This document shows, in pieces, positions 1 to 57,440 of a stretch of DNA of 57,440 bases (within the stretch, counting starts at the first letter, position 1; every line of letters begins with the position of its first letter). The stretch spans positions 1 through 57,440 of the forward strand of contig CADCIK010000006.1 of NCBI GenBank assembly GCA_902801415.1. Reading direction: 5' to 3'. This DNA comes from an uncultured Lachnospiraceae bacterium (GTDB lineage: Bacteria > Bacillota > Clostridia > Lachnospirales > Lachnospiraceae). The notes beneath the pieces are model-generated. The model did no database searches. It was not told the origin of the DNA and was given only the letters and a program-made list of their open reading frames with translations. Both the position numbers and the translations under genes were made by a program.

Positions 1-75
1 GGATTCGAACCCATGTGCCCGTGAGGACAAACGGTTTTCAAGACCGCCGCGTTATGACCACTTCGCTACCTCTCC
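1..75 (-). tRNA. tRNA-Ser (UGA anticodon), 3' end cut by window edge
   Basis: On the minus strand the sequence starts GGAGAGGTAGCGAAG, has the anticodon loop CTTGAAA (anticodon TGA), a long class II variable arm, and a T-loop GGTTCGAATCC. These are the marks of tRNA-Ser(UGA). The last bases of the acceptor stem and any CCA lie before base 1. Confidence 0.93.
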
Positions 76-141
76 AAAACGGTGGCGCAGCACCTTTTTT
101 AGTCTTGATTCGCACTCGATGTTCTCGCGCGAACAAATGAT

Positions 142-170
142 ATATTATCAGAACCATTTAGCATTGTCAA
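142..170 (-). promoter_or_regulatory. sigma-A promoter of tRNA-Ser
   Basis: On the minus strand a perfect -35 TTGACA (165-170) and a -10 TAATAT (142-147) are separated by 17 bases. The predicted start is near 135, giving a leader of about 60 bases before the tRNA. Confidence 0.75.
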
Positions 171-197
171 TGATGAATATTAAAAATATTAGAGAAT

Positions 198-234
198 TTT
201 AAGCGCCGCCGGAACGATATCCGGCGACGCTTAA
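198..234 (-). terminator. stem-loop downstream of the CPBP gene
   Basis: A GC-rich inverted repeat with a CGCCGG/CCGGCG core flanked by TTAAGCG-type arms lies about 90 bases after the CPBP stop. On the minus strand it is followed by an AT-rich tract without a clean U-run, so termination is likely but not certain. Confidence 0.55.
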
Positions 235-324
235 ATCACTGCGCTCATGGCAATCCTATACACGATTTTGGCGAGTCAGAAGCCGCTTCTTTCTACGCAC
301 CTGCCTGATTGATGCCGCTCCATT

Positions 325-1050
325 CTACGCCTCCACCCGGTTGATCGCCGGCGTCTCTACGCGCTTTGCAAGGTACAGACAATAGCTGATTGAGAGAACG
401 AAAACGATGATGTGGATGATCCAATTCAGCACGACAGAACTTCCCGAAAAGAATACAGAAGTGACGTCGATCACGCTGTGAGCCAGGATACAAGGCCAAA
501 GGCTCCCGCCCTTATAGAAAGTCATCGTAAAGATAAATCCGACAGCAACAGCAAATACCATCTGCACCAGTGTCTCAACGAGATCCTGCCCGTTCAACAA
601 GTTAGAAATGTGACCGAGTCCGAATGTGACGGATGCGATGATGATCGCTGTCCTTGCATTGCCATCCTTCAGGATAGCTTTGAACAAAAAGCCACGGAAA
701 ATCAGTTCTTCGGCAAATCCGACGAAAGCCATCATCACAGCCGCATAGAGCAGCCCCGGCATCGGGTAGTCGGGGGAGAACCCGCCCCAGATATTGATAC
801 TGGATATGATCCACAGAGGGATAAACCACAGCATAGCCCTGCTGTTTTTGGCCCAGCCGGTCAATCCATAGTATTCCATTGTCCCAGTGATACGGACGCA
901 AAGGAATATCAGCGCACTGACAACAATCAGACTGATCATCAGGACCGGGCTGTCGTCTCCCAATCTGCGCAGGTTTCCCATGCAGACCGTATAGATTATG
1001 ATCCACATGATTGCAAATGTTATCTCACTTTTTTCATACAGTTTCTTCAT
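325..1050 (-). CDS. CPBP family intramembrane glutamic endopeptidase (CAAX/Abi type)
   Basis: This 241-residue multi-pass membrane protein carries the three CPBP (Abi) motifs: EExxxR at residues 114-119, FxxxH at 143-147 and HxxxD at 191-195. The family comprises metal- or glutamate-dependent intramembrane proteases. Members process prenylated or secreted peptides or protect against bacteriocins, but the substrate here is unknown. I chose the start at 1050 because AGGAG lies just upstream and its ATG overlaps the TetR stop codon as ATGA. A longer frame reaching 1092 has no such support. The overlap makes it translationally coupled to the TetR gene, so it is probably the target that regulator controls. 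Confidence 0.88.
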   Translation of the reverse strand: MKKLYEKSEITFAIMWIIIYTVCMGNLRRLGDDSPVLMISLIVVSALIFLCVRITGTMEYYGLTGWAKNSRAMLWFIPLWIISSINIWGGFSPDYPMPGLLYAAVMMAFVGFAEELIFRGFLFKAILKDGNARTAIIIASVTFGLGHISNLLNGQDLVETLVQMVFAVAVGFIFTMTFYKGGSLWPCILAHSVIDVTSVFFSGSSVVLNWIIHIIVFVLSISYCLYLAKRVETPAINRVEA

Positions 1051-1619
1051 CTTCTCTCCTTCTGCGCTGCTGCCAAAAAAGCGCCGTTCCATGCACGTTC
1101 CAGATGCTCTGCGATCAAGTCTTCGTCATACTCCAGCCCATTGTTTGCAATAATGCTGGCATAACCATGCGCAAACAACGCAACGGTCAGAAACACCTGC
1201 CTGGTTTTTTCCATACTTAATCCTGCACCTTCCTGCATGGCGGCGAGGACCGGGATCAGTTCCTCAGAATCAATCATTTCCAACAGGCTTTTTTCCTCCG
1301 CATAACCGGATTGGAACAGAAACCGGAATAACTGTGGTTCCTCCACGGCAAAACGGATATAGTTCAGTCCGATTCCCAAGATCGGGTCCTGTTCTTCCGG
1401 GATGTTCATAAGGTATTCCGAATGCAGCCGGTCAGCCTGTGCATAGGCAGCCCGTTTCAGACTGTCGATGGTCTTGAAATGATACATGACCGGCTGGGTT
1501 GAGCAGTGCAGACGGGCGGAGACCGTCCTTGCATTGATGGCTTTAAATCCACTCTGTCTGGCAACTTCAACAGCTGCATCTATGATCATATCTTTCGGGA
1601 TCTTTATTCTGGGCGGCAT
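1047..1619 (-). CDS. TetR/AcrR family transcriptional regulator
   Basis: The 190-residue protein has an N-terminal helix-turn-helix at about residues 10-55 (recognition-helix region TQPVMYHF) and a helical C-terminal ligand-binding domain, the normal TetR length. It is the first gene of a two-gene operon with the CPBP protease, which overlaps it by four bases. AGGAG lies upstream of the ATG at 1619. A 34-bp palindrome at 1640-1673 overlaps its own -10 element, so it almost certainly represses itself and the protease. The inducer is unknown; an antimicrobial peptide or membrane stress is a guess from the partner gene. Confidence 0.9.
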   Translation of the reverse strand: MPPRIKIPKDMIIDAAVEVARQSGFKAINARTVSARLHCSTQPVMYHFKTIDSLKRAAYAQADRLHSEYLMNIPEEQDPILGIGLNYIRFAVEEPQLFRFLFQSGYAEEKSLLEMIDSEELIPVLAAMQEGAGLSMEKTRQVFLTVALFAHGYASIIANNGLEYDEDLIAEHLERAWNGAFLAAAQKERR

Positions 1620-1639
1620 CGCAGCTCACTCCTTTTCAA

Positions 1640-1673
1640 ATTATAATCGTCGTTATATAACAACAATTATAAT
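1640..1673. promoter_or_regulatory. 34-bp TetR-type operator palindrome
   Basis: The two 17-base arms are complementary at 15 of 17 positions; the centre is TATATA. It covers the -10 and start site of the TetR gene promoter, as expected for an autorepressor site. Confidence 0.75.
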
Positions 1674-1697
1674 ATAAACTATGACAAAACCTGTCAA
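1669..1697 (-). promoter_or_regulatory. promoter of the TetR-CPBP operon
   Basis: The minus strand has -35 TTGACA (1692-1697), a 17-base spacer and -10 TATTAT (1669-1674). The predicted start near 1662 falls inside the palindrome. Confidence 0.75.
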
Positions 1698-1762
1698 TAC
1701 TGTGCTTCTATCCATATGACGTGCGAACTGTATTCAAGCACGAAACAATATCGGGGAAAGAA

Positions 1763-1792
1763 AAAAGGCATGACTATGAAGTCATGCCTTTT
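1763..1792 (-). terminator. rho-independent terminator of metK
   Basis: An inverted repeat with AAGGCATGACT arms is followed by a T-run on the minus strand, about 40 bases beyond the metK stop. Confidence 0.88.
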
Positions 1793-1832
1793 CCAAAAAT
1801 ATGAAACTTTCTTAATTGTCCAAACTTCCTTT

Positions 1833-3020
1833 TCAGAGTTCTTTCTTCAGCTCCTTGACCTTGTCCAGTCTCTCCCAGGGAAGGTCGAGGTCATTTCTTC
1901 CGAAGTGTCCGTAGGACGCCGTCTGCTTGTAGATCGGGCGGCGAAGGTCAAGCATCTTGATGATGCCGGCCGGGCGCAGGTCGAAGTGTCTTGCGATCAC
2001 ATCTTCGATCTTCTCCTGCGGTACGTGTCCGGTGCCGAATGTGTCTACCATGATGGATGTAGGCTTTGCAACGCCGATCGCGTAGGAAAGCTGGATCTCG
2101 AGCCTGTCAGCAAATCCTGCCGCAACCATGTTTTTGGCAACATATCTTGCAGCGTACGCCGCGCTTCTGTCCACCTTGGTGCAGTCCTTGCCGGAGAACG
2201 CGCCGCCGCCGTGACGGGCCATACCGCCGTAGGTGTCGACAATGATCTTGCGTCCTGTAAGTCCTGCGTCTCCCTGCGGTCCTCCGATCACGAAACGGCC
2301 GGTGGGATTGATGAAGAACTTGGTGTTCTCGTCGATCATGTCAGCGGGAAGGATCGGGTCAAAAACGTATTTCTTGATATCTCTGTGGATCTCCTCCTGG
2401 GTCACGTCCGCCGCGTGCTGTGTAGAGAGAACGACCGCCTCGAGGCGGAAGGGCTGTCCGTTGTCATCGTATTCGACCGAGACCTGGGTCTTTCCGTCGG
2501 GTCTCAGATAAGGAAGTGTTCCGTCTTTTCTGACCTGTGTCAGTCTTTTGGCAAGCTTATGGGCAAGATCGATAGGATAAGGCATGTAGTCTTCGCACTC
2601 GTTGGACGCGTAACCGAACATCATACCCTGGTCGCCGGCGCCGATCGCTTCAATCTGTCTCTCGCTCATATTGCTCTCTCTTGCCTCGAGAGCCCTGTTG
2701 ACGCCCATCGCGATATCGGGCGACTGCTGGTCGAGCGCCACCATGACCGCGCATGTGTTGGCGTCGAATCCCATCTCGGAATCGGTATAGCCGATCTCCC
2801 TGACGACGTCTCTGGCAATCTGCGGATAGTCAACCGCAGCCTTTGTTGTGATCTCGCCGCAGATCAGGATAAAGCCGGTGCACGCAGTTGTCTCGCAGGC
2901 AACGCGGCTCATGGGGTCCTGCTCCATGCAGGCGTCAAGTATTGCATCTGAAATAGTGTCACAGATCTTATCAGGATGTCCCTCGGTAACAGATTCAGAA
3001 GTAAAGATATGTCGTTTCAC
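1833..3020 (-). CDS. metK: S-adenosylmethionine synthetase
   Basis: The enzyme makes SAM from methionine and ATP in the cytosol. The 395 residues match the family's usual length. Signature motifs are present: GHPDK at residues 14-18, GAGDQG at 127-132 and the phosphate loop GGGAFSGKD at 271-279. I place the start at a GTG (3020), which is preceded by AAGGAGGAATCAG and followed at once by the conserved N-terminus KRHIFTSES. The longer ATG frame runs into a region with no family similarity. Expression is controlled by a SAM-I riboswitch with its own terminator in the leader, giving product feedback. Confidence 0.97.
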
Positions 3021-3073
3021 CTGATTCCTCCTTGTTTTGGATATGTAGGTATAAATGTAAATAAATAGCAAAT

Positions 3074-3106
3074 AAAAAAACCCGCAGGCGACAGCATGCG
3101 GATTCG
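3074..3106 (-). terminator. riboswitch expression-platform terminator before metK
   Basis: A stem with AATCCGCA/TGCGGGTT arms is followed by seven Ts on the minus strand, between the SAM-I aptamer and the metK start. It would form when SAM is bound. Confidence 0.85.
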
Positions 3107-3120
3107 GTCAAAACACAAAT

Positions 3121-3253
3121 CCCTTATTGTTCGATCGCCCCATCCGGGGTCTCTCGCTCAGGCGGGCACCTACCTGCTTCGCAGTCTGTATCTGCTGACA
3201 GGGGTTGCCGTGGCTTCACAGGTCCTATGTACCTCCACCACTCTGAATAAGAG
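3121..3253 (-). ncRNA. SAM-I riboswitch (S-box) aptamer
   Basis: On the minus strand the P1 arm CTCTTATT pairs with AATAAGGG. The S-box core follows it: AGAGTGGTGGAGG, then GGACCTGTGAAGCC and CGGCAACC. These are the diagnostic conserved blocks of SAM-I. It sits directly upstream of metK, a classic target, and is followed by a terminator hairpin, so it is an OFF switch on SAM. Confidence 0.95.
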
Positions 3254-3300
3254 AACATGGTATGTAATTGTTCGGGAGTCTTCTTCTCCCATTGGTGCTT

Positions 3301-3329
3301 ATCATATCGCCAGCGGCAAGAGATGTCAA
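3301..3329 (-). promoter_or_regulatory. promoter of the SAM riboswitch-metK transcript
   Basis: The minus strand has -35 TTGACA (3324-3329), a 17-base spacer and -10 TATGAT (3301-3306). The predicted start near 3294 gives a 5' leader of about 270 bases that contains the whole aptamer. Confidence 0.82.
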
Positions 3330-3396
3330 TTAGCACATTTTACTCAATATTTCAGAATATTCGGTTTTTTTTGGACAGTTTATGATTTTTCAGCGT

Positions 3397-3425
3397 TTTA
3401 CATTTGGATAAACACTCTGTATACT
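3397..3425 (+). promoter_or_regulatory. promoter of the two membrane-protein genes
   Basis: The plus strand has TTTACA (3397-3402), a 17-base spacer and TATACT (3420-3425), divergent from the metK promoter. Confidence 0.65.
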
Positions 3426-3477
3426 CATACGTGTAATGTTCAAAACAATATTTTGTCAAAAACAAGGAATTAATAAT

Positions 3478-3828
3478 ATGTATAACAATCCCGGCGACAG
3501 ACTCTCCCGAACATCCATGAGTCTGGCTATCCTGGCAATTTTCTCTATACTGTCGTTCCCTGTGGTGGCTCCATATATACTCGGTTCCCTGTCACTTGTA
3601 TTGGCGATCCTCTCCAGGGGAAGAAGCGAGATCTTCCCGCGAAGGAGCAGAACCGCAGCCATCGTGGCATCCGTAGCGCTGATCCTCAACACCGCATTGC
3701 TTATCTATTCGATCTACTATTTTAACAGGATCCTCCATGATCCCGCTCTGCAGGAGCGGTTCAGTGAGACGCTTTACCGCATGTACGGGATCACATTTGA
3801 TGAATTCATGAGCCAGTTCAGGAGGTAA
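3478..3828 (+). CDS. small membrane protein (DUF4190-like)
   Basis: This is a 116-residue protein of unknown function. Residues 14-45 and 58-80 are strongly hydrophobic and flank a basic loop (RGRSEIFPRRSR), suggesting two or three membrane segments. The short charged C-terminus has aromatic and acidic residues. The start at 3478 follows AAGGA and a clear promoter; an upstream in-frame ATG at 3436 lacks a ribosome site. Only two bases separate its stop from the next gene's ATG, so the two are co-transcribed. The hydrophobicity pattern resembles DUF4190-type proteins, but I would not assert the family without a profile search. Confidence 0.75.
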   Translation: MYNNPGDRLSRTSMSLAILAIFSILSFPVVAPYILGSLSLVLAILSRGRSEIFPRRSRTAAIVASVALILNTALLIYSIYYFNRILHDPALQERFSETLYRMYGITFDEFMSQFRR

Positions 3829-3830
3829 AG

Positions 3831-4565
3831 ATGACTTTTTATAAAGAAAACAAAGCATTAAAGGCCGATGCCAGGGAGTCGCTGCTCGGTCACCTGACAA
3901 CAGCTGTGATTTCCGTATTTCTGTACACACTGGCAACGTCACTGATCGTGGAACTGGTTGCCAACTTTCAGTCCGGCTCGGTCATTCTTTCACTCGTTCT
4001 TTCTGCCGTGATCTTTTATGTAGTCAGCATCTGTTCCCACATGCTCCGGATCGGGCTTGCCAGTATCTTTTTGCAGCTTCTGTATCAGAAAAAAGCGAGT
4101 ATCGGCGATCTGTTCCGCGCTTTCCATGAGAATTCCGACACGGCCGTTACGATCAGCACGTTCATATCCCTTCTGGAGCTGGCCTGTATGCTCCCTGCGA
4201 TCATTGCGCTGGCAGTGATACCCGTTAACGGGCTGACGCCCGGCCTGGGCCTGGTCATCCTGCTGCTTGCAGCGGGAGCGATCGGAATAGCAGCCGTCCG
4301 GATCCGTTACGCATTGGTCGCTTATCTGTTTCTGGACTACCCCGAATACAGCGCCGGTGAACTGATCCGCGGAAGCGCGAGGATGATCAAAGGTCATAAG
4401 ATGCGCCTTTTGAAACTCTACCTGAGTTTTATCCCGCTTTATTTTCTCGGCGTTCTGTCTTTTGGCATCGCTGGTATGTGGGTGATCAGTTACAGCAAGG
4501 CTGCCGTTGCCGCTTTCTACAGAGATCTGATGTCCGGGCTCCGTGCTCCGTCGGATGAATCCTGA
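3831..4565 (+). CDS. DUF975 family integral membrane protein
   Basis: The 244-residue protein begins with the DUF975 signature region (KADARESLLGH, residues 11-21) and has about five to six hydrophobic segments, the usual size for this Firmicutes family of unknown function. It follows the small membrane protein by two bases with AGGAGG inside the previous gene's end, so they form a bicistronic unit. The last codons lie in a 22-bp sequence that is repeated just downstream. No catalytic residues are evident; a role in envelope or membrane homeostasis is only a guess. Confidence 0.82.
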   Translation: MTFYKENKALKADARESLLGHLTTAVISVFLYTLATSLIVELVANFQSGSVILSLVLSAVIFYVVSICSHMLRIGLASIFLQLLYQKKASIGDLFRAFHENSDTAVTISTFISLLELACMLPAIIALAVIPVNGLTPGLGLVILLLAAGAIGIAAVRIRYALVAYLFLDYPEYSAGELIRGSARMIKGHKMRLLKLYLSFIPLYFLGVLSFGIAGMWVISYSKAAVAAFYRDLMSGLRAPSDES

Positions 4566-4608
4566 GAAATGCAGGCACCTGACCCATCGGATGAATCCTG
4601 AGAAATGC
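4551..4608. repeat. 22-bp direct repeat across the DUF975 stop codon
   Basis: An identical 22-base sequence (core GATGAATCCTGAGAAATGC) occurs at 4551-4572 and 4587-4608. The first copy contains the stop codon of the DUF975 gene. Confidence 0.85.
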
Positions 4609-4721
4609 CGACATCTGTCCCGCCGGATCCCCCGGTCCGATACCCCTTTGGTATTGGGTCAAAATAGTCAGTTTCCCGATAATTGAACCAGCAGGAATCC
4701 TTGCTTAGAATCTTGAAAGCG

Positions 4722-4752
4722 AAAAAAGGCTCCGCAGATGCGGAGCCTTTTC
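4722..4752. terminator. bidirectional terminator between DUF975 and cysK
   Basis: A GGCTCCGCA/TGCGGAGCC stem has an A-run on one side and a T-run on the other, so it can serve both converging transcripts. Confidence 0.88.
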
Positions 4753-4807
4753 ATGTGCTTATTGATCGATCAGGCCGGAATATCCGGCATATATCCATTG
4801 GTGCCGA

Positions 4808-5740
4808 TCAGCTGAAGAGCGGTGTGGAGAGATATCTGTCTCCGGAATCGGGCAGAAGGACTACGATCCTCTTTCCCGCGTTCTCCGGTCTGGACGCAAC
4901 CTGCGCGGCTGCCCAGAGTGCTGCGCCGGAAGAAATGCCGGTCAGGACGCCCTCTGTGCGTGCCAGCGCCTTGCCTTCCTGGAAAGCTGCCTCGTTGGGG
5001 CACTTGATGATCTCGTCATAGATGCTTGTATCAAGCGTAGCCGGGATAAAGCCTGCGCCGATACCCTGGATCTTGTGGGGCCCGGGCTTCTCGCCGGAAA
5101 GAACTGCCGAGGTCTCCGGCTCAACAGCGATGACCTTGATCGCGGGATTCTTCTCCTTGAGGAATTTTCCTGTGCCGCTGAGAGTTCCGCCTGTACCTAC
5201 TGCGGATACAAAGATATCCAGCTCTCCGTCTGTGTCTTTCCAGATCTCGGGACCTGTGTGCTCATAATGGGCCTTGGGATTTGCGGGGTTGTCGAACTGA
5301 CCCAGGATCAGGGATCCGGGAATGGAATCTCTGAGTTCCTCTGCCTTCTTGATCGCGCCTTTCATACCCTTTGCGCCTTCGGTGAGGACCAGTTCCGCAC
5401 CATATGCCTTTAAGAGATTTCTGCGCTCCAGACTCATCGTGTCGGGAAGTGTAAGGATCGTCTTATATCCTTTAGCTGTCGCTACTGCCGCGATACCGAT
5501 ACCGGTATTACCGCTTGTGGGCTCAATGATCGTAGCGCCTTCTTTGAGGATTCCCTTTTCCTCTGCATCCTCGATCATGGCCAGTGCGATCCTGTCCTTG
5601 GTACTGCCGGCAGGATTGAAAAGCTCGAGCTTGGCTACGATCTCCGCCCCTGTGATGCCTTTCTTCTTCTGATAGTTTTTCAGGGAAAGAAGAGGTGTTC
5701 CACCGATCAGTTCTGTTGCGCTCTGTTTAATATTACTCAT
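4808..5740 (-). CDS. cysK: cysteine synthase A (O-acetylserine sulfhydrylase)
   Basis: This PLP enzyme makes cysteine from O-acetylserine and sulfide. The 310 residues are full length. The PLP-binding lysine is K48 in NPAGSTKDR (most homologues have V before the lysine), the substrate loop is TSGNTG at 75-80, and the phosphate-binding loop is GTGGT at 182-186. AAGGAG precedes the start. It is monocistronic with a strong promoter and a possible repressor box in the leader. The sulfide-producing asrABC operon elsewhere in the window could feed it. Confidence 0.95.
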
Positions 5741-5777
5741 AGCATCTCCTTTCAGCTCATTAGATTCATCTCGTTGT

Positions 5778-5802
5778 ATTCATACTAATCAAATAGGATT
5801 AT
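5778..5802. promoter_or_regulatory. possible CymR-type operator in the cysK leader
   Basis: An imperfect inverted element reading ATAATCCTATTTGATTAG on the minus strand lies about 7-30 bases downstream of the predicted cysK start site. Its position suits a repressor, and the look recalls CymR boxes of Firmicutes cysteine genes, but I matched it only from memory. Confidence 0.3.
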
Positions 5803-5815
5803 CGGGATTGAGTAC

Positions 5816-5844
5816 AATATAGCACCCGCTTCTGTATTTGTCAA
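5816..5844 (-). promoter_or_regulatory. promoter of cysK
   Basis: The minus strand has -35 TTGACA (5839-5844), a 17-base spacer and -10 TATATT (5816-5821). Confidence 0.82.
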
Positions 5845-5944
5845 CGAGTTTTACCTGTTTTCTAATGACTTTTCCCATGCGCTTTCCCGTGCTAATATTG
5901 TGGTTAGTGAATGACGGCTTACGCCGCAGAGAGGAGTATGCTCC

Positions 5945-6670
5945 ATGGATTTACTGCAAATGCTCCGTGCCCTCCCGGATTCCGGCGCGGATGGCTTTCG
6001 CAATGAGCACAAGTATATATGTTCCTCCGCTGAGCTGGCTGAACTGCAGGTGCGGCTGACCGCTCTTCTGATGCCGGATCCCCACAGCGGGGCGGACGGG
6101 CGTTACAGGGTGCGCAGTCTGTATTTTGACACCTATGACGACCGGCTCGTGCGGGAGAATGAGGACGGCACTTCTCCGAGGGAGAAGTGGCGGATCAGGA
6201 GCTACAACCTGGACCGAAGTTACGTCTCTCTGGAATGCAAGATGCACGAGGGCGACCGCGTCCGCAAGCAGATCTGTCCGATCCCGGCAGTGCTTCTGGA
6301 TGAGATCCTCCTTGACCGCTATCCGCAGATCGGCGGCCAGAATCCGCCTCTGCTCAACCGCTTTCTGGTGCTGCACTATACGCAGCTTCTGCATCCGGCC
6401 GTCATCGTTGATTATATGCGGACGCCCTTTCTCTTCCCGGAAGGCAATGTGCGGGTGACCTTTGACTGCGGGATCGCTTCAGGCGCTGAACCCGCCTGCT
6501 ACTGGGATCCGGACACAGCGCTCAGGCCTGTCCTTCCGGCCGGCGCGGAGCTTCTGGAAGTGAAATTCGACAGTTTTCTGCCTGATCCCGTGTTCAACGC
6601 GATCCAGATGCGGGATATGCAGCGGACTTCCTTCTCCAAGTATTATCTGTCAAGGCGATATCATTTGTGA
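5945..6670 (+). CDS. VTC-domain (polyphosphate polymerase-like) protein
   Basis: The 241-residue protein consists almost wholly of a VTC tunnel domain. The pattern includes EHKY at residues 21-24, SLYFDT at 58-63, basic residues R83 and R85, and ECK at 97-99. In eukaryotic VTC4 this fold polymerises phosphate from ATP; most bacterial stand-alone copies are untested. It is followed by a DUF4956 membrane protein 84 bases later, a recurrent bacterial pairing, which suggests that the soluble catalytic domain works at the membrane through its partner. A polyphosphate or anionic-polymer role is therefore inference. Confidence 0.85.
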   Translation: MDLLQMLRALPDSGADGFRNEHKYICSSAELAELQVRLTALLMPDPHSGADGRYRVRSLYFDTYDDRLVRENEDGTSPREKWRIRSYNLDRSYVSLECKMHEGDRVRKQICPIPAVLLDEILLDRYPQIGGQNPPLLNRFLVLHYTQLLHPAVIVDYMRTPFLFPEGNVRVTFDCGIASGAEPACYWDPDTALRPVLPAGAELLEVKFDSFLPDPVFNAIQMRDMQRTSFSKYYLSRRYHL

Positions 6671-6754
6671 TAGAATGGCTCATAGCAGACAGCAGGAAAA
6701 CGGTGTTGACACCTTTCATGATCACAGGCAATGTGTATCTGCATGGAGGATACG

Positions 6755-7438
6755 ATGACATTTTCAGATATATTTAAGAAATCATTTTTGGAAGGGTACT
6801 CTACGGTGGAAATGAGTACCAATACTATTCTGGCAGCTCTTCTGTGGACGACGATCCTGGCGCTCTATATTTATTTCTGTTACAGGATCATGACCCGCAA
6901 GAGCTTTTACTCCAAGAGCTTTAACATCGCGCTTGTCGCTATGGCGCTGCTTACAGCCGCGATCATCCTGACCATCCAGTCCAGCATTGTTGTCTCTCTC
7001 GGTATGGTCGGCGCTCTGTCTATTGTCCGTTTCAGGACTGCCATCAAGGATCCCATGGATCTGGTATTCCTGTTCTGGGCGATCAGTGTCGGCATCATCT
7101 GCGGCGCGGGTCTATCCGAGATCGCTCTGCTGGTTTCCCTCGCCGTGACGCTCCTTCTCTTTGTTCTGGACCGGGCTCCTGTAGTTGCAGCGCCCATGAT
7201 CCTTGTGGTGAACGGAACCGTCACCGGGGACAGCCTTCCGGAAAAGGAGATCATGGATGTTGTATCCCGGTACAGCAGCTACTCCACAGTTAAGACAACG
7301 CGGCTGACCGGCGACCACCTGGATATGGTCATTGAACTTCGGGTCAAGGATGGACTGGGACTCACTCGTTCCGTGTCCGCGCTTCCCGGCATAAATTCCG
7401 TATCTCTCCTCTCCCATGATGGAGAAGTCACCAACTGA
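6755..7438 (+). CDS. DUF4956 family membrane protein
   Basis: The 227-residue protein has about four membrane segments (roughly residues 22-42, 53-72, 77-98 and 105-130) with the conserved SIVRFRTAIKDP loop typical of DUF4956. A soluble C-terminal domain of about 90 residues follows. The start at 6755 is chosen because GGAGG lies five bases upstream; two earlier in-frame ATGs lack this. It accompanies the VTC-domain gene and probably anchors or channels the product of that enzyme. No biochemical role is established for the family. Confidence 0.85.
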   Translation: MTFSDIFKKSFLEGYSTVEMSTNTILAALLWTTILALYIYFCYRIMTRKSFYSKSFNIALVAMALLTAAIILTIQSSIVVSLGMVGALSIVRFRTAIKDPMDLVFLFWAISVGIICGAGLSEIALLVSLAVTLLLFVLDRAPVVAAPMILVVNGTVTGDSLPEKEIMDVVSRYSSYSTVKTTRLTGDHLDMVIELRVKDGLGLTRSVSALPGINSVSLLSHDGEVTN

Positions 7439-7499
7439 TCCGCTTCATCCCTGTTCAATACACTGTACAGATCGTCAGCGCGCAGAGGCGCGCATAATG

Positions 7500-7534
7500 A
7501 AAAGGCTGTGCCGATCAATCCGGCACAGCCTTTT
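7500..7534. terminator. bidirectional terminator between DUF4956 and clpX
   Basis: A perfect AAAAGGCTGTGCC/GGCACAGCCTTTT stem-loop serves the converging genes. Confidence 0.9.
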
Positions 7535-7586
7535 CGTATTGTTCTTTTGATATTCAGTTATGAATTCCTGCATTTCTCCGGTATGA

Positions 7587-9233
7587 TCACGCTTCAGGAT
7601 CCTTCGCTTCTACCTTGTCAGCCAGAAGGTTCTGCCTGCGGCCGCCATCGACAAGATCCGAGCGGATCTCGATCCTGGGACCGCCTTTTCCCTCCACATA
7701 CGCGCGGGTGATGGTCACCGTTCCGATGTTCTCATCCTTGGGGATCTCATACATGATATCCAGCATGAATTCCTCGATGATGGACCGCAGCGCTCTCGCG
7801 CCGGTCTCTTTCTGCAGCGCCTTTTCCGCGATCGCGTGCAGGGCGTCATCCTCAAATTCAAGTTTCACTTCATCCAGCGCCAGCAGTTTCTGGTACTGCT
7901 TGAGGATCGCGTTCTTGGGCTCCTTGAGGATCTTGACCAGCATATCCTCATCCAGTCCCTGCAGCGGGCAGATGATGGGCAGCCGGCCGATGAACTCGGG
8001 GATCATGCCGAATTTGCGCAGATCTTCATTGGTAACGCGGTCAAGGATGTTCTTCTCCTTGTCATACTTGTCGCGGATCTCCGCAGAGAATCCGATCGAT
8101 GTCTGTTTGGTCAGTCTCTCGCGGATGATCTTCTCCAGGTCCGGGAAAGCGCCGCCGCAGATAAACAGGATATTCCTGGTGTTAACTGTCGTGAGCGGGA
8201 CCATCGCGTTCTTGGAGTTGGCGCCGACAGGCACTTCCACGTCCGCGCCTTCAAGGAGCTTGAGCATGCCCTGCTGTACAGATTCACCGCTGACATCTCT
8301 GGAATTGACATTCTTCTTCTTGGCGATCTTGTCGATCTCATCGACGAAGACAATTCCCTTCTCCGTCTTTTCCACATCGTTGTCCGCTTCCGCGAGAAGT
8401 TTGGAGATCACGCTCTCAATGTCGTCTCCGATATAGCCGGCTTCTGTCAGGGACGTCGCGTCTGTGATGGCGAGCGGCACGTCCAGAATGCGGGCCAGCG
8501 TCCGTACGATGTATGTTTTGCCGCATCCGGTGGGACCCAGAAGCAGGATATTGGATTTCTCGATCTCAATGTCATCCATTGTGCCGGTCTTCACACGTTT
8601 GTAGTGATTGTAGGCCGCCACGGAGATCACCTTCTTGGCGCGCTCCTGTCCGATGATATACTTATCCAGCTCTTCCTTGATCTTGTGAGGCGCCGGAATA
8701 TTGTCGATGGAGAATACCGGTTTGGGACCGGTCTTTTTCTTCTTCTTGACCTTGGGCTGCTGCTGGCCGCCGAGGCTTCCGAATATGTCTCCAAGATTCA
8801 AAAAACTGACTGAAGGCTGTCTGCCTTTCTTCCCGCTGCTCTCCTCTTTGTCTTCTTCCGGCTCGTCCTGCTCCTCAGGCTTGTCTTCGCTGACAGGCTC
8901 TGCCTTTACAGGAGCTGTCTCCTGTGCCGGTGCTTCTACCTTGGGCTCATCGGCCGCGTCTGCGACCGGTTCTTTCGTGTCCACGGACCCTGCAGGGTCC
9001 GTGGAGAAAGGATTATTCTGCATAAAGGGATTGTTTTGCATAAAAAGCGGATTGTTGAAAAGGCTCTGAAAATCAAGCTTGCTCGCCTGGTCTACAGTCT
9101 TCTGCATGCATTCAGGGCAGAGCCTGAGCCCGCCGGGCAGGTAGACCATCTTGCCAGCCTCCTTATCCGATCGTCCGCACATGAAGCAGAACTCCCCCGA
9201 TCCGCCTTCATGGTCATACGTATTGTTTGCCAT
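7587..9233 (-). CDS. clpX: ClpX-type AAA+ unfoldase with extended acidic linker
   Basis: This is the ATP-driven unfoldase that feeds ClpP. The zinc-binding domain uses C16, C19, C39 and C42. Walker A is GPTGCGKT (233-240), the pore loop GYIG is at 266-269, Walker B is IVFVDEID (294-301), and the ClpP-docking IGF tripeptide is at 380-382. At 548 residues it is about 120 longer than ordinary ClpX. The excess is a linker (about 55-170) with a duplicated FMQNNPF motif, an acidic Glu/Pro-rich stretch and a lysine cluster. It lies after htrA and not beside clpP or tig, so it may be a second, specialised ClpX. The docking tripeptide suggests ClpP contact is kept. Confidence 0.88.
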   Translation of the reverse strand: MANNTYDHEGGSGEFCFMCGRSDKEAGKMVYLPGGLRLCPECMQKTVDQASKLDFQSLFNNPLFMQNNPFMQNNPFSTDPAGSVDTKEPVADAADEPKVEAPAQETAPVKAEPVSEDKPEEQDEPEEDKEESSGKKGRQPSVSFLNLGDIFGSLGGQQQPKVKKKKKTGPKPVFSIDNIPAPHKIKEELDKYIIGQERAKKVISVAAYNHYKRVKTGTMDDIEIEKSNILLLGPTGCGKTYIVRTLARILDVPLAITDATSLTEAGYIGDDIESVISKLLAEADNDVEKTEKGIVFVDEIDKIAKKKNVNSRDVSGESVQQGMLKLLEGADVEVPVGANSKNAMVPLTTVNTRNILFICGGAFPDLEKIIRERLTKQTSIGFSAEIRDKYDKEKNILDRVTNEDLRKFGMIPEFIGRLPIICPLQGLDEDMLVKILKEPKNAILKQYQKLLALDEVKLEFEDDALHAIAEKALQKETGARALRSIIEEFMLDIMYEIPKDENIGTVTITRAYVEGKGGPRIEIRSDLVDGGRRQNLLADKVEAKDPEA

Positions 9234-9270
9234 ATATTGTCCTCATTTCTATTACTTCACCGGGATCCTT

Positions 9271-9332
9271 TCGGTCAGTTTCCGGATCGGTCAGTTCCCG
9301 GATCGGTCAGTCTCATTCCGATCAGTTTCCGA
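9271..9332. repeat. 16-bp tandem repeat between htrA and clpX
   Basis: Units reading TCGGTCAGTTTCCGGA start at 9271, 9287 and 9303, with a fourth degenerate copy running into the last codons of htrA. Confidence 0.7.
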
Positions 9333-11358
9333 AGGGGAATCCGAACTGCTGAAAGGGATTGAAGTACCCCTGTCCGTTCCCGCTCTGATCATTATACCCG
9401 TTTCCGTCTTCCTGTCCATAGTTTCCGCTCTGGCCGGGCATGTTGGGATTTTCCTGTCCCTGCTCGGACTGGGTATTCTGTTCGGGCTGGCCGTTCTGCT
9501 CAGGCTGGCTGTCCTGGCCCTGCTGGCCGCTCTGATCCTGCTGGTCCTCGGCAGGCAGGTTCTCGATCGAAGCGCGTGTGCCCAGTGTGACCTTGATCTG
9601 CGCTTCCTCGTAGGAGCCTTTGCCGTTCTGTCTCTGTACAGTCAGAGTCACTTCCGTGCCTGCCTTGTAATACTGCAGCATTTTCTGCAGCTCTTCCATG
9701 CTGGAAATAGTCTGGCCGTTGATCGCGGTGATAATATCGCCTTCCTGCAGATCAGAACCTGCAGCGCCGCCGTTTTCAATGATCTGCGCGACGTATACGC
9801 CCACAGGCATGTTGTACGCTTTGGACACATCGGAAGTGACGGTCGCTCCGCTGATTCCGATCGTACCCTGCTCTGCCTCGTCAACCTTGCTGAGTGTCTC
9901 ACGGCTCATCAGGTCCTCAATGATCGGGATCGCTCTGGAGATCGGGATCGCGAATCCCATGCCTTCCACAGTATCGCCTCCGATCTTATTGGAATTAATA
10001 CCGATCACGTTTCCGTTGATGTTGACAAGCGCGCCGCCGGAGTTGCCGGGGTTGATCGCCGCGTCTGTCTGAATAAATGTGCCGGTGATCGTTTCGTCGC
10101 TGATCTCTCTGTTATTGGCGCTGACGATTCCGGTCGTCACGGACTGGCCGTAGCCAAGAGCGTTGCCGATCGCGATGACGTCCTCGCCGATCTTGAGGTT
10201 GTCGGAATTGCCAAGGGTCGCAACATTGATCTGTCCCTGTGTCGTGGTCTTGATACTATCGAGAGGGACTGCGATCACTGCCAGGTCATTGCTGGGATCC
10301 GTTCCCTTGATCTCCGCGTCGCATGTCTCCTGATCGATGAAGAGGACCCTGAGATGGTCCGCGTCTTCCACCACGTGATTATTGGTAACGATCAAAAGCT
10401 CGCTGTCTGTCTTGCCGATGATAATACCGGAACCTGTGGATTCACCCTGTCTTGTAAAGGTCTGCCCGTAGAAAGTCTGTACTTCCTCTGTGAAGTCATT
10501 GTAGACCGATACGATGGAAGGCATGACCTTGTCGACAACTCTTGTCAGCTCTGTATCGGGCGTCTCTGTATCGGCGATGATCAGACCTGCCTCGTTCTTG
10601 ATCCCTTCCGCTTTTTCAAAAGCATCTGCGGTTTCGGTCTGCGGCGCCGCGGGCTGTGCTGCCTGAGCGTCCTGAGCGGGCTGTGCTTCCTGAGCATCCT
10701 GCGCGGGCTGTGCTGCAGCGGGATCCTCTGCAGGTGCAGCTTCCTGAGGCTCTGTAGTCTCTGCCGGCTGCTGTTCTGTCTGAGGCTGTTCCGCCTGCGG
10801 CTCCTGTGCGGCAGGCGCCTCTGCCGGTTCTTCCTCTTTCTGTTCACCGGTGATAGAGGAATCCTGGTTTCCTGCGGCTTCCGCAATTGCTGTCTGTGCT
10901 GCGACGCTGTTTCTGCCTACATAGCGGTGCACGCCCCAGAAGCCTGCGCCGATGCATGCGCCAAAGATAATGGCGAGCACAACAGCGAGGAATCCTTTGC
11001 CTCTTCCGCCTGAACTGCCGCCCGATCCGCTGCCGACAGATGAGCCGTAGTTCTCGCCCTGATAATACTCATGGTTGGCTCCGCTGTACTGATAGCTTCC
11101 GTTTCCGGTCGCGGATCCCGCGTCTGCATGTGTGTATTCGCTTGAACTTGTGCCGGTACTGTATGTCTCGTAGGAATAAGAAGGCGTCTGTTCCTTCCCG
11201 GCCTCCCCTGAGGGCGTCTCTTCCGTTACAGTCTCGCTGATCACTTCCGCTGTGCTCTCAACAACACTCTGGTCCGCCGCATTCAGTGCATCGTCAGTAG
11301 TTGTTTTATGATCCGATGTCTCAGCTGATGTATTAAAGTTTAATCTTTCTTCATCCAT
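9322..11358 (-). CDS. htrA: HtrA/DegP-like membrane-anchored serine protease with PDZ domain
   Basis: A quality-control protease facing the outside. Residues 1-120 form a low-complexity cytoplasmic region rich in Ser, Thr, Glu, Tyr and Gly. One membrane segment spans 122-143. A linker of Pro/Ala/Gln/Glu with PAQDAQ-type repeats covers about 170-245. The trypsin-like domain follows with H328, D358 and S440 (NPGNSGGAL). A PDZ domain (about 520-600) binds exposed C-termini. The C-terminus is a Gln/Asn/Gly-rich tail ending FPFGN. At 678 residues it is long for the family because of the three disordered segments. The clpX gene follows after 88 bases, so the two proteolytic activities may be co-expressed. 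Confidence 0.93.
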   Translation of the reverse strand: MDEERLNFNTSAETSDHKTTTDDALNAADQSVVESTAEVISETVTEETPSGEAGKEQTPSYSYETYSTGTSSSEYTHADAGSATGNGSYQYSGANHEYYQGENYGSSVGSGSGGSSGGRGKGFLAVVLAIIFGACIGAGFWGVHRYVGRNSVAAQTAIAEAAGNQDSSITGEQKEEEPAEAPAAQEPQAEQPQTEQQPAETTEPQEAAPAEDPAAAQPAQDAQEAQPAQDAQAAQPAAPQTETADAFEKAEGIKNEAGLIIADTETPDTELTRVVDKVMPSIVSVYNDFTEEVQTFYGQTFTRQGESTGSGIIIGKTDSELLIVTNNHVVEDADHLRVLFIDQETCDAEIKGTDPSNDLAVIAVPLDSIKTTTQGQINVATLGNSDNLKIGEDVIAIGNALGYGQSVTTGIVSANNREISDETITGTFIQTDAAINPGNSGGALVNINGNVIGINSNKIGGDTVEGMGFAIPISRAIPIIEDLMSRETLSKVDEAEQGTIGISGATVTSDVSKAYNMPVGVYVAQIIENGGAAGSDLQEGDIITAINGQTISSMEELQKMLQYYKAGTEVTLTVQRQNGKGSYEEAQIKVTLGTRASIENLPAEDQQDQSGQQGQDSQPEQNGQPEQNTQSEQGQENPNMPGQSGNYGQEDGNGYNDQSGNGQGYFNPFQQFGFPFGN

Positions 11359-11402
11359 TTCTAAAACCTGCCTTTCATGATCGGTATACTACCGTTTTTC
11401 TT

Positions 11403-11430
11403 ATTCTGATACGGCAAGTATACGTGTCAA
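11403..11430 (-). promoter_or_regulatory. possible promoter of htrA
   Basis: A perfect minus-strand -35 TTGACA (11425-11430) is followed after 16 bases by CAGAAT (11403-11408), which matches four of six -10 positions. Confidence 0.4.
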
Positions 11431-11493
11431 TTGTGTAGAAAATGTGATGATTCAAAGGCTATTCCACGGAATTCGTGAAAAAACAGTGAAACA

Positions 11494-11525
11494 GAACCGG
11501 AAAAGAACTGCGTCTTTTCCGGTTC
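11494..11525 (-). terminator. terminator after the small conserved gene
   Basis: A GAACCGGAAAAG/CTTTTCCGGTTC hairpin lies just after the stop at 11533. Confidence 0.75.
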
Positions 11526-11532
11526 TGTCTGT

Positions 11533-11805
11533 TCACCACATATCCTCTTCGATGACCCAGATCTCCAGGTAATCGAAATCGATCTCTTCAATAAACGAAT
11601 CCTTTGTAAATCTGCACCGCGCATGTCTCTGGAAATCGCGGATGGAGGAATCCAGCCAGATTGGCACAGCCAGGTCGAATCGGCGGCAGCCCTCTTCCAG
11701 TCCCTGCAGTACCTTATGAGTCCTGGTATCATGCTCCGCGTTCTCCACCACGGTGTCTTCTACAAGGCGGTTGTCTTTCCATTTTTTGACCCAGAGTCGA
11801 AACAT
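11533..11805 (-). CDS. small conserved protein of unknown function
   Basis: This 90-residue soluble protein has no signal peptide or membrane segment. It is mixed alpha/beta in appearance, with a Trp-rich start (FRLWVKKWKD) and an acidic, aromatic C-terminus (EEIDFDYLEIWVIEEDMW). The ribosome site AAGGAG lies upstream. It follows the UDP-sugar pyrophosphorylase by 18 bases and is probably co-transcribed with it. I recall similar short proteins in other Lachnospiraceae but know no function for them. Confidence 0.75.
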   Translation of the reverse strand: MFRLWVKKWKDNRLVEDTVVENAEHDTRTHKVLQGLEEGCRRFDLAVPIWLDSSIRDFQRHARCRFTKDSFIEEIDFDYLEIWVIEEDMW

Positions 11806-11823
11806 AATTCTCCTTAACCTGTA

Positions 11824-13050
11824 TTACAGCTCAATTCCGTTAAGCTTGCACAGTTCTCTCGCGGACTCCACAGAATCAATGCCTGTAGGGTTCTTGATCG
11901 GCGCGAACTCCTTCTCGCGGAGCACTTCATAAGGGAGGCAGGTATCGAGTTCCCTGACAAGGTCTACCGCGAGCTGCTCGAACTTGTATCCGTTGGGCTC
12001 CTCGGGTTTCACCTCATTGCCGTCCTTATCGATATAAGGGATCTTCTTCTCTACGACGTGAACAGGGAGTTCGTCGTTGACGATCCTCTCAAGGTCCTTC
12101 TCGCGGAAGAGATAGTTGAGGATGACGCCAAAGTTGTAGGCATTCTCCCCTTTCTCATTCTTCGCCTCAAGAAGCTCGGGCGTCATGTCATAATACTCAA
12201 CGATCGAGGGCCTTCCGTCCTCGAGGCAGAGGGCGCCGACCTTCTCGTCCGGCGTGACCTTGCGCACGACCTTAGCGCCGGTAGAGCAGCCGCTTTCCAG
12301 AGTTGCTCCGACGAAGCAGGGATCCGAGATCCTCTGCAGAACATTGTCGACCGCGAAGATATTGAGCCACTCGACGCCCAGCTCCTTCGCGCGGTCAAGA
12401 ACGCCCGAGTTCATCATGGACAGGAACCAGCCGCCGTTTCCGTTGGGAGACGTCGCGATCCTGTAATTGGTCTCCATGTACACCTTGCCGTTATAATCTA
12501 CTGCGGGCGCCATATCCTGCTTGAAGAAAAAGACCACGCTCTTATCGTAGCCAAAATAGTCCATCTTCTCCATGAAGCTGACTGTCTTCTCGTGGTTCTT
12601 GTCGCTCGTCATGATAAAGAACGGCACATACACACCCGTTTCGCGGACTACATCCATCAGGTTCTCGATCAGGCGCTGCATGATATAGACAGGTTTGGTA
12701 ATACCGATATCATACATGCACTTGGGGTCGTCGGAACCGAGACGGGTTCCCATACCTCCGGCCAGAAGCACCGCGCCGATCTTGCGTGCGCGCAGCGCGG
12801 CAAGGCCGACCTCTCTGAAGTGCTGCTCGTTCTTCTCGATCTCGCTGATCTCCATAGCGCCGAGAGGCTCGATCTTTCCTCTCTTCTGATTGCCGTGCGG
12901 ATTCTTCGCATAGCGGATCACGGAGAAATCGGTCTCATCGATCTGTTTGAGGAGCATTTCTTTCTGTTCATCGGTAAGCGTGTCGTAATGATCGAGGACG
13001 TGAAGCTGTCCATACTTATTCAGTTTTTCTTTTGCCTGTTCCAGATTCAT
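11824..13050 (-). CDS. UTP-dependent sugar-1-phosphate uridylyltransferase (UDPGP/UAP type)
   Basis: The enzyme couples UTP with glucose-1-phosphate or N-acetylglucosamine-1-phosphate to give the UDP-sugar. The nucleotide-binding signature LAGGMGTRLG is at residues 96-105, and the eukaryote-like UDPGP fold (408 residues) is distinct from the short GalU family. DPKCMYDIG and NGNGG motifs for substrate contacts follow. The start at 13050 has GAGG eight bases upstream; the ATG at 13056 is too close to it. The sugar specificity cannot be read with confidence. A clear promoter precedes it. Confidence 0.88.
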   Translation of the reverse strand: MNLEQAKEKLNKYGQLHVLDHYDTLTDEQKEMLLKQIDETDFSVIRYAKNPHGNQKRGKIEPLGAMEISEIEKNEQHFREVGLAALRARKIGAVLLAGGMGTRLGSDDPKCMYDIGITKPVYIMQRLIENLMDVVRETGVYVPFFIMTSDKNHEKTVSFMEKMDYFGYDKSVVFFFKQDMAPAVDYNGKVYMETNYRIATSPNGNGGWFLSMMNSGVLDRAKELGVEWLNIFAVDNVLQRISDPCFVGATLESGCSTGAKVVRKVTPDEKVGALCLEDGRPSIVEYYDMTPELLEAKNEKGENAYNFGVILNYLFREKDLERIVNDELPVHVVEKKIPYIDKDGNEVKPEEPNGYKFEQLAVDLVRELDTCLPYEVLREKEFAPIKNPTGIDSVESARELCKLNGIEL

Positions 13051-13140
13051 ACTCATTGCCTCTATTCTTCTGATTACTGTTGTATATATGGCCGGGCGCG
13101 CTTTCCGCAAACGGTTTGCCGGCCACCTTTCGTTTTATTT

Positions 13141-13169
13141 ATTCTAGCTGATTTTAGCGGGTATGTCTA
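13141..13169 (-). promoter_or_regulatory. promoter of the uridylyltransferase gene
   Basis: The minus strand has TAGACA (13164-13169), a 17-base spacer and TAGAAT (13141-13146); each hexamer is one base from consensus. Confidence 0.65.
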
Positions 13170-13277
13170 TTTGATTGGAAAGTCCGGCCGAATGTACTGC
13201 GCAAATAAGACGCAGGCATACACCGCCTTGATGTGCCGCCCAGACATACAGCTTAAATGCGGTCTGAATACACATTC

Positions 13278-14075
13278 TCAGATGTACCGTTCAAACCGGA
13301 CGATCAGTCTGCCCTTCCGCGTCGTCCCGTCCGTCCCCAGATAGCGGAATTTTCCATATCCTCTCACGGAGATCCGCTCTCCCGGAGAGGGCGTGTAGGA
13401 ACTGGACGTAATGATCCTGCCGTCAGCGAACACTTTCTCCTGCTCGATCAGGCGCTGGGCCTGTGAGCGGGACAAATGAAACACCAGGGCCGCCAGGCTG
13501 TCGGCGCGCTCGGACGCCGAACTGCCGCTTTCCAGTCGGGTGTTGACAACGGACGGACACTCTCCGGGCGCTGTAACGGCAGTCGTGACGGTCGTATGTC
13601 TGACCCTGGTCAGTTCCCGGCATACAAACGGAGCGATGTCCTGCAGCACAAATACAAAGGCTTCCTCATCCCTGCAGATTATGTCGCCGATCTGTTCGCG
13701 TGTGATCCCCAGATGCATCAGGCTTCCCAGATAGTCCCTGTGGGTCGGAGGCGCCGCGAATCCCGCTTTCACCGCAGCGATCCTGACGCAGGTAAAAGCG
13801 CCTTCTCCCTGCGCGATCCCGGCATCCAGCTCCTCCTCGCCCATGTAGGAGGGAACAAAGAGCAGCACTTTCCGGTCTGCCTCCTCATAGCCTCCACGAA
13901 ACACGCAGTATGCGCCTGCACTGTTATGCGTGGGGATCCTCTCCTCCCGGATGACCTGCATTGCATAGGACTGCAGGTCAAGCGCCAGGAAGCCGGTATG
14001 ATTCAGATAATCGCCCTGCTGTGTCCGGTTCCAGAGATCGCGGATCCTGCCCCGGAGTACTTCTCTCTCTTCCAT
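13278..14075 (-). CDS. YlmH-like S4-domain RNA-binding protein
   Basis: The 265-residue protein has an N-terminal YlmH-type domain and a C-terminal S4 RNA-binding domain at about residues 180-245, with the usual DSLAALVFHLSRSQAQ helix pair. In Bacillus the ylmH homologue sits in the division operon and has been linked to ribosome quality control; here it stands alone beside a pyrophosphorylase. I chose the ATG at 14075 because family similarity starts there. An in-frame ATG at 14153 would add a tail that covers a strong leader hairpin. The ribosome site is weak for either. Confidence 0.8.
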   Translation of the reverse strand: MEEREVLRGRIRDLWNRTQQGDYLNHTGFLALDLQSYAMQVIREERIPTHNSAGAYCVFRGGYEEADRKVLLFVPSYMGEEELDAGIAQGEGAFTCVRIAAVKAGFAAPPTHRDYLGSLMHLGITREQIGDIICRDEEAFVFVLQDIAPFVCRELTRVRHTTVTTAVTAPGECPSVVNTRLESGSSASERADSLAALVFHLSRSQAQRLIEQEKVFADGRIITSSSYTPSPGERISVRGYGKFRYLGTDGTTRKGRLIVRFERYI

Positions 14076-14092
14076 CTCTTTGTCTTTCCCAC

Positions 14093-14121
14093 GCAGCCGC
14101 CCCTGGGGGAATGCCGGCTGC
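14093..14121. promoter_or_regulatory. leader hairpin upstream of the S4-domain gene
   Basis: GCAGCCG/CGGCTGC arms with an inner CCCC/GGGG pair form a strong stem between a likely -10 (TATAAT, 14169-14174, minus strand) and the chosen start. It may modulate translation. Confidence 0.45.
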
Positions 14122-14261
14122 CTTTTCATTATTTTGACGCAAAAACGCCGCAAACGACCCGGATTTGTATTATAATAGCTGATGTGGCAAGCGCCGCGTC
14201 TTATCTATTCTTCTATTTGTCCTCGGACAATCTAAGCTCTGATCGAAAGGAACAAGTCATC

Positions 14262-14492
14262 ATGCGTGTAACGTGCAGATCCCGCATTCTCAAACTCCGC
14301 AACCAGAACAAGCTCACACAGAAAAATCTCGCTGTGCTTCTCAAAGTGTCTCCCCGGACTTATTCGGACTATGAGACCGGGCGCCTGCGGATCCCCGTGG
14401 AAGCGCTGATCACGCTCGCCAGGTATTATGACGTGGATCTGAACTATATATGCGGCATCAGCAATATCCGCAAGGAATATCCCAGCGCGTGA
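14262..14492 (+). CDS. small XRE-family HTH regulator
   Basis: The 76-residue protein is essentially one Cro/CI-type helix-turn-helix domain (residues 5-62) with the family pattern KLTQKNLAVLLKVSPRTYSDYETG and a short tail. GAAAGG lies 11 bases before the ATG. It converges on the SCIFF maturase gene, and the two stop codons are directly adjacent with no spacer, so the transcripts must overlap. Its target is unknown; the neighbouring SCIFF locus is a possibility. Confidence 0.82.
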   Translation: MRVTCRSRILKLRNQNKLTQKNLAVLLKVSPRTYSDYETGRLRIPVEALITLARYYDVDLNYICGISNIRKEYPSA

Positions 14493-15878
14493 TCAGTTCT
14501 CTCCGCTCATCGCTGTCGCGGCCTTGAGCATGAGTGCGCACTCGATCCTCTTCTTAAACAGCTCGCAGCCATACTGATAGACGCCCTGGATCCTGCCGGT
14601 CGTGTGGTAGGCATTGGCGGCGCATCCGCCGGAGCAATACAATTTGGCCCAGCAGTCCTGACATTCGGGATGGGAATAGACGTTGCAGTACTTGAATTCG
14701 TCCTGTTTGGCCTTGTTGGTCACGCCTTTCCAGATGTCGCCCAGCTTATAGTCCGGATCGCCCACAAACTGGTGGCAGGGATAGAGGTCTCCCCATGCTG
14801 TGACAGCCATGTACTCTGTGCCGGAGCCGCAGCCGGAAATCCGCTTATAGATGCAGGGGCCGTGCTCCAGGTCGATCATATAGTGATAGAAGGTGATCGG
14901 TTTCCCTTCGCGCTCTCTGCGCAGCATATCCTTTGCGAGGATCTCGTACTGTTCAAAGAGAACCGGAAGGTCTTCTTTGGTGAGCGCGCTGGGGCTGTCG
15001 GGAGACGTTACCACGGGTTCCATGGAGAGTTCCGTAAAGCCAAGGTCATCCGCCATGTGGAAGATGTCCTTCGTAAAGTCTGTGTTGAAATGCGTGAACG
15101 TGCCGCGCATGTAGTAGCCCTTGCCGCCCCGCGCGTCCACGAATTTGCGGAAGTTGGGCACAATGCGGTCATAACTTCCGTTTCCCTTGTAATCTACGCG
15201 GAAGCGGTCGTTGACTTCCTTTCTGCCGTCAAGGCTCAGGACCACATTGTGGCACTCGCGGTTGGCCCACTCGATGACTTCATCCGTGACACCCACTCCG
15301 TTTGTAGTCAGTGTGAAGCGGAAGTTCTTGTTCTTCTCCTTCTCAATGCTTCTTGCATACGCGACGAGCTGCTTGCAGACTTCGAAGTTCATGAGGGGCT
15401 CTCCGCCAAAAAAGTCCACTTCCAGATTCCTTCTGAAACCCGAGTTCTCCACCAGAAAGTCCAGCGCCCGCTTGCCGGTCTCAAAGCTCATGAGCCCCGA
15501 TGAGCCTTGGAATTTTCCCTGAGAGGCAAAGCAGTACTCGCAGTTCAGGTTGCAGGTGTGCGCGACAAGAAGACAGAGCGCCTTGATCACGGTGTTCCTC
15601 TGTTTCATGTCATACTTGTGGTCCTGATACACGTCCTCGGTAAAGAGTTTTCCCGCGCTTTTCAGTTCCTCTATATCGGAGAAAATGTCCGCTATATCCT
15701 CATTTGTGATCCCCTGGTCTTTGTAGCTGTTAAGGAGGAGTTTCTCCGTCTCTTCCCGGCTCTTTCCCTCGTCCATATACCGGATCGCGTCATAGGCCGC
15801 TTCGTCCGTGAGGTGAATGCTGCCGCTGTATACGTCCAGCACGATATTGTATCCGTTGAGTTTATATTGATGAATCAT
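14493..15878 (-). CDS. SCIFF peptide maturase (radical SAM/SPASM thioether-forming enzyme)
   Basis: This radical SAM enzyme forms thioether crosslinks in the SCIFF precursor. Residues 1-80 form the peptide-recognition domain. The radical SAM cluster is C109-x3-C113-x2-C116 (CNLNCEYC). The C-terminal SPASM region (about 345-440) holds further cysteines in CGSG, CHQF, CQDCW and CSGGC motifs that bind two auxiliary Fe-S clusters. The length of 461 residues fits the family. The cognate 49-residue peptide gene lies 191 bases upstream on the same strand, separated by a terminator-like hairpin and a 20-bp tandem repeat, so enzyme and peptide levels are probably set apart. Confidence 0.95.
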   Translation of the reverse strand: MIHQYKLNGYNIVLDVYSGSIHLTDEAAYDAIRYMDEGKSREETEKLLLNSYKDQGITNEDIADIFSDIEELKSAGKLFTEDVYQDHKYDMKQRNTVIKALCLLVAHTCNLNCEYCFASQGKFQGSSGLMSFETGKRALDFLVENSGFRRNLEVDFFGGEPLMNFEVCKQLVAYARSIEKEKNKNFRFTLTTNGVGVTDEVIEWANRECHNVVLSLDGRKEVNDRFRVDYKGNGSYDRIVPNFRKFVDARGGKGYYMRGTFTHFNTDFTKDIFHMADDLGFTELSMEPVVTSPDSPSALTKEDLPVLFEQYEILAKDMLRREREGKPITFYHYMIDLEHGPCIYKRISGCGSGTEYMAVTAWGDLYPCHQFVGDPDYKLGDIWKGVTNKAKQDEFKYCNVYSHPECQDCWAKLYCSGGCAANAYHTTGRIQGVYQYGCELFKKRIECALMLKAATAMSGEN

Positions 15879-15907
15879 CCGTTTATTCCTTGTCTGTTTC
15901 CTGATTA

Positions 15908-15987
15908 TTCCTGATCAGCCGGTCCTGTTCCTGATCAACCGGTCTTATACCTGATCAGCAGGCATTGTTCCTGATCAGCCGGTCCGC
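15908..15987. repeat. four 20-bp tandem repeats before the SCIFF maturase
   Basis: Four units of exactly 20 bases, consensus TTCCTGATCAGCCGGTCCTG, start at 15908, 15928, 15948 and 15968. Each contains the palindrome TGATCA. Confidence 0.85.
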
Positions 15988-16002
15988 GTCAAAACACACA
16001 AC

Positions 16003-16034
16003 AATGGCCGGAGTGCTCACGCACCCCGGCCAAT
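16003..16034 (-). terminator. terminator/attenuator between SCIFF peptide and maturase
   Basis: A TGGCCGG-GTGC/GCAC-CCGGCCA stem with a four-base loop is followed by TTGTTGTGTTTT on the minus strand. It probably stops most transcripts after the peptide gene. Confidence 0.72.
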
Positions 16035-16069
16035 TGAGCGGTCTGTTTCCCGTAAGTTACATCTGCTGA

Positions 16070-16219
16070 TTACTGCTCGTCCTTGTTCTCACAAGCCTGG
16101 TTAGCAATGCCGCAGCTGGTCTTGCATGCGCTCTGGCAGGAAGTCTGGCACTCGCCGCAGCCGCCATTCTGAGCACTCTTAGCCATATCACGGGTATTCA
16201 AAGTCTGAATGTGCTTCAT
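16070..16219 (-). CDS. SCIFF family RiPP precursor (six cysteines in forty-five residues)
   Basis: The 49-residue peptide reads MKHIQTLNTRD at its start and carries exactly six cysteines (residues 23, 26, 30, 34, 38 and 45) in a Gly/Ser/Gln-rich segment, the SCIFF signature. It is the substrate of the radical SAM maturase downstream, which links cysteines to neighbouring residues. The start at 16219 has AAGG about seven bases upstream; an ATG two codons earlier (16225) is too close to that site. SCIFF is conserved almost throughout Clostridia but the mature peptide's function is unknown. A good promoter lies at 16265-16294. Confidence 0.95.
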   Translation of the reverse strand: MKHIQTLNTRDMAKSAQNGGCGECQTSCQSACKTSCGIANQACENKDEQ

Positions 16220-16264
16220 ATCCATTTCCTTCTTTCTGTCAATTATTGCATCAACGCTACAACT

Positions 16265-16294
16265 ATAATACTAACGCTCTGCTTCTTTTGTCAA
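16265..16294 (-). promoter_or_regulatory. promoter of the SCIFF peptide gene
   Basis: The minus strand has TTGACA (16289-16294), an 18-base spacer and TATTAT (16265-16270). The -35 lies just after the stop of the upstream decarboxylase-family gene. Confidence 0.75.
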
Positions 16295-16298
16295 GGCA

Positions 16299-17738
16299 TC
16301 ACTCGGCCAGGCAGGTGATCCGCCTCGTGTCCTCAGAGACTGAGTGCCGGATCCGGTTTCCATCCTTTTCCATCTGTCTCATGATGTCCAGGTGCTCCTT
16401 TTTGATATACTCTCCCGGCGCCAGGATCGGAATCCCGGGCGGATACGCGTATAGATACTCAGCGCAGATCCTTCCCTCGCATACCTCTGCAGGTACGTCT
16501 TCCTGTTCCGAGTTCACTGCCTTCAGGATCGTACAGGCCGTGTGTACTGCGGGAACTGAAGGAGCAGCTCCGATCCGGCCGGGATCGGGCTCGCTGCCCG
16601 AGAGCTCTCTGTCCAGACTTCGCAGCGCGTCGGCAAGTCTCCCGATCTCTTCCTCCGTGTCCGCGCAGCTCGTCATTGCAAGGACATTGCAGCCGCTTGC
16701 CATCTCCGTCTCAATCCCGTACCGCTCGCGCAGAAGCTGTGCGGCCTGCGCGCCGGTGATGCCGGCGTCTCGGAAGTTGATCAGTATTTTGCCCCTGTCA
16801 CGGACAACATCGCTCTTTCCCCGTCCCTGCCGCAGGTCCGGATTCCATACGCGTATAGAATGAAGTTCCGCCGCCCTCTTATAAAAGCGCTCCAGCGACT
16901 CATTCCACTGCGCAAACAATGCGGCGCCGTATTCGCGCAGCATCTCAACACAGCTGTCGATGGAGATCATCAGGGGATAAGACGGCGAGCTGGTCTCGAA
17001 GATCGCGAGCTGTCTCTCCATCTCCTTCTCCCGAACCAGATCTCCATTCATATGGAGAAGCGCAGTCTGGGTCAGTGAGGGAAGCGTCTTATGTACGCTC
17101 TGCACGACGAGGTCCGCGCCGCACTGCACTGCGCTTTCCGGGAACCCGCTCTCCTCAAACAGGCCGAAATGGGCGCCATGTGCCTCATCGACAACAAGCG
17201 GAATTTCTGCCCGATGACAAAGGTCTGCAATGGAACGGATGTCAGAGACGACTCCCTCATATGTGGGGGACGTCACGATCACGGCAGCGCTGTCAGGATA
17301 TCTGCGAAGGCATGCCCGCACCTGCTCCGGCGTGATATCCAGACATACGTCAAAGCTCCGGTCCTCCTCCGGCAGGATCCAGTGTACCTTGTAGCCGCCC
17401 AGCTCAATCGCGTGGTAGACAGAACGGTGGCAGTTGCGTGCGGCAATGATCTCGCTTCCAAACGGCGCTGCGGCACGGATCGCAGCGAGAAGGCCGCATG
17501 TGCTGCCGCCTACCAGGAACCAGGTCCTGCGGCTTTTCCACAGTTCCGATGCTCTGTCCATGGCTTCTTTCAGAATACCGTCCGCGTCGTGCAGGTCATC
17601 CGCCCCCTCGATCTCTGTGATATCCCACTCATAGGGAAGTATGTCGGAGGGCCTCATCACTCTCTTGTGTCCCGGCATGTGCATGGGGAGCGTCTTATCC
17701 GAGAGTTCTTCAATTTGCGACTGGAGTATGGATCTCAT
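16299..17738 (-). CDS. Orn/Lys/Arg decarboxylase-family PLP enzyme
   Basis: This 479-residue fold-type I PLP enzyme belongs to the short Gram-positive branch of the arginine/lysine/ornithine decarboxylases (SpeA/YaaO type). MPGHKR at residues 21-26 is the family hallmark, DEAHGAH (184-190) holds the aspartate that binds the PLP nitrogen, and K217 in SVHKT forms the Schiff base. The C-terminal third is the usual small domain. Such enzymes make agmatine, cadaverine or putrescine. The substrate cannot be read from sequence, so a more specific name is not justified. It stands alone between mscL and the SCIFF locus. Confidence 0.88.
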   Translation of the reverse strand: MRSILQSQIEELSDKTLPMHMPGHKRVMRPSDILPYEWDITEIEGADDLHDADGILKEAMDRASELWKSRRTWFLVGGSTCGLLAAIRAAAPFGSEIIAARNCHRSVYHAIELGGYKVHWILPEEDRSFDVCLDITPEQVRACLRRYPDSAAVIVTSPTYEGVVSDIRSIADLCHRAEIPLVVDEAHGAHFGLFEESGFPESAVQCGADLVVQSVHKTLPSLTQTALLHMNGDLVREKEMERQLAIFETSSPSYPLMISIDSCVEMLREYGAALFAQWNESLERFYKRAAELHSIRVWNPDLRQGRGKSDVVRDRGKILINFRDAGITGAQAAQLLRERYGIETEMASGCNVLAMTSCADTEEEIGRLADALRSLDRELSGSEPDPGRIGAAPSVPAVHTACTILKAVNSEQEDVPAEVCEGRICAEYLYAYPPGIPILAPGEYIKKEHLDIMRQMEKDGNRIRHSVSEDTRRITCLAE

Positions 17739-17823
17739 CTTGTACTGTAATCTCCTGTGATCCGTCGGCGCGCTGCGGAGCCCGCCTGAGACGAATGTCC
17801 TGAAAATGAATGCGTGTAAAATG

Positions 17824-17877
17824 TCTGTATAAGAAAAACTATCTGTATAAGAAAAACTATCTGTATAAGAAAAACTG
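17824..17877. repeat. three 18-bp tandem repeats upstream of the mscL terminator
   Basis: The unit TCTGTATAAGAAAAACTA occurs three times head to tail (17824, 17842, 17860), the third with one change. The array lies between the decarboxylase-family gene and mscL. Confidence 0.9.
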
Positions 17878-17898
17878 CCGCGTGATACGCGGCAGTTT
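17872..17898 (-). terminator. terminator of mscL
   Basis: A perfect 11-bp AAACTGCCGCG stem with a five-base loop is followed by TTTTTC on the minus strand. Confidence 0.88.
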
Positions 17899-17947
17899 AC
17901 ATGTTCCGTTGATTAACCGCAATCAGCCTTTCTTTCCGGCCTGCAGA

Positions 17948-18355
17948 TTAAAGCTGGGATGTGCAGTGAGGGCATCTTGTTGCCTCAATGGAAATCTCGC
18001 TCTTGCAGTAAGGGCAGATCTTGGTTGTGGGAGCTGCTTCGGGCTCAGGCTTCTTGCCGATCGATGCAGCTTTGTTCATAGCCTTGATGATGCTGAAAAG
18101 GATGAATGCCATGATCAGGAAGCTGATGACTGCGTTGATGAAATTGCCGATTCCAAGTGCCGCATCGCCGACCAGCGGGATCTTCCATGCGCTGAAATCC
18201 ATGCTCACAAAGCAGCCGAGCAGGGGATTGATGATATCCTCTACCAGAGAGCTGACGATCGCAGTGAAAGCGCCGCCGATGATGATACCAACAGCCATGT
18301 CCATGACGTTACCGCGGGAGATGAACTCCTTGAACTCTTTCATAAAACTCTTCAT
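17948..18355 (-). CDS. mscL: large-conductance mechanosensitive channel MscL with zinc-ribbon tail
   Basis: MscL opens under membrane tension to release solutes during hypo-osmotic shock. The N-terminus (KEFKEFISRGNVMDMAVG) and the two membrane helices (about 18-45 and 65-92) with the FINAVISFLI pore region are typical. In place of the usual charged helical bundle alone, the C-terminus ends in a CPYC-x10-CPHC zinc ribbon (C114, C117, C128, C131). This occurs in some Firmicutes MscL but its purpose is unknown. The 135-residue protein is monocistronic with its own terminator. Confidence 0.95.
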   Translation of the reverse strand: MKSFMKEFKEFISRGNVMDMAVGIIIGGAFTAIVSSLVEDIINPLLGCFVSMDFSAWKIPLVGDAALGIGNFINAVISFLIMAFILFSIIKAMNKAASIGKKPEPEAAPTTKICPYCKSEISIEATRCPHCTSQL

Positions 18356-18468
18356 TTCCTGTACCTCTTTTCCTAATAATTTATGAAATTATAAATTTAC
18401 CTTATTGTAGCAGATTCATCCGACACATCAAGACGCAAATTTATAATTTTTTTATTATTATTAAAGAT

Positions 18469-18822
18469 TTATAACTGCTCAAGCGCTTTCAGACCTTCAA
18501 AAGTCGTCGTATATTCGCGCTCAAGCCATGGCATTTCCTTCTGCGCATTCTCAAGATCGCCGCTCCGAAGGAGCTCTGTGATCGAATTGACAGGTTCAAA
18601 CAGTCCTGCCAGTCCGAGATTGAGGCAAACTCCTTTCAGCGTATGCGCGGCCTGAAAAGCTGATTCACAGCTTTCTTCCGCCATAGCTTTCCGGAGCGCA
18701 TCCATACTGTCATCCTTTAAGAACAGCAGCGCAAAACGTGTGATCCTGTTGTCGGTGATGAACCTTCTCTTTACGTCTTCATAGTCGCCTTTAATCATTT
18801 CGTAGCATTCTTTGACGTTCAT
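18469..18822 (-). CDS. Hpt-domain phosphotransfer protein
   Basis: The 117-residue protein is a single histidine-phosphotransfer four-helix domain with the phosphoacceptor H60 in AHTLKGVCLNLG. Such proteins relay phosphate between a hybrid kinase and response regulators. No kinase or receiver gene lies nearby, so its partners must be encoded elsewhere. It follows the LCP gene by 39 bases in the same direction and may be co-transcribed with it. Confidence 0.85.
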   Translation of the reverse strand: MNVKECYEMIKGDYEDVKRRFITDNRITRFALLFLKDDSMDALRKAMAEESCESAFQAAHTLKGVCLNLGLAGLFEPVNSITELLRSGDLENAQKEMPWLEREYTTTFEGLKALEQL

Positions 18823-18861
18823 CCGTTTTCCTTCCTGCTTTAATACGCTGTTCTTCAGTGT

Positions 18862-20139
18862 TTATTGAACGTAGCTGTTGATGATCTCGTTGTTCTCTTC
18901 TACCACGGAGGAAGGTTCATAGTCCTCCTGGCCAAAAAGGGTTCTGTGCAGTGTCTTCACGTTCGTTGTCAGGTAGTAGGGAACCACACAGGATTCGCCG
19001 CCAATCGTTGCAAATGTCCGGTCCTCCTCGGACGGAAAACCGGTGCTCTCAGTCAGTTCCAGGTTTCTCGCCCGGAGGATCAGCATCAGAAGTTCCGTGT
19101 TGTCGAGGGAAGTCGCTGTTTTGCCCAGAACCGCGTTGGCGACAGAGATCAGCTGGAAAGGATTGGCTTCCTTCGCCTTCTGCAGAGTAAGCTGCAGTAC
19201 TGTTCTCTGTCTTTCCGCTCTTCTGAAGTCATCGCCGACCGTATAACGGATCCTGCAGTATGCGGTAGCCTGGATGCCGCTCAGGTGCTGCATTCCGGCT
19301 TCCGTGACTTCATCATAGTCCGTACCGATCTCATAGTACATGTCATCCATGTAGCTGTTCATGTATTCACGCTCTTCCTCGGTGATCTCAAGATCAATGC
19401 CGCCAAGCGCGTCGATCGTATCCGCAAGTCCCTCGAATCCGACTGTCACAAAGTCCGTGATATTCAGATCCAGGTTGGAGTTAAGCATTGCGATTGCCTG
19501 CTGAGGGCCGCCATATGCATATGCAGCATTGCATTTGCGGAATTCTCCGCCGCCGATATCGAGCACTGTATCTCTGTAGACAGATACCAGCTTGATCTCT
19601 CCGGTCTTTTTATGAATGGAGCAGATCATGATCGAATCGCTTCGGTTATCACCGTCAAGCAGGTCCTGTTCCCTCGAATCCACACCAAACAGCGCGATAT
19701 TCTGGTATTCAGCCATCGCCTGGTCGTCTCTGACCTGCGGACTGATACTGCTCTGCAGGGACTCCTCGAGATCGATCGAATTGACTGATGTAAGAAGCGA
19801 CCGCATATAAGCCAGACCTCCGACTCCCGCGATCACGATAAGGATCAGCAGGGCGATCATAAATCCCAGGATCGGATGCGATTTCTTTCTCTTTTTCTTA
19901 TCGTAAGTCCTGAGCCGGTTCTCCTCTGCTCTCCTGCGGGCTTCCTCTTCCTGCAGCTGTCTTCGCTTCTCATATTCTCTGCTCTGGCGGGCCTCCTCTT
20001 CCTGCTCGATCCTTGTCTTTCTCGAGCGGACGCCCTCCCTGGCATCTCTTAACCTGGCGTATTCCTCGTAGTCCTCCTCGTCCCCGAGTACTTCATTGCG
20101 CAGTATCTCGTCTTCTATTTGCTTTCTGTTCTTAGCCAT
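18862..20139 (-). CDS. LytR-CpsA-Psr (LCP) family cell-wall ligase
   Basis: LCP enzymes attach wall teichoic acid or polysaccharide to peptidoglycan outside the cell. Residues 1-86 are a highly charged, probably coiled-coil cytoplasmic region (Arg/Glu-rich). A membrane anchor follows at 89-111, and then the LCP domain with FGVDSRE, DNRSDSIMI and VYRDT motifs that bind the polyprenyl pyrophosphate headgroup. The 425-residue length and topology fit the family; the long cytoplasmic arm is larger than usual. It follows the UPF0158 gene by 15 bases. Confidence 0.93.
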   Translation of the reverse strand: MAKNRKQIEDEILRNEVLGDEEDYEEYARLRDAREGVRSRKTRIEQEEEARQSREYEKRRQLQEEEARRRAEENRLRTYDKKKRKKSHPILGFMIALLILIVIAGVGGLAYMRSLLTSVNSIDLEESLQSSISPQVRDDQAMAEYQNIALFGVDSREQDLLDGDNRSDSIMICSIHKKTGEIKLVSVYRDTVLDIGGGEFRKCNAAYAYGGPQQAIAMLNSNLDLNITDFVTVGFEGLADTIDALGGIDLEITEEEREYMNSYMDDMYYEIGTDYDEVTEAGMQHLSGIQATAYCRIRYTVGDDFRRAERQRTVLQLTLQKAKEANPFQLISVANAVLGKTATSLDNTELLMLILRARNLELTESTGFPSEEDRTFATIGGESCVVPYYLTTNVKTLHRTLFGQEDYEPSSVVEENNEIINSYVQ

Positions 20140-20154
20140 AAATTCCTCTTATAA

Positions 20155-20574
20155 TTATTCGATCAGTTCCAGTCCGTTCTCCTTACACCAGCGTCTGGAA
20201 AACTCCTTGATGATCCCGTCACGGAAATTAAACCATGACAGCAAAAGCTTTTCTTCTCTGACTGCTTCTTCAAATCCCTCAAAGCCGTTTTCCGCAAGTT
20301 CTGTGCGGATCCTCTCCTGAGCGTTCTCATCCCGGACAGCCGTCGTAAATCCATACATGACTTTGTAGCGTCCGTTTTCTCCCAGATCGGGAAGCTTTAT
20401 AAAGTCCTCTTCATGTTTTTTGACGTCATCTTCTGTGGAGATGCCATGAACAGCTTTTCCATAGATCACGCCGCCCATAAACATCAGAACGGTCTCAAGC
20501 GGGATATAATAATAGTAAACCGCATTAAAAGGATAGGAGAAAGACTGCATCACATCGTCCAGTCTGATTTTCAT
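20155..20574 (-). CDS. UPF0158-like protein
   Basis: The 139-residue soluble protein starts MKIRLDDVMQSF and has the arrangement of UPF0158: a short beta N-terminus, an acidic middle, and a C-terminal segment ending in WFNFRDGIIKEFSRRWCKENGL. No enzymatic function is known for the family. It is the first gene of a likely operon with the LCP ligase and the Hpt protein. The N-terminal aromatic run FNAVYYYYIP is unusual. Confidence 0.7.
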   Translation of the reverse strand: MKIRLDDVMQSFSYPFNAVYYYYIPLETVLMFMGGVIYGKAVHGISTEDDVKKHEEDFIKLPDLGENGRYKVMYGFTTAVRDENAQERIRTELAENGFEGFEEAVREEKLLLSWFNFRDGIIKEFSRRWCKENGLELIE

Positions 20575-20717
20575 AGTGTATCCTCTTTCTTCCAGTGATA
20601 ATTAGTCGGTTCATGAAGTGCAGCTGAAGCGCCGGTATCCTCTTGATTTAATTACAGAATAGTGCTCCAACTGCTCTTTCCTGTCAAGGTCAATTTCGTA
20701 TATATAATGGGTTTTTC

Positions 20718-20746
20718 TTGAGAATTATGTGAACCCGAATTATACT
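20718..20746 (+). promoter_or_regulatory. promoter of the sortase gene
   Basis: The plus strand has TTGAGA (20718-20723), a 17-base spacer and TATACT (20741-20746). Confidence 0.75.
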
Positions 20747-20842
20747 TAAATACTAAGGTTGATGAGAACGGACCCGCATAGGTCCGGTCCCGCTGCGCAG
20801 TGCAATACAGAACATTTACAGCCGCACAATAAGAGGTATCAA

Positions 20843-21592
20843 ATGAGTAGAACCATATCCAATATTCTGATCATTGTATTTTCCGCCATCATCGCATTCA
20901 GCGGATTCAGGCTGTGGAAGATCTTCCACGAGTACCATGAGGGTGAGAAGCAGTACAGCGATACGGCTTCCCGTTATCAGCACACGAAGGATCCTGATAA
21001 TACACTGGCGGACAATGATCCGCAGGTCTGCCCGATCACCGTCGATTTCGACAGTCTTAAGGCTCTCAATCCCGATGTTGTCGGCTGGATCTACAGTGCC
21101 GATACACAGATCAACTATCCCGTCCTTCTGGGTGAGGACAACAGTGAATATCTTCACCATATGGTCAACGGAGAGTACAACTCGGCGGGCAGTATCTTTA
21201 TGGATTGCCGCAACAAGCCGGATCTGAGCGATTTCAACACCATCCTTTACGGACACCATATGAAGAACGGCTCCATGTTCGCCTCCCTGCATCAATACAC
21301 AGAGCAGGAGTTTTATGACGAGCACAAGTACATGTGGTATCTGACGCCTGAGCACACTTACCGGCTGGATGTTATTTTCGGCTATGTAGGTGCCGCGGAG
21401 GCACCCATCTATACGCTTTTTGCTGATCGGGATGAACTGGACGCCTATCTTTCCTGGGCGGAGATCCAGTCAAACTTTACGCCCGACGAGGTTCCCAGGC
21501 ATATCGACGGCATTGTTGCTCTTTCCACCTGCTCCTATGAGTATAACAATGCCCGCTATGTTGTCGTCACGGTTCCTGTGATGATCGACTGA
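20843..21592 (+). CDS. srtB: class B sortase
   Basis: This is a transpeptidase that anchors surface proteins to the cell wall. Residues 7-26 are the membrane anchor; the sortase domain follows with catalytic H138 (LYGHH), C230 (LSTCSY) and R238. The helix between strands 6 and 7 (ADRDELDAYLSWAEIQS) is a class B feature. The start at 20843 follows AAGAGG by six bases; an upstream frame to 20759 has no ribosome site. No obvious sorting-signal substrate is encoded beside it. It converges with the thioesterase gene with 15 bases between. Confidence 0.92.
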   Translation: MSRTISNILIIVFSAIIAFSGFRLWKIFHEYHEGEKQYSDTASRYQHTKDPDNTLADNDPQVCPITVDFDSLKALNPDVVGWIYSADTQINYPVLLGEDNSEYLHHMVNGEYNSAGSIFMDCRNKPDLSDFNTILYGHHMKNGSMFASLHQYTEQEFYDEHKYMWYLTPEHTYRLDVIFGYVGAAEAPIYTLFADRDELDAYLSWAEIQSNFTPDEVPRHIDGIVALSTCSYEYNNARYVVVTVPVMID

Positions 21593-21607
21593 CAAACAGC
21601 AGGATCT

Positions 21608-22015
21608 TTACCTGTCCATTGTAAATCCGGTAGAGGAGACAGTTGCGATCAGAGTATCCAGTTCATCCCGGATCTCTGCTTCATAAAAGCTTGCCTTTCT
21701 GCCCTTCCTGACCGCGCGTGCTTCCGCTGTCAGATACCTGCCCCTTGCGGGAGTCAGGAAGTTGATCTGACTTGTAAGCGTAAAAGTGATCGGAGCGTTT
21801 CCCGCATCCGGGTTGGAAGCTACCGCAAACGCGAAATCAGCCATTGTGTAATACACTGCTCCCATAACGCGGCTGCCTGCGTTCATGTGTCCTTCATGAA
21901 CAGCAAGACCGACTTTGGCATAGCCGTCCTGCGCATCGAGGATCTCTATTCCGGTGGTAGCTGTTGCGTAGCGGTCATGGCTGAAAAATTCTCTCAGTTC
22001 TTCCAGGCTTCTCAT
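21608..22015 (-). CDS. PaaI-type hotdog-fold thioesterase
   Basis: The 135-residue single hotdog domain has the family pattern HEGHMNAGSRVMGAVYYTMADFA followed by a beta-rich second half. Relatives hydrolyse acyl-CoA thioesters such as phenylacetyl-CoA. In typical PaaI proteins the motif reads HxNxxGxxHGGxxxxLAD; here MGAVYYTMAD replaces HGG, so catalysis may differ. The substrate is not predictable. It is preceded by a plus-strand terminator and glgB. Confidence 0.82.
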   Translation of the reverse strand: MRSLEELREFFSHDRYATATTGIEILDAQDGYAKVGLAVHEGHMNAGSRVMGAVYYTMADFAFAVASNPDAGNAPITFTLTSQINFLTPARGRYLTAEARAVRKGRKASFYEAEIRDELDTLIATVSSTGFTMDR

Positions 22016-22054
22016 TTATCATTGTCTCCTGACTGATCATTTAGAATATTGTTT

Positions 22055-22085
22055 ACGGGGATCTGGCGGCAGATCCCCGTTTTTT
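22055..22085 (+). terminator. plus-oriented terminator between thioesterase and glgB
   Basis: A perfect 10-bp ACGGGGATCT stem with loop GGCGGC is followed by six Ts on the plus strand, although both flanking genes run on the minus strand. On the minus strand the following bases are A-rich, so it is a poor terminator of glgB. Confidence 0.7.
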
Positions 22086-22129
22086 ACTCACCTGCTATTA
22101 TTTCTGCTTCCCTGCTGCTTCTTCCTGCT

Positions 22130-23956
22130 TCAGATGCCTTCTTTGATCTCATACAGAATGGCAGAGAAAGGAGGCAGTTCGATCTTGCCGCCTCCGATCC
22201 CGCGCGCCTTGATCTTCTTCCTGCGTGCGGGTTTCGGGATCGTTCCGCTATAACATTCCCAATCGGAATGGATCAGCTGCACAAGCGTCTCATCCTCTTT
22301 GGGTGTGTACACATAGATGTGGGGCTGATCGGAAAAATTAAAGAACGCCGCCACACTGCCCTGCTTTCCGTTTCTGCGGATACCGTATACGTTGTTCTGC
22401 ATGTCGTTGATCGCGATCCATTTGAATCCCTCGGGATCGTAATCCTTCTCATACAGAGCAGGCGTATCCAGATACACCTTGTTGAGATCCATAATGTAGT
22501 GATGGAAGCTGTCGTGGAGAGGATACTGCAGCAGGAAATAATCGAGCTGCTTGGTCTCATCCCACTCGCGGATCATCGCGATCTCATTGCCCATAAAGTT
22601 GAGCATCTTCCCGGGGTGGACTGCCATATACATGTACAGAGCCCTGCACTGCGGGAATTTCATTTCATAGTTTCCGAAGATCTTGTCGATCACAGTCTTC
22701 TTGCCATGCACGACTTCATCGTGAGACAGCGGAAGAAGGTGACGCTCATTGTAAAAGTAGAACATGGAAAAGGTCAGTCTCTCTGCGACAGAAACTCTCT
22801 CACCGGACTGCTTCATGAAGTAATCCAGCGTGTCATTCATCCATCCCAGATCCCATTTATAGTCAAATCCGAGTCCGCCCTGATCCACTGGTTTCGTGCA
22901 GCCGGGATAGGATGTGGAATCCTCTGCGATCAGCATGGCTGTCGGATGAAGCTCGTGAAGGCCGAAATTCATCTTCTTGAGGAAGTTGAGATTGAAATCG
23001 TTAACACCCCGGTATTCATTTCCCATCCAGTAGATCAGTCGGCTGACCGCGTCGAAGCGAAGGCCGTCAAAATGATACTCAGTGAGCCAGTAATTCGCGG
23101 CTGACTGCATGAAGCAGGCCACTTCTCTTCTTGAATACAGGAAATTGCAGGTGCCCCATTCACTATCCGAGACGTCGGAAGCCGGATACTCATACAGATC
23201 TGAGCCGTCATAATGCTTGAGCGCGTAATAGTCGCTGGCGAAGTGCGCAGGCACAAAATCTATAATGGCGCCGATGCCGGCTTTATGGAGCTCGTTGATC
23301 AGCTTCTGCAGCTGAGCAGCTGTTCCGTAACGTGACGTGGGGGCAAAAAATCCCGTGTTCTGGTATCCCCAGCTTCCGTCAAAGGGATGCTCGGAAAGAG
23401 GCATGAACTCCACATGCGTATAATGGTTGTCCTTGACATACTGAATCAGTTCCTCAGCAATCTCGTCATACTGGTACCAGCCTTCTTCGATCTTTCTGTC
23501 AGGGTCGTCCTGCCTGTCCGCGTCCTTGCGCTTCCAGGAGCCCAGATGAAGTTCATAGATATTGAGAGGCTTGTCAAAGTTTCTGGTGCGGTTCTTCATC
23601 CACTTGCTGTCTGTGAATTCAAACTCGCTCAGATCCCTGATTATCGATGCGAAATCGGGCCTGAGCTCCATACCGAAACCATAGGGGTCGCAGTGCTCCA
23701 CTCTGCCGTTCTTTCCGTAGATCACATACTTGTACATCTGTCCCGGTCTGGCGCCTGCTACACGGATCTCATAGAACTGCGCGCGGACCGCTTCCACCAT
23801 CTGCTCTTCCTGCCAGTTATTGAACTCGCCGATGATCATAACCTTCTCCGCCTGCGGCGCGAAGGTCCTGAAGACGACGCCATCCTCCTCTACATGCGCA
23901 CCCAGATACTTGTACGCGTCATAGACATCCCCCATGTAGAACTTCTGAAAGTCCAT
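22130..23956 (-). CDS. glgB: 1,4-alpha-glucan branching enzyme
   Basis: This GH13 enzyme adds alpha-1,6 branches to glycogen. An N-terminal CBM48 domain (about 20-110) precedes the (beta/alpha)8 barrel. The nucleophile is D302 (GLRFDAVS), the acid/base E345 (LIAEDST), and the transition-state stabiliser pair H412-D413 (LSHDEVVHG). A C-terminal all-beta domain ends the 608 residues, which is slightly short for the family. No other glycogen gene (glgA, glgC, glgP) is in the window. Confidence 0.95.
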   Translation of the reverse strand: MDFQKFYMGDVYDAYKYLGAHVEEDGVVFRTFAPQAEKVMIIGEFNNWQEEQMVEAVRAQFYEIRVAGARPGQMYKYVIYGKNGRVEHCDPYGFGMELRPDFASIIRDLSEFEFTDSKWMKNRTRNFDKPLNIYELHLGSWKRKDADRQDDPDRKIEEGWYQYDEIAEELIQYVKDNHYTHVEFMPLSEHPFDGSWGYQNTGFFAPTSRYGTAAQLQKLINELHKAGIGAIIDFVPAHFASDYYALKHYDGSDLYEYPASDVSDSEWGTCNFLYSRREVACFMQSAANYWLTEYHFDGLRFDAVSRLIYWMGNEYRGVNDFNLNFLKKMNFGLHELHPTAMLIAEDSTSYPGCTKPVDQGGLGFDYKWDLGWMNDTLDYFMKQSGERVSVAERLTFSMFYFYNERHLLPLSHDEVVHGKKTVIDKIFGNYEMKFPQCRALYMYMAVHPGKMLNFMGNEIAMIREWDETKQLDYFLLQYPLHDSFHHYIMDLNKVYLDTPALYEKDYDPEGFKWIAINDMQNNVYGIRRNGKQGSVAAFFNFSDQPHIYVYTPKEDETLVQLIHSDWECYSGTIPKPARRKKIKARGIGGGKIELPPFSAILYEIKEGI

Positions 23957-24000
23957 ATACCCTCCTTTTTACTATTTATACTGTTAATACTCTGCTGTCT

Positions 24001-25323
24001 CTATTCCGAATCCTCTTCTGCGTCATCCACTGATGTTTCTTCATCCGCGGTCTCTTCCCCTGTACTGCCGCTTCCGCTCTGCAGGGAAAGAATATCAAGT
24101 ATCTCCTGCGCGTTATCGACCGTCACATTGACAAAGTCGAATGCTGTATAATACGGCACGTCGATGCCTTTTATATAGGAGATCGCGTAATCAGCCGCGC
24201 ATTTTGCCTGCTCCATGGAGTTATTGAATAAGGTGCCGGTAATATTGCCCCTCGCCACTTCCTGAAGAGTCTCTTCGCCGGCGCCAAGTCCAAGGATCAG
24301 CACGTCGTGGCCCACCAGCCTCTTCTCCTCGCTGACCGCTTTCCACGCTCCTGCCGCCTGGCTGTCATTCGCGCAGAGGATCAGTTCGAGGTCGCCGCCG
24401 TATTCTTCCATCTTGCTGATCACAAGCTCATATGCAGCTTCTTTCTCGATCTCTTCCGGTGACGCGTCTACTTCCCAGATCGCTTCGTGCGGCTCTTCGC
24501 TCGCAGCTTCCGGATCCTCTCCGTCCGGCGATCCGTCTTCCGCTTCCTCTTCCTCGGGCTCATCAACTACCTGCGTATCATCGGTCTCTTCGCCGCTCGG
24601 GTCATCCTCTTCGTTCTCATCCTTATCCAGGATATTCACGGTGTAATGACGTTCTTCAAGCGCCTTCAGCGTCTCCTGATTGATCCGCTCCGCGTCAGAT
24701 CCGTCGGAGTCCCTGATGACGATCGTCCCGATCTCGCGGTCTTCATTGAGATCGATCAGGCTGAAGTCCATGTTGTCCAGGACATCCGCCCTCATCTGCG
24801 CGGCCTTGGTATCGTCGCCGCCCACATAAGCTGCCTTGATCCCTTTCTTTTCCCAGCGCGCCCGTTCTTTCTCTCCCGGGTCCATGCCAAAATACAGGAT
24901 TGGGATCCCGGCTTTGGACGCACGGTCAGTAATGGAAGAGATCGGAATATCCCCCGCATTGTCAATGACGAGGACCGAACATTTCTCTTCCACCAGGTCT
25001 TTTACCGCATCCGGCAGTTCTTCCGCTGAGACGGCGCGCTCTATGATGTTGTCGTCACTGACGCCTGCCTGGACCAGGTATCCTTTCAGCCTTCCCGTGA
25101 AGCGCTCTGAAAATGTACCGATATCCCGGGCATATACAATGCCGATCTTTGCCTCTGACGGCAGGCCGGAAGCAATTTCCCCTGACTCTTCCTGTACCGC
25201 CTCATTCGTCTCATTCGTCGCGCCCGTTCCGGATCCATTCTGTCCTGTCTCTGCAGAACAGCCTGTGAGCAGGAGGAACCATGTTACGAACGCTAGGAGT
25301 AAACCTATGCTCTTCCTGTTCAT
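24001..25323 (-). CDS. sugar-binding-type periplasmic lipoprotein with acidic insertion
   Basis: The 440-residue lipoprotein has a signal peptide and lipobox LTGC (C22), then a type I periplasmic-binding fold resembling galactose/ribose-binding proteins (KIGIVYARDIGTFSERF at 59-75; LILCANDSQAAGAW and ILGLGAGEE in the second lobe). Between the lobes, residues 234-280 form an insertion made largely of Asp, Glu, Pro, Gly and Ser. The C-terminus is also very acidic. No ABC permease, ATPase or sensor kinase is adjacent, so it may be an orphan binder or a sensing component. Extracellular calcium or cation contact through the acidic loop is only a guess. Confidence 0.85.
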   Translation of the reverse strand: MNRKSIGLLLAFVTWFLLLTGCSAETGQNGSGTGATNETNEAVQEESGEIASGLPSEAKIGIVYARDIGTFSERFTGRLKGYLVQAGVSDDNIIERAVSAEELPDAVKDLVEEKCSVLVIDNAGDIPISSITDRASKAGIPILYFGMDPGEKERARWEKKGIKAAYVGGDDTKAAQMRADVLDNMDFSLIDLNEDREIGTIVIRDSDGSDAERINQETLKALEERHYTVNILDKDENEEDDPSGEETDDTQVVDEPEEEEAEDGSPDGEDPEAASEEPHEAIWEVDASPEEIEKEAAYELVISKMEEYGGDLELILCANDSQAAGAWKAVSEEKRLVGHDVLILGLGAGEETLQEVARGNITGTLFNNSMEQAKCAADYAISYIKGIDVPYYTAFDFVNVTVDNAQEILDILSLQSGSGSTGEETADEETSVDDAEEDSE

Positions 25324-25464
25324 AAATACACCTTTTTCTTAACACTACGACATTTTCACAACTTTTCTGTATTCATTATTATAAACGAAGGAATGCCCGA
25401 TGTGTACTCTCATTAATCCTTAATGCGGCAGGATACACGTTTACTGAACAGCAAACGGATGACC

Positions 25465-26703
25465 TCAACCGATGATCAGATACCCCCTCAGCACGGAACC
25501 GGCCTCCAGAGGACCGCTGCCAGCCGGGATCACTGCAAAAAGGTCCGTACCGATCGCAGTGCTGAGAACACTGTTCCCCTGTCTCTCGCTGCTTGACAGG
25601 CACGCCTTTCCTTCCTTGAAGACGAGTCTTCCCCGCAGGACACGCGTCCCTTTCGAGCTCTTCGGAAACCCGGTGAGCAATGTACAATCCACTTCCTTAA
25701 GGCGCGGCTCGCACAGTCCGGATAATTTGCGGAGGACCGGAGCGCCGACAAGCCAGAACGCGGTCATGCAGGCGGCGGGATTGCCCGAAAAGGCAAGAAC
25801 CGGAATCGGTGCTCCATTTTCAATCACGCCGTAAGCACCCGCCATGCCGGGCTTACAATCCAGTCCTTTGATCAGGATCTCAGCGCCGGCCATTTTCATG
25901 GCGTCGGGGGTCAGATCGAAATCTCCCGCCGATACGCCTCCGGAAAGCAGGACCGCGTCACAGGCAGAAGAGCCGTGAATCCCATCCGAGATCAGCTGCG
26001 CGATCTCTTCAGCGCTGTCCCTTCCCGTCCCAAGATATACCGGGTCGCATCCAAGCGACGCGCAGGCCGCCTCCAGCGTGTAACGGTTGCTATTGAATAT
26101 TTTGCCCTTCTTAAGGGACTGTCCCTCATCGATCAGCTCGCTGCCTGTGGAGATGATCCCGACGACGGGCCTTTTGTATACCTGCGGGCGAAATACACCT
26201 TGCGCTGCCATGACGCCGGAAAGACCGGCGTCGATCCTTATGCCGGGCGCGGCAAGCAGCTCCCCTTTCCGCACATCCTCGCCTCTGCGGACAATATTCT
26301 GCCCTTCCGCGGCTTCATGAAAGATCTGTACCTCTGTATCCGAAAACTTCGTCACTTCATAAGGAACGATGGCATCCGCACCGGCCGGCACCGGCGCCCC
26401 GGTCATGATCCTTGCAGCCGTGCCTATGGTGATTTCCACGTGGGGCACGTCGCCTGCCGCGATCATGTCCACTACAGACAGTGTGACCGGGTGGAAGGCA
26501 TCTGCTCCCCTCGTGTCCTGCGAGCGAAACGCATAGCCGTCGTAAGGCGACCGGTCAAATCCGGGTACATCCTCAGCAGCCCTGATCTCCTGTGCCAAAA
26601 CCCTGCCCGCGCTTCCACTGAGCATAGCTGCCTCAGTACCGGTCACCCCGGTCCTTTCCAAAAGCAGTTCTCTCGCAGTGATAAAATCCGGTCTCTCTAA
26701 CAT
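25465..26703 (-). CDS. moeA: molybdopterin molybdenumtransferase MoeA
   Basis: MoeA inserts molybdate into adenylylated molybdopterin. The motif DRSPYDGYA at residues 50-58, the central domain motif GIISTGSEL, and SGGVSAGDFD near residue 270 are standard, and the C-terminal beta domain is complete (412 residues). The start at 26703 has AAGGA ten bases upstream; earlier in-frame ATGs would add an unrelated tail. It lies directly downstream of asrC in the same direction and near the MobA-MobB fusion, so it most likely serves the molybdoenzyme of this cluster. Confidence 0.93.
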   Translation of the reverse strand: MLERPDFITARELLLERTGVTGTEAAMLSGSAGRVLAQEIRAAEDVPGFDRSPYDGYAFRSQDTRGADAFHPVTLSVVDMIAAGDVPHVEITIGTAARIMTGAPVPAGADAIVPYEVTKFSDTEVQIFHEAAEGQNIVRRGEDVRKGELLAAPGIRIDAGLSGVMAAQGVFRPQVYKRPVVGIISTGSELIDEGQSLKKGKIFNSNRYTLEAACASLGCDPVYLGTGRDSAEEIAQLISDGIHGSSACDAVLLSGGVSAGDFDLTPDAMKMAGAEILIKGLDCKPGMAGAYGVIENGAPIPVLAFSGNPAACMTAFWLVGAPVLRKLSGLCEPRLKEVDCTLLTGFPKSSKGTRVLRGRLVFKEGKACLSSSERQGNSVLSTAIGTDLFAVIPAGSGPLEAGSVLRGYLIIG

Positions 26704-26742
26704 ATACGCCAGTCCTTTCATCCCCAAATACGCATGAAACAA

Positions 26743-26769
26743 TACGGGGCCGCGCTGGGCGACCCCGTA
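26743..26769 (-). terminator. hairpin between asrC and moeA
   Basis: A TACGGGG/CCCCGTA stem with an inner GC-rich part is followed by ATTGTTTC on the minus strand. It may partly terminate the asr operon or separate the moeA message. Confidence 0.5.
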
Positions 26770-26795
26770 CTCACATTATACCTTATTATGCCGTA

Positions 26796-27785
26796 TCAGT
26801 GAAGTTCATTGACTCTGTCATAGTGCTTGCCGCCCCAGTAGATGCGGGATGCGACTTCCGCCTTTTCAGGCAGCTCTATGCCTTCCATGACATATTTGAG
26901 GAATTCCTCATATCCGGTCCTGTCGACGATATAGCCGACGTGCTCCTTGCCTTCCAGTGCGTTCTTGTCGATATACTCCTCGACGTACGCGTAGCAGTTC
27001 TTGACGATCTTAAGGATGCTCTCCTCGTCAGCCCAGCGGATGAAGTCCTCTGCAAGACGGGGATTCTTCTTGCCTGTGCGGCCCATGATGACAACGCGGA
27101 AGTAGTGCTCTTTGCTTCTGGTCCACGCGCGGGTCGGGCAATAGGTTACGCAGACGCCGCAGCCGACGCAGAGATTGGGATCTCTGACAACCTTTCCGTT
27201 TACAAGGGAGAGGGCGCCGGTGGAGCGGATCTTGCAGTACTTGACGCACTGCTCGCAGCCTACGCAGCGATCGGGATCGTACTGGGGTTCCGTCATGCCG
27301 ATAATACCAAAGTCGTCCATGCGGACTTTGCCGCAGTCGTTGGAACATCCGGTAAAAGCGACCTTCATATGCAGGTTGTTGGGGAAGATCAGCTTGTCCA
27401 TCTTGCGCGCGAACTCAGTCGTGTCATAGCACCCGAAGGGGCAAAGCCGCTTGCCGGGGCAGGCGACAACGTTTCTGGTGCCGGAGGCCGGATAGCCGCC
27501 CTCATAGACTTCCTGGTTGACGCCGGACTCGTCGATGATCAGCTGCAGTTCCTTGTTGACCGCATCCATATCCTCCATCTTGATGCCGGGGATCTCGACG
27601 CCCTGGCGGTTCGTGATGAAGATCGTTCCGTTGCCGTATTTCTCAGCGATCTCGGTGATGCGGAGCATGCTCTTCGCGCCGATGACGCCGCCGGGAATAC
27701 GAACGCGGGACGCTGTCTCGCCTCTGACCTTGGAATAACGGAAGGCGTTCTTTTTCAGTTTTTTCAGATTCACATCCATACCCAT
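26796..27785 (-). CDS. asrC: anaerobic sulfite reductase subunit C (siroheme-Fe4S4)
   Basis: The catalytic subunit reduces sulfite to sulfide with six electrons, and siroheme enzymes of this class can also reduce nitrite. Ligands for the coupled siroheme/[4Fe-4S] centre are C109-x5-C115 and C147-x3-C151. Two ferredoxin-type clusters follow at C174/C177/C180/C184 and C206/C209/C212/C216. The 329 residues are full length. GGAGG precedes the ATG at 27785. It is the last of asrABC and directly follows a nitrate-reductase-type module in the same transcription direction. Confidence 0.94.
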   Translation of the reverse strand: MGMDVNLKKLKKNAFRYSKVRGETASRVRIPGGVIGAKSMLRITEIAEKYGNGTIFITNRQGVEIPGIKMEDMDAVNKELQLIIDESGVNQEVYEGGYPASGTRNVVACPGKRLCPFGCYDTTEFARKMDKLIFPNNLHMKVAFTGCSNDCGKVRMDDFGIIGMTEPQYDPDRCVGCEQCVKYCKIRSTGALSLVNGKVVRDPNLCVGCGVCVTYCPTRAWTRSKEHYFRVVIMGRTGKKNPRLAEDFIRWADEESILKIVKNCYAYVEEYIDKNALEGKEHVGYIVDRTGYEEFLKYVMEGIELPEKAEVASRIYWGGKHYDRVNELH

Positions 27786-27810
27786 AGTATTAATCCTCCT
27801 TCCCGTTTCC

Positions 27811-28617
27811 TTAGTCGATCATATCTTTGCTGACTGTGTAGTTGAATACAGGACCGTCGAGGCAGATATACTTCTCACCGACTCTGCAGTGGCCGCATTT
27901 GCCGAGGCCGCAGCACATCTTGCGTTCCTGGGATACCCAGATGTTTTCTTCCTTAAAGCCCTTCTGCAGAAGACCCATGACAGAGAAACGCATCATAGGC
28001 GGAGGTCCGACTACGACTGCCTGCGCGGTCTCAAGATCGCGGATCGGAACATCCGGAATATACTTGGTGACCAGACCGATATTGCCGGTGTATCCTTCCG
28101 GAGCGCCGTCAACGGTAAGGATCAGATCCAGCTTCTCGTCCCATCTCTTCAGGTCGTCTCTGAACAGCATATCGTCAGGACTTCTGAAGCCGACGATCAC
28201 GTGCTTGTCCTTGGGCGCTTTGGTCTCTGCGAGCGCGTCAATGACGCCGCGTACAGGAGAAACGCCTGTGCCGCCCGCGACAACGATCATTTCACAGTCC
28301 TCGTAAAGGCTGGTATCAAAACCGTTTCCGTAAGGGCCGCGGAGAAGAAGGCTCTGTCCTTTGTATTTCTCAAATACTTCTCCTGTGACACGGCCGACCT
28401 TGCGGATCGTCAGGTCTACATAGTTCGGGCCGATACCGGATACGGAAATCGGAGCCTCTCCGTACTTGGGCATGGATACCTCAAAGAACTGGCCGGGCTT
28501 GACGTCTCCGACATATTCCATACGGAATGTGTATTCCTTCTGTGTGTGCCTGATCACATCCAGGATCTTGGAAGGCCAAGGCACATAAGGATTGTTCTGC
28601 ATATTAGTTGCTCCCAT
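27811..28617 (-). CDS. asrB: anaerobic sulfite reductase subunit B (FAD/NAD(P)H)
   Basis: The electron-input subunit has a ferredoxin-reductase fold with an FAD-binding barrel (about 15-100), the NAD(P)H motif AGGTGVSP (114-121), and a C-terminal [2Fe-2S] site with C236, C241, C244 and C252. It passes electrons from NAD(P)H to AsrA/AsrC. The start at 28617 follows AGGAGGTGCAGA and overlaps the end of asrA by 14 bases, which implies translational coupling. The 268-residue length matches the family. Confidence 0.94.
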   Translation of the reverse strand: MGATNMQNNPYVPWPSKILDVIRHTQKEYTFRMEYVGDVKPGQFFEVSMPKYGEAPISVSGIGPNYVDLTIRKVGRVTGEVFEKYKGQSLLLRGPYGNGFDTSLYEDCEMIVVAGGTGVSPVRGVIDALAETKAPKDKHVIVGFRSPDDMLFRDDLKRWDEKLDLILTVDGAPEGYTGNIGLVTKYIPDVPIRDLETAQAVVVGPPPMMRFSVMGLLQKGFKEENIWVSQERKMCCGLGKCGHCRVGEKYICLDGPVFNYTVSKDMID

Positions 28618-29629
28618 TCTGCACCTCCTCTACTGCCTTATTGACCTTGTTGATGCATGCGGAGAACGAAATGTACTCCGGACATACCATGTCGCAGCGG
28701 CCGCAGCCGACGCACATGTCATAGCCGAATCTCTTGCGGAAATCAAAGATCTTGTGAAGAACCTTGAAGCGCATTCTCTCGCCCTTGGTCCTTCTGTACT
28801 GTCCGCCGCCGGCCACGTTGGTGTAGCCGTCCACCATGCAGGAAGCGCCGACTCTTCTTCTCTCGCCGACCTTTCCGTTCTCTGTGTAATACACATCCTG
28901 CATTGTGTAGCAGGTGCAGGTGGGACATACGAAATTGCAGCGGCCGCAGCCGATGCAGCGCACACTGTACTCATCCCATACGGGGCTCTTATAGATACTG
29001 TTGGGAACCTCTGCGGGAATCGTGACACGCGTCGCGTTCTCTGTGACGTATTTGGGCTCTACCGCCTCTTCTTTGCCGCCGCACTCTGCAAAGATCTTCG
29101 CGACATCGTCGCATTTCACATCGCAGAACACCTCGTCGCCGATCACGTCGACGGAGAAGAGATAACCTTCCGTTGTCTTGTTGGTGCCCATATCCACGCA
29201 GAAGCAGTCCGCGCCGGATTTCTGACATCCGATGAGGACGAATTTGAGCCTGTCACGGATCTCTTTGTAGAAAGGATCAACGGCAATGCCGTTGTTCATA
29301 TAGATCTGGTCCAGGCGGCGCACTGCGTGCATATCGCAGCTCTTGAGAAATACGATCACCTCTCTCGTATCTCTGTCCGCTGTCTTCACTTCATTCTCTG
29401 TAAAGAAGAAAAGTGTCTCTGACAAAGGCGTCAGGATCTCTTTAAACGCGTAATCAGACTTCTTGGAAAGCTCGATCTGTGACAGCTCCGTCACATAGTC
29501 ATAGCGGACGACGTCCGTGTCCGTGAACCTTCCTTCGCCCACCTTGAGGACCGGCGCATAGATCAGTCTCTCCTCCGCGAGTCTTTGCAGGGCTTTGTCA
29601 AACCCTTCTTTTGTCAGAACATAACCCAA
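28604..29629 (-). CDS. asrA: anaerobic sulfite reductase subunit A (Fe-S)
   Basis: The Fe-S subunit that carries electrons within the AsrABC complex. The C-terminal half has two four-cysteine clusters (CIGCGRCNFVCPTC and CVGCGRCDMVCPEY), with further cysteines between. I place the start at a TTG (29629) because AAGGGAGG sits five bases upstream and the protein then begins at the conserved GYVLTKEGF. The upstream ATG at 29662 has no ribosome site. The resulting 341 residues match known AsrA. A strong intercistronic hairpin separates it from the TDT transporter gene. Confidence 0.92.
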   Translation of the reverse strand: MGYVLTKEGFDKALQRLAEERLIYAPVLKVGEGRFTDTDVVRYDYVTELSQIELSKKSDYAFKEILTPLSETLFFFTENEVKTADRDTREVIVFLKSCDMHAVRRLDQIYMNNGIAVDPFYKEIRDRLKFVLIGCQKSGADCFCVDMGTNKTTEGYLFSVDVIGDEVFCDVKCDDVAKIFAECGGKEEAVEPKYVTENATRVTIPAEVPNSIYKSPVWDEYSVRCIGCGRCNFVCPTCTCYTMQDVYYTENGKVGERRRVGASCMVDGYTNVAGGGQYRRTKGERMRFKVLHKIFDFRKRFGYDMCVGCGRCDMVCPEYISFSACINKVNKAVEEVQNGSN

Positions 29630-29677
29630 TTTTTGCCTCCCTTCTGCTGCAATTCCAGCCATCTATCTGTTATGTAC

Positions 29678-29698
29678 AGGCCGCCGTTCAGGCGGCCT
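29678..29698. promoter_or_regulatory. intercistronic hairpin before asrA
   Basis: A perfect AGGCCGCC/GGCGGCCT 8-bp stem with a five-base loop and no U-run suggests an mRNA processing or stabilising element rather than a terminator. Confidence 0.5.
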
Positions 29699-29723
29699 GC
29701 ATAATAAAGATCATTCTGCTGCC

Positions 29724-30668
29724 TCAGCCCCTCTTCTGTTTCCTGAGAAACATCCTCAGGAACATCAGCATGACATAACCGACCAGCATAGTGGTCACAA
29801 AGATCTGCAGTCCTGCAAGCTGCGTGACGGCAAATCCAAGGCTCTCATTGCCCTTCTCGATCAGATATCCGGCCATCTTCTGGGATGCCACGGTTCCGAT
29901 CGCCATAGGGAAGGTAAGTCCCGCATATCCCGGATAGAAATCAAAGGAGAAGAAATCCGGAAGTTTGAACAGGATAAAGGCCAGAGATGCCAGCACACAG
30001 ATATACATAAAGCTCAGGAGAATACCATTATTCTGTCCGTTGACATTGATCAAACTGACGACACAGAGACTGCAGGGCGCCAGCAGGACCGCCATCGTGT
30101 GATAGGCGGCGTTTTTGATCTCGACATTTAAGAGTCTCCAGATCATAAACGGAAGGAGCACAATGTAGATGATGCAGCCGTAGATCGTGATGAACTTAAG
30201 GATGGGGCCGGCATTCATCTTGCCGCCGGTGACGCATGCGACCATCCAGCCGTTGTAGGTTACGAACCAGCTGGGCATCATGTTGATAAAGTTTTTGGGT
30301 AACAATACTTTGCCAAATGTGTGCTTGATCGTAAAAATAATGATGTGGACACAATGGATCGCGACGCCAATGAACCAGATGATCTTTCCGAAAGGAAGAC
30401 CCATCTCGTAATAGAAGCTGCCAAGGACCATCAGTACCATGCTGAATGCGCCGTACAAACTGGCAGGGATCGTCTGGTCGTACTCACTGAGGAAGGTCTT
30501 GGAAAACATAGCGATCTTCAGGATGTAGCAGATCATAAAGATCGTGCCCAGCGCCATGATCAGGTAGCGGAGCCATACAAAGCCTAAGCCGCCGTAAACA
30601 TTGCCCAGAGTCAGGAAACTCAGGAAAGTGGCAACGCAAGGTACCGGAATTCTTTCTAAACGACTCAT
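29724..30668 (-). CDS. TDT family transporter (TehA/SLAC1/Ssu1-like)
   Basis: The 314-residue integral membrane protein has about nine to ten hydrophobic segments and the family's VPxxxxTFLSFLTLGN-like start and FPMAIGT motif near residue 255. TDT proteins include tellurite-resistance channels, plant anion channels, and yeast sulfite exporters. Its place between the FAD oxidoreductase and asrA argues that it moves the operon's substrate or product, such as sulfite, nitrite or nitrate. That is inference from position; family members also carry dicarboxylates. Confidence 0.83.
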   Translation of the reverse strand: MSRLERIPVPCVATFLSFLTLGNVYGGLGFVWLRYLIMALGTIFMICYILKIAMFSKTFLSEYDQTIPASLYGAFSMVLMVLGSFYYEMGLPFGKIIWFIGVAIHCVHIIIFTIKHTFGKVLLPKNFINMMPSWFVTYNGWMVACVTGGKMNAGPILKFITIYGCIIYIVLLPFMIWRLLNVEIKNAAYHTMAVLLAPCSLCVVSLINVNGQNNGILLSFMYICVLASLAFILFKLPDFFSFDFYPGYAGLTFPMAIGTVASQKMAGYLIEKGNESLGFAVTQLAGLQIFVTTMLVGYVMLMFLRMFLRKQKRG

Positions 30669-30686
30669 TTGTCACAATCTCCTTTT

Positions 30687-31922
30687 TTAATCGTAGTAGA
30701 ACTCATAGGTATTGTCTCTGATATGGAAGAAATCAGAGTAGTCGATGTCAAACAGCGGCTTTTTCACCTTGCGGACATCGATCTTTCTGGCGATCATCTG
30801 CTGCAGTACGCCGCCGTAAGCCAGGTCTCCCTGCAGGAGCGCGCCGATGATCTTTCCGTCCTGATGGACGATCTTCTTGTAGACGTCGCCTTTTTCGTAT
30901 GTCTCTACCTTGATGCTCTCGTCCGCGGGATCGGGGTTCACATTGCCGAGAGACATTGTGCTGATCTCGAGGAAACGCATTGTGGACTTGCTTGCAAAGA
31001 AGTCCGTCATCTTCTCGTTGTATCCTGCCATATTGGCGGCTGCGATCATGCCTTCCTTTACAGCGACGGGCCAGATGGGGCTCGTGCCGGAGACGTCGCC
31101 TGCGCCGTAGATATCGGGATCGCTGGTCCTGCCGGTCTCGTCATAGACAAGGCCGAAGCGGCTCAGTTCCAGTCCGCTGTCCTTTAAGAATTCAACGTTG
31201 GAACGAACGCCCGCGGTAACAACGAAGAAGTCGCAGGGGATCACAGTTCCGTCGCTGAGGACAACTTCCGTGATCTCGTGCTTGTCATTGATCGTCACTT
31301 CGTTGACGCCTACGCCGTAGTGCTGCTCAACGCCGTGCGCGTTAAACGCGTCGATATAGGTCTGGGCCGCTCTCTGGTCCAGCTGCCTGTTCAGAAGCCA
31401 GCCTGCGAAATCACACAGGACGACCTTGACGCCGAGTTCCAGGAAACCGCACGCGCAGTCGATGCCGACAAGCCCGGATCCGAGAACTACGATATTCTTG
31501 CATGTTTTGGCAACTTCCTTGAGAACTTCGATATCATCGATGTTGCGGAATCCGATCATATTGGGGGATCCCAGCATGTTCTTGATCGGCGGGAAGAATG
31601 TGTGGGAGCCGGTCGCGATCAGGAGCTTGTCATAGCTGACTCTCTCGTCGCCGTCCAGGATGACCTCTTTCTTCTCTCTGTCAAGACCGATCGCCTCTCT
31701 GCCCTTCATCCAATCGACCTTATACAGTGTCTCGAAGTCCTTCTCAACAAAGCGAAGGCGCTCAAGGCTTCTCTTGCCGGCCAGGTACTCGTGGAGAATG
31801 CAGCGGGAGTAGATATCCTTGTCCTTGGAGATCAGAACGATCTGACACTCCTTGTCCAGTCTGCGCAGCTCTCTGATGGCGTTGACGCCCGCTGCGGAAG
31901 AACCGATGACAACATACTTCAT
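30687..31922 (-). CDS. NAD(P)/FAD-dependent oxidoreductase of the nitrate-reductase-type operon
   Basis: The 411-residue flavoprotein begins with the FAD motif IGSSAAGVNA, has a second nucleotide motif VVLGSGLVGIDCA in the middle, and a GAGDV motif (DPDIYGAGDVSG) for FAD contact. The layout matches the NADH-nitrite-reductase or rubredoxin-reductase group. The gene follows the 16-Cys ferredoxin by one base, and that follows the molybdoenzyme, so it probably supplies NAD(P)H electrons to them. Clostridial nitrate reductase operons have the same three-gene order (Mo enzyme, ferredoxin, flavoprotein). Confidence 0.88.
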   Translation of the reverse strand: MKYVVIGSSAAGVNAIRELRRLDKECQIVLISKDKDIYSRCILHEYLAGKRSLERLRFVEKDFETLYKVDWMKGREAIGLDREKKEVILDGDERVSYDKLLIATGSHTFFPPIKNMLGSPNMIGFRNIDDIEVLKEVAKTCKNIVVLGSGLVGIDCACGFLELGVKVVLCDFAGWLLNRQLDQRAAQTYIDAFNAHGVEQHYGVGVNEVTINDKHEITEVVLSDGTVIPCDFFVVTAGVRSNVEFLKDSGLELSRFGLVYDETGRTSDPDIYGAGDVSGTSPIWPVAVKEGMIAAANMAGYNEKMTDFFASKSTMRFLEISTMSLGNVNPDPADESIKVETYEKGDVYKKIVHQDGKIIGALLQGDLAYGGVLQQMIARKIDVRKVKKPLFDIDYSDFFHIRDNTYEFYYD

Positions 31923-31923
31923 A

Positions 31924-32355
31924 TCAGTTTTTCACCTCCTCGAGAGTGATAGCATGCATGGGACATTTCTCCACGCACATGGGGTTGGCGGTCTTTCCAT
32001 CCTCACTTCTGTGTACGCACATGTTGCACTTCATGATCTCACGGAAGTGAATGCTGTCGGGCTTGAGGATGCCGAAAGGACATGACATGACGCACATATA
32101 GCAGCTTGCGCACTGCTCTTTGTCATAGGTGACATATCCGGTCTCCGGATTCTTCTTCATTGCGCCTGTCATGCAGGTGTATACGCATTCGGGATGCTCG
32201 CAGTGGCGGCAGAAAATAGGCGCCGGCTTGGTCTCACTGTCGATGACGACACGGTTGCGGGCGTCGCCGCTCTCCGTCTCATGGCTGACCACACAAGCCG
32301 TGACACATGTAAGGCATCCGATGCAGCGACTGCGGTCAATTTTGATTCTATACAT
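31924..32355 (-). CDS. 4Fe-4S ferredoxin (HycB/DmsB-like electron carrier)
   Basis: The 143-residue protein has sixteen cysteines arranged for four [4Fe-4S] clusters: 11/14/17/21, 49/52/57/61, 82/85/88/92 and 110/113/127/131. This is the pattern of electron-transfer subunits of molybdoenzymes. There is no signal peptide, so it acts in the cytoplasm. Fourteen bases separate it from the molybdoenzyme gene and one base from the flavoprotein, so it should link the two. Confidence 0.93.
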   Translation of the reverse strand: MYRIKIDRSRCIGCLTCVTACVVSHETESGDARNRVVIDSETKPAPIFCRHCEHPECVYTCMTGAMKKNPETGYVTYDKEQCASCYMCVMSCPFGILKPDSIHFREIMKCNMCVHRSEDGKTANPMCVEKCPMHAITLEEVKN

Positions 32356-32369
32356 AATTACCTCCTACA

Positions 32370-34454
32370 TCAGATCTTCTCAAAGCGGCAGATTCCGCCC
32401 TTATAGTTGGGCTCTCTGGAATACTTGTCATAGTTGGAAGGGGTCAGCTTGTTGCACTCGATGTAATGGATCGGCGCGTAGAGCTGGTTGTAAGGAACAT
32501 TATCCGTGATCTTGACGTAGAACTCCGCGTTCTGTCCGTTTACGGAATAGACGCGGATGCGGTCCATTTCGTTGATGCCGTTCTCCCTGGCCTGCTCTGT
32601 GTTCATGAACAGATATGCCTTGCTGAGGGATACGTCCTCGACGAACTTGACTTCCTTGGTGCGGCTCTGTGTATGCCACTGTCCGACCGTACCGCGGCCG
32701 GTATTAAATACAATCGGGAACTCCTCATTGGGAATAAACGGGTTGGGAAGGGGCTCTTCGAACATGAAGTTCGCTCTCTGGTTGGGAGTAAAGAACTTGC
32801 CGTCCGCGTACAGTCTTCTCTCTTCGTCCGCGAACTCCGCCTCTCTGCCTTCCGGATAAGGCCACTGTCTTCCGTGAGAGCCTTCCAGCTCATCCCACTT
32901 CACGCCGCTGAAGTCGCAGGGTTTGCCCTTGGAAATCTCGCGCAGCATGTCGAAACACATTCTGGGCGTCTCCCATTTCTCAATGGCCTTGCCCATGCCG
33001 AGCGCCTTGGCGACACCGAGAATGCACTCATAATCGGAGATCTCGTTTTCGCCGCGGGGCAGGACCTGACGCATTGCGGAAAGTCTTCTCTCCAGGTTGA
33101 TATAAGTACCTTCCTTCTTGATGCCGGGGACGACAGGGAAGTAAACTGTCGCGTTCTCCGCGCTCTCGATCGTGTCATAGATATCCTGTACCACGAACAG
33201 TTCGAGCTTTTTGGTCGCTTCCGCGAAGGTCTCGTTGTTGGTCCAGCTGTGTCTGGGGTTGGTGCAGAGGATCCAGAGAGCCTTGATCTCGCCCGCGTTG
33301 ATGCCTTCCACGATCTTGTTGTAAGGGATAGTGGGTTTCTTGGCTACGTGGTCAATATCAATGCCGGTCAGCTCGGCGATCCTTGCTCTCTCATTCTCAT
33401 CTGTAAAGTCGCCTCCGGCAAACAGGCAGGTCGTATTACTGAAGAGTCTGGATCCCATAGCGTTGCACTGTCCGGTGATGGAGTTGCCGCCGGTGCCGGG
33501 CTTTCCGATATTGCCGGTCATCAGGGCCAGGTTGATGATGGACTGTGCCGTGCGGACTGCTTCGTAACCCTGGTTGACGCCCATGGTCCACCAGAAGGAT
33601 ACAGCCTTGCCGTTATGGATCAGGTTAACGAGCTCTGTGATCTGCTCTTTGGAAAGGCCGGTGGTCTCCGCGCCTCTCTCCAGCGTGAAGTCCTTGACGA
33701 AAGCAGCAAACTCGTCAAATTTATTGGTATGGGCTTCGATGAATTCGTGGTCGATCCAGTCCTTCTCGATCAGCATATTCGCGATCGTATACATAAGGAC
33801 CAGGTCGGTCCTGGGCTTTAAGCCGTACCAGTAATCCGCGTTCATAGCTGTCTCGGACTTTCTGGGGTCGATGACGATGACCTTGTGTCCGGGAACCTTG
33901 TTCTGGCGGACGCGGCCCCAGATAATGGGATGTGCCACAACGGGGTTGGCGCCGATGAAAATAAGCGTGTCGGACAGTTCCAGATCTTTCAATGTATAGC
34001 CGGGCGCGTCGTAGCCAAAAGTCTGCTTGTGGCCTACTGCTGCCGTCGCCATGCAAAGACGTGTATTACCATCGACATTGGTCTGCAGATAGTTTCTCAT
34101 TACGTGGCCGAAGATCGCGAATTCTTCCAGCGTCAGCTGTCCCGTACTGATGCCCGCGACGCTCTCCGTGCCGTATTTGGCCTGAATTTCTTTGATCTTA
34201 TCTGCCACATGTCTGAATCCCTCGTCCCAGGAGACCTCTTTCATGGTCCCGTCTGCCTGCCGGATCTTGGGCAGCGCACCGGGCTTCACTGTAGTCTGCT
34301 GCTTGCTCAGCGAAAGTCCCTTGATGCAGCTGAATCCGTCGTTCACAGGATATCCCTTAGTGGGAATTGTCCTGACGATCCGGCCGTCTTCGACGCAGAA
34401 GTCCAGATTACAGTCAATCGCGCAGAAATTGCAGGTTGATTGTACCCTTTTCAT
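32370..34454 (-). CDS. molybdopterin oxidoreductase, nitrate-reductase type
   Basis: A bis-MGD enzyme of 694 residues. The N-terminal [4Fe-4S] cluster uses C8, C11, C15 and C43. The molybdenum ligand is probably C134 in NTRLCMATAAVG, the pattern of NasA/NarB/NapA nitrate reductases, and not the Sec or Cys of formate dehydrogenases. No Tat signal is present, so it is cytoplasmic. The start at 34454 has GGAGG five bases upstream; the ATG at 34466 encodes that very site. It heads an operon with its own ferredoxin and flavoprotein, and molybdenum-cofactor genes flank the cluster. Nitrate is the most likely substrate; chlorate-like or other oxyanions are alternatives. Confidence 0.88.
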   Translation of the reverse strand: MKRVQSTCNFCAIDCNLDFCVEDGRIVRTIPTKGYPVNDGFSCIKGLSLSKQQTTVKPGALPKIRQADGTMKEVSWDEGFRHVADKIKEIQAKYGTESVAGISTGQLTLEEFAIFGHVMRNYLQTNVDGNTRLCMATAAVGHKQTFGYDAPGYTLKDLELSDTLIFIGANPVVAHPIIWGRVRQNKVPGHKVIVIDPRKSETAMNADYWYGLKPRTDLVLMYTIANMLIEKDWIDHEFIEAHTNKFDEFAAFVKDFTLERGAETTGLSKEQITELVNLIHNGKAVSFWWTMGVNQGYEAVRTAQSIINLALMTGNIGKPGTGGNSITGQCNAMGSRLFSNTTCLFAGGDFTDENERARIAELTGIDIDHVAKKPTIPYNKIVEGINAGEIKALWILCTNPRHSWTNNETFAEATKKLELFVVQDIYDTIESAENATVYFPVVPGIKKEGTYINLERRLSAMRQVLPRGENEISDYECILGVAKALGMGKAIEKWETPRMCFDMLREISKGKPCDFSGVKWDELEGSHGRQWPYPEGREAEFADEERRLYADGKFFTPNQRANFMFEEPLPNPFIPNEEFPIVFNTGRGTVGQWHTQSRTKEVKFVEDVSLSKAYLFMNTEQARENGINEMDRIRVYSVNGQNAEFYVKITDNVPYNQLYAPIHYIECNKLTPSNYDKYSREPNYKGGICRFEKI

Positions 34455-34497
34455 TGTTTCCTCCATTCATTCTCAGAATCAGTTTTAGTAAGTTTGC

Positions 34498-34538
34498 ACA
34501 TACTAACGTATGTTATCACATAATTCTTTATGAATTAT
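34498..34538. promoter_or_regulatory. two further inverted repeats in the divergent region
   Basis: ACATAC-TAAC-GTATGT (34498-34513) and ATAATTC-TTTAT-GAATTAT (34520-34538) lie in the leader and over the -10 of the molybdoenzyme operon. They could be repressor sites. Confidence 0.4.
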
Positions 34539-34539
34539 A
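34534..34539 (-). promoter_or_regulatory. -10 element of the molybdoenzyme operon
   Basis: A perfect TATAAT on the minus strand predicts a start at 34527 and a 73-base leader. The -35 position (CACTGA) is poor, which fits an activator-dependent promoter. Confidence 0.65.
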
Positions 34540-34561
34540 CCATATTCGTCTATAAATCAGT

Positions 34562-34575
34562 GTTGCGCCCGCAAC
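34562..34575. promoter_or_regulatory. Crp/Fnr-type operator at -41.5
   Basis: The palindrome GTTGCG-CC-CGCAAC fits the 5-4-5 spacing of Crp/Fnr sites. Its centre (34568.5) is exactly 41.5 bases upstream of the predicted operon start and it overlaps the -35 of the divergent regulator gene. Confidence 0.65.
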
Positions 34576-34591
34576 GCTCAAGTCCTATAAT
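34563..34591 (+). promoter_or_regulatory. promoter of the Crp/Fnr regulator
   Basis: The plus strand has TTGCGC (34563-34568), a 17-base spacer and a perfect TATAAT (34586-34591). The palindrome covers the -35. Confidence 0.6.
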
Positions 34592-34645
34592 GTTACTTGC
34601 TTAACGATATTCAGTTTTTTGACCGGATTGGAAAGAAGGAATACT

Positions 34646-35326
34646 ATGGCCGATATGCTGATGCGTGCTTTTCAGGAGCACCCGATGTTTGAAAATATAT
34701 CCATGACGAATTGCAGCGCCCTGATGGGATGTCTGGGCTGCATAGAGAGAAGTTATAAAAAAGATCAGATCATTACACCGCCCGAAGTCTCTGTCAGGAT
34801 GCTTGGGCTTGTCATAAGCGGATGTGTCCATACCATCAAAGAAGACGTCTGGGGACGCACAACTTTTCTGTCTTACACCAACGAAGACGGGATCTTCGGC
34901 GAGGTGATGGAAGGCGAGACCTTTCAGGACCGCGGAGTGATCTTCAAAGCGGCGGAGCCCACAGTAGTCATATATCTTCCTATCGACAGGATCCTGCACC
35001 CCTGCAAGAACTCCTGTCCCTTCCATCACCAGCTCTCCCGCAATCTCTTCGTAATGATGAGCCGCAAGAACATCGCGCTCACAGAGAAGATCGAGATCAC
35101 CTCCAAGCCCTCCCTGCGGGAAAAGATCCTGGCTTACCTGTCTCTGGAGGCGCAGAAAAAGGGTTCCATGACGATCAACATTCCGCTCAACCGCACAGAA
35201 ATGGCCGATTATCTCTGCACCAACCGGAGCGCGCTCTCCCGGGAGCTTTCGAGCATGAAAAAAGATGGAATCCTCGATTATGATCAGAAGGTCTTCCATC
35301 TTTACAATGTGTCACAAGAGCATTGA
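34646..35326 (+). CDS. Crp/Fnr family transcriptional regulator, cysteine-rich
   Basis: The 226-residue protein has an N-terminal cyclic-nucleotide-binding-like beta barrel (about 15-120), a dimer helix, and a C-terminal winged helix-turn-helix (182-205) with recognition helix NRSALSREL. Cysteines at 23, 29, 32, 60, 120 and 124 could bind an Fe-S cluster or sense redox, though they are not in the spacing of E. coli FNR. The start at 34646 has AAGAAGGA five bases upstream. Divergent from the molybdoenzyme operon, it is the likely regulator of that operon and of itself through the shared palindrome. Its 3' end overlaps the convergent MobA-MobB gene by 15 bases. Confidence 0.9.
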   Translation: MADMLMRAFQEHPMFENISMTNCSALMGCLGCIERSYKKDQIITPPEVSVRMLGLVISGCVHTIKEDVWGRTTFLSYTNEDGIFGEVMEGETFQDRGVIFKAAEPTVVIYLPIDRILHPCKNSCPFHHQLSRNLFVMMSRKNIALTEKIEITSKPSLREKILAYLSLEAQKKGSMTINIPLNRTEMADYLCTNRSALSRELSSMKKDGILDYDQKVFHLYNVSQEH

Positions 35327-36496
35327 ACCGGTCAGAAATTCCGCAAGGGCGTCGGGATCACTGAGCGGAAACACAGGCGCTGACGTCTGCACCTGCACGT
35401 CCGATACAACGGCCGCGCATGTATCCGGATCCGCCGCCATCGGTTTGCCGCTGCTCTCCCGGTACAGGAGGATCTTGGGCCACTTTCCCTTTTTGCATCC
35501 CTCCGTGATGATCAGATCGGCGGTTCCGCTCATAGAGATCAGGAATATCAGTTTTTCGGCCTCTATATGTCCGTTCAGCAGGATCGCCGTGTGGGTGTCC
35601 GAGAAGATCCCGGACACGTCCGCGCCTGCCCTGGTGAAGCGGTCCGAGTCGGTCCCTTCATGGTCTATGTCAAAATCGTGCCCGTCGTGTTTAATGACGG
35701 CCACCCGGACGCCCCGCTTCTTCAGCGCGGGGATCAGGTTCTCCAGATAGGTCGTCTTTCCGGTATCCGACCATGCGATCAGTGAGTAAACTGCTGCCGC
35801 TGCCTGCACGGCTTTTCTGTACGACGCCTGGTTGTTCATGTTTGTCAGCTTCTTCTCACCTGCTGTGAGTTCTGAGGCCTTCACATACAGCACGGACAGA
35901 TCTGCCAGCGCATCCCTCACTCTATAATTTCCGCTTTCAAGCTGCTTTTCCAATACGGGAAGGCAGCTTTTGGCATATATAGCGCATAGAGGGTGCTCTT
36001 TTCCATCAGGGGTGACGGGAACGACTGCATCCCAGGTTCTGCCGCTGCTATCCATGTCCGAACCGTTTTCCGGTATTTCCGGGCTTACCGCTCTTTGTGG
36101 CATTTCCGGCTTTTCCGCACTTTCCGGCCTTTCCGGCAGGCACGTACATTTCTTCATCAGCTCTCCGGCGATCTCAAGGTCCGAATAAGGCATATCCACC
36201 GCCGTCACAAACAGGAATTCCTCCCGGCAGTGCTTGAGGGAAGTGCAGATGCCTCCGAGAGGACCGCAGCCCGCCGGGTCGTCCGCCAGCGTGTCCACGT
36301 CCCGCCCCGTGATCTTCCTGATCCGGGCGCCCTGCTCATCATCGCGGACAGAAAAGAAAACTTCTTCGCTTCCGCCGGCAAATTGTTCCCACTTGTACCT
36401 GGCCAGCGGCATGCCTTTCCAGTTGAGGGACGCCTTGTCCTCGCCCATGCGCCTGCTGAGCCCGCCGCACAGGATCGCGGTGCCAAATCCGGTCAT
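35312..36496 (-). CDS. mobAB: MobA-MobB fusion (molybdenum cofactor guanylyltransferase and GTP-binding adaptor)
   Basis: The N-terminal half is MobA, which joins GMP to Mo-molybdopterin; its signature LCGGLSRRMGEDKA starts at residue 9, with the metal-binding D101. A low-complexity Pro/Glu/Ser insertion (119-150) sits inside this half. From about 235 to 394 it is MobB, with a P-loop AWSDTGKTT (241-249) whose first glycine is replaced by alanine. In E. coli these are two genes. The product would make the bis-MGD cofactor for the neighbouring molybdoenzyme. Confidence 0.9.
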   Translation of the reverse strand: MTGFGTAILCGGLSRRMGEDKASLNWKGMPLARYKWEQFAGGSEEVFFSVRDDEQGARIRKITGRDVDTLADDPAGCGPLGGICTSLKHCREEFLFVTAVDMPYSDLEIAGELMKKCTCLPERPESAEKPEMPQRAVSPEIPENGSDMDSSGRTWDAVVPVTPDGKEHPLCAIYAKSCLPVLEKQLESGNYRVRDALADLSVLYVKASELTAGEKKLTNMNNQASYRKAVQAAAAVYSLIAWSDTGKTTYLENLIPALKKRGVRVAVIKHDGHDFDIDHEGTDSDRFTRAGADVSGIFSDTHTAILLNGHIEAEKLIFLISMSGTADLIITEGCKKGKWPKILLYRESSGKPMAADPDTCAAVVSDVQVQTSAPVFPLSDPDALAEFLTGSMLL

Positions 36497-36544
36497 ATGC
36501 TCATACCCCCTTAGTCCATAATAGTGCTTCCATTATACTATGAA

Positions 36545-36572
36545 AAGACCACAGGGTTACCCCTGTGGTCTT
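36545..36572 (-). terminator. terminator of treC
   Basis: An AAGACCACAGGG/CCCTGTGGTCTT stem is followed by TTTTC on the minus strand. Confidence 0.85.
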
Positions 36573-36581
36573 AATAAATCA

Positions 36582-38204
36582 TTATGCTTTGATCACTCTT
36601 GCCTCGAAAGGACGAAGGACGCCTTTATCGCCGGCCTGTCCGTAGTTGGATACCAGGATCTCTCCCTCAGGCATGCTGTCCGCTGTCACCTCAGTCCCTT
36701 TCAGATTGCAGTAAACGGAAAGCTTCTCGTCTCCGAGCGTTCTCTCGTATGCGATCACATCGGGTGTGCCGGTCTCAAGGAAGCGGATATCGCCGTCGGC
36801 GATGATCTCCATATCCTTGCGCAGCTGTACCAGCTTCTTGTAGAAAGCAAGGATCGAATCCTCGTCCTTCTCTTCCGTCTCCACATTGATATAGGTGTGG
36901 TTAGCCGGGATCGAGAGCCAGGGAGTTCCTGTCGTGAAGCCTGCCTGTTCAGAGCTGTCCCACTGCATGGGTGTTCTGCCGTTATCTCTGGAGCGCTCGC
37001 CGATGATGTGCAGCGCCTCCTCCGGTGTCTTGCCCTCGCCGCAGAGAATGGAATAATAATTCGTGCTCTCTACGTCCTGATACTGATCGATGGACGTGTA
37101 ACCGGCATTTGTCATGCCGATCTCTTCGCCCTGATAGATGTAGGGAGTTCCCCGCATCATATGGATGAGAACCGCCAGCATCTTGGCCGACTCTTTCCAG
37201 TAATTCCTGTCATCACCAAATCTGGAGACTGCGCGCGGCTGGTCGTGATTGCACCAAAACAGCGCGTTCCAGGCGCCGCCAGCCTGCATTCCCTCCTGCC
37301 ACTTGCAGAAGAGGTCCCGCAGCGCTTTGAAATCGGGATCCATGAGCGCCCATTTCTCTCCGCCCTTGTAATCCACCTTGAGATGGTGGAAGGAGAAGAC
37401 CATCTTGAGCTCTTTTTCGATCGGATTTGCATAGCGCAGGCAGTTGTCGAGGGATGTGGAAGACATCTCTCCAACTGTCATCATATCCGCGATCCCTGTA
37501 TCGTTGACCAGCTCTTTGATATGCTGATGGATCCTGGGACCGTCTGTGTAAAATCTTCTTCCGTCACCGATGAAATCATCTTCCAGCACATCCGGTTTGG
37601 AGATCAGGTTGACGACGTCGAAACGGAAGCCGCGCACGCCTTTTTCCTTCCAGAAGCGGATGACGTTCTTGAGTTCCTCCCTGACTGCGGGATTCTCCCA
37701 GTTGAGATCCGCCTGGGAAACGTCAAACAGATGCAGGTAGTACTTTCCAAGCGACGGGACATACTCCCATGCGTTGCCGCCGAACTTGGAGACCCAGTTT
37801 GTAGGCGCGTGGCCATCCACGGGATCTCTGAAGATGTAGTAGTCCATGTACTTGGGATCTCCGGCCAGAGCCTTCTGGAACCACTCGTGGTCCGTCGAAG
37901 TGTGGTTAAAGACCATATCGAACATCAGGCCGATCCCGTGCTCATTGGCTTCTCTGATCAGCGCTTCCGCGTCATCCATAGTGCCGAACATGGGATTTAC
38001 GGAGAAGTAATCCGCGATGTCATAGCCGTTGTCATTCATCGGCGATTTGAAGAAAGGTGTGATCCATACATAATCAATTCCCAATGACTGCAGATAATCC
38101 AGCTTGGAGCGGATTCCGTTCAGGTCGCCGATCCCGTCCCCGTTGGAATCGCAATAGGACTTGATATAGATCTGATATACCGTACTGTTTCTGAAGCTGC
38201 TCAT
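36582..38204 (-). CDS. treC: trehalose-6-phosphate hydrolase (GH13)
   Basis: The cytosolic enzyme splits trehalose-6-phosphate into glucose and glucose-6-phosphate. The 540-residue GH13 barrel has nucleophile D196 (GFRFDVVNLI), acid/base E246 (TVGEMSS) and D321 (NHDQPR). QIYIKSYCDSNGDGIGDLNG is the oligo-1,6-glucosidase/TreA subfamily start. Its place downstream of the trehalose PTS permease and repressor makes TreC more likely than a generic alpha-glucosidase. A hairpin without U-run separates it from treP. Confidence 0.92.
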   Translation of the reverse strand: MSSFRNSTVYQIYIKSYCDSNGDGIGDLNGIRSKLDYLQSLGIDYVWITPFFKSPMNDNGYDIADYFSVNPMFGTMDDAEALIREANEHGIGLMFDMVFNHTSTDHEWFQKALAGDPKYMDYYIFRDPVDGHAPTNWVSKFGGNAWEYVPSLGKYYLHLFDVSQADLNWENPAVREELKNVIRFWKEKGVRGFRFDVVNLISKPDVLEDDFIGDGRRFYTDGPRIHQHIKELVNDTGIADMMTVGEMSSTSLDNCLRYANPIEKELKMVFSFHHLKVDYKGGEKWALMDPDFKALRDLFCKWQEGMQAGGAWNALFWCNHDQPRAVSRFGDDRNYWKESAKMLAVLIHMMRGTPYIYQGEEIGMTNAGYTSIDQYQDVESTNYYSILCGEGKTPEEALHIIGERSRDNGRTPMQWDSSEQAGFTTGTPWLSIPANHTYINVETEEKDEDSILAFYKKLVQLRKDMEIIADGDIRFLETGTPDVIAYERTLGDEKLSVYCNLKGTEVTADSMPEGEILVSNYGQAGDKGVLRPFEARVIKA

Positions 38205-38222
38205 AGTACCGCCTTTCTGATT

Positions 38223-38250
38223 GCGGGTCTTCCTTGCAAAGAAGACCCGC
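38223..38250. promoter_or_regulatory. intercistronic hairpin between treP and treC
   Basis: A perfect GCGGGTCTTC/GAAGACCCGC 10-bp stem with an eight-base loop and no T-tract probably stabilises or cuts the polycistronic message. Confidence 0.55.
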
Positions 38251-38301
38251 CTCTCTCATTAACAGTATAACTTATGGTCCGCCTTTTATCAGGTCTTATG
38301 C

Positions 38302-40233
38302 TCAGGCAATCGAACCGATCGTTGTCTTTCCTGCCTCTACGTCAATTCCGTTCTTGAACGCAAGATTTTCATATCCGTTGTCGTCTGTGATGACCATCAT
38401 CGTTACGAGCGGGTGGCCTGCTGCCTTGATCTTCTCAGGATCGAACTCGATGAGGGGCTGACCCTTCTTTACTCTGTCATTTTCCTTGACCAGGCACTTG
38501 AAGCCGTCGCCATGCATGCCGACTGTGTCAAGACCGATGTGAAGGAGGATCTCTGCGCCGTTCATAAGGCGGAGGCCGATCGCATGATTGGAGTCAGGCA
38601 TTGTGATGGATACCATTGCCTCTGCAGGTGCTACGAGCACAGTGTCCACGGGATCGATAGCGATTCCCTCGCCGAGTGCCTTGGAAGCAAATACCTGATC
38701 CGGTACTTCCTCGATGGCAACAGTCTTGCCGGTAAGGAATGCGGTGAAAGCTGCGGGCTCACGATTTGCCTCTGCTTCAGCTGCCATAGCTGCTTCTTCT
38801 GCAGCGTTTTCAGCTTCTTTGTCAATGCCTCTGCCCTTGCCGATGAAATAGGTCAGAGCGAAAGGAACTGCGATTGCAATCGCCATAGCGATCGCGTAGC
38901 GTCCCCAGTAAGTAGGGATGATGGAAAGGATTCCGGGAAGTCCGCCGACGCCGATGGAAGAAGCCATACAGCCGGTTGCTACGGAAAAGATCGCCGCCAT
39001 GGCGGAACCTGTCATAGCGCAGACGAAGGGGAACATGTACTTGAGGTTGATACCAAAGATCGCGGGCTCTGTGACACCCAGGTAGCAGCTGATGCAGGAA
39101 GGGATGTTGACTTCCTGTTTCTCCGCATCCTTCTTCTGAAGAACGATCATGGCGAGAACTGCAGAACCCTGCGCGATGTTGGACAGTGCGATCATAGGCC
39201 AAAGCATTGTGCCGCCGAAGTCAGCGACCAGCTGCAGGTCGATCGCGTTGGTCATGTGGTGGAGACCTGTGATGACCAGCGGAGCGTAAACGAAACCGAA
39301 CACTGCAGCGAACAGGATCTTAACAGGGCCTGTGATACCGGCGTAAACAACTGCGGAGATCGCGGAACCGATCTTCCAGCCGATGGGGCCGAGAATGAAG
39401 TGCGCTGCCATAACCGAAAGTGTCAGGGAGAAGAACGGTACAAAGATCATCGATACAACGGAAGGAATGATCTTTCTGAAGAACTTCTCAAGGTAGACCA
39501 GGCAGAAAGCCGCGAGCATAGCGGGAATGACCTGTGCCTGATAACCGATCATGTTGACCTGTGCAAAGCCGAAATTCCACTTCGGAATGTCCGCTGCTGC
39601 TGTGCCTGCAACTGCGTAAGCGTTCAGAAGCTGTCCGGAGACCAGTGTCATACCAAGGACCAGACCGAGCATTTCAGTCGTGCCCATCTTCTTGGCAACA
39701 GACCAGCAGATACCTACCGGGATACCTACGTGGAACACTGCCTCGCCGATCAGCCACAGGAAGTGGTCTACGCCTGCCCAGAACTGGCTCAGCTCAACGA
39801 GCGTGTGGCCGCCCTGGAACACATAGAGCGAATCGATACAGTTACGGAAGCCGAGGATCAAACCGCCGGTGATGATCGCCGGGAGAAGCGGTGTGAAGAT
39901 CTCAGCCAGAACGGTTGCCAGCCTCTGCAGAGGGTTCTGGTTCTTCTTGGAAGCCTGTTTGACGGCGTCCTTGGAAACGCCGGAGACACCGGAAACTTCC
40001 GTGAAATCGTTGTAAAACTCGGAAACCGTATTTCCGATGATGACCTGGAACTGGCCCGACTGGGTGAAGGTTCCCTTAACGACCTTCATGCCCTCGATCT
40101 TGCCGATGTCGGCCTTCTTGGGGTCATTGAGCACGAAGCGCATGCGCGTCATGCAGTGTGCGACAGCGCCGATGTTCTCTTTGCCGCCGACGTACTGGAG
40201 CAATTCTTTTGCATCCTCTGTGTACTTGCCCAT
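38302..40233 (-). CDS. treP: trehalose-specific PTS enzyme IIBCA
   Basis: This permease imports and phosphorylates trehalose. Domain IIB (1-85) has the phospho-cysteine C27 (AHCMTRMRF). Domain IIC (about 110-460) has about ten membrane segments. A IIA(Glc)-type domain at the C-terminus carries the phospho-histidine in EILLHIGLDTVG and the second histidine in NHAIGLRL. Together these make a 643-residue IIBCA fusion, so no separate IIA is needed. The start at 40233 follows AGAGGAGGACAAT. It is controlled by a strong promoter with operator-like repeats at its start site. Confidence 0.94.
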   Translation of the reverse strand: MGKYTEDAKELLQYVGGKENIGAVAHCMTRMRFVLNDPKKADIGKIEGMKVVKGTFTQSGQFQVIIGNTVSEFYNDFTEVSGVSGVSKDAVKQASKKNQNPLQRLATVLAEIFTPLLPAIITGGLILGFRNCIDSLYVFQGGHTLVELSQFWAGVDHFLWLIGEAVFHVGIPVGICWSVAKKMGTTEMLGLVLGMTLVSGQLLNAYAVAGTAAADIPKWNFGFAQVNMIGYQAQVIPAMLAAFCLVYLEKFFRKIIPSVVSMIFVPFFSLTLSVMAAHFILGPIGWKIGSAISAVVYAGITGPVKILFAAVFGFVYAPLVITGLHHMTNAIDLQLVADFGGTMLWPMIALSNIAQGSAVLAMIVLQKKDAEKQEVNIPSCISCYLGVTEPAIFGINLKYMFPFVCAMTGSAMAAIFSVATGCMASSIGVGGLPGILSIIPTYWGRYAIAMAIAIAVPFALTYFIGKGRGIDKEAENAAEEAAMAAEAEANREPAAFTAFLTGKTVAIEEVPDQVFASKALGEGIAIDPVDTVLVAPAEAMVSITMPDSNHAIGLRLMNGAEILLHIGLDTVGMHGDGFKCLVKENDRVKKGQPLIEFDPEKIKAAGHPLVTMMVITDDNGYENLAFKNGIDVEAGKTTIGSIA

Positions 40234-40288
40234 ATTGTCCTCCTCTTTTGTTCTTTGCGTTCGTCCTATATGTCTGCTCTCATTTGAT

Positions 40289-40318
40289 GTTTGTACGAAC
40301 TTGTTTAAACTTGTTGAT
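40289..40318. promoter_or_regulatory. probable TreR operator region
   Basis: GTTTGTACGAAC (near-palindrome, 40289-40300) is followed by AACTTGTT-TA-AACTTGTT with a central GTTTAAAC palindrome. It lies across the predicted treP start site (40315) and just downstream, as expected for a repressor. Confidence 0.55.
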
Positions 40319-40321
40319 ATA

Positions 40322-40350
40322 AATATATCAGTCTCTACATCATAAGTCAA
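40322..40350 (-). promoter_or_regulatory. promoter of treP-treC
   Basis: The minus strand has TTGACT (40345-40350), a 17-base spacer and TATATT (40322-40327). Confidence 0.8.
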
Positions 40351-40482
40351 CAGGATTTTCGAAATTTTACAAACTTTTGACCGGGATGCAAACAAGAAGG
40401 ATGCTCCTGCTCGTTTGTCCGTTGGACGACAAGTGCATCTTCGTGCAAGTACGGGATGCGCCCCCTGCTTATCGCATAAAAG

Positions 40483-40517
40483 AGCAGCTGCAGTCAGGTT
40501 CCCCGGCTGCAGCTGCT
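40483..40517 (-). terminator. terminator of treR
   Basis: A perfect AGCAGCTGCAG/CTGCAGCTGCT stem lies 20 bases after the treR stop; the minus strand then reads CTTTTATG. Confidence 0.75.
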
Positions 40518-40536
40518 TTGACGTCATATATTCTTT

Positions 40537-41259
40537 TTACTTTCTTCTGCGTGCTACGGAGTAGAATGCGAACATATCCGGCCTGTGCCGCGACTGTGTG
40601 AACTCAAACATCTCTCCCGCCGCGTTGTAAGTCTCCGACGTGACGACCGCCATCGCGCCGCAGTCCACAAGGTGCAGATATTTCTCGTCGATCTCCGTGA
40701 TCTTCTCCACGGTGAGTGTCCTTCTCGTGGTGACGATCGTGTCTCCCACGACATTCTCCAGATATTCGTAAACTGACTTCTCCGCGATCTCTTTAGTCAG
40801 CCCCGGCACGACTCTTGTCAGAAACCAGTTGTTGTCCAGGATCATGGGAAGATCGTCAAAATACCGCACACGCTGAATGTAATACACTTCCTCTCCCACC
40901 GCGAATCCGGTCTTGCGCGCCAGATAGTCGTCCACCTTGAAGGTGGTGAAATGGATCACCTTCGTGCGGTATTCACGGTTGTTTCTGGCAGCCGCCTCCT
41001 TCATGCTCTCGATCACATCGAAAGAGAACAGGTTGGCCTGCGACTTCCGGTAGATCACTACGACGCCTTTTCCGTGTATGCTCTGCACATAGCTTTCATC
41101 CGCGAGCTTCGCGATCGCGCGCCGGATCGTATTGCGGGATACACCATATCGGGCTGTCAGGTTGTTCTCCGAGGGAAGAATGGACTGAGGGGCGTAGATC
41201 CCCTCCTCGATCTTCTCCTTGAGGTCATTGTATATAGCTTCATATTTCTGTGCGGGCAT
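40537..41259 (-). CDS. treR: GntR/HutC-family repressor of trehalose genes
   Basis: The 240-residue protein has an N-terminal winged helix (residues 5-70; SENNLTARYGVSRNTIRRAI) and a C-terminal UTRA ligand domain, the layout of Bacillus TreR, which is released by trehalose-6-phosphate. It precedes treP in the same direction, and the operator-like repeats at the treP start are its likely target. It follows an MFS gene by 29 bases, so some readthrough from that operon is possible. Confidence 0.88.
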   Translation of the reverse strand: MPAQKYEAIYNDLKEKIEEGIYAPQSILPSENNLTARYGVSRNTIRRAIAKLADESYVQSIHGKGVVVIYRKSQANLFSFDVIESMKEAAARNNREYRTKVIHFTTFKVDDYLARKTGFAVGEEVYYIQRVRYFDDLPMILDNNWFLTRVVPGLTKEIAEKSVYEYLENVVGDTIVTTRRTLTVEKITEIDEKYLHLVDCGAMAVVTSETYNAAGEMFEFTQSRHRPDMFAFYSVARRRK

Positions 41260-41288
41260 TGGCTGGCTTTTTCCTTCCGTTCCTTGGT

Positions 41289-42644
41289 TTACTTCTTAGG
41301 TACGATGATCCCCAGGATCTTCTCTTCGTTATAGCGGGACAGGATCAACGCTCCTGCAAGACAGATCACTGCGGCGGAGACTGCCGCGATCCGGTAACCC
41401 AGACCGGTCTCAGGGCCGATACTGGCGAAGGCCGTAAAGACGAGCATCGCAATACTTTGGCCGAATTTAAACGCGAACGTTCTGGCCGCGAAGAACATGC
41501 CCTCCCGGTTTTCTCCCGTGACGACCGCGTCCGCTTCCGCAATATCCGCGACGATCGCCTGCGGCAGAATGCCGAGGATAGCCATGGGGAAGGCCGCCGC
41601 GCAGACAATGATGATACCGAACACCAGGCCGGATCCGCCCATGAGTCCGGAAACCGCTGTGATCACATAGACGATCGACAGGCCGACAAAGCCGATCAGG
41701 ACCAGTTTCTTCTTGTTCATGCGGTGTGCCAGCGCATTGACCGGCATGTAACAAGCAAATGACAACAGTGTCATGGCCACATAGAGGATCGTCGTAAAGG
41801 TCTCCGGCAGCTTCATCAGGGATGTGATGAAGAAAGGAAGGCCCGTCTGGAAGATCGTCAGTCCCAGGAAATACAGGACGTCACTTCCAACGAAAATGCG
41901 GAAATCGCCGTTTCTGAAAGTCTTGATCAGGGATGTGAACGCGTCGTCATTGGAAGGGACGGTGTGCACATACTCTTTCTCATTGATCGTGAAAGTAGGC
42001 ACCAGAAGTGCCGCAAGTCCGATCAGCGCAAGGATCAGGAACGTGATGCGGATAGCCATGATCCTTCCCAGCGACGGCTCCATCGCGCCCCAGATAAAAG
42101 GCGCCGCATATCCGATCGCCGATCCCAGAAGGAACGTGACGGAAATATAGGTCGAAATACTGATGCGCGTGTCCTGCGTAGTTCCCAGTTCGGAGATCAG
42201 TGCGTTAAAAGGCGTACAGTACGTCGTCATGAACAGGTAGAATAATAAAAGCGTTACCAGAAGCCAGATGCAGTTGACTGTCGAGATACTGTTAACAGGC
42301 GCCCAGAATACAAGGACCGTGACCGCCGCGAAAGGCACCGCGATCTTCTGCATAAACGGGATCCTTCTCCCTCTGGGGTTCGTGGACCGGTCAGACATAT
42401 TCGCGATCATGGGATCTGTCACCGCGTCAAACACTCTTCCGAGTGCCGCGATGCCGCCGATCACGGTCGCTATTCCGAGGATCACTCGTCCCTGCGGGAT
42501 GAACAGCGTCTGTCCCGATGCGATAGAATCCGCGTCAGGCTGGTAAAAATAGACCAGCCAGTTGGTGATCAGTGCCGACAGAAGCGACCATCCGAACTGT
42601 CCGATCGCAAAACACCACATTTTCCCCTTCGATAAAGTCTTCAT
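41289..42644 (-). CDS. MFS transporter, glycoside-pentoside-hexuronide (GPH) type
   Basis: The 451-residue carrier has about twelve membrane segments. The loop DAVTDPMIANMSDRS (about 73-87) and the NPRGRRIPF segment are typical of GPH symporters that co-import glycosides or related compounds with cations. It lies between the TAXI/GltS genes and treR in one direction, so it could belong to either locus. Its substrate is not evident. The gap from the upstream small gene is 71 bases and contains a 23-bp inverted repeat. Confidence 0.85.
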   Translation of the reverse strand: MKTLSKGKMWCFAIGQFGWSLLSALITNWLVYFYQPDADSIASGQTLFIPQGRVILGIATVIGGIAALGRVFDAVTDPMIANMSDRSTNPRGRRIPFMQKIAVPFAAVTVLVFWAPVNSISTVNCIWLLVTLLLFYLFMTTYCTPFNALISELGTTQDTRISISTYISVTFLLGSAIGYAAPFIWGAMEPSLGRIMAIRITFLILALIGLAALLVPTFTINEKEYVHTVPSNDDAFTSLIKTFRNGDFRIFVGSDVLYFLGLTIFQTGLPFFITSLMKLPETFTTILYVAMTLLSFACYMPVNALAHRMNKKKLVLIGFVGLSIVYVITAVSGLMGGSGLVFGIIIVCAAAFPMAILGILPQAIVADIAEADAVVTGENREGMFFAARTFAFKFGQSIAMLVFTAFASIGPETGLGYRIAAVSAAVICLAGALILSRYNEEKILGIIVPKK

Positions 42645-42684
42645 ACCTCTCTCCCTTGTGTATAGTCTGTCAGCAGTCTTTTTT

Positions 42685-42707
42685 CCGGTATCAAAGAACT
42701 TTACCGG
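42685..42707. promoter_or_regulatory. 23-bp inverted repeat before the MFS gene
   Basis: CCGGTATCAAAG and CTTTACCGG arms form a near-perfect palindrome. There is no U-run on the minus strand; it may be an operator or a stability element. Confidence 0.4.
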
Positions 42708-42715
42708 TCAGCGCT

Positions 42716-42907
42716 TCATTTCTTTTTCTTTTTCCTGTGCAGATGGATCTCGGGAATCGCGACATTGTCATAGACGATGTCCTTCTTCTCCAGCTCCTCA
42801 TTCTCCTCCGCATCCGCCTTCTTCTGTTTCTCTTCAAACGAATCGGAATGGATCTCAGGCACAGCAAGATTCTCTGAATTAATGTGAAACAGATTCTTTA
42901 AATTCAT
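42716..42907 (-). CDS. 63-residue protein with two PEIH repeats, unknown
   Basis: I do not recognise this protein. It has two similar segments, NLAVPEIHSDS (14-24) and NVAIPEIHLHR (48-58), separated by a highly charged Glu/Lys helix-like stretch, and it ends in a run of lysines. There is no signal peptide or membrane segment. GAGGAG lies about nine bases before the ATG, and the gene sits 20 bases after the gltS stop, so expression with the transporter is likely. A cytosolic adaptor or regulator of the TAXI-GltS pair is conceivable, but nothing shows it. Confidence 0.72.
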   Translation of the reverse strand: MNLKNLFHINSENLAVPEIHSDSFEEKQKKADAEENEELEKKDIVYDNVAIPEIHLHRKKKKK

Positions 42908-42927
42908 ATCCGGCTCTCCTCTCTACA

Positions 42928-44124
42928 TCAGACCAGATTGATGAAAAACGTGATGACAAGTGAATTGATGAAATCCGCGAAGAGACTTCCCACGATCGGT
43001 ATCAGCAGGTAGGCCTTGATCGAAGGTACATATTTGTCGCAGATCGCCTGCATGTTGGCCATCGCGTTAGGCGTCGCCCCCATACCGAATCCGCATGTTC
43101 CCGCTGTGATCACGGCCGCGTCATAATCTGCGCCTGTGAAGCGGAAGATCACAAATCTCGCGAACAGGTACATAAACGCAAGCTGAACCAGAAGAAGGAC
43201 GACCAGCGGAAGCGCCAGCGCGGCCAGCTGCCAGATCTTGAGCGTGATCATGGCTATGCCGAGGAACAGGGACAGGCAGATACCGCCGAGGTCATTGATC
43301 TCACCCATATAGACCTTGACAGCACCTGTTGCTTCACCGATGTTGCGGATGACAGCCGCTACGATCATCGCGCCGATATAGACAGGGAAAGTCATGCCCG
43401 TCTTGGTCAGAAGTGCCGAGACCAGTGTACCCAGACCGACTGTTACACACAGCTCGAAAACGGCGGGTGCGTACTGGTCAATATGTCTGACGTGCTGCTC
43501 TTCATCTTCCTCGAAGATCTCGTCTCCCTCATCGGCCGACTTTGCGGTCTCAAGAAGATTATACTTCCTGATCAGTGAATTTCCAAGGGGACCGCCGATC
43601 AAGCTGCCTGCGATCAAACCGAACGTTGCGGCCGCCGTAGCGATCGTCGTCGCGCCCTGAATTCCAAAGTCCTCAATGACCGGACCGAAAGCGCCGGCTG
43701 TACCGTGGCCGCCGACCATGGGAACAGAGCCCGTACACAATCCGATCAGAGGATTGACGCCGAGAATGCGGGAAACGCCTACAGCCAGAACGTTCTGCAG
43801 GATGATGAGAAGGATGACCTGGATCAGGAAAATGATCAGGTCCTTGCCGCCTTCCTTGAGGACGGCCAGATTCGCCTGGAATCCTACGGAAGTAAAGAAA
43901 AATACCATGCAGATCTCGCGGAATGTGTCGTCATAGACAAATTCCACAACGCCGCATACATAGAGAATACAGGAGAGGATCGCGACAACAAGTCCTCCGA
44001 CGACGGGCGCGGGGATACAGAAAGTTTCCAGGAAGCGGATCCTCTTTCTGAGGAACCGGCCCAGCATCAGAACGCCGACTGCGATCGCAAGCGTAAGATA
44101 TTTGTTGATTTCGATAGTGAGCAT
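42928..44124 (-). CDS. gltS: GltS-type sodium symporter
   Basis: The 398-residue protein has the ESS-family layout of about ten membrane segments in two inverted halves, with GGHGTAGAFGP in the first half (about 150-160) and the matching TAGTCGFGMGATPNAMANM in the second. E. coli GltS imports glutamate with sodium and needs no binding protein. Here the gene starts 12 bases after a TAXI solute-binding lipoprotein. A binding-protein-assisted GltS is therefore suspected, and the substrate may be glutamate or a related acid. Confidence 0.9.
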   Translation of the reverse strand: MLTIEINKYLTLAIAVGVLMLGRFLRKRIRFLETFCIPAPVVGGLVVAILSCILYVCGVVEFVYDDTFREICMVFFFTSVGFQANLAVLKEGGKDLIIFLIQVILLIILQNVLAVGVSRILGVNPLIGLCTGSVPMVGGHGTAGAFGPVIEDFGIQGATTIATAAATFGLIAGSLIGGPLGNSLIRKYNLLETAKSADEGDEIFEEDEEQHVRHIDQYAPAVFELCVTVGLGTLVSALLTKTGMTFPVYIGAMIVAAVIRNIGEATGAVKVYMGEINDLGGICLSLFLGIAMITLKIWQLAALALPLVVLLLVQLAFMYLFARFVIFRFTGADYDAAVITAGTCGFGMGATPNAMANMQAICDKYVPSIKAYLLIPIVGSLFADFINSLVITFFINLV

Positions 44125-44136
44125 TGACTTCCCTCC

Positions 44137-45105
44137 TTACTTTTCTACTGCGCCGACCGAAACGCCGCACTCTTGATAGTACTTAGCCGCACCGGCATGG
44201 AAGGGAATCGTGACCGACTCGACCGCATTCTGCTCCTGCAGATCAAATTCCACCGGGACCGCGCTGTTGAGCGCTGCCTTTTCCTTGAACAGAGCGCTTG
44301 TGATCGTGTAAACAGTCTCCTCAGGCAGCTTGTTGGAGGCAAGAAGGACAGACATCACTGCCAGTGTTTTGATATCGGTGTCCTGTCCGTTATAAGTGCC
44401 CGCAGGGATCACGGCTTCCGTGTAGTATTTGTATGCTTTTGTCAAAAGATTGCTCTGCTGGTGGTCAATAGGAATGAGGCGGACCGGCGTCTCTTTGGCC
44501 AGATCTGAGATCACCTGGGCCGGCGCGCCTGCTGTACAGAACATGGCGTCGATCGAACCGGCGCTCAGCGCGTTCACAGCTTCCGTATAGGTCATATTCT
44601 CAACCGTCAGCGTATTGGATGTAAGGCCGTATGCCTGCAGGATCTGAACAGCGTTCTTCTGTGTTCCGGAGTCCTCTTCACCCACACTTATCGTCGAACC
44701 AACAAGATCACTCACCTTTGCAATGTGTGAATCCGCGCGGACCACGATCTGTATAGCTTCCGGATACAGCGCTGCCACTGCAGAGTAACCCTGCATAGCA
44801 GCCGTTTCCAATGTGCCGTTGTACATCTCGTCGATCACATCGGACTGTGCCAGCGCTAGTTCCAGGTAATCCCCCGAAAGGAGGCGGATATTGGCTGCCG
44901 AACCTGCTGTCGTTTTCACCTCTGTGCTGATCTTATATGGATCCGCGGAGAGCGTGGAGGACAGTGCACGTCCCAACGAATTGTAATTTCCGCCTTCGCC
45001 TGCTGTCCCGATCCGCAGCTTTTCCTTCTGCCCGCAGCCTGTAAAAGCCGCAAGGATCAAGACCAGAGCAATCGCCAATGCTGTTGTTTTTCTTGCTACT
45101 TTCAA
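44137..45105 (-). CDS. TAXI-family solute-binding lipoprotein
   Basis: The 322-residue protein has a signal peptide with lipobox AFTGC (C24), then the TAXI (TRAP-associated extracytoplasmic immunogenic) fold: KLRIGTAGEGGNYNSLG at 29-45, LSGDYLELALAQSDV, and GSIDAMFCTAGAP in the second lobe. TAXI proteins normally deliver acidic solutes such as glutamate or 2-oxoglutarate to fused TRAP membrane proteins. No TRAP small or large membrane subunit is present; the next gene is a GltS symporter. GGAGG lies upstream of the start. Confidence 0.9.
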   Translation of the reverse strand: MKVARKTTALAIALVLILAAFTGCGQKEKLRIGTAGEGGNYNSLGRALSSTLSADPYKISTEVKTTAGSAANIRLLSGDYLELALAQSDVIDEMYNGTLETAAMQGYSAVAALYPEAIQIVVRADSHIAKVSDLVGSTISVGEEDSGTQKNAVQILQAYGLTSNTLTVENMTYTEAVNALSAGSIDAMFCTAGAPAQVISDLAKETPVRLIPIDHQQSNLLTKAYKYYTEAVIPAGTYNGQDTDIKTLAVMSVLLASNKLPEETVYTITSALFKEKAALNSAVPVEFDLQEQNAVESVTIPFHAGAAKYYQECGVSVGAVEK

Positions 45106-45224
45106 AACTATCCCTCCTAACTGTTCATGATCTATATGATCCCCGATACTCTATTTTAACACTGTGACTTGTTAATGCGGGATTTTTTTGCGCCGGTACT
45201 GTGGTTTTTTCGCTTGCAAAATGC

Positions 45225-45257
45225 AAAAAAGACCGGTGCAGTGTTTCACTGCACCGG
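45225..45257 (-). terminator. terminator of the HD-protein gene
   Basis: A CCGGTGCAGTG/CACTGCACCGG stem is followed by TTTTTT on the minus strand. Confidence 0.88.
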
Positions 45258-45278
45258 CCCTGCCGCTGAATCTCTTAT

Positions 45279-45839
45279 TCATAACACATCTTTCAGATTT
45301 CGGATCACCCTTCTCGCCTTTTTGATGCCGGAACCGGTGATCTTCCGGGCCTTTTGGGCACCTTTTCCGGCGGCTTTGCGCACTTTTCGGACCTCGGGCC
45401 TTGCAAACTCCTTCGTCGCCACACTCTTATCCGCGAGGCAGACCAGGATCGCCTCTTTGGATTTGGGCGGATGCACCAGTGTCAGAGGCCACATGTGCCC
45501 CCTGATGATATTGAGCTCTTTATCTGTAAGATCAAAGTCCTCCTGCGCCTTTTTCATCGCTGTCAGGGGATGGGACGTTCCATGGCGGTAAGCGGAAAAG
45601 CCCTCCTCTTTGATGTTGTACTGATAATAGTCATGCAGCATGGCGCCGCGGGCAAGTTCTTTCTCGTCAATGTCCCAGCCCAGTATCTCCGCCAGTTCGA
45701 AGCTCCGCTTTGCCACCTGCACGCAGTGGGCAAGCGTGTTGCTCCCGTTGTGCTGTGGAAAATTGCTGAGCCTGTTGATCTTGGGATCAAGGATCAGTTT
45801 ATTCAGTTCTCTATAGAACAGCTCTCTGTCATTTGTCAT
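45279..45839 (-). CDS. HD-domain phosphohydrolase with basic tail
   Basis: The 186-residue protein has HD-superfamily metal ligands H38, H69-D70 and D137, with additional histidines in HGTSHP near residue 90. Such proteins hydrolyse phosphate esters of nucleotides or related compounds; the substrate here is unknown. The last 35 residues are strongly basic with Lys/Arg-Ala/Gly repeats (RKVRKAAGKGAQKARK), which may bind nucleic acid or the membrane surface. It follows the NhaC gene by 31 bases. Confidence 0.85.
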   Translation of the reverse strand: MTNDRELFYRELNKLILDPKINRLSNFPQHNGSNTLAHCVQVAKRSFELAEILGWDIDEKELARGAMLHDYYQYNIKEEGFSAYRHGTSHPLTAMKKAQEDFDLTDKELNIIRGHMWPLTLVHPPKSKEAILVCLADKSVATKEFARPEVRKVRKAAGKGAQKARKITGSGIKKARRVIRNLKDVL

Positions 45840-45870
45840 TACTGCCTCCCTTCTCCGCCTGCTGCCTCTC

Positions 45871-47184
45871 TTATCGGGATCTCTGTATAGAGATTACCAC
45901 AAAAACAGTCAGCACGAACGGGTAGATCAGAAAGGGGATCAGCGACACACTGGTCAGCTTCGCGATATTGGCTGCCACCAGCAGCTGCGCGCCATAGGGA
46001 ATGATCCCCTGCGCGATGCAGGAGCAGGTGTCGAGCAGCGAAGCTGTCTGCCGCGGATCGACTCCGTATTCCTTGGTTATATCTCTGGCGATCGGCGCTG
46101 CAATAACGATCGCGACCGTATTATTGGCCGTAGCAATATCCATAAAAGCGGTCAAAAAAGCGATGCCGTACATTCCGCCCCGCTTACTGTTGGCGTTCTT
46201 TCTGATAAAGGACAGAATGGCTTCGAAGCCCCCGTTTTCCTTCATCAGCGCCGCGATCGACGCCACCAGGATCGTGACGATCATGGTCTCAAACATGCCG
46301 CTGATCCCGCTGCCCATGGAGGCCAGCGCGGTTGCGTAGGACAGCGAACCCGTAAAAATACCGACCAGAATGAACAGCGCGATCCCTACGATCAGGACCA
46401 TAAAGACATTGATCCCGAGTACGGACATTCCCAGTACGATAAAATACGGAAGCGCCTGCCAGATGTTGAAGGGGAAATTCCCGATCACAGCGCCGCCGCT
46501 GACAAACGCGTAAACGAGAAGTATGACCAGCGTGATAGCCGCCGCCGGTATTGCTACTTTAATATTTGTACGGAATTTGTCCTTCATTTCCACGCCCTGC
46601 GTCTTGGTCGCGGCGATCGTCGTATCCGAAATAAACGAGAGGTTGTCGCCGAACATGGCGCCGCCCACAACAACGCCGACACAGAAAGGAAGCGAGAGGC
46701 CTCCGTTTTGCGAGACCGCGCATGCGATCGGCGCGAGGACAGAGATCGTTCCCACGCTGGTTCCCATTGCCATGGAGATCAGACAGGCAATCAGGAAGAG
46801 TCCCGGCACAGCAAATTTGCCGGGGATGATGCTCAGGAGCAGGTTGGCTGTACTCGAAGCGCCGCCCGCTTCCGAAGCGATCCCGCTGAAGGCGCCGGCC
46901 ATCAGGAAGATAAACAGCATGATCACAATGTTGTCATCGCCGATTCCCCTGGCGCAGATATGGATCTTCTCGTCAAAAGACAGCTTTCTGTTCTGTAAAA
47001 ACGCCGCGATCAGGGCGATCGAAAACGCCAGCACTACGGACACTACGTAGAATCCCATCTGTCCTTCCGTCGGTTTAATATATTCGAAGAAAATGCCGTT
47101 TCCAAGATAAACGGTCAAAAACAGAAGAATAGGCAGCAGCGCTTTCGGATTTGCTGATGGTGTAACTGAAGATGACTGATTCAT
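45871..47184 (-). CDS. NhaC-family Na+/H+ antiporter
   Basis: The 437-residue membrane protein has about eleven hydrophobic segments and the NhaC/ion-transporter signatures MGTSVGTISVLAPIA (about 140-154), GGAMFGDNLSFISDTT and DTCSCIAQGIIPYGAQL. The group includes sodium/proton and malate/lactate antiporters, so the exchanged ion is uncertain. No regulatory site was clear. The following HD-domain gene is probably co-transcribed. Confidence 0.88.
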   Translation of the reverse strand: MNQSSSVTPSANPKALLPILLFLTVYLGNGIFFEYIKPTEGQMGFYVVSVVLAFSIALIAAFLQNRKLSFDEKIHICARGIGDDNIVIMLFIFLMAGAFSGIASEAGGASSTANLLLSIIPGKFAVPGLFLIACLISMAMGTSVGTISVLAPIACAVSQNGGLSLPFCVGVVVGGAMFGDNLSFISDTTIAATKTQGVEMKDKFRTNIKVAIPAAAITLVILLVYAFVSGGAVIGNFPFNIWQALPYFIVLGMSVLGINVFMVLIVGIALFILVGIFTGSLSYATALASMGSGISGMFETMIVTILVASIAALMKENGGFEAILSFIRKNANSKRGGMYGIAFLTAFMDIATANNTVAIVIAAPIARDITKEYGVDPRQTASLLDTCSCIAQGIIPYGAQLLVAANIAKLTSVSLIPFLIYPFVLTVFVVISIQRSR

Positions 47185-47372
47185 GAATCCACTCCTTTTC
47201 TTATTTATATCTTTTTTGCACAGTGTTCTAAATATATCATATTTTGGCCGTATTTAAAGCATTTTCTGCGGAACAGGCCGCCCATAACTCCACAGAAACC
47301 GAAGGAAGATCCAGGTCACAAAACCTGCCGGGACGGAAAAAGCCCCGGGACCCAGGGTCCGCCGGGATAAGG

Positions 47373-47404
47373 AAAGCCCCGGAGCTTCCGTGCCCCGGGG
47401 CTTA
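47373..47404 (-). terminator. terminator of fbp
   Basis: An AAGCCCCGG/CCGGGGCTT stem lies 29 bases after the fbp stop and ends in CTTTCCTT on the minus strand. Confidence 0.75.
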
Positions 47405-47432
47405 TTGCGTGTCCTGTCTTTGTACCGCTGCT

Positions 47433-49325
47433 CTATCTTTCTCTGACAAGGCCGCTTCTGTAGGCCTTTAAGAGGTCCTTGAGATCTTTGATCCTCTCAC
47501 GGATGATCACGCCCTGGTCCGTATGCGCGACCAGGATGCGCTCCTCTTCCTCTTCCACGATCTCTGTATCCGAGTGGATATCCAGATTCTCCTCCAGCGC
47601 TTTCTTGAGGCTCTCAAAGGGCTGATGCGTCTTGAGCTTCATGCCGTGGGAGCTGAAGATCAGTGTGTAACCCGCTATGCCGGTCGCTTTCTGGTACGCT
47701 TTGCAGAAGCCGCCGTCAATGACATAGAGTTTTCCGTCCGCGCGGATGGGGGACTCTCCTTTTTTGACATTGACCGGCGTGTGGCCGTTGATGATATGGC
47801 TCCGCTCGGAATAGAGTCCGAACTCATGCAGGATCATCTTGGCCGTGCGCTTCTCTCTGTTGTAGACATAATAGGGGTTGCGCGGCTCCTTCCAGGTGCC
47901 CTTGTCTTCCAGATAGGTTCTCTCAAAGGTCTTGATCACCCTGCCGAACAGCGGCGAATCATAGCCGCACCACAGGTACCACAAGAAGTCCACGCTGTTC
48001 CGGTCCGGCGCGCTCCACGCGCTTCTGACTTCCTGGTCCACTTTGTCCAGATACGCTCTTCCCTGCACGGGATCGCCCCAGAAATCGACACGGGCGAAGT
48101 TTCCGTCATCGTCGAGCGGCATACATCCGTGATAGAGCAGATTTTCATTGATGCACTTGTACATGGAACCGTGGGAATACAGAAAGTCCACGTGCTGGCG
48201 AAGACGCACGGAATGCGTGAACGCGTACTGCAGGTCTTTGACCACGATCTCTTCCTCGGCGCTGAGCCTGAAGGGGTCATTCCTGTCCACGGTAGGGAAG
48301 TCATGGGTCTTGAGCGGGTGGACTGTACCGTCCAGAGTAATGGTATAGTTGTCCCAATCCACCTGTCCCAGGAGCATGCGGTTGTCCATCTTATACTCCG
48401 GGTGTCTCTTGATCAGCTGCCCCTCCAGCTTAAAGATCAGCACGGAGATCGCCTTCTTGAGAGGATCCATCCCCTCTTCATGGGTATAGGTCTTTTCCGC
48501 AAACAGCACCAGGTTTCTCATACTGATGCCGTATCCGTTTTCCAGGACCTCGTAGTTGCCATATTTGACATTGTTGTTGATGCAAACAAAGATGCTGGCC
48601 GGGTTGCCCGCCGCTGCCCCCATCCACAGAATATCATGATTGCCCCACTGGATATCGAGCTCATTCTCGTAATTCATCAGCAGATCCATGATCAGGTCCG
48701 CATGCTCGCCCCGGTCGAAAATGTCGCCCAGAATGTGCAGTCGGTCCACAAACAGTCTCTTTGTCAAAGTACAGAGCGCCACGATGAAATCATCCGCGCT
48801 CTTCGTGTCCATGATGGACTCCAGGATCTTGGTGTGATAACGCGCGCGATTGTTGTCCTCATCCTTCTGAGCGTGCAGCAGCTCGTCGATGATAAAGGCG
48901 AATTCCTGCGGCATGGCCTTGCGGACTTTGGAGCGGGTATACTTGGAAGACGCGTAGCGGGTCAGTTCGATCAGCCTGTCCAGCATCTGCCTGTACAGAA
49001 GACGCGGGATCTCTCCGCCCTGCTTCATCCTCTCCAGTTCTTCCACCGGATAATAGATCAGCGTGCATAGTTCTGCCTGCTCGGCCGTCGTCAAAGTATC
49101 CCCGAATAGAAGTTCCACTTTCTCCCTGATGACGCCTGAACAGTTGTTGAGAATGTGCTTAAACGCCTCATATTCTCCGTGCAGGTCGCTCAAATAGTGC
49201 TCCGTTCCCTTGGGAAGATTCAGGATTGCCTGCAGATTGATGATCTCCGCGAAAGCGGCCCTGCGATTGGGAAACTCTCTGGCAAGCAGTTCCAGGATCT
49301 TTCTCTTTTCTAATGTTAAGTCCAT
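47433..49325 (-). CDS. fbp: fructose-1,6-bisphosphatase class III
   Basis: This gluconeogenic enzyme of Firmicutes removes the C1 phosphate from fructose-1,6-bisphosphate. The metallophosphatase motifs are present: SDLHGE at residues 46-51, GDIFDRG near 195, GNHD near 230, and NGHTPV in the C-terminal half. The 630-residue length is close to the Bacillus enzyme. It is monocistronic, with ribosome site GGGGATAAAG before the ATG. Confidence 0.95.
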   Translation of the reverse strand: MDLTLEKRKILELLAREFPNRRAAFAEIINLQAILNLPKGTEHYLSDLHGEYEAFKHILNNCSGVIREKVELLFGDTLTTAEQAELCTLIYYPVEELERMKQGGEIPRLLYRQMLDRLIELTRYASSKYTRSKVRKAMPQEFAFIIDELLHAQKDEDNNRARYHTKILESIMDTKSADDFIVALCTLTKRLFVDRLHILGDIFDRGEHADLIMDLLMNYENELDIQWGNHDILWMGAAAGNPASIFVCINNNVKYGNYEVLENGYGISMRNLVLFAEKTYTHEEGMDPLKKAISVLIFKLEGQLIKRHPEYKMDNRMLLGQVDWDNYTITLDGTVHPLKTHDFPTVDRNDPFRLSAEEEIVVKDLQYAFTHSVRLRQHVDFLYSHGSMYKCINENLLYHGCMPLDDDGNFARVDFWGDPVQGRAYLDKVDQEVRSAWSAPDRNSVDFLWYLWCGYDSPLFGRVIKTFERTYLEDKGTWKEPRNPYYVYNREKRTAKMILHEFGLYSERSHIINGHTPVNVKKGESPIRADGKLYVIDGGFCKAYQKATGIAGYTLIFSSHGMKLKTHQPFESLKKALEENLDIHSDTEIVEEEEERILVAHTDQGVIIRERIKDLKDLLKAYRSGLVRER

Positions 49326-49410
49326 ACTTTATCCCCTTTTTCTATTTTCCTGAACTTAGCGCCTCTTAAATATGTCATAATGTAATCGTTACTAACAGTA
49401 TACAGGATTT

Positions 49411-50862
49411 ATGCGCACAGAAAGTGAAAAAGCGATGACAAATGAAGAATTTTACATTCCTTGTGACGGAATTTCAGTACACATAAAACTCGACCTGCCG
49501 GACAGCGATCCCCGCGCGGATCATTCTAAGATCCCCATGGTCCTCGCCATCCCGGGCCTGACCGGACATATGGAAGAGCCCCACATGGTAGCCATAGCGG
49601 AGGCCCTCCCCAAAGCCGGTTATGCCTGCTTGCGCGCCGAACTGTACGGCCACGGCAAAAGCGGCGGATCTTTTCATGACCACACACTGTTCCACTGGGC
49701 TCTTGAGTTGATGGGCCTGATCGACTATGCCCGGGGGCTCGATTATGTCTCCGAGCTCTATCTGTGCGGCCACTCCCAGGCAGGCGCGGCAGCTGTTCTT
49801 GGCGCGGGTCTCGAACCCGATAAGCTGGATGGGCTCATTCTGCTTGCTCCGGCCATGCTGATCCGCGATGTCAGCTATGCCGGCGGCTTCCCTGTCCGGT
49901 TCTTTGATCCCGAACACATTCCGGATGAGACACTTGTCTTTGACAGCGCTCCGATCTCCGGCAATTACTACAGGGTAAACCGGCTTCTTCCCTTTGATGA
50001 CGCGATCCGCCTTTACGGGGACAAGCCTGTGCTGGTCGGTCACTCCCCCACTGATGAACTGGTCCCCTATGAATACGGCGTCCGAACCGCAGAGGCTTAT
50101 CAGAATGCGGAGATGTTCACGACCGGTGATGACGATCACTGTTTTGCCGCGCATATCGACCAGGTGACGGGGAAAATGATCGCCTTCCTCAACTCGATTT
50201 CCAAAGATCCGGCGTCCTATCGGTATCTGCTCTTCGACCTGGACGGCACACTCACGGATCCCAAGGAGGGCATCACCAAAAGTGTGCAGTATGCGCTGCG
50301 CCGCTTCGGCATCGATGTTGCGGATCCGGACACTTTGACGCCCTACATCGGGCCGCCGCTCATCCCCTCTTTCATGGAGTTCCACGGGCTGAGCCGCGAG
50401 CAGGCGGAAGAAGCGCTGCTTGTCTACCGCGAGCGCTTTTCGACGGTCGGATTATTCGAGAACGAGGTGCTGGAGGGCGTCCCCGAGATGCTGCGCGCTC
50501 TTCATGAAAAGGGCCGTTTTCTTGCTGTCGCCTCCTCCAAGCCGGAGGAATATGTGCGCCGGATCCTGGAGCATTTCGATCTGCTGCAGTGTTTTGACGA
50601 GGTCGTCGGAGCGAGCATGGATGAGAAGCGCTCTGCCAAGAAGGACATCATAGAAGAAGCCCTGCGCCGGATGGGCAAGTCCGCCGGCGATCCGGAAGTC
50701 CTGATGATCGGCGACCGCAAGCATGACGTCGAAGGTGCGAAGCAGTGCGGCCTCGACAGCCTGGCCGTTTACACCGGTTTCGCGCCGCAAGGCGAGCTGG
50801 AGGAAGCTGGCGCGACCTTCATATTCCGCACGATCGGGGAGATGGAGGAGTTTCTGGTGTGA
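49411..50862 (+). CDS. alpha/beta-hydrolase fused to a HAD phosphatase
   Basis: The N-terminal 265 residues are an esterase-like alpha/beta hydrolase with nucleophile S122 in GHSQAG, D215 and H243 as the rest of the triad. From about 270 the protein becomes a phosphoglycolate-phosphatase-like HAD enzyme with motif I DLDGT (276-280), a serine/lysine motif SSKPEEY, and the acidic motif GDRKHDVEGAK. Both active sites look complete, so the 483-residue product should be bifunctional. The alternative start at 49435 lacks a ribosome site; AGGA lies close before 49411. The HAD half ends two residues after EMEEF, the usual C-terminus. Confidence 0.88.
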   Translation: MRTESEKAMTNEEFYIPCDGISVHIKLDLPDSDPRADHSKIPMVLAIPGLTGHMEEPHMVAIAEALPKAGYACLRAELYGHGKSGGSFHDHTLFHWALELMGLIDYARGLDYVSELYLCGHSQAGAAAVLGAGLEPDKLDGLILLAPAMLIRDVSYAGGFPVRFFDPEHIPDETLVFDSAPISGNYYRVNRLLPFDDAIRLYGDKPVLVGHSPTDELVPYEYGVRTAEAYQNAEMFTTGDDDHCFAAHIDQVTGKMIAFLNSISKDPASYRYLLFDLDGTLTDPKEGITKSVQYALRRFGIDVADPDTLTPYIGPPLIPSFMEFHGLSREQAEEALLVYRERFSTVGLFENEVLEGVPEMLRALHEKGRFLAVASSKPEEYVRRILEHFDLLQCFDEVVGASMDEKRSAKKDIIEEALRRMGKSAGDPEVLMIGDRKHDVEGAKQCGLDSLAVYTGFAPQGELEEAGATFIFRTIGEMEEFLV

Positions 50863-50910
50863 TTTTCTCTGTGGTTTTGCCGGTTCTCCTTGGGTTTCTT
50901 GCTTGACTTG

Positions 50911-51446
50911 ATGGCGGTTAGGCACAGCGCCTTGGTTTCCTTGATTTGTTCTCCAAGGTTTTCTCTTGCCCTAATGGCGGTTAGGCACAGCGCCTTGGTT
51001 TCCTTGATTTGTTCTCCAAGGTTTTCTCTTGCCCTAACGGCGTTTAGGCACAGCGCCTTGGTTTCCTTGATTTGTTCTCCAAGGTTTTCTCCTGCCCTAA
51101 CGGCGTTTAGGCACAGCGGAGAGTTTTCTATGATTTGTTATCCAAGGTTTCTGCTTGCATGCGCCTGATTAGGTACAGTGGGGAGCTTTCTGTGATTTGT
51201 TCTCCAAGATTTTCGCTTGCCTGCGGGCGTTTAGGTACAGCGGGGAGTTTTCTGGGATTTGTTCTCCATGATTACAATTGAAAATTGGAGTACAAGCACA
51301 AGAAATCTGTCTTCCATACCTAAATGCTTCGCTGAGATTGAAGATTTTGGAGTACATTCGCGTAAAATCTGCTTGCTATACCTAATTACACGAAAATCCA
51401 TGGGGTACAAATTCATGAAATCGGGCTTCTGTACCTAACAGCTAAG
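50911..51446. repeat. 63-bp repeat array with opposed arms
   Basis: Six units of 63 bases (starting about 50911, 50974, 51037, 51100, 51163 and 51225) carry TTAGGCACAGCG and TTGTTCTCCAAGG blocks. From 51285 about three degenerate copies of the same element follow in reverse orientation (TTGGAGTACA ... TACCTAA). The first four units are nearly identical and the inner ones diverge. The array fills most of the 840-base space between the fusion gene and the XRE gene. Weak open frames through it appear to be chance products of the 21-codon period. Confidence 0.85.
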
Positions 51447-51571
51447 CAACCTGTATATGCCCTGCGATTATTCAGGCATTGTAATCATCCCTTAATGTAA
51501 ACAGTTCCGAAGTACTTCCTCTCCCAAGTGGAGACCTTTGTAAGAATCTCTCACAGAGTAGAAATAGCTTT

Positions 51572-51628
51572 AAAAGAAAACAGGCTCTGCTTCAAGCTGG
51601 TACTCAAAACCAGCTTGAAGTAGAGCCT
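51572..51628 (-). terminator. terminator of the histone-like XRE gene
   Basis: AGGCTCT and CTTCAAGCTGGT arms pair with ACCAGCTTGAAG and AGAGCCT; the minus strand then reads GTTTTCTTTT. Confidence 0.85.
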
Positions 51629-51706
51629 CTAAATGTGAACTACCCACTACATATGCTTATCACAAAAAATAGGGATATTCTGCTATTAATCAGATAAAAA
51701 ACTACG

Positions 51707-52348
51707 TCACTTATTGATCTTCCCCAGAAGATCCATCAGCGCGTTCATTGTATCCTTTCCGGCCGCGCCGCCAGAGCTTCCGCCCGTCTTTCCGGAGAGA
51801 AGTGCGCTGATCAGGTCGGACGTCCCCGATGAACCTGATGAAGAACCTGACGAAGATCCGCTGCTTCCGGATCCCTTCGCGTTAGCGGAAAGGAGTGCGC
51901 CGATCAGCTCGATAGCGTTGCTGTCACCTTCCAGAAGGTTGATCGCAGCCTTCTTGGTCTTGGTATCCGCATTTCTGTAGAGCTGCACAAGTTTCTTCTC
52001 AGTCGCGGTGAGTGTAAGTGCGTTGACTGCTTTGGCGGCCGTCTTTTTTGCAGCAGTCGTCTTCTTAGCCGTAGTCTTGCCGGTGGAAGAAGTCTTGCCG
52101 GCAGTTGAAGTTTTGCCGGCAGCCGTAGTCTTTCCGGTTCCGGTCACTGCGTCGAGAAGAGACTTCTGTGTCACCCCGAGGACCTTAGCCATCTTTTTCA
52201 GAACAGCCTGCGTGGGTTCCTTCTCCCCGCGCTCGATCTTGCCAACATCGGATGCAGTGATTCCGTCCACCTGTTCCGCTACAGCCGCCTGTGTAAGTCC
52301 CTTGGCTGCGCGCGCCTCTTTGATCAGATCCCCAAGCTTTTTAGACAT
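51707..52348 (-). CDS. XRE-family regulator with histone-H1-like Lys/Ala tail
   Basis: Residues 3-65 are a Cro/CI helix-turn-helix (LTQAAVAEQVDGITASDVGKIERG). Residues 70-107 repeat GKT-type units and AAKK motifs, giving a basic Lys/Ala/Thr-rich stretch like bacterial histone-H1 homologues. A short helical domain (111-158) follows, then a Ser/Gly linker (159-177) and two small helical segments. The 213-residue protein has a clear GGGAGG ribosome site. It may bind DNA non-specifically through the tail as well as specifically through the HTH. Twin palindromes upstream suggest autoregulation. Confidence 0.82.
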   Translation of the reverse strand: MSKKLGDLIKEARAAKGLTQAAVAEQVDGITASDVGKIERGEKEPTQAVLKKMAKVLGVTQKSLLDAVTGTGKTTAAGKTSTAGKTSSTGKTTAKKTTAAKKTAAKAVNALTLTATEKKLVQLYRNADTKTKKAAINLLEGDSNAIELIGALLSANAKGSGSSGSSSGSSSGSSGTSDLISALLSGKTGGSSGGAAGKDTMNALMDLLGKINK

Positions 52349-52447
52349 ACTTACCTCCCTTTCTTAAGCACCTGGCGCCACTTGCTCAGTATATATCTGG
52401 ACTGAACACCAAATTATGCCAAATCCGAATGACACGATATTCCATAT

Positions 52448-52487
52448 AAGTATTATACTTTTTAGCGCATGGAAAGTAGAATACTTT
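52448..52487. promoter_or_regulatory. twin palindromic operators upstream of the XRE gene
   Basis: AAGTATTATACTT (52448-52460) and AAAGTAGAATACTTT (52473-52487) share the pattern AAGTAnnATACTT with centres 26 bases apart. The first overlaps a TATAAT-like -10 on the minus strand. Confidence 0.6.
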
Positions 52488-52586
52488 TATCCAATTAATA
52501 GCAAAATATCCCCGCCTCCTGACAATAAATGCAGGCGGCAGGTAGTTCACCCAAATATCTTGAAGTCTTGAAAGGAACATCACTCT

Positions 52587-53622
52587 ATGCAGTTAAAAGC
52601 TACCCATCGTTTACTGAGTTTACTGCTTCCCGCCGCGCTGCTCGTCACTTCCTGTTCAGGTGTGGCACCTTCCTCCGATACTGGTTCTGCGGAAACTTCT
52701 ACAGCCATATCTGCAACTGAAGAAGCCGCCGTATCTATGTCTGCGGAAGCCGAAATAGAAACACCTGATTCAGGTGACGCCGACATATCTGCATCGGTCT
52801 CTGATCAAGCCGTGACAACCTCTGAATCGCAGGAAACAACTGCAGTTGGTTCAACCTCTGCAGGTACAGAAAATGCCGACGCGCTGCCGGCCCCCTATAC
52901 CATGGAATCCTATGACACAGTCCCCGCAGAATTTCAGGAATGGCACGATGACATCGACTATGGCACAGTCGAGGCCGACGTGGAATACTACTCCAACACT
53001 GCGGGCGATTACAAGTACTGCAATGTTTTGCTCCCGGCAGGATATGTTGCGTCGCAGGAGTATCCGGTCCTCTATATGTTTCACGGTTTTGGCGGGCGAT
53101 ACGATTCCCACGTGCACGAAGGATCCATCCTGCAGACGCTGTATGGAAAGATGCTGCACGACGGGCTCGCAGTCCCCATGATCATCGTGGGGGCAGATAT
53201 GTATACAGGACCTCTGGCGGAGAAGGACGGCATGTCGGACGAGGAGATGCGTCCCTATTACGACAAGGGCATCGACGATCTCGTGCAGGACCTTATGCCG
53301 TTCATCGAGTCCCGCTATTCCGTAAAGAAGGGCCGGCAATACACGGCAGTCACGGGAGTTTCCCAGGGCGGCACGGATGCGCTGGCCGCGGGCTTTAAGT
53401 GGCAGGCCAAAATAGGATATATCGGCAGCTTTGCTCCCTGTACCGGCGTCATTCCCACACCTTATTACAGAGGGGTGCATCGACTCCACTCTCTATTACG
53501 GCAAAGTCATGGACCAAAAGGGCATTCCCAACCAGACCGATCTGGTGGAAGGATATGACCATGACAATGATCTGTGGAGGCTTGGGCACTACAATTTCAT
53601 GCAGAAGATTTTCCTGGACTAA
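52587..53622 (+). pseudogene. broken esterase lipoprotein (frameshift plus internal loss)
   Basis: The reading frame starts with a lipoprotein signal (LVTSC, C23), a Ser/Thr/Glu-rich linker (24-100) and a feruloyl/acetylxylan-esterase-like fold with nucleophile S259 in GVSQGG. Near the GGGG run at 53472-53475 the frame shifts by one. The true C-terminus continues in another frame (IDSTLYYG, then GYDHDN with the catalytic His) to the stop at 53622. Only about 66 residues separate Ser and His, roughly 20 fewer than I recall for the family, so the strand before the catalytic Asp seems lost as well. It would be secreted and act on plant-polymer esters if intact. Confidence 0.78.
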
Positions 53623-53635
53623 CACTGTATAAAAA

Positions 53636-53684
53636 GGGGTACTGATCCTGCTGCTCAAACAGCAGGATCAATACCCCTCTTTTC
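53636..53684 (+). terminator. terminator after the esterase pseudogene
   Basis: A GGGGTA-GATCCTGCTG stem pairs with CAGCAGGATC-TACCCC and is followed by TCTTTT on the plus strand. Confidence 0.85.
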
Positions 53685-53723
53685 ATTCCAATTTTCAGTA
53701 CCCCTCTTTTCATTCCAATTTTC
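53672..53723. repeat. 25-bp direct duplication next to the terminator
   Basis: A 25-base sequence with core CCCCTCTTTTCATTCC occurs at 53672-53696 and again at 53699-53723. It probably arose by slippage. Confidence 0.85.
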
Positions 53724-53729
53724 TGTCAC

Positions 53730-54264
53730 TCACACCATCTCAAAGATCAATATCCTCTCCCGCTTGTCATAATTCTCATACAGGCCTGTGCAGTCGATCT
53801 CGTCAACAAACAAAAGGTCATCCGCTGTCATAAGCAGGGAAATCTCGCTCTCGAAGGGATAGTAGAAATACAGGTAGATCTGCCTGGGATTCTCATAATA
53901 GGATTCCCGGATCCTGTGCAGCACGATCTTTAAAATGTCATCTGTGAACGGATTGAAGAAATACAAACTGTCTTCATCCTGCAAGCGGTACTTCCGGGCG
54001 TCCTCACAAATAAAACGGACGCCCTTTTTGTATGCATCAGGGATCTTCGCCCGTTCAAGATTTTGGCACGCCTTTTCATAGAGATCTTTGTCAAACTCGA
54101 TCCCGGTCGCGCGGCAGCCCGTCATGGCGCTCAGAAAGAAGGGCCTCCAGAACTCTGTAATCCGTTGGTTCGTAGTAGTTACAGTCCATTTCAAAAAAGT
54201 GATCGATCATTCCGGAAGTCTTAATATTCAGTTTCCTCTCCCACCACTGTTCTGACGCGCTCAT
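53730..54264 (-). pseudogene. broken SAM-dependent methyltransferase (motif I deleted)
   Basis: The N-terminal part (from 54264, ATG after AAGGAGATACCT) reads MSASEQWWERKLNIKTSG and YEPTDYRVLEALLSE. The next recognisable segment, TGCRATGIEFDKDLYEKACQNLE, is in a different frame beginning near 54126, and continues with FFNPF and the C-terminus to 53730. Family members carry about 25-30 residues with the SAM-binding D-x-G-C-G-K-G motif between these segments. Here that part is absent and the frame is broken, so the product cannot bind SAM. The deletion junction is near 54126-54137. Confidence 0.78.
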
Positions 54265-54382
54265 AGGTATCTCCTTCATTGCAATTAATATGCGCATATA
54301 TGATGTGATGTACCCGCGGTCGACTTCGCCGGCCGGGGCTTTACGCGTCATTTCGATAATTCGATAATACGCACATATATGA

Positions 54383-54388
54383 TATAAT
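54383..54388 (+). promoter_or_regulatory. -10 element of the acidic lipoprotein gene
   Basis: A perfect TATAAT lies 45 bases before the start codon. The -35 position (TTCGAT, 54360-54365) is weak and lies in a duplicated TTCGATAA sequence. Confidence 0.5.
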
Positions 54389-54432
54389 AGTACCGATGTT
54401 TGTAACCTGCAAATGATTAAGGAGATCAACCA

Positions 54433-55275
54433 ATGAATAGAAAAATCATCGCTTTCCTTCTGTGCGGCACTCTTTTGCTTTCTGCAGCGAGCTGCGGCGC
54501 TTCCGGCAAACAGGCTAACGCGGATCTTTCCAAACCGGTTGAAGAAACCGCTGAAGAAGTTGATGCAGCCGTTATGGATGAAGTCGGCGACGAATTACAA
54601 GAAGTTGAGGATTCCCTGTCCGATGCTTCCGCCGAAGTCGAGGAAACCCTTCCCGAAGCTGCAGAGGAGATTATCGAAGAGTCGGAATCTGAAGCATCTG
54701 CATCTGACGACGCCGAATCCGAAGCGAACGCATCTGACGACGATGCATCAGGCAGCGAAGACTATGACGCTTCGTATGCCTTCGCCAATGCGAAATTTGA
54801 CGGAGACAAGATCATCGTTGTTCCGAATGGAGAAGTAAACGACAGCACCTTTATCTATGAAGATAAGACGCTCGGCGGCCTGTGCGACTACATTGACTCG
54901 ACTGTTCTTGAAGAAGGAAGGACGATCAACAGAGACTTCCTCTACGATCTTATATCTGTGGAAGTCATCGATCCGCAGCTGTATCAGGACTATGACTCAT
55001 TCAGCCGTGTCATGTACATGAGTCTGTCGATTGCAAACGAGTTCAGTACAATCGACGTCGATCTCAAGGATATGATCCTGGATACAACCGATCAGGCTAA
55101 GCAGGTCTTTGAAGTAAACGCTGAGGGAAAGGACACTACATGGATCCTTGACGGACATGAGTATAAGTTCTATCTCAACGACGGCAGCACTGAGTATACG
55201 TCTTCCATGTTTGATCCTGAGACGCTGGATGTGTGGAGTTTTGTGCTGGATCAGTATTTTGAAGTAGAAGAATGA
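54433..55275 (+). CDS. acidic secreted lipoprotein of unknown function
   Basis: The 280-residue protein has a lipoprotein signal peptide with lipobox SAASC (C21). Residues 30-112 form a strongly acidic, low-complexity linker (Glu/Asp/Ser/Ala, with SEASASDD-type repeats). A folded domain of about 165 residues follows (KFDGDKIIVVPNGEV to the end) that I do not recognise; it is rich in Asp and aromatic residues. Ribosome site AGGAG precedes the ATG. The same signal-plus-acidic-linker layout appears in the esterase pseudogene 1.8 kb away. Confidence 0.82.
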   Translation: MNRKIIAFLLCGTLLLSAASCGASGKQANADLSKPVEETAEEVDAAVMDEVGDELQEVEDSLSDASAEVEETLPEAAEEIIEESESEASASDDAESEANASDDDASGSEDYDASYAFANAKFDGDKIIVVPNGEVNDSTFIYEDKTLGGLCDYIDSTVLEEGRTINRDFLYDLISVEVIDPQLYQDYDSFSRVMYMSLSIANEFSTIDVDLKDMILDTTDQAKQVFEVNAEGKDTTWILDGHEYKFYLNDGSTEYTSSMFDPETLDVWSFVLDQYFEVEE

Positions 55276-55282
55276 TCACTTT

Positions 55283-55335
55283 AAGGGCACTGAGCCGGAA
55301 GAATTAGTTTTGTTCCGGCTTGGTGCCCTTGTTTT
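55283..55335 (+). terminator. terminator of the acidic lipoprotein gene
   Basis: AAGGGCAC and GAGCCGGAA arms pair with TTCCGGCTT and GTGCCCTT and are followed by GTTTT. The AAGGGCAC/GTGCCCTT arms recur in the 71-bp array downstream. Confidence 0.85.
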
Positions 55336-55406
55336 ACGGCTTTGTTCTTTGTTTTCTGGTCTTGACGCCCTTTTAGATTCCCCTTCTAAGCGATATAATC
55401 TACAAG

Positions 55407-55439
55407 AAAACCTCCCGATCAGCTAGGAGGGGTGGTTTT
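55407..55439 (-). terminator. terminator downstream of the small anchored protein
   Basis: AAAACCTCC/GGAGG-GGTTTT arms form a stem, and the minus strand continues TTTTCTTG. Confidence 0.6.
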
Positions 55440-55523
55440 AGCCTTTGCGATAATTTTCAAGACTCGCATCAAGTTCAGCGCTCAAAAAATATGACAATGT
55501 ACTTTATCAAGCGAAAAGAAAAA

Positions 55524-55919
55524 CTATGGGATTATTGGGTTACTGTCAATTTTGTCTAATGATTTCGGCTGTAAATCATCTTCAATTAAATAGTATTTAT
55601 CGGAAGTACGCAGAAGCAGCATAGTACTATTGTCTGTTCTTAAGACAACATACTCATCGTCAACCTGGCAATAGCCACTCTTCAGTATCTCATTTTGAGA
55701 ATTATACAGTACAAACTCTTCTTTTGATTGATCATCAGCTAATTCTACTGCCAAATACTCTTTTTGAGTGGCGCTTTCAATGGATGCGCTGTCGTTAATT
55801 TGATAAGTCCCTTTGTAGGTTTTCTGTGTTATTTTTGATGAGTTCTTATAATAAATGCTAGTAAACGACACACTTAGCAAACCTACGATAATAATCAACA
55901 GTACAATCCATCTTTTCAT
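55524..55919 (-). CDS. small membrane-anchored protein, unknown, AT-rich
   Basis: The 131-residue protein has one N-terminal membrane segment or uncleaved signal (WIVLLIIIVGLLSVSFTSIYY) and a soluble outside domain of about 105 residues (beta-rich, many Asp, Ser, Tyr). I do not recognise the fold. The start at 55919 has GGAG eight bases upstream; an in-frame ATG at 55946 is also possible. Its codon use and base composition are clearly more AT-rich than the bulk of the window, suggesting recent acquisition. Confidence 0.72.
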   Translation of the reverse strand: MKRWIVLLIIIVGLLSVSFTSIYYKNSSKITQKTYKGTYQINDSASIESATQKEYLAVELADDQSKEEFVLYNSQNEILKSGYCQVDDEYVVLRTDNSTMLLLRTSDKYYLIEDDLQPKSLDKIDSNPIIP

Positions 55920-56041
55920 ACGACTTACTCCATTCACATTAATCATTCACTTCTTTATTCAAAGTCGGTTTAACTTTATCTACTGTTTACTCTTTTCTAT
56001 TCACAGTTTTGTTTTTCTTCCAAGAATTCCATGGAAAAAAG

Positions 56042-56212
56042 CTATACGTATCGATATATTTTAACTTGTTTGGTTGACCCTGAAATAGTATGAGTCCCCA
56101 AATATTTATTGCTCGTTGGTTTCTCAGCTGCAATAGTAAACGCGGGCGCCAAACAGGAAAAAACAAATGCCACTATAAAGGCTACAATCAATTTACTATA
56201 TATCTTTGACAT
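56042..56212 (-). CDS. 56-residue secreted peptide, unknown
   Basis: A short frame starting at 56212 encodes a basic start (MSKIYSK), a long hydrophobic core (LIVAFIVAFVFSCLAPAF), a likely cleavage region (TIAAE), and a short mature part ending IYRYV. AAAGGAG lies upstream. It may be a small secreted peptide such as a pheromone or bacteriocin, or the remnant of a longer secreted protein, because the mature part is only about 27 residues. The base composition is AT-rich like the next gene on the same strand. Confidence 0.5.
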   Translation of the reverse strand: MSKIYSKLIVAFIVAFVFSCLAPAFTIAAEKPTSNKYLGTHTISGSTKQVKIYRYV

Positions 56213-56293
56213 TCTACCATTACTCCTTTGTTATATCAAATTAGTATTGAGTTGTTTTCTCTCTAAATCCTGTTGACGTCAACACAAGATTTT

Positions 56294-57050
56294 CTGGCCT
56301 GTTGCCCTTTTCGTGCCCTTGGATATTTCCTTAAGGGCGCTGAAAGGGCACTTTTATTTATTTCCTGGCCTGGTGCCCTTTTCGTGCCCTTGGACACCTC
56401 CTTAAGGGCAGCGAAATGGCACTTTTATTCCTTTCCTGGCTTTGTGCCCTTTTCGCGCCCTTGGACACTTCCTTAAGGGCACTGAAAGGGCACTTTTGGC
56501 TTTGTGCCCTTTTCGCGCCCTTGGACACTTCCTTAAGGGCACTGAAAGGGCACTTTTATTTATTTCCTGGCCTGATGCCCTTTTCGTGCCCTTGGATACC
56601 TCCTTAAGGGCAACGAAACGGCACTTTTATTTCTTTTCTGGCTTGGCGCCCTTTTCGTGCCCTTGGGCACCTCCTTAAGGGCACTGAAAGGGCACTTTTA
56701 TTTCTTTTCTGGCCTGATGCCCTTTTCGCGCCCTTGGACATTTCCTTAAGGGCACTGAAACGGCACTTTTATTTCTTTTCTGGCTTGGCGCCCTTTTCGT
56801 GCCCTTGGACATTTCCTTAAGGGCACTGAAACGGCACTTTTATTTCTTTTCTGGCTTGGCGCCCTTTTCGTGCCCTTGGATACCTCCTTAAGGGCAACGA
56901 AACGGCACTTTTATTTCTTTTCTGGCTTGGCGCCCTTTTCGTGCCCTTGGATACCTCCTTAAGGGCAACGAAACGGCACTTTTATTTCTTTCCTAGCCTG
57001 ATGCCCTTTTCGTGCCCTTGGACACTTCCTTAAGGGCACTGAAAGGGCAC
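56294..57050. repeat. 71-bp tandem array, 11 units, each a long hairpin
   Basis: Units start at 56294, 56365, 56436, 56497, 56567, 56638, 56709, 56780, 56851, 56922 and 56993. Spacing is 71 bases except one 61-base copy (56436-56497). Each holds GTGCCCTTTTCGTGCCCTTGG followed by CCTTAAGGGCACTGAAAGGGCAC, which can fold back on itself. The units from 56780 to 56993 are almost identical, so expansion is recent. No convincing gene lies inside; weak frames are by-products of the repeats. Confidence 0.92.
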
Positions 57051-57106
57051 AAAAAAAGACCTACCGCATCACCGAGGGAGTATAAGGTGATACAGTAAGT
57101 CTTTTT
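57051..57106 (-). terminator. terminator of the right-edge gene
   Basis: A GAC-TAC-ATCACC stem pairs with GGTGAT-GTA-GTC, flanked by A- and T-runs on both sides, directly after the stop at 57114. Confidence 0.85.
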
Positions 57107-57113
57107 TATATGG

Positions 57114-57440
57114 TCAATGCCGCTTGTACATCATACTGACTGCGATAGCAGCAATCAGCAATGCGGCACATCCACCGTAAATTGTCAGGGTCTTAGCGTC
57201 TACAGTCTGTGCTGTGACAGTCTGCTCTTCCGCCTGATCTTCTGCTTCCTGCGAAGTCTCCTGCTGTCCCTGTTCTCCCATCATGGGACCGCCGGTCTGC
57301 CCGTCATGCATCTCAGGCTGCGCCTGTCCTTCCGTCGTGCCGTCCTGACTCATATCAGGCGGTGTCTGACTTTCCGTCGTGCCGTCCTGACTCATATCAG
57401 GCGGTGTCTGACTTTCCGTCGTGCTGTCCTGACTCATGTC
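57114..57440 (-). CDS. secreted repeat protein with C-terminal membrane anchor (5' end beyond window)
   Basis: Only the last 108 residues are in the window. They begin with at least three copies of a 14-residue repeat (DMSQDGTTESQTPP), then a Gln/Glu/Gly-rich segment, one membrane segment (IYGGCAALLIAAIAVSMMY) and a short basic tail YKRH. This arrangement is usual for the C-terminus of Gram-positive surface proteins that are held in the membrane. No sorting motif of the LPxTG kind is visible. The main domain is outside the window; a large secreted enzyme or CotH-like protein is possible. Confidence 0.75.
   Translation of the reverse strand, partial: DMSQDSTTESQTPPDMSQDGTTESQTPPDMSQDGTTEGQAQPEMHDGQTGGPMMGEQGQQETSQEAEDQAEEQTVTAQTVDAKTLTIYGGCAALLIAAIAVSMMYKRH

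Follow-up and report, generated by a model that had tools for sequence, protein, structure and literature searches.

The window, a stretch of 57,440 nucleotides from an uncultured Lachnospiraceae bacterium (contig CADCIK010000006.1, assembly GCA_902801415.1), carries a three-gene cluster that probably encodes a binding-protein-dependent glutamate importer. It would consist of a TAXI-family substrate-binding lipoprotein, a GltS sodium/glutamate symporter and a small protein, here called M, which may be the cytosolic partner of the central GltS loop. From gene order and sequence comparison we assign this reading a probability of roughly 0.58. All three genes are located on the minus strand. The first (44137..45105) begins at a TTG codon, has a plausible ribosome site and encodes a 322 aa protein whose lipobox cysteine, C24, is preceded by FTG. 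It matches the TAXI profile TIGR02122 with 277.4 bits (cut-off 84.35; profile positions 4-320 of 320) and PF16868 with 238.4 bits. A gap of 12 bases (44125-44136) separates it from gltS (42928..44124), which encodes 398 aa and matches the equivalog profile TIGR00210 with 361.4 bits (cut-off 310.75; profile positions 2-397 of 398) and PF03616 with 380.1 bits. The third gene (42716..42907) starts 20 bases 3' of gltS and encodes M, a probably cytosolic protein of 63 aa. The original prediction had described the TAXI lipoprotein with C24 and its stop shortly before the 398-residue GltS, and coordinates and family profiles agree with this description of the pair; it had left the strand unmentioned and overlooked the conserved third gene. 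A promoter-like site (TTAACA-16-TAGAGT; 45148..45175, minus strand) lies 5' of the TAXI gene, and a terminator-like hairpin of 15 pairs (45229..45261, minus strand) lies 3' of the preceding HD-domain gene. Both are consensus matches only, and the scanned 3 kb held six promoter-like sites where 2.0 were expected. The 116 contigs of the genome contain a single GltS match and a single TAXI match above the cut-off. A second TAXI match, on contig 89, is weak (22.2 bits) and below the cut-off.

A pairing of TAXI proteins with GltS was described by Jaques et al. (2025, Commun Biol, PMC12344293) for the Bordetella pertussis pair BP0403-BP0402. That paper gives a Kd of 180 nM for glutamate binding, reports TAXI proteins of conventional size next to GltS in several organisms as well as TAXI-GltS fusions, mostly from Lachnospiraceae, and calls for experimental verification of the functional coupling (PMC12344293). 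The reading of the window GltS as binding-protein-dependent, which was the core of the original prediction, is therefore not new. Within the searched literature TAXI-GltS was named in this paper alone, and the terms 'third gene', 'hypothetical' and 'small protein' are absent from its main text. The three-gene form with M is a variant of which we found no description in the searched literature.

The association of the TAXI gene with gltS is more than chance. Five loci with relatives of the window TAXI protein were compared. In four of them, with 72-84% identity, gltS is located directly 3' of the TAXI gene; the fifth (L040; 27% identity, 40 bits) is probably not a TAXI protein and is without GltS. 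The nearest relatives found belong to Lachnospiraceae bacteria. Across 397 genomes of the family, TAXI and GltS are encoded on the same strand within 1500 bases, or are fused, in at least 27, comprising at least 12 genomes with the TAXI gene first, at least two with a fusion and at least 13 with gltS first (one of them with a broken TAXI gene). In 391 genomes of the class we collected 42 GltS rows, which represent every match above 250 bits outside the window's own genome; three are TAXI-first and 39 have no adjacent TAXI gene. The GltS counts of both the family and the class search are lower bounds, since no more than four candidates were scored in each genome, and PF03616 matches below 100 bits were left out of the fetched neighbourhoods. 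The pair seen originally at a single locus is kept in the close loci and recurs in the family and in the class; a lack of conservation, which the original prediction had named as refuting it, was not observed. The system is rare: the sample includes one further genome of the window's genus (G267), and it has neither a GltS match nor M.

The pairing appears to have arisen repeatedly. A GltS tree was calculated from 58 rows, 53 of them from family genomes, one from the window and one from each of the four close loci; 16 are TAXI-first, 13 GltS-first, two fused and 27 without TAXI (one of the latter being cut by a contig end). Rows shorter than 330 aa (L154, L156) were excluded and the full-length L053 (G048, contig 216) also stayed outside; all three are without a TAXI neighbour, M or the loop signature described below, the L053 neighbourhood spanning only 1.5 kb per side. 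One clade of 18 rows (100/99) contained 15 of the 16 TAXI-first carriers, both fusions and one row without TAXI. The GltS-first carriers were found far from this clade, and the remaining TAXI-first carrier, L077, was placed among GltS proteins without TAXI. The TAXI tree comprised 54 rows, with rows below 280 aa excluded, including the broken TAXI of L153. Here, 15 of 16 TAXI-first and both fused proteins formed a 17-row clade (100/99) outside the TRAP-linked TAXI proteins, all 12 GltS-first proteins formed another (100/100), and L077 fell inside the TRAP-linked proteins. Both trees split the TAXI-first/fused, the GltS-first and the L077 systems, which suggests that TAXI and GltS were paired on three or more separate occasions within the family.

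These data also bear on the idea that GltS imports glutamate alone, with the TAXI lipoprotein acting as a sensor or a scavenger and sharing nothing but its regulation. GltS is known to work without a binding protein, and 66 of the 100 GltS rows (27 of 58 in the family set, 39 of 42 in the class set) indeed have no TAXI neighbour. However, TAXI and GltS are fused into 716-aa reading frames in two genomes of one genus, several separate pairings are seen, and published binding data and modelling (PMC12344293) point to a joint function, which makes an independent GltS improbable here. A binding-protein-dependent GltS, as predicted originally, is supported by conservation, gene order, fusion, the separate clades of paired TAXI proteins and the Bordetella study.

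It is barely conceivable that the window TAXI protein supplies a TRAP permease encoded elsewhere in the genome. No TRAP_fused gene lies beside the TAXI gene, where GltS is found instead, and a profile search of the assembled genome gave no TRAP_fused match above the cut-off. The lack of TRAP subunits for this protein, originally noted for the 57 kb, hence extends to the whole assembly. Three DctM matches above the cut-off were obtained, two of them long (contigs 24 and 80) and one partial at 28.9 bits. Each of the long DctM genes adjoins its own DctP-like binding protein, and contig 24 additionally carries a DctQ-like gene (DctP-like and DctQ-like genes were named by reading, not by profile); contig 80 begins within DctM. 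In relatives, TAXI genes sit beside their permease: all 10 tested neighbours of TAXI genes unpaired with GltS were TRAP_fused, including two truncated ones that scored slightly below the cut-off. We therefore rejected a dedicated TRAP permease at another locus, which the original prediction had named as a refuting condition, with the reservation that the genome is 86.06% complete, so that a TRAP_fused gene could be missing from the assembly.

Concerning the substrate, Y45 and Q93 of VcGluP were reported as the residues most influential for glutamate binding (PMC12344293). Y41 and Q87 of the window TAXI protein align with them, and equivalents are retained in all 16 TAXI-first and both fused proteins. 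Among 21 TRAP-linked TAXI proteins, a label that was taken from neighbouring long reading frames of which 10 were profile-tested, 19 and 16, respectively, have the same residues. None of the 12 GltS-first TAXI proteins keeps them; Met/Leu and Ser/Thr occur instead, in a distant alignment whose columns may be misaligned. The carriers can be compared by means of the TIGR00210 profile. The window GltS, two other TAXI-first carriers and one fused carrier score above the cut-off, while two GltS-first carriers remain below it (238.2 and 253.0 versus 310.75). Judged by these residues and scores, the substrate of the window system is likely glutamate, and the GltS-first lineage probably handles another substrate. 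Because this separate lineage is devoid of the glutamate-binding residues, the transporter class as a whole may handle other substrates too. For their own system, non-glutamate substrates were judged unconvincing by Jaques et al. (PMC12344293).

M is a small conserved protein that is apparently undescribed. It is present in the four close loci with 61-75% identity and evolves under protein-level selection. The pN/pS values, uncorrected and from 10 pairs of five sequences, were 0.17-0.36, compared to 0.05-0.13 for GltS and 0.17-0.32 for the TAXI protein. M contains two copies of a motif of approximately [DE]NxA[IV]PE[IV]H, in the window ENLAVPEI (42852..42874, minus strand) and DNVAIPEI (42747..42769, minus strand), which are separated by a variable charged linker; its ends, or tail, are rich in Lys. 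It has no hydrophobic segment (top 19-residue mean 0.03). Comparison of 12 M sequences with NCBIfam gave no match at E up to 1. Single-member matches in PHROGs (best 0.23) and Pfam (best 0.081) were taken as chance, and an assignment of M to a known family was rejected on these grounds. The best match among solved structures had an E value of 0.81, and occurrences of the motif letters in published papers were judged, from the listings alone, to be unrelated. An AlphaFold2 model of M (pLDDT 67, pTM 0.27) placed one helix (residues 22-47) between the motifs and was not used as evidence.

The distribution of M was analysed by a position-independent search with a profile of five M proteins. Eleven of the 397 family genomes were matched, nine of them directly 3' of gltS; one of these nine (G014) is a NUDIX gene capped by the motif. 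A wider profile matched four of 391 class genomes (the window's own, G443, G645 and G646), in three cases directly 3' of gltS. In G443 and G645, which belong to another family, the order is TAXI, GltS, M. A diverged M located 3' of gltS in the out-of-family genome G397 (L219) was missed by the wider profile and found by means of the motif. The profile matches in G339 and G646 were judged to be chance, as no M-like reading frame exists at either place. The two-motif M adjoins gltS wherever upstream sequence was present; a contig of a viral collection (L166) opens with a two-motif M, and its start gives no upstream neighbour. At the DNA level, the motif pattern occurs in the window's own genome in both M copies and once, in frame, within an unrelated 414-aa reading frame, with no matches for the reversed control. 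A function of the motif as a genome-wide tag was therefore rejected for this genome.

M might, on the other hand, simply lie on the shared transcript of a TAXI-GltS pair that operates as published, and have no contact with GltS. M is missing from three TAXI-first pairs (L121, L138 and L077) and from both fusions; as these three systems pair without it, M is not essential to the TAXI-GltS pairing. Moreover, G102, a genome with no GltS match, has a single-motif M-like gene, and the motif may accordingly have another binding partner; this gene adjoins a GGDEF-EAL gene. Such a bystander role is less easily reconciled with G017 (L085), where GltS and M are kept and no TAXI neighbour is present, with the occurrence of M beside gltS in other bacterial families, or with the near confinement of the motif pattern to M in its own genome.

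Further support for a contact between M and the carrier is provided by GltS itself. The loop that links the two GltS halves carries a signature, E[DE]ExxHx[RK]. In the window it reads EDEEQHVR and is part of residues 195-213 (43486..43542, minus strand), the segment of lowest hydropathy and thus the most hydrophilic part of the protein. GltS is described as having 10 helices with the N-terminus outside (PMC8396727) and as consisting of two domains of five helices (PMC12502697), which by our reading puts this loop, as it follows helix five, in the cytosol, on the side where M is expected. The signature was chosen on the 58 rows of the family set, and the 42 class rows served as the test set. 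It was found in 14 of 14 family rows in which gltS is followed by M or by a motif-capped enzyme and in 2 of 44 others, and among the class rows in 3 of 3 with M and 0 of 39 without. For the combined 100 rows this amounts to 17 of 17 (15 with M, two with a motif-capped enzyme) versus 2 of 83. Both exceptions are TAXI-GltS fusions of one genus, without M.

The GltS rows are related by descent, so this table does not consist of independent trials, and a Fisher value calculated from it should not be taken as if it did. Most of the coincidence between M and the signature is explained by common descent, because both mark essentially one GltS clade, and to this extent it is compatible with M as a bystander. 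Independent events are few and come down to one joint absence. In L138, which is nested in the M clade (99/97) on a long branch, M and the signature are both absent. This appears to be the most telling case for the coincidence, and it is not readily explained if M makes no contact with GltS. On balance, we consider it unlikely that M is a mere passenger of the transcript. By the title of a 2011 publication of Krupnik et al., the central cytoplasmic loop reportedly modulates the turnover of GltS. An AlphaFold2 model of GltS built with five close sequences (pLDDT 41) was discarded as useless, and a sequence search for solved GltS relatives gave none at E up to 1.

We propose that the TAXI lipoprotein would be anchored on the outer side of the membrane, capture L-glutamate and pass it to GltS, as proposed for the Bordetella pair, and that GltS would carry glutamate inward together with sodium in an elevator-type movement. 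M would stay in the cytosol and most likely dock, via one or both motif copies and its charged segments, on the central loop of GltS, which is acidic and would face the cytoplasm. Because GltS is reported as a dimer (PMC12344293), the two motifs of a single M could engage both GltS subunits at once. Acting from inside, M would most likely regulate or stabilise the carrier, or hold another component close to it. To a more specific version, a dedicated three-part secondary transporter in which the twin-motif M grips the central loop and gates or tunes the carrier from inside, its motif being portable, we give slightly less than an even chance. The reading frame right 3' of gltS encodes a NUDIX protein in G014 and an isochorismatase-family protein in G120, and both proteins carry a single N-terminal motif copy. 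Since single motif copies cap these proteins directly 3' of gltS, their arrangement suggests that the motif may serve as a docking tag, recruiting proteins to the carrier.

The motif also bears some likeness to the C-terminal tail of FtsZ, and M could accordingly be imagined as an adaptor joining GltS to FtsZ-tail-binding proteins. The core consensus of FtsZ tails is [ILV]x[IV]PxFL, followed by basic residues. By eye, the FtsZ tails of five genomes (IPSFLR, IPEFLK, IPEFLQ, IPDFLK and VPDFLK) resemble the M core [LV]A[IV]PE[IVF], and the N-terminal position of the motif on the NUDIX and isochorismatase-family proteins 3' of gltS would fit as well. However, the likeness is confined to a short core that could recur by chance, and the next residue in M is mostly His, not Leu. 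We therefore take it as a weak lead, and regard an FtsZ-related adaptor as highly improbable.

The TAXI-GltS pair of the window adds a member to a transporter class whose first description dates from 2025, here in a gut-type anaerobe with genes that would be amenable to work in common laboratory strains. If M binds the central loop of GltS, as we prefer to assume, a class so far regarded as composed of a binding protein and a carrier would gain a cytosolic subunit, and M would offer a natural handle on the control of GltS turnover through this loop. The proposed M-GltS interaction is testable by short peptides, given the conservation of the motif and the presence of the loop signature. The GltS-first lineage without the glutamate residues suggests, in addition, that the class is not confined to glutamate.

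Compared with known systems, the cluster is closest to the TAXI-GltS pair of Bordetella, with which it shares a TAXI lipoprotein adjoining GltS, the absence of a TRAP permease beside it and the conserved Tyr and Gln. It differs in the size of the TAXI protein, which has 322 aa instead of 503 and lacks the additional domains (N-terminal and helical) of the Bordetella protein, and in gene order, the TAXI gene coming first with a 12-base gap, whereas in Bordetella gltS comes first and the genes overlap by 3 bases. A third conserved gene, M, follows gltS in the window. With TAXI-TRAP systems (TIGR02122 and TIGR02123) the cluster has in common a binding protein of the same family, with the same two residues as most of the TRAP-linked TAXI proteins compared, but its membrane partner is GltS, of the ESS family, and not TRAP_fused. 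Like stand-alone GltS/ESS carriers (TIGR00210, PF03616), the window GltS is full-length and scores above the equivalog cut-off; unlike them, it is accompanied by an adjacent binding protein, the loop signature and M.

A second TAXI-GltS lineage was observed in related genomes, in which the gene order is reversed relative to the TAXI-first arrangement of the window and GltS is divergent (loci L078-L081, L144-L146 and L148-L152). Sequence comparison revealed that both glutamate-binding residues, Tyr and Gln, are missing in these GltS-first TAXI proteins (12/12). The lineage probably handles a different substrate. In a further GltS-first locus (L153) the TAXI gene is broken. Three tandem GltS genes were found in each of two genomes from another family of the same class as the window organism (L202:4098-8517 and L206:4089-8335).

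The M motif also occurs outside the two-motif protein. Directly after gltS, one N-terminal copy is carried by a NUDIX protein (L074:5020-5568) and by an isochorismatase-family protein (L075:4470-5084). Genome G102, which has no GltS match, holds a single-motif M relative of 50 aa (L155:6396-6548), closely followed downstream by a GGDEF-EAL gene. An M-like two-motif gene lies at the start of a viral-collection contig (L166:1-210), which is probably bacterial DNA adjoining a prophage.

Downstream of M in the window, and on the same strand, genes for a GPH-type sugar symporter, a GntR/UTRA regulator, a PTS EIIABC and an alpha-amylase-family hydrolase (36582-42644) form what appears to be a cluster for sugar uptake. 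The reading frame that follows M in each of the four close loci likewise starts in a way that resembles the GPH symporter.

In TRAP-linked TAXI loci (L007, L008, L010, L011 and L013) a short reading frame of ~154-190 aa is located between TAXI and the TRAP permease; it may resemble DUF1850. The M motif and the C-terminal tails of FtsZ from five genomes (L157-L161) have in common a short core, hydrophobic-x-[IV]-P-[EDS], a likeness that may be due to chance.
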